This document shows positions 1 to 9,452 of a stretch of 9,452 bases of DNA, in pieces; within the stretch, counting starts at the first letter, position 1; every line of letters starts with the position of its first letter. The notes beneath the pieces were generated by a model. The model was not told the DNA's origin. It saw nothing but the letters and a program-made list of their open reading frames with translations, and searched no databases. Source of the DNA: JBGPLH01 sp041486365 [NCBI: Thermodesulfobacteriota bacterium]. GTDB lineage: Bacteria; JAUYMQ01. Made by a program: the position numbers and the translations under genes. The stretch is taken from positions 1 through 9,452 of the forward strand of contig JBGPLH010000106.1 in the NCBI GenBank assembly GCA_041486365.1, written 5' to 3'.

Positions 1-45
1 AGCGGCCATGGTTGAAACGTGCGTTGCCCCATGCTCGCGTGCTCG

Positions 46-64
46 GCGGGGGCCGCGCCCCCGC
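46..64. repeat. GC-rich inverted repeat, 8-bp stem
   Basis: Bases 46-53 (GCGGGGGC) are the exact reverse complement of 57-64 (GCCCCCGC), with a 3-base spacer. This is the first of three consecutive hairpin-forming repeats upstream of the Asd-family gene. There is no T-tract after it, so it does not look like an intrinsic terminator. Its function is unknown. Confidence 0.5.
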
Positions 65-98
65 GTGCGGGACGCGAGCGTTGCTCGCGCCCCCGCAC
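65..98. repeat. Long GC-rich hairpin, 14 paired bases per arm
   Basis: The outer stem pairs GTGCGGG (65-71) with CCCGCAC (92-98). The inner stem pairs CGCGAGC (73-79) with GCTCGCG (83-89) around a GTT loop. Only A72 and C90-C91 interrupt the helix. It directly abuts the preceding inverted repeat at 46-64. No T-tract follows. The pairing is read directly from the sequence; whether it forms in RNA or DNA and what it does are not known. Confidence 0.55.
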
Positions 99-122
99 AG
101 CCCCGCCGCATTGGTTACGGTC

Positions 123-170
123 GCCCCATGGCGCGCGGGAGTCGCCCGCCTGCGCGCGCGACCATGGGGC
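123..170. repeat. Inverted repeat with CCATGG-containing arms
   Basis: GCCCCATGG (123-131) is the perfect reverse complement of CCATGGGGC (162-170). CGCGCG at 132-137 can pair with 155-160 after a bulged A161, and GCGGG (135-139) with CCCGC (145-149) is an alternative inner stem. GCCCCATG also occurs at 26-33 and could compete for the 3' arm. The repeat ends about 58 bases before the chosen start of the Asd-family gene. It could be the end of an upstream transcript or a leader structure, but it lacks a T-tract. Confidence 0.5.
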
Positions 171-228
171 CCCGCTTGAACAGGACCATCGGATACGACC
201 CGTTGATCGTTTTTCTCGAGGAACGAAC

Positions 229-1290
229 GTGACAGAGCCCCAACCCCGCCGCCGGCCGCTCGCCGGCGTGGAACCGATCGAGATCGCCCTCATCGGCGCG
301 ACGGAGGCGGCCGGGGAGGAGGTGCTCGCGCAGCTCATCGAGCGCGACTTCCCGGTGCGGCGGCTTCGCGTGCTCGCGGGTCACGAGATGGTGACGGGGG
401 AGGAGATCGCCTTTCGCGGGAAGGATCTGCGCGAGGAGCTTCTCTCCGAGAGCGTCTTCGAGGGGGTCGACATCGCGATCTTCGCCGCGGGCGCCGCGGA
501 CGCGCGCCGGTGGGGGAAGGCAGCCGCGGGCGCGGGCGCCGTCGTGATCGACGCGACAGGAACCTTCGCGCGGGAGGCGCCGGTGATCGTCCCGGAGATC
601 AATCCGCAGGCCATCCCCGAGCATCCCGGCATCCTCGCGAGCCCGACCCCGGCGACGGTGGCCCTCGCGCTCGTGCTCGATCCGCTGCACGCGGCCGCAG
701 GGCTGCGCCGCGTCGTGGTGTCGACCTACCAGGCCGCCTCCGGCATCGGCCGCGCCGGGATGGACGAGCTTTCCGCCCAGAGCCGGGCCGTCTTCAGCGG
801 CGACGATTCGGAGCCCGATCTCTTCCCGCACCGGTTGGCCTTCAACCTCATCCCGCACACGGACGCCTTCGAGACAGAGGGCCCGCTCGCGGGCTCGACG
901 CGCGAGGAGGCGCGGATCGCGAGGGAGACGCCGGGGATCCTGGGCGCGGAAGGCCTCCGCGTCACCGCGACCGCCGTGCGCGTTCCGGTGTTCGTGGGCG
1001 TGGCACTCTCGGTGAACGTCGAGCTGGCGCAGCCGCTCCCCCTCGAGAAGGCGCGCGAGGAGATTGCGGCGGCGCCGGGGTTGCGGCTCATCGACGAGCC
1101 GGCCTTCCATCTCTACCCGCTCCCCGCGGAAGTCACCGGGCGTGACGACGTGTTCGTCGGGCGAGTGCGAACGGACCCGACGGTGCCCAGCGGCCTGAAC
1201 CTCTGGGTCGTCGCCGACGATCTCCGGCGCGGCGTCGGTATCAATGTCGTGGGAATCGCCGAGGCGCTGCTCAAACGCCGGCATCCCTGA
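229..1290 (+). CDS. Aspartate-semialdehyde dehydrogenase family protein (Asd/Usg-like), probably catalytically inactive
   Basis: The protein has 353 residues from GTG 229, preceded by GAGGAA at 218-223. Fold signatures of the Asd family are clear: a Rossmann start (GATEAAG, residues 23-29), VVSTYQAASG with the substrate-site Gln168, FNLIPHTDAFE (205-215), TREEAR, and RVPV with Arg251. Three active-site positions are changed. The catalytic-Cys motif NPNCST reads SPTPAT (138-143), so Cys is Pro141. The base motif GHSE reads GVAL (257-260), so His is Val258. The second Gly of the GATGAVG loop is Glu26, and the RSAG motif that contacts the NADP phosphate is missing. The normal enzyme reduces aspartyl phosphate to the semialdehyde for Lys/Met/Thr synthesis. 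This copy should not form the thioester intermediate. It lies 26 bases before truA, echoing E. coli usg-truA, where Usg is an inactive Asd paralogue. Family assignment is firm; loss of activity and the Usg comparison are inference. Confidence 0.88.
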   Translation: MTEPQPRRRPLAGVEPIEIALIGATEAAGEEVLAQLIERDFPVRRLRVLAGHEMVTGEEIAFRGKDLREELLSESVFEGVDIAIFAAGAADARRWGKAAAGAGAVVIDATGTFAREAPVIVPEINPQAIPEHPGILASPTPATVALALVLDPLHAAAGLRRVVVSTYQAASGIGRAGMDELSAQSRAVFSGDDSEPDLFPHRLAFNLIPHTDAFETEGPLAGSTREEARIARETPGILGAEGLRVTATAVRVPVFVGVALSVNVELAQPLPLEKAREEIAAAPGLRLIDEPAFHLYPLPAEVTGRDDVFVGRVRTDPTVPSGLNLWVVADDLRRGVGINVVGIAEALLKRRHP

Positions 1291-1316
1291 CATCTGATTG
1301 CAGATCGCGGGGCCGC

Positions 1317-2093
1317 ATGCGTCACGTGAAGCTCATCCTCGAGTACGACGGCACGGCCTACGGGGGCTGGCAGCGTCAGAAGGGAGCCGTGACACTACAG
1401 CAGGTCCTCGAGGAGAAGCTCGAGGTCCTGCTGCGCCACCCGGCCAAGGCCGCCGCCGCCGGCCGCACGGACGCCGGCGTCCACGCGACAGGCCAGGGGG
1501 CCTGCTTCCGGACCGACGCGTCGCTCTCCCCGGATCGCATCCGCAAGGGGCTCAACGCGCTCCTCCCCGACGACATCGCGGTCGTGGAGGCCTCGGAGGT
1601 TGCCGCGCGCTTCGATCCCCGGCGCCACGCGCGGGGCAAGCTTTACCGCTACCTCGTCTGGAACCGCCCGTCGCGCCCGGCGCTGCTCCGGCACCGCGCC
1701 TGGCACGTGCGCGAGCCGCTCGATCTGCCCGCCATGCGCGCCGCGGCGAAGGTCCTCCGGGGCGAGCAGGACTTCGCGGCCTTCCAGGCCTCCGGCTGCT
1801 CGGCGAAGACATCCGTCCGAACGCTCCGCCGGCTTTGGATCGGGCCCTGGGACGAGGGGGAGTTTGGCGAGGGGCTGCTGGCCTTCGAGGCAGAGGGAAC
1901 GGCCTTCCTGCGGTTCATGGTCCGGAACCTCGTTGGGACCCTCGTGGAGGTGGGCCTGGGGCGCCTTTCGCGGGCCGATGTGGCCCGCATCCTGGCCGGT
2001 CGCGACCGCCGGGCGGCCGGAAGGACGGCCCCGGCCTGCGGGCTCACGCTCGTCCGGGTGGACTACGACCGCGTAGCCCAGAATGAGCCTTGA
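1317..2093 (+). CDS. truA: tRNA pseudouridine(38-40) synthase TruA
   Basis: This 258-residue protein isomerises uridines 38-40 in the anticodon arm of many tRNAs to pseudouridine in the cytosol. The catalytic motif GRTDAGVHA is present at 49-57, with Asp52 as the nucleophile. Other conserved elements are the YDGTAYGGWQ start (10-19), the ARGKLYRY block with Tyr110, and MVRNLVG (201-207) with the conserved Arg203. Length matches the family (about 245-270). ATG 1317 is the natural start because the family signature begins within ten residues; the ribosome site is only a weak GCGGGG a few bases upstream. The gene follows the Asd-family gene by 26 bases and probably shares its transcript. Its stop codon overlaps the -35 hexamer of the rplM promoter. 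Confidence 0.97.
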   Translation: MRHVKLILEYDGTAYGGWQRQKGAVTLQQVLEEKLEVLLRHPAKAAAAGRTDAGVHATGQGACFRTDASLSPDRIRKGLNALLPDDIAVVEASEVAARFDPRRHARGKLYRYLVWNRPSRPALLRHRAWHVREPLDLPAMRAAAKVLRGEQDFAAFQASGCSAKTSVRTLRRLWIGPWDEGEFGEGLLAFEAEGTAFLRFMVRNLVGTLVEVGLGRLSRADVARILAGRDRRAAGRTAPACGLTLVRVDYDRVAQNEP

Positions 2094-2118
2094 CGGACGC
2101 GGGGTTGGCGGGTATGCT
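2090..2118 (+). promoter_or_regulatory. Sigma-70-type promoter for rplM-rpsI
   Basis: TTGACG (2090-2095) and TATGCT (2113-2118) are separated by exactly 17 bases. The -35 matches consensus at 5 of 6 positions and the -10 at 4 of 6. The -35 overlaps the TGA stop of truA. A start near 2125 would give a leader of about 100 nt before rplM. Prediction is from sequence only. Confidence 0.65.
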
Positions 2119-2124
2119 CCCCCG

Positions 2125-2225
2125 TTCCATGAAGCCGGCTGGTGAGCCGGAGGGCGTTTTTCGGGCCCTTCGCCCGTCCGGTGACTCCAATTCCATCGAG
2201 AAGCGAGCCCAACGAGAAACGATCA
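2125..2225 (+). promoter_or_regulatory. Structured 5' leader of rplM-rpsI, possible autoregulatory element
   Basis: Two hairpins share bases and so may compete. Hairpin A pairs CCGGCT (2135-2140) with AGCCGG (2145-2150) around GGTG. Hairpin B pairs CCGGA (2147-2151) with TCCGG (2177-2181) and GGGCG (2152-2156) with CGCCC (2171-2175), leaving a bulged G2176 and a T-rich loop. CCGG at 2147-2150 belongs to both. GGTGA occurs in the A loop and again at 2180-2184. In other bacteria rplM operons have leaders that bind L13 for feedback control; assigning that role here is inference, and I do not match this leader to a named RNA family. Confidence 0.45.
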
Positions 2226-2666
2226 ATGAAGACCTATTCCGCCAAGCCCGGGGAAGTCGAGAAGAAGTGGCACGTGGTGGACGTGAGCGGCCTGGTGCTC
2301 GGCCGCGTGGCCACGAAGATCGCCGACCTCCTTCGCGGCAAGCACAAGCCCGAGTTCACTCACCACACCGACACGGGTGATTTCGTGATCGTCGTGAACG
2401 CGGAGAAGGTGCGGCTCACCGGGAAGAAGTGGACCGACAAGCTCTACAGCCACCACACGGGCTACCCCGGGGGCCTCAGGCAGATCACGGCGGAGAAGCA
2501 GCGCGAGAAGGATCCGGCTTTCATCATCCGCGAGGCGGTGTGGGGGATGATCCCGAAGACGAAGCTCGGCAAGGCGCAGATCAAGAAGCTCAAGGTCTAC
2601 GCAGGCCCCGACCATCCCCACCAGTCCCAGACCCCGGCCCCGCTCGCGCAGGCGAAGAGCGCCTGA
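2226..2666 (+). CDS. rplM: 50S ribosomal protein L13 (bL13/uL13)
   Basis: This 146-residue protein is a component of the large ribosomal subunit, close to the 142 residues of E. coli L13. Recognisable blocks are [16 protein letters not shown] near the N terminus, [42 protein letters not shown], and [13 protein letters not shown] followed by [17 protein letters not shown] 2226 begins the family's [12 protein letters not shown] N terminus; an in-frame upstream start at 2142 would add 28 atypical residues and destroy the leader hairpins. The ribosome site is weak (GAGAAA at 2214-2219). The C-terminal few residues ([10 protein letters not shown]) are a short lineage-specific tail. It is co-transcribed with rpsI, 32 bases downstream. 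Confidence 0.97.
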
Positions 2667-2698
2667 CGCGGCAGCGCCCTCCAGAGGCATCGAGAGAC

Positions 2699-3100
2699 AT
2701 GGCGGAAGCAGCCCAGGTATTCGTCACGACGGGGAAACGCAAGACGGCGGTCGCCCGCCTGCGCATGAAGCACGGCGATGGGAAGATCATCGTCAACGGC
2801 AAGCCGATGGACGAGTACTTCGGCGGCCTGGAGACCTCCAAGCTGATCATCAAGCAGCCGCTCGAAATCACGAACACGCTGGGCCGGTACGATATCGTCG
2901 TGACCCTTCGCGGCGGCGGCAAGGTGGGCGGCGCATCCGCGATCCGACACGGGATCACGCGGGCGCTCCTGCTGGCCGATCCGGGCTTCCGGACGCCGCT
3001 CAAGCGCGCCGGGTTCGTGACGCGCGACAGCCGGATCAAGGAGCGCAAGAAGTACGGCCAGAAGGGCGCGCGCGCACGCTTCCAGTTCAGCAAGCGCTGA
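2699..3100 (+). CDS. rpsI: 30S ribosomal protein S9 (uS9)
   Basis: This 133-residue protein is a component of the small subunit whose C-terminal tail reaches the P-site tRNA. The N terminus carries [16 protein letters not shown], followed by a [16 protein letters not shown] block, the [21 protein letters not shown] core, and [20 protein letters not shown] at the C terminus, with the invariant FSKR end intact. The core Gly-rich segment reads [10 protein letters not shown] where many family members have GQAGAIRHGI, a mild variation. Start ATG 2699 follows CGAGAGAC, a weak ribosome site. The rplM-rpsI order is the standard bacterial operon, and the intrinsic terminator just downstream closes the unit. 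Confidence 0.97.
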
Positions 3101-3123
3101 TCCGCGGCCGGACCTGCTTTCCG

Positions 3124-3151
3124 AGGGCCCCGCGACGCGGGGCCCTTTTTC
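3124..3151 (+). terminator. Intrinsic terminator of rplM-rpsI
   Basis: GGGCCCCGC (3125-3133) pairs perfectly with GCGGGGCCC (3137-3145) around a GAC loop, flanked by A3124-T3146 and followed by a five-T run (3146-3150). It lies 23 bases after the rpsI stop codon. Confidence 0.92.
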
Positions 3152-3168
3152 TATCCCGGGTCCGCGCG

Positions 3169-3177
3169 TGATAGACT
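3169..3177 (+). promoter_or_regulatory. Possible extended -10 promoter element for argC
   Basis: TG-A-TAGACT at 3169-3177 resembles an extended -10 element. The -35 region at the usual distance falls in the T-tract of the preceding terminator and matches poorly. A start near 3184 would place the structured repeat at the very 5' end of the argC transcript. A new promoter is expected here because a terminator lies just upstream. Confidence 0.35.
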
Positions 3178-3183
3178 GGCGAG

Positions 3184-3217
3184 CCCTGTTGGGGAGGGCG
3201 AGGCTCCTGCCGAGCCG
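3184..3217 (+). repeat. Structured intergenic repeat, copy 1 (tandem G.A hairpin)
   Basis: The element has a small CCC-TGTT-GGG hairpin (3184-3193), a short linker, then a symmetric hairpin: GGC, GA, GGC, loop TCCT, GCC, GA, GCC (3197-3216). The two GA steps face each other as tandem G.A mismatches inside the stem. A second copy at 8013-8044 keeps the outer arms, both GA steps and the TCC loop, and swaps the middle inner pair (G3203-C3210 becomes C8030-G8037). It ends at the ribosome-binding sequence GGAGAGG (3217-3223) of argC, so it could influence translation start. It looks like a dispersed REP-like element; function unknown. Confidence 0.6.
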
Positions 3218-3232
3218 GAGAGGTCTTCGAAC

Positions 3233-4261
3233 ATGATCCAGGTCGCCATCGCGGGAGCAAGCGGGTACACGGGGCTCGAGCTGCTCCGAATCCTGCTGCG
3301 CCACCCCGGGGTCACGATCACCGCGGTGACCAGCGAGCAGCACGACGGGAAGCCCGTGAACGAGGTCTTCCCGGGGCTCGTGGACGCGGGCGGGCTGGTG
3401 TGCCGGTCGCTCAAGACGGCCGATCTGGCGAAGCGCGCCGACGTGGTCTTCACGGCGCTACCCCACGGCACCGCGATGCAGACGGTCGCGGAGGTGGTGG
3501 ACGCGGGAAAGCGCGCGATCGACATCTCGGCGGACTATCGCCTCCACGACCTCGCCGTCCACGAGAAAACCTACGGCAAGCACGCGCGTCCCGATCTGCT
3601 CGCGAAGGCGGTGTACGGACTTCCCGAGCTTCACCGCGAGGCCATCCGCGGCGCGAAGCTCGTGGCGAACCCGGGCTGCTACCCCACGGGCGCCATCCTC
3701 GCGCTGGCGCCCCTCCTGCGCGAGAGGCTGATCGAGCCGGAGCAGATCATCGTGGACGCCAAGTCGGGTGTCTCCGGCGCGGGTCGAGCGGCCAGCGTGG
3801 ACATGCTGTTCTCCGAGGTGCACGGGAGCATCAAGGCCTACAAGGTCGCCGAGCACCGGCACCAGCCCGAGATCGAGCAGGAGCTGTCGGGAATCGCCGG
3901 GCGGCCGATCGTGATCTCCTTCACGCCCCACCTCGTTCCCATGGACCGGGGCATCCTCTCGACGATCTACGTGACCCCGAAGCGCGGCGCCGACATCGCG
4001 GGCGCCTATGCCGCCGCCTACAAGGACGAGCCCTTCGTCCGCGTGCTGCCCCACGGGCAGGTCCCGGCCACGGGCCACGTCCTCGGCTCGAACTACGTCC
4101 TCATCGGCTGGAAGGAGGACCCGCGCACGGGCCGGGCCGTGATCGTCTCCGCCATCGATAACCTGGTGAAAGGCGCCTCCGGCCAGGCGGTCGAGAACAT
4201 GAACCTCATGTGCGGCCTGCCCGAGACAACGGCGCTGACGCAGCTCCCGCTGTTCCCTTGA
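3233..4261 (+). CDS. argC: N-acetyl-gamma-glutamyl-phosphate reductase
   Basis: This 342-residue cytosolic enzyme performs the third step of arginine synthesis, NADPH-dependent reduction of N-acetylglutamyl phosphate to the semialdehyde. The Rossmann motif [10 protein letters not shown] sits at residues 8-17. The catalytic Cys149 lies in ANPGCYPTG, and the HRHQPEI block (208-214) holds the active-site His. [10 protein letters not shown] (175-184) and [12 protein letters not shown] are typical. Length matches the long-form ArgC (about 340-350). ATG 3233 is supported by GGAGAGG nine bases upstream and by the Rossmann motif starting at residue 8. It is the first gene after the rpsI terminator, and hyuA starts 31 bases after its stop with no terminator between, so argC-hyuA-hyuB is probably one operon. 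No other arg genes are in view. Confidence 0.96.
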
Positions 4262-4292
4262 ATCCTTTCGGTTCCCCGCCGACCCCGCACCG

Positions 4293-6323
4293 GTGAAACG
4301 CGCCGAACCCACCCGCGCCGGAATCGACACCGGCGGCACGTTCACGGATCTCGTGGTTGCGGGGCCGGACGGGTTGCACGTCGTCAAGGTCCTATCCACA
4401 CCCCGCGATCCGGCGCACGCGGTGCTGGCTGTGCTCGAGGAGGCGAAGGTCCCGAAGGGGCGCGACGTCACCGTCGTGCACGGCACCACGGTGGCGACGA
4501 ACACGCTCCTGACACGGACCGGCGCGCGGACGGCTCTCGTCACGACTGCGGGCTTCGAGGACGTGCTCGCGCTGGGGCGTCAGGCCCGGCCGAGCCTCTA
4601 CGATCTCTTCCAGACCGTTCCAGAGCCTCTCGTCCCCGATGCGCTGCGGTTCGGCGTGGACACACGTACCACGCACGACGGCACGCTGGAGTCGCCGCCG
4701 AAGCCCGAGGACCTGAAGCACCTCGTGACCACGCTCCGTCACGCCAGGCCCGAAGCCATCGCCGTCTGCCTCCTCTTTTCTTACGCCAATCCCGACGCCG
4801 AGGAGCGCATTGCCCGCGCGCTGAAACCGCTCGGGGTTCCGCTCTCCGTCTCCTCGCGCCTCCTCCCCGAGTACCGTGAGTACGAGCGCACGAGCACGAC
4901 CTGCGTGAATGCCTACGTGGCGCCGCGCATGTCGGCCTACCTCGACGGCCTGGGTCGCGCGGTGGGCCGGAGGCTCCGCGTGATGCAGTCGAGCGGCGGA
5001 TCGCTCTCGGCGCGGGCTGCATCGGCCGAGCCGGTGCGCACGGTGCTTTCTGGCCCGGCGGGCGGCGTCGTGGGCGCCCGCGCGGTCGCGGCGCGGGCTG
5101 GCTTCGACAGGATCATCTCCTTCGACATGGGCGGCACCTCGACGGACGTTTGCCTCGTGGAAGGCGAGATCCGCACGACCTCCGAGGCTTCGGTCGCGGG
5201 ATGTCCGATCCGCGTACCCGTCATCGACATCCACACCGTTGGTGCGGGGGGCGGGTCTATTGCATGGGTCGACGAGGGGGGCGCGCTTCGCGTGGGGCCG
5301 CAGTCCGCCGGGGCTGATCCCGGTCCCATCTGCTACGGGAAGGGGAGGGCGCTCACGGTGACCGACGCGAACCTCTTCCTCGGCCGCCTCCACGCGGGCA
5401 CAGCGCTCGCGGGACGCGTGCGGATGAAGCCCGCCCGCATCGCGGCGCCGCTCGGCGCGGCCGCGAGGAAGCTCCGCCTTTCCCGGGACCGCGCCGCGGA
5501 GGGCGTGCTCGCCATCGCGAACGCCACGATGGAGAAGGCCCTCCGGGTGATCTCCATGGAGCGTGGCCACGATCCGCGCGAGTTCGCCCTCGTGGCCTTC
5601 GGCGGCGCGGGGCCCGTGCACGCGGCCGATCTCGCACGCGCCCTGCGCATTCCCACCGTGATCGTGCCCCGCATGGCCGGAGTGCTTTCGGCGCTCGGCC
5701 TCCTCTTCGCGGACGTCGCGAAGGATTTTTCGCGCACGCTATTCGTCGCGGCCGACCCGCGTGGATGGCGGCGCGCGCAGACGGTCTTCCGAGAGCTGGA
5801 GGCGCGGGCCCGTCGGGACATGGCGGCAGAGGGCGTCTCCCCGCGGGATCTGCGCCTGGAGCGCGCGCTCGATCTGCGCTACGCGGGGCAGAGCTACGAG
5901 CTGACCGTCCCGGCGACCAGAGACTTCGCCACGCGGTTCAAGCGGCTCCACGAGAAGACCTACGGACACGCCTATCCGGGCCGCGCGATCGAGCTTGTGA
6001 ACGTGCGGCTTCGCGCGGTGGCGCGCGCGGCGCACCCGCTGCTGCCCCCGCCGAAGAAGGCGACGCGGGCCAGGGGCGCGCGGGACGCGATCGTCGCCCG
6101 TCAGCGGATGCTCTTCGGCGGGAGATGGGGTGAGGGGCTCGTCCTCGATCGCGAAGGGCTCCTGCCCGGCGTGGAAATCCGCGGCCCCGCCATCGTCGTC
6201 GAGGTGTCGGCCACGACGGTTGTCCCTCCCGATTTCAAGCTGCGCGTGGACGGCCACGGAAACCTTCTCCTCTCGGCGGCCGCGTCCCCGCGTCCGCGGC
6301 GACGCCTCTCCCGAGGACGATGA
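4293..6323 (+). CDS. hyuA: Hydantoinase/oxoprolinase family protein, subunit A (HyuA type)
   Basis: This 676-residue protein is the ATP-binding subunit of an ATP-dependent cyclic-amide hydrolase or related carboxylase. Actin-fold nucleotide-binding signatures appear in order: IDTGGTFTDL (11-20), HGTTVATN (63-70), SGPAGG (253-258) and FDMGGTSTD (277-285), then IDIHTVGAGGGS (311-322) and a GADPGPICYGKG block. PEYREYERT (192-200) is also typical. Length is normal for HyuA (about 680). Substrates in this family include 5-oxoproline, N-methylhydantoin and acetone/acetophenone; sequence alone does not choose among them, though a 5-oxoprolinase is the commonest guess. GTG 4293 is the only start that keeps the first phosphate motif, and no purine-rich ribosome site precedes it, so coupling to argC is likely. 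Its stop overlaps hyuB by ATGA. Confidence 0.9.
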   Translation: MKRAEPTRAGIDTGGTFTDLVVAGPDGLHVVKVLSTPRDPAHAVLAVLEEAKVPKGRDVTVVHGTTVATNTLLTRTGARTALVTTAGFEDVLALGRQARPSLYDLFQTVPEPLVPDALRFGVDTRTTHDGTLESPPKPEDLKHLVTTLRHARPEAIAVCLLFSYANPDAEERIARALKPLGVPLSVSSRLLPEYREYERTSTTCVNAYVAPRMSAYLDGLGRAVGRRLRVMQSSGGSLSARAASAEPVRTVLSGPAGGVVGARAVAARAGFDRIISFDMGGTSTDVCLVEGEIRTTSEASVAGCPIRVPVIDIHTVGAGGGSIAWVDEGGALRVGPQSAGADPGPICYGKGRALTVTDANLFLGRLHAGTALAGRVRMKPARIAAPLGAAARKLRLSRDRAAEGVLAIANATMEKALRVISMERGHDPREFALVAFGGAGPVHAADLARALRIPTVIVPRMAGVLSALGLLFADVAKDFSRTLFVAADPRGWRRAQTVFRELEARARRDMAAEGVSPRDLRLERALDLRYAGQSYELTVPATRDFATRFKRLHEKTYGHAYPGRAIELVNVRLRAVARAAHPLLPPPKKATRARGARDAIVARQRMLFGGRWGEGLVLDREGLLPGVEIRGPAIVVEVSATTVVPPDFKLRVDGHGNLLLSAAASPRPRRRLSRGR

Positions 6324-7912
6324 TGACCGCTCGCTTCGATCCGATCCGCCTGGGCGTCCTCAATCACCTCTTCGCGAGCATCGCGGAGGAGATGGGCGCG
6401 AGCCTCATGCGGACGGCGTTCTCCGTGAACATCAAGGAGCGGCGTGATCTTTCCTGCGCCGTCTTCGATGCCGACGCGCGGCTCGTCGCCCACGCGGCCC
6501 ACATCCCCGTGCACCTTGGATCCACGCCCGCCTGCGTGCGCGCGGTGCTGGACGCGATGAGGCTCGACCCGGGCGACGTCGCCATCGTGAACGACCCCTA
6601 CGCGGGAGGCACGCATCTCCCGGACATCACGCTCGTCTCGCCGGTGTACAGAAAGGGGACACGCAGGCCGCTCTTCTACGTCGCCAACCGTGCCCACCAC
6701 GCCGACGTGGGTGGCATCACGGCCGGCAGCATGCCGATCGCGCGCCACATCGATGAAGAAGGCGTGCGCATCCCGCCCCGCAAGCTCCGCCGGCGCGGCA
6801 AGATCGACCGGAAGTTCCTCCGCTGGTTCCTCTCCCAGGTCCGCACCCCCGACGAGCGTGAAGGCGATCTTCGGGCCCAGCTCGCGGCGAATCACACGGC
6901 CGAGGCGCGGCTCCTGGCCGCGGCGGAGAAGCACGGACTGCCCGAGCTCAAGTCGGGGATCGACGCGCTGCTCGACTACGCCGAGCGTCTCACGCGCCAC
7001 GCGATCGCCGGTATGCGCCCGGGGCGCTACGCGTTCGAGGACGCGCTCGACGACGACGGCCTGGGCACGCGCGACGTGCGCATCCGCGCGCGCGTGACGC
7101 TCTGCGGAGGCCACGCCACGGTGGACTTCACGGGCAGCGCGCCGCAGGTCCAGGGGTCCGTGAACGCGGTCCTCCCGGTGACGCTCTCGGCGGTCTTCTA
7201 CGTCTTCCGGTGCCTCGCGGGCGAGGACGTTCCGTCCAACGCGGGCGGCATGCGCCCCCTCACGGTCATCGCGCCGGAGGGCACCGTGGTGAACGCGCGC
7301 TACCCCGCGCCGGTCGCCGGCGGGAACGTCGAGACGTCGCAGCGCATCGTCGACGTGGTGCTCGGCGCGCTGGCTGCGGCCGCGCCCGATCGGGTGCCGG
7401 CGGCAAGCGCGGGCTCGATGAACAACGTGACCCTCGGCGGCAGCACGTCGGATGGTCGCCCCTTCGCTTATTACGAGACGATTGGAGGAGGGATGGGGGC
7501 GAGGCCGGGGCTGGACGGCCTCTCGGGTGTTCAGACGCACATGACGAACACGCTCAATACGCCCATCGAAGCGCTCGAGCACGCCTTCCCCTTCCGCGTG
7601 AGCCGCTACGCCCTGCGACCGGGTTCGGGGGGGCCGGGCAAGTTCCGGGGTGGGAACGGGGTCATCCGCGAGTACGAGACCCGCGTGCCCACGGAAGTGA
7701 CCCTCCTCACGGAGCGGCGCAGGCGTGCGCCCTGGGGACTTTCTGGAGGCGGTGCGGGCGCTTGCGGGGAGAACCTGCTATTTCACGGCACCTCCGCACG
7801 GAAGCTGCCAGGCAAGGTGACGTTCATCCTCCAGCCCGGCGAGCGCCTGTCGCTGCGGACCCCCGGCGGAGGCGGTTGGGGCCGGGCGGGGAGCGCCGCT
7901 CGCGGAAGGTAG
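6320..7912 (+). CDS. hyuB: Hydantoinase/oxoprolinase family protein, subunit B (HyuB type)
   Basis: This 530-residue protein is the partner subunit of HyuA. Family hallmarks are NDPYAGGTHLPD (91-102), RAHHADVGG (124-132) whose His and Asp are the likely metal ligands, ARHIDEEGVRIPP, a central DFTGSAPQVQGSVNAV block, GGNVETSQRIVD, and TPGGGGWG near the C terminus. Length fits the family (about 510-590). Two adjacent ATGs are possible, 6320 and 6323: GAGG at 6313-6316 is better spaced for the second, giving 529 residues. The ATGA/TGATGA junction with hyuA implies translational coupling and a fixed subunit ratio. The last residues (GRAGSAARGR) are a basic tail. As with HyuA, the actual substrate is not determinable here. 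No transcription terminator is visible after the gene. Confidence 0.9.
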   Translation: MMTARFDPIRLGVLNHLFASIAEEMGASLMRTAFSVNIKERRDLSCAVFDADARLVAHAAHIPVHLGSTPACVRAVLDAMRLDPGDVAIVNDPYAGGTHLPDITLVSPVYRKGTRRPLFYVANRAHHADVGGITAGSMPIARHIDEEGVRIPPRKLRRRGKIDRKFLRWFLSQVRTPDEREGDLRAQLAANHTAEARLLAAAEKHGLPELKSGIDALLDYAERLTRHAIAGMRPGRYAFEDALDDDGLGTRDVRIRARVTLCGGHATVDFTGSAPQVQGSVNAVLPVTLSAVFYVFRCLAGEDVPSNAGGMRPLTVIAPEGTVVNARYPAPVAGGNVETSQRIVDVVLGALAAAAPDRVPAASAGSMNNVTLGGSTSDGRPFAYYETIGGGMGARPGLDGLSGVQTHMTNTLNTPIEALEHAFPFRVSRYALRPGSGGPGKFRGGNGVIREYETRVPTEVTLLTERRRRAPWGLSGGGAGACGENLLFHGTSARKLPGKVTFILQPGERLSLRTPGGGGWGRAGSAARGR

Positions 7913-8012
7913 CGAAGGAGCAAAAAGGATCGGTGCGATCGCCCGGCGGCATCACCTGCGGGATCGGCTCCCGCCTCCGATCGGTCGGGGTGAGTCTCCG
8001 CAATGCTGCTGG

Positions 8013-8044
8013 CCCTTCGGGAGGGCGAGCCTCCAGGCGAGCCG
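8013..8044 (+). repeat. Structured intergenic repeat, copy 2 (tandem G.A hairpin)
   Basis: This copy reads CCC-TTC-GGG (8013-8021), then AG, then GGC, GA, GCC, loop TCCA, GGC, GA, GCC (8024-8043). It matches the copy at 3184-3217 nearly base for base, except for two bases missing from the first loop, one loop base, and one inverted base pair in the inner stem (C8030-G8037), which keeps the hairpin intact. It lies 100 bases after hyuB and upstream of the kdsB promoter, so it is not in the kdsB leader. Confidence 0.6.
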
Positions 8045-8098
8045 CGCGTGGCACGCGTGACGCTCCTCCGTTCGTGCGCGCGTTTCGCCGCCGTTTGC

Positions 8099-8127
8099 TT
8101 GACATCGATTTTCCCTCTCTCTATAGT
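8099..8127 (+). promoter_or_regulatory. Near-consensus sigma-70 promoter for kdsB-pyrG
   Basis: TTGACA (8099-8104) is a perfect -35, and TATAGT (8122-8127) matches the -10 consensus at 5 of 6 positions, with a 17-base spacer that is AT-rich against the GC-rich surroundings. Transcription would begin near 8134, about 30 bases before the kdsB start codon. Confidence 0.85.
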
Positions 8128-8163
8128 GATCGCCCGTAGCCTTCCTCAACGGCAAGGCCGGGA

Positions 8164-9452
<1,289 letters not shown>

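What the first reader, a model, noticed from the sequence alone, without database searches (positions are those of the whole stretch)
229..1290. Asd paralogue without its catalytic Cys and His, placed next to truA
The gene would be annotated automatically as aspartate-semialdehyde dehydrogenase, yet the catalytic Cys motif NPNCST reads SPTPAT, the base motif GHSE reads GVAL, the Rossmann loop GATGAVG reads GATEAAG, and the NADP-contact RSAG is absent. The reading frame is otherwise full-length and well conserved (Gln168, Arg251, FNLIPH and the C-terminal block), so it appears to be under selection rather than decaying. E. coli usg, another Asd-family protein lacking the catalytic Cys, also sits directly upstream of truA; finding the same pairing in an apparently distant lineage suggests an old non-enzymatic role, perhaps tied to tRNA modification or as a partner of true Asd. 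The pairing and substitutions are seen; the role is inference.
Basis: partly seen in the sequence, partly recalled or inferred. Interest (0 to 1): 0.65.

Follow-up and report, generated by a model that had tools for sequence, protein, structure and literature searches.

The report
Dead Asd enzyme gene beside truA
A gene that looks like a standard amino-acid-synthesis enzyme has lost its active site but still makes a full-length protein next to a tRNA-modification gene; other bacteria show the same change several separate times, which suggests the protein has a second, unknown job.

Summary
Confirmed: window 229-1290 encodes a full-length Asd_B-type protein whose catalytic Cys is Pro, base His is Val and NADP contacts are gone, directly upstream of truA-rplM-rpsI-argC. 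The comparison with E. coli usg is apt, but one old non-enzymatic lineage is not supported: the asd-truA pairing also exists with intact Asd in several classes. Of 169 distinct Asd_B-type sequences fetched (a sample biased towards divergent ones), 44 lack the Cys and 42 of these lie directly upstream of truA; three more turned up later. Without active-site columns a single origin of the dead state is rejected (AU p 2.4e-5; two smaller earlier tests did not reject it). Of 46 dead-copy genomes checked, 45 have another, intact Asd (archaeal-type, gamma-type or second Asd_B). Dead copies show purifying selection (dN/dS 0.13-0.33 in 16 of 18 pairs), like truA beside them. Best reading: a housekeeping asd turned pseudoenzyme in place, kept for a non-catalytic role tied to truA; that role is inference. 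Against it: the gene is absent before truA in 7 of 21 comparable loci of one class. The window's genome is not held, so its second Asd is predicted and its tree position unresolved.

The parts
229..1290 (+). asdX: Asd_B-type pseudoenzyme gene (GTG start at 229; another in-frame GTG at 268)
295..315 (+). cofactor loop GATEAAG (GATGAVG in intact relatives)
640..657 (+). active-site loop SPTPAT (NPNCST in most intact relatives); Cys codon position reads Pro
727..744 (+). YQAASG, active-site Gln kept
979..981 (+). Arg239, substrate-site Arg kept
997..1008 (+). GVAL in place of GHSE: base His reads Val, Glu reads Leu
1317..2093 (+). truA, tRNA pseudouridine(38-40) synthase (TIGR00071 168.5 bits over cut-off 142.85)
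2226..2666 (+). rplM (start chosen by eye at MKTYSAK; the listed ORF begins at 2142)
2699..3100 (+). rpsI (start chosen by eye)
3233..4261 (+). argC (TIGR01850 440.6 bits)

Best explanation
The gene descends, in its original place, from the housekeeping truA-linked asd (Asd_B type). Once another Asd of a different kind was present in the genome (seen in 45 of 46 dead-copy relatives, predicted for the window), the truA-linked copy lost its catalytic Cys and His and its cofactor contacts. It was often kept instead of discarded because the Asd-fold protein has a non-catalytic task tied to truA; most likely the folded protein, made from the same operon as TruA, supports TruA amount or activity as a partner or regulatory subunit (inference). 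Split of belief: pseudoenzyme after functional replacement, kept by selection, about 0.8; task acting on TruA at the protein level, about 0.4.
For: Dead motif with full-length fold. 42 of 44 dead sequences directly upstream of truA, plus L279, L303, L312. Other, intact Asd in 45 of 46 dead-copy genomes against 3 of 19 genomes with an intact truA-linked Asd in the class of G469. Series of states in the class of G070 with the window's gene order. One origin of the dead state rejected. dN/dS of dead copies 0.13-0.33 in 16 of 18 pairs, against 0.06-0.41 for truA in 16 of the same pairs. In Salmonella usg and truA are co-transcribed, their deletions behave alike, and a truA plasmid restores the usg deletion (PMC6358828, passages and section 2.1).
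Against: The window genome is not held, so a second Asd and selection on the window gene itself are untested; its branch is long and unplaced. The association with a second Asd is not independent of kinship: the corrected test has 4 usable pairs and says nothing. G521 has no other Asd found; several intact carriers also have a second Asd. In the class of G070 the gene is gone before truA in 7 of 21 comparable loci, so the task is dispensable there. Two dead copies are not next to truA (L113, L186). In Salmonella the truA plasmid, apparently not the usg plasmid, restores function, which fits a cis effect. No physical contact with TruA was tested.
Confidence: 0.6

Rival explanations
1. Cis role only: the upstream frame is kept because truA translation or transcription depends on ribosomes passing through it (coupling); the protein itself does nothing.
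For: Short distance to truA in the window (26 bp) and a 1-base overlap of usg and truA in E. coli. Salmonella usg deletion restored by a truA plasmid, and the text implies not by the usg plasmid (PMC6358828).
Against: Amino-acid-level purifying selection in dead copies at the level of truA itself and conserved residues far from the junction, such as R27, D96, G162, D318, G323 and E333 kept in all aligned dead rows. In Salmonella truA mRNA was not lower but higher in the usg deletion under oxidative conditions.
Confidence: 0.3
2. The dead protein is kept for a role unrelated to TruA, for example sensing a metabolite or NADP(H) or acting in another complex; the truA neighbourhood is inherited from the intact asd.
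For: The asd-truA pairing exists before the loss, so position alone proves nothing; L113 is kept away from truA; the window keeps Gln156, Glu214 and Arg239.
Against: Most dead copies have lost substrate-site residues (Glu214 kept in 5%, Lys217 in 0%, Gln156 in 19%) and 45 of 47 known dead copies stay beside truA.
Confidence: 0.2
3. The window gene is a decaying relic: recently freed from selection, not yet broken.
For: Long branch (1.0-1.5 changes per column); gene lost in 7 of 21 loci of the class of G070.
Against: Full length, no stop, coding-like codon positions, and so divergent (46-49% to the nearest intact copies) that decay without a stop or frameshift is unlikely; relatives show selection.
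Confidence: 0.1
4. Regulatory subunit of the catalytic Asd (mixed dimers).
For: The dimerisation domain PF02774 is well preserved in the window (152.3 bits).
Against: In 37 of 46 dead-copy genomes the other Asd is of a distant type (34 archaeal-type, 3 gamma-type), in 8 an Asd_B, in 1 none was found; mixed dimers with the distant types are unlikely (inference).
Confidence: 0.05

Closest known systems
Usg of E. coli K-12 (b2319) and the USG-1 homologue of P. aeruginosa (PDB 2hjs)
   Same: Asd_B-type fold, active-site Cys lost; E. coli usg lies directly upstream of truA. The 2hjs protein also lacks the His and has Leu where Glu stands (read from the alignment).
   Different: E. coli Usg keeps the His and has lost Gln and Arg, the reverse of the window. 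By sequence Usg falls with intact V. cholerae Asd II; the window does not clearly join it. Window scores under the Usg-type NCBIfam cut-offs.
   Same: Place; in the class of G070 the whole order asd-truA-rplM-rpsI-argC; up to 49% identity.
   Different: They keep Cys and His.
Dead truA-linked Asd copies of the class of G469, and L303 and L312 of the class of G070 (found here)
   Same: No catalytic Cys, directly upstream of truA, Pro often in the Cys place (33 of 42); L303 and L312 share the window's gene order.
   Different: Separate branches; window with L303 and L312 rejected (AU p 0.024), window with the dead copies of class G469 not rejected (p 0.16-0.69).

Membership tests
Active aspartate-semialdehyde dehydrogenase, Asd_B | Asd fold and both Pfam domains | tested here: met
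Active aspartate-semialdehyde dehydrogenase, Asd_B | catalytic Cys in NPNC[ST]T | tested here: not met
   SPTPAT
Active aspartate-semialdehyde dehydrogenase, Asd_B | base His in GHSE | tested here: not met
   GVAL
Active aspartate-semialdehyde dehydrogenase, Asd_B | curated model cut-offs | tested here: inconclusive
   NF011456 328 bits over 223; TIGR01296 307.2 bits under 324.2
Active aspartate-semialdehyde dehydrogenase, Asd_B | enzyme activity | not testable with these tools
   needs protein
Usg | Asd_B-type protein without the catalytic Cys | tested here: met
Usg | directly upstream of truA (as in E. coli) | tested here: met
Usg | NCBIfam models closest to Usg (PRK08040, which E. coli Usg matches at 683.5 bits; PRK05671) | tested here: not met
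   window 198.7 bits under cut-off 273 and 224.7 under 284
Usg | common descent with Usg after loss of catalysis | tested here: inconclusive
   AU p 0.30 and 0.12 for grouping, tree places them apart
Usg | another catalytic Asd in the same genome | not testable with these tools
   window genome not held; met in 45 of 46 dead-copy genomes of other lineages
Dead truA-linked clade of the class of G469 | common descent | tested here: inconclusive
   AU p 0.69, 0.47, 0.16; 9 of 16 typical residues shared, 5 of 10 away from the active site against 0-5 in 125 intact rows

The most novel reading that the evidence does not exclude
The truA-linked Asd is a hidden bifunctional protein in many bacteria: besides making aspartate semialdehyde it has a non-catalytic function in TruA-dependent tRNA modification, which becomes visible each time another Asd takes over catalysis and the old copy survives as a pseudoenzyme (at least five separate times in the tree, E. 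coli Usg included). It could couple amino-acid supply to pseudouridylation of the anticodon arm.
Probability: 0.28. Interest if true: 0.85.

Novelty: new variant of a known kind. Interest (0 to 1): 0.62.

Why it matters
E. coli usg is still annotated only as a putative semialdehyde dehydrogenase. The results turn it from an oddity of one lineage into a repeated natural experiment: an enzyme gene placed before truA keeps its protein after losing its chemistry. That makes 'what does the Asd fold do for truA?' directly testable in laboratory E. coli. It also flags annotations: curated models named aspartate-semialdehyde dehydrogenase accept the window protein, E. coli Usg and five of six dead proteins scanned, so predictions of amino-acid prototrophy from this gene alone can be wrong.

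Tried and rejected
Chance or misalignment: rejected; the sites align without gaps to 18 relatives and to PDB Asd.

Single old Usg lineage: a first tree with active-site columns kept put all dead sequences on one side (support 91). I did not rely on it, because E. coli Usg is 48% identical to intact V. cholerae Asd II and 39-40% to its next seven matches. With four active-site stretches dropped the fewest changes became 5 (2 forced), 4 (3 forced) and 7 (5 forced, 0 of 200 bootstrap trees with one). AU for one dead clade: p 0.34, 0.07, 2.4e-5. The last tree adds 14 sequences of the class of G070 (L303 and L312 among them) and leaves out 12 rows of the previous one (4 dead, 8 intact). The quick tree put the intact sisters L088, L189 and L199 on the intact side, unlike.

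Placing the window: not resolved. It shares 9 of 16 residues typical of the dead copies of other genomes against 0-7 in 125 intact rows, but away from the active site only 5 of 10 against 0-5, so I do not claim membership. Viral contigs gave no relative. Upstream 228 bp: no leuB, gamma-type or archaeal-type Asd encoded; repeat and promoter scans gave nothing useful.

Hidden dead Asd between leuB and truA in the class of G070: four such ORFs tested are CbiQ-like transporters, not Asd.

Kinship-corrected test of 'dead with second Asd': 4 pairs, uninformative. Papers: searches found one paper on the usg operon (PMC6358828: passages and section 2.1 seen) and, in their listings, none on repeated Asd pseudoenzymes beside truA; most subscription journals are not held. 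PMC7822408: passages only, nothing on usg beyond a citation.

Full report
Observation. Window 229-1290 (+) encodes a full-length Asd_B-type protein: NF011456 328 bits over a cut-off of 223, TIGR01296 307.2 bits under its cut-off of 324.2, PDB 2yv3 end to end at 233.7 bits. Against 18 relatives from genome contigs, 18 of 18 with Cys and His, it reads SPTPAT for NPNCST, GVAL for GHSE, GATEAAG for GATGAVG, and the RSAG cofactor contact is gone. Gln156, Glu214 and Arg239 are kept; Lys217 is Arg. AlphaFold2 gives the Asd fold (mean pLDDT 86.6; PDB 2qz9 TM 0.88, 2hjs 0.86). truA starts 26 bp downstream, followed by rplM, rpsI and argC.

Where it comes from. No whole genome is held for the window and no close relative was found. 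Best identities: 43% among 18 hits of genome contigs, 47% in 198 genomes of the phylum of G001, 46% in 52 of the phylum of G006, 48% in 147 relatives of G061 and in 63 of the class of G265, 49% in 148 of the class of G469; these sets overlap. TruA reaches 53% in 395 genomes and ArgC 62% in 277 genomes of the class of G070. The lineage is unknown; ArgC and the gene order lean towards the class of G070.

The asd-truA pairing belongs to the enzyme. Intact Asd directly upstream of truA occurs in two Planctomycetota loci (L014, L016), in the class of G265 (for example L051-L055), in part of the class of G469 (for example L153, L158, L162) and in the class of G070, where the window's order asd-truA-rplM-rpsI-argC is found (L084, L085; more). 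The pairing alone is therefore no mark of Usg.

The dead state is mostly found in that place. Reading the active-site columns of the fetched Asd_B-type sequences (240 residues or more) gave 169 distinct ones: 125 with Cys and His, 44 without the Cys, window and E. coli Usg included (recounted). The sample is not random: many loci were fetched because they scored low. 42 of the 44 lie directly upstream of truA. The two others are L113 (G076; no truA in 18 kb) and L186 (G572; none in the 1.28 kb to the contig end). Of the 125 intact ones 36 were seen linked, a lower bound because most loci had 1.5 kb of flank. Three more dead, truA-linked copies came later: L279 of G519, L303 of G785 and L312 of G736. 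In the Cys place 33 of 42 dead copies (window and E. coli left out) have Pro, as the window has.

Another Asd is present. PF02774 was sought in 68 genomes. Of the 41 with a dead copy, 40 have another Asd: 32 an archaeal-type one, fetched and aligned, with Cys, Gln, Arg and His in place in 32 of 32, and 8 a second Asd_B with Cys and His (L182, L184, L185, L190, L195, L197, L198, L208). In G521 none was found. G063 and G099 have the archaeal type and G076 a gamma type. G785 and G736 have an intact gamma type just upstream. Together 45 of 46. Of 19 genomes of the class of G469 with an intact truA-linked Asd, 3 have a second one (G469, G632, G633).

A series of states in one class. Of 40 argC regions of the class of G070, 21 show the block up to leuB or a gamma-type Asd: asdB(intact)>truA after leuB in 5; gamma-Asd>asdB(intact)>truA in 7; gamma-Asd>asdB(dead)>truA in 2; gamma-Asd>truA without asdB in 1 (4-bp gap); leuB>truA without asdB in 6. 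In the last six, four ORFs in the gap were tested and are CbiQ-like. In the remaining 19 regions the upstream block differs or is not covered. Replacement followed by loss of catalysis, or of the gene, would leave such a series. The 7 loci without asdB show that the gene can be done without.

Several independent losses. With active-site columns kept, all dead sequences fell together. With them removed, E. coli and P. aeruginosa Usg group with intact V. cholerae Asd II (98; 97/99), L303 and L312 nest inside intact copies of their class, and the dead copies of the class of G469 group with intact truA-linked sisters that have lost the Glu of the HSE motif (L088, L189, L199; 96/90, 99/99; not so in the quick tree). 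The tree of 46 rows needs 7 changes, 5 forced by supported branches, and 0 of 200 bootstrap trees have one; holding all dead together costs 124 log units, AU p 2.4e-5. Two earlier tests without L303 and L312 did not reject one clade (p 0.34 and 0.07). The window's branch stays unplaced: with the dead copies of class G469 p 0.16-0.69, with Usg 0.12-0.30, with L303 and L312 0.024.

Selection. Of 18 pairs of dead copies, dN/dS is 0.13-0.33 in 16, 0.62 in one (L115/L203) and undefined in one identical pair; in 14 intact pairs it is 0.03-0.19. truA in 16 of the same pairs gives 0.06-0.41. Dead copies are thus about twice as relaxed as the enzyme but about as constrained as the TruA beside them. These are simple Nei-Gojobori estimates, some with dS over 1, and some pairs share members. 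For the window gene itself nothing could be measured.

What it does. Lost: the chemistry, and in most dead copies also Glu214, Lys217 and Gln156 (kept in 5, 0 and 19%). Kept: residues such as R27, D96, G162, D318, G323 and E333, in all aligned dead rows, and the place before truA. The other Asd is of three types, so mixed Asd dimers are unlikely as a general role. In Salmonella pdxB-usg-truA-dedA are co-transcribed; usg and truA deletions behave alike in macrophages and under oxidative conditions; a truA plasmid restores them, and the text implies that the usg plasmid does not; truA mRNA was higher, not lower, in the usg deletion under oxidative conditions (PMC6358828, passages and section 2.1). 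I therefore think the retained task is tied to TruA. Whether the protein acts (favoured by amino-acid-level selection) or only its translation does (favoured by the complementation data) is open.

Verdict. The corrected picture is repeated, separate conversion of the truA-linked housekeeping asd into a pseudoenzyme; the window gene is a further case whose own second Asd and tree position could not be tested.

Noticed in passing
window 4293-7912: A two-gene hydantoinase/oxoprolinase-type pair (PF01968/PF05378 and PF02538; best NCBIfam hits are caprolactamase subunits, far under their cut-offs) lies between argC and kdsB.
   Followed up: no
window 8164-9045: kdsB-like protein of 293 aa; three of its NCBIfam models match in two stretches or only to about residue 164, suggesting an insertion near residue 165.
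   Followed up: no
L088, L189, L199 (class of G469): truA-linked Asd with Cys, His and Gln but GH[GTA]VAL in place of GHSE; two of these three genomes (G469, G632) also have an archaeal-type Asd. Possible early stage of the loss.
   Followed up: partly
L113 and L281 (G076): A dead Asd copy (CPRAAT, His kept) not next to truA in 18 kb, in a genome with a gamma-type Asd.
   Followed up: partly
L307, L314, L320, L328 (class of G070): A CbiQ-like transporter gene stands between leuB and truA where asd stands in relatives.
   Followed up: partly
L114 (G025) and L228 (G567): Very divergent Asd-like proteins with Cys and Gln but QCCRVA and VAVGHYENA at the Arg/His site; not truA-linked in the loci fetched. 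Function unknown.
   Followed up: no
NCBIfam models NF011456 and NF005957: Models named aspartate-semialdehyde dehydrogenase accept dead proteins: NF011456 takes the window and five of six dead proteins scanned (not L234); E. coli Usg passes both.
   Followed up: yes
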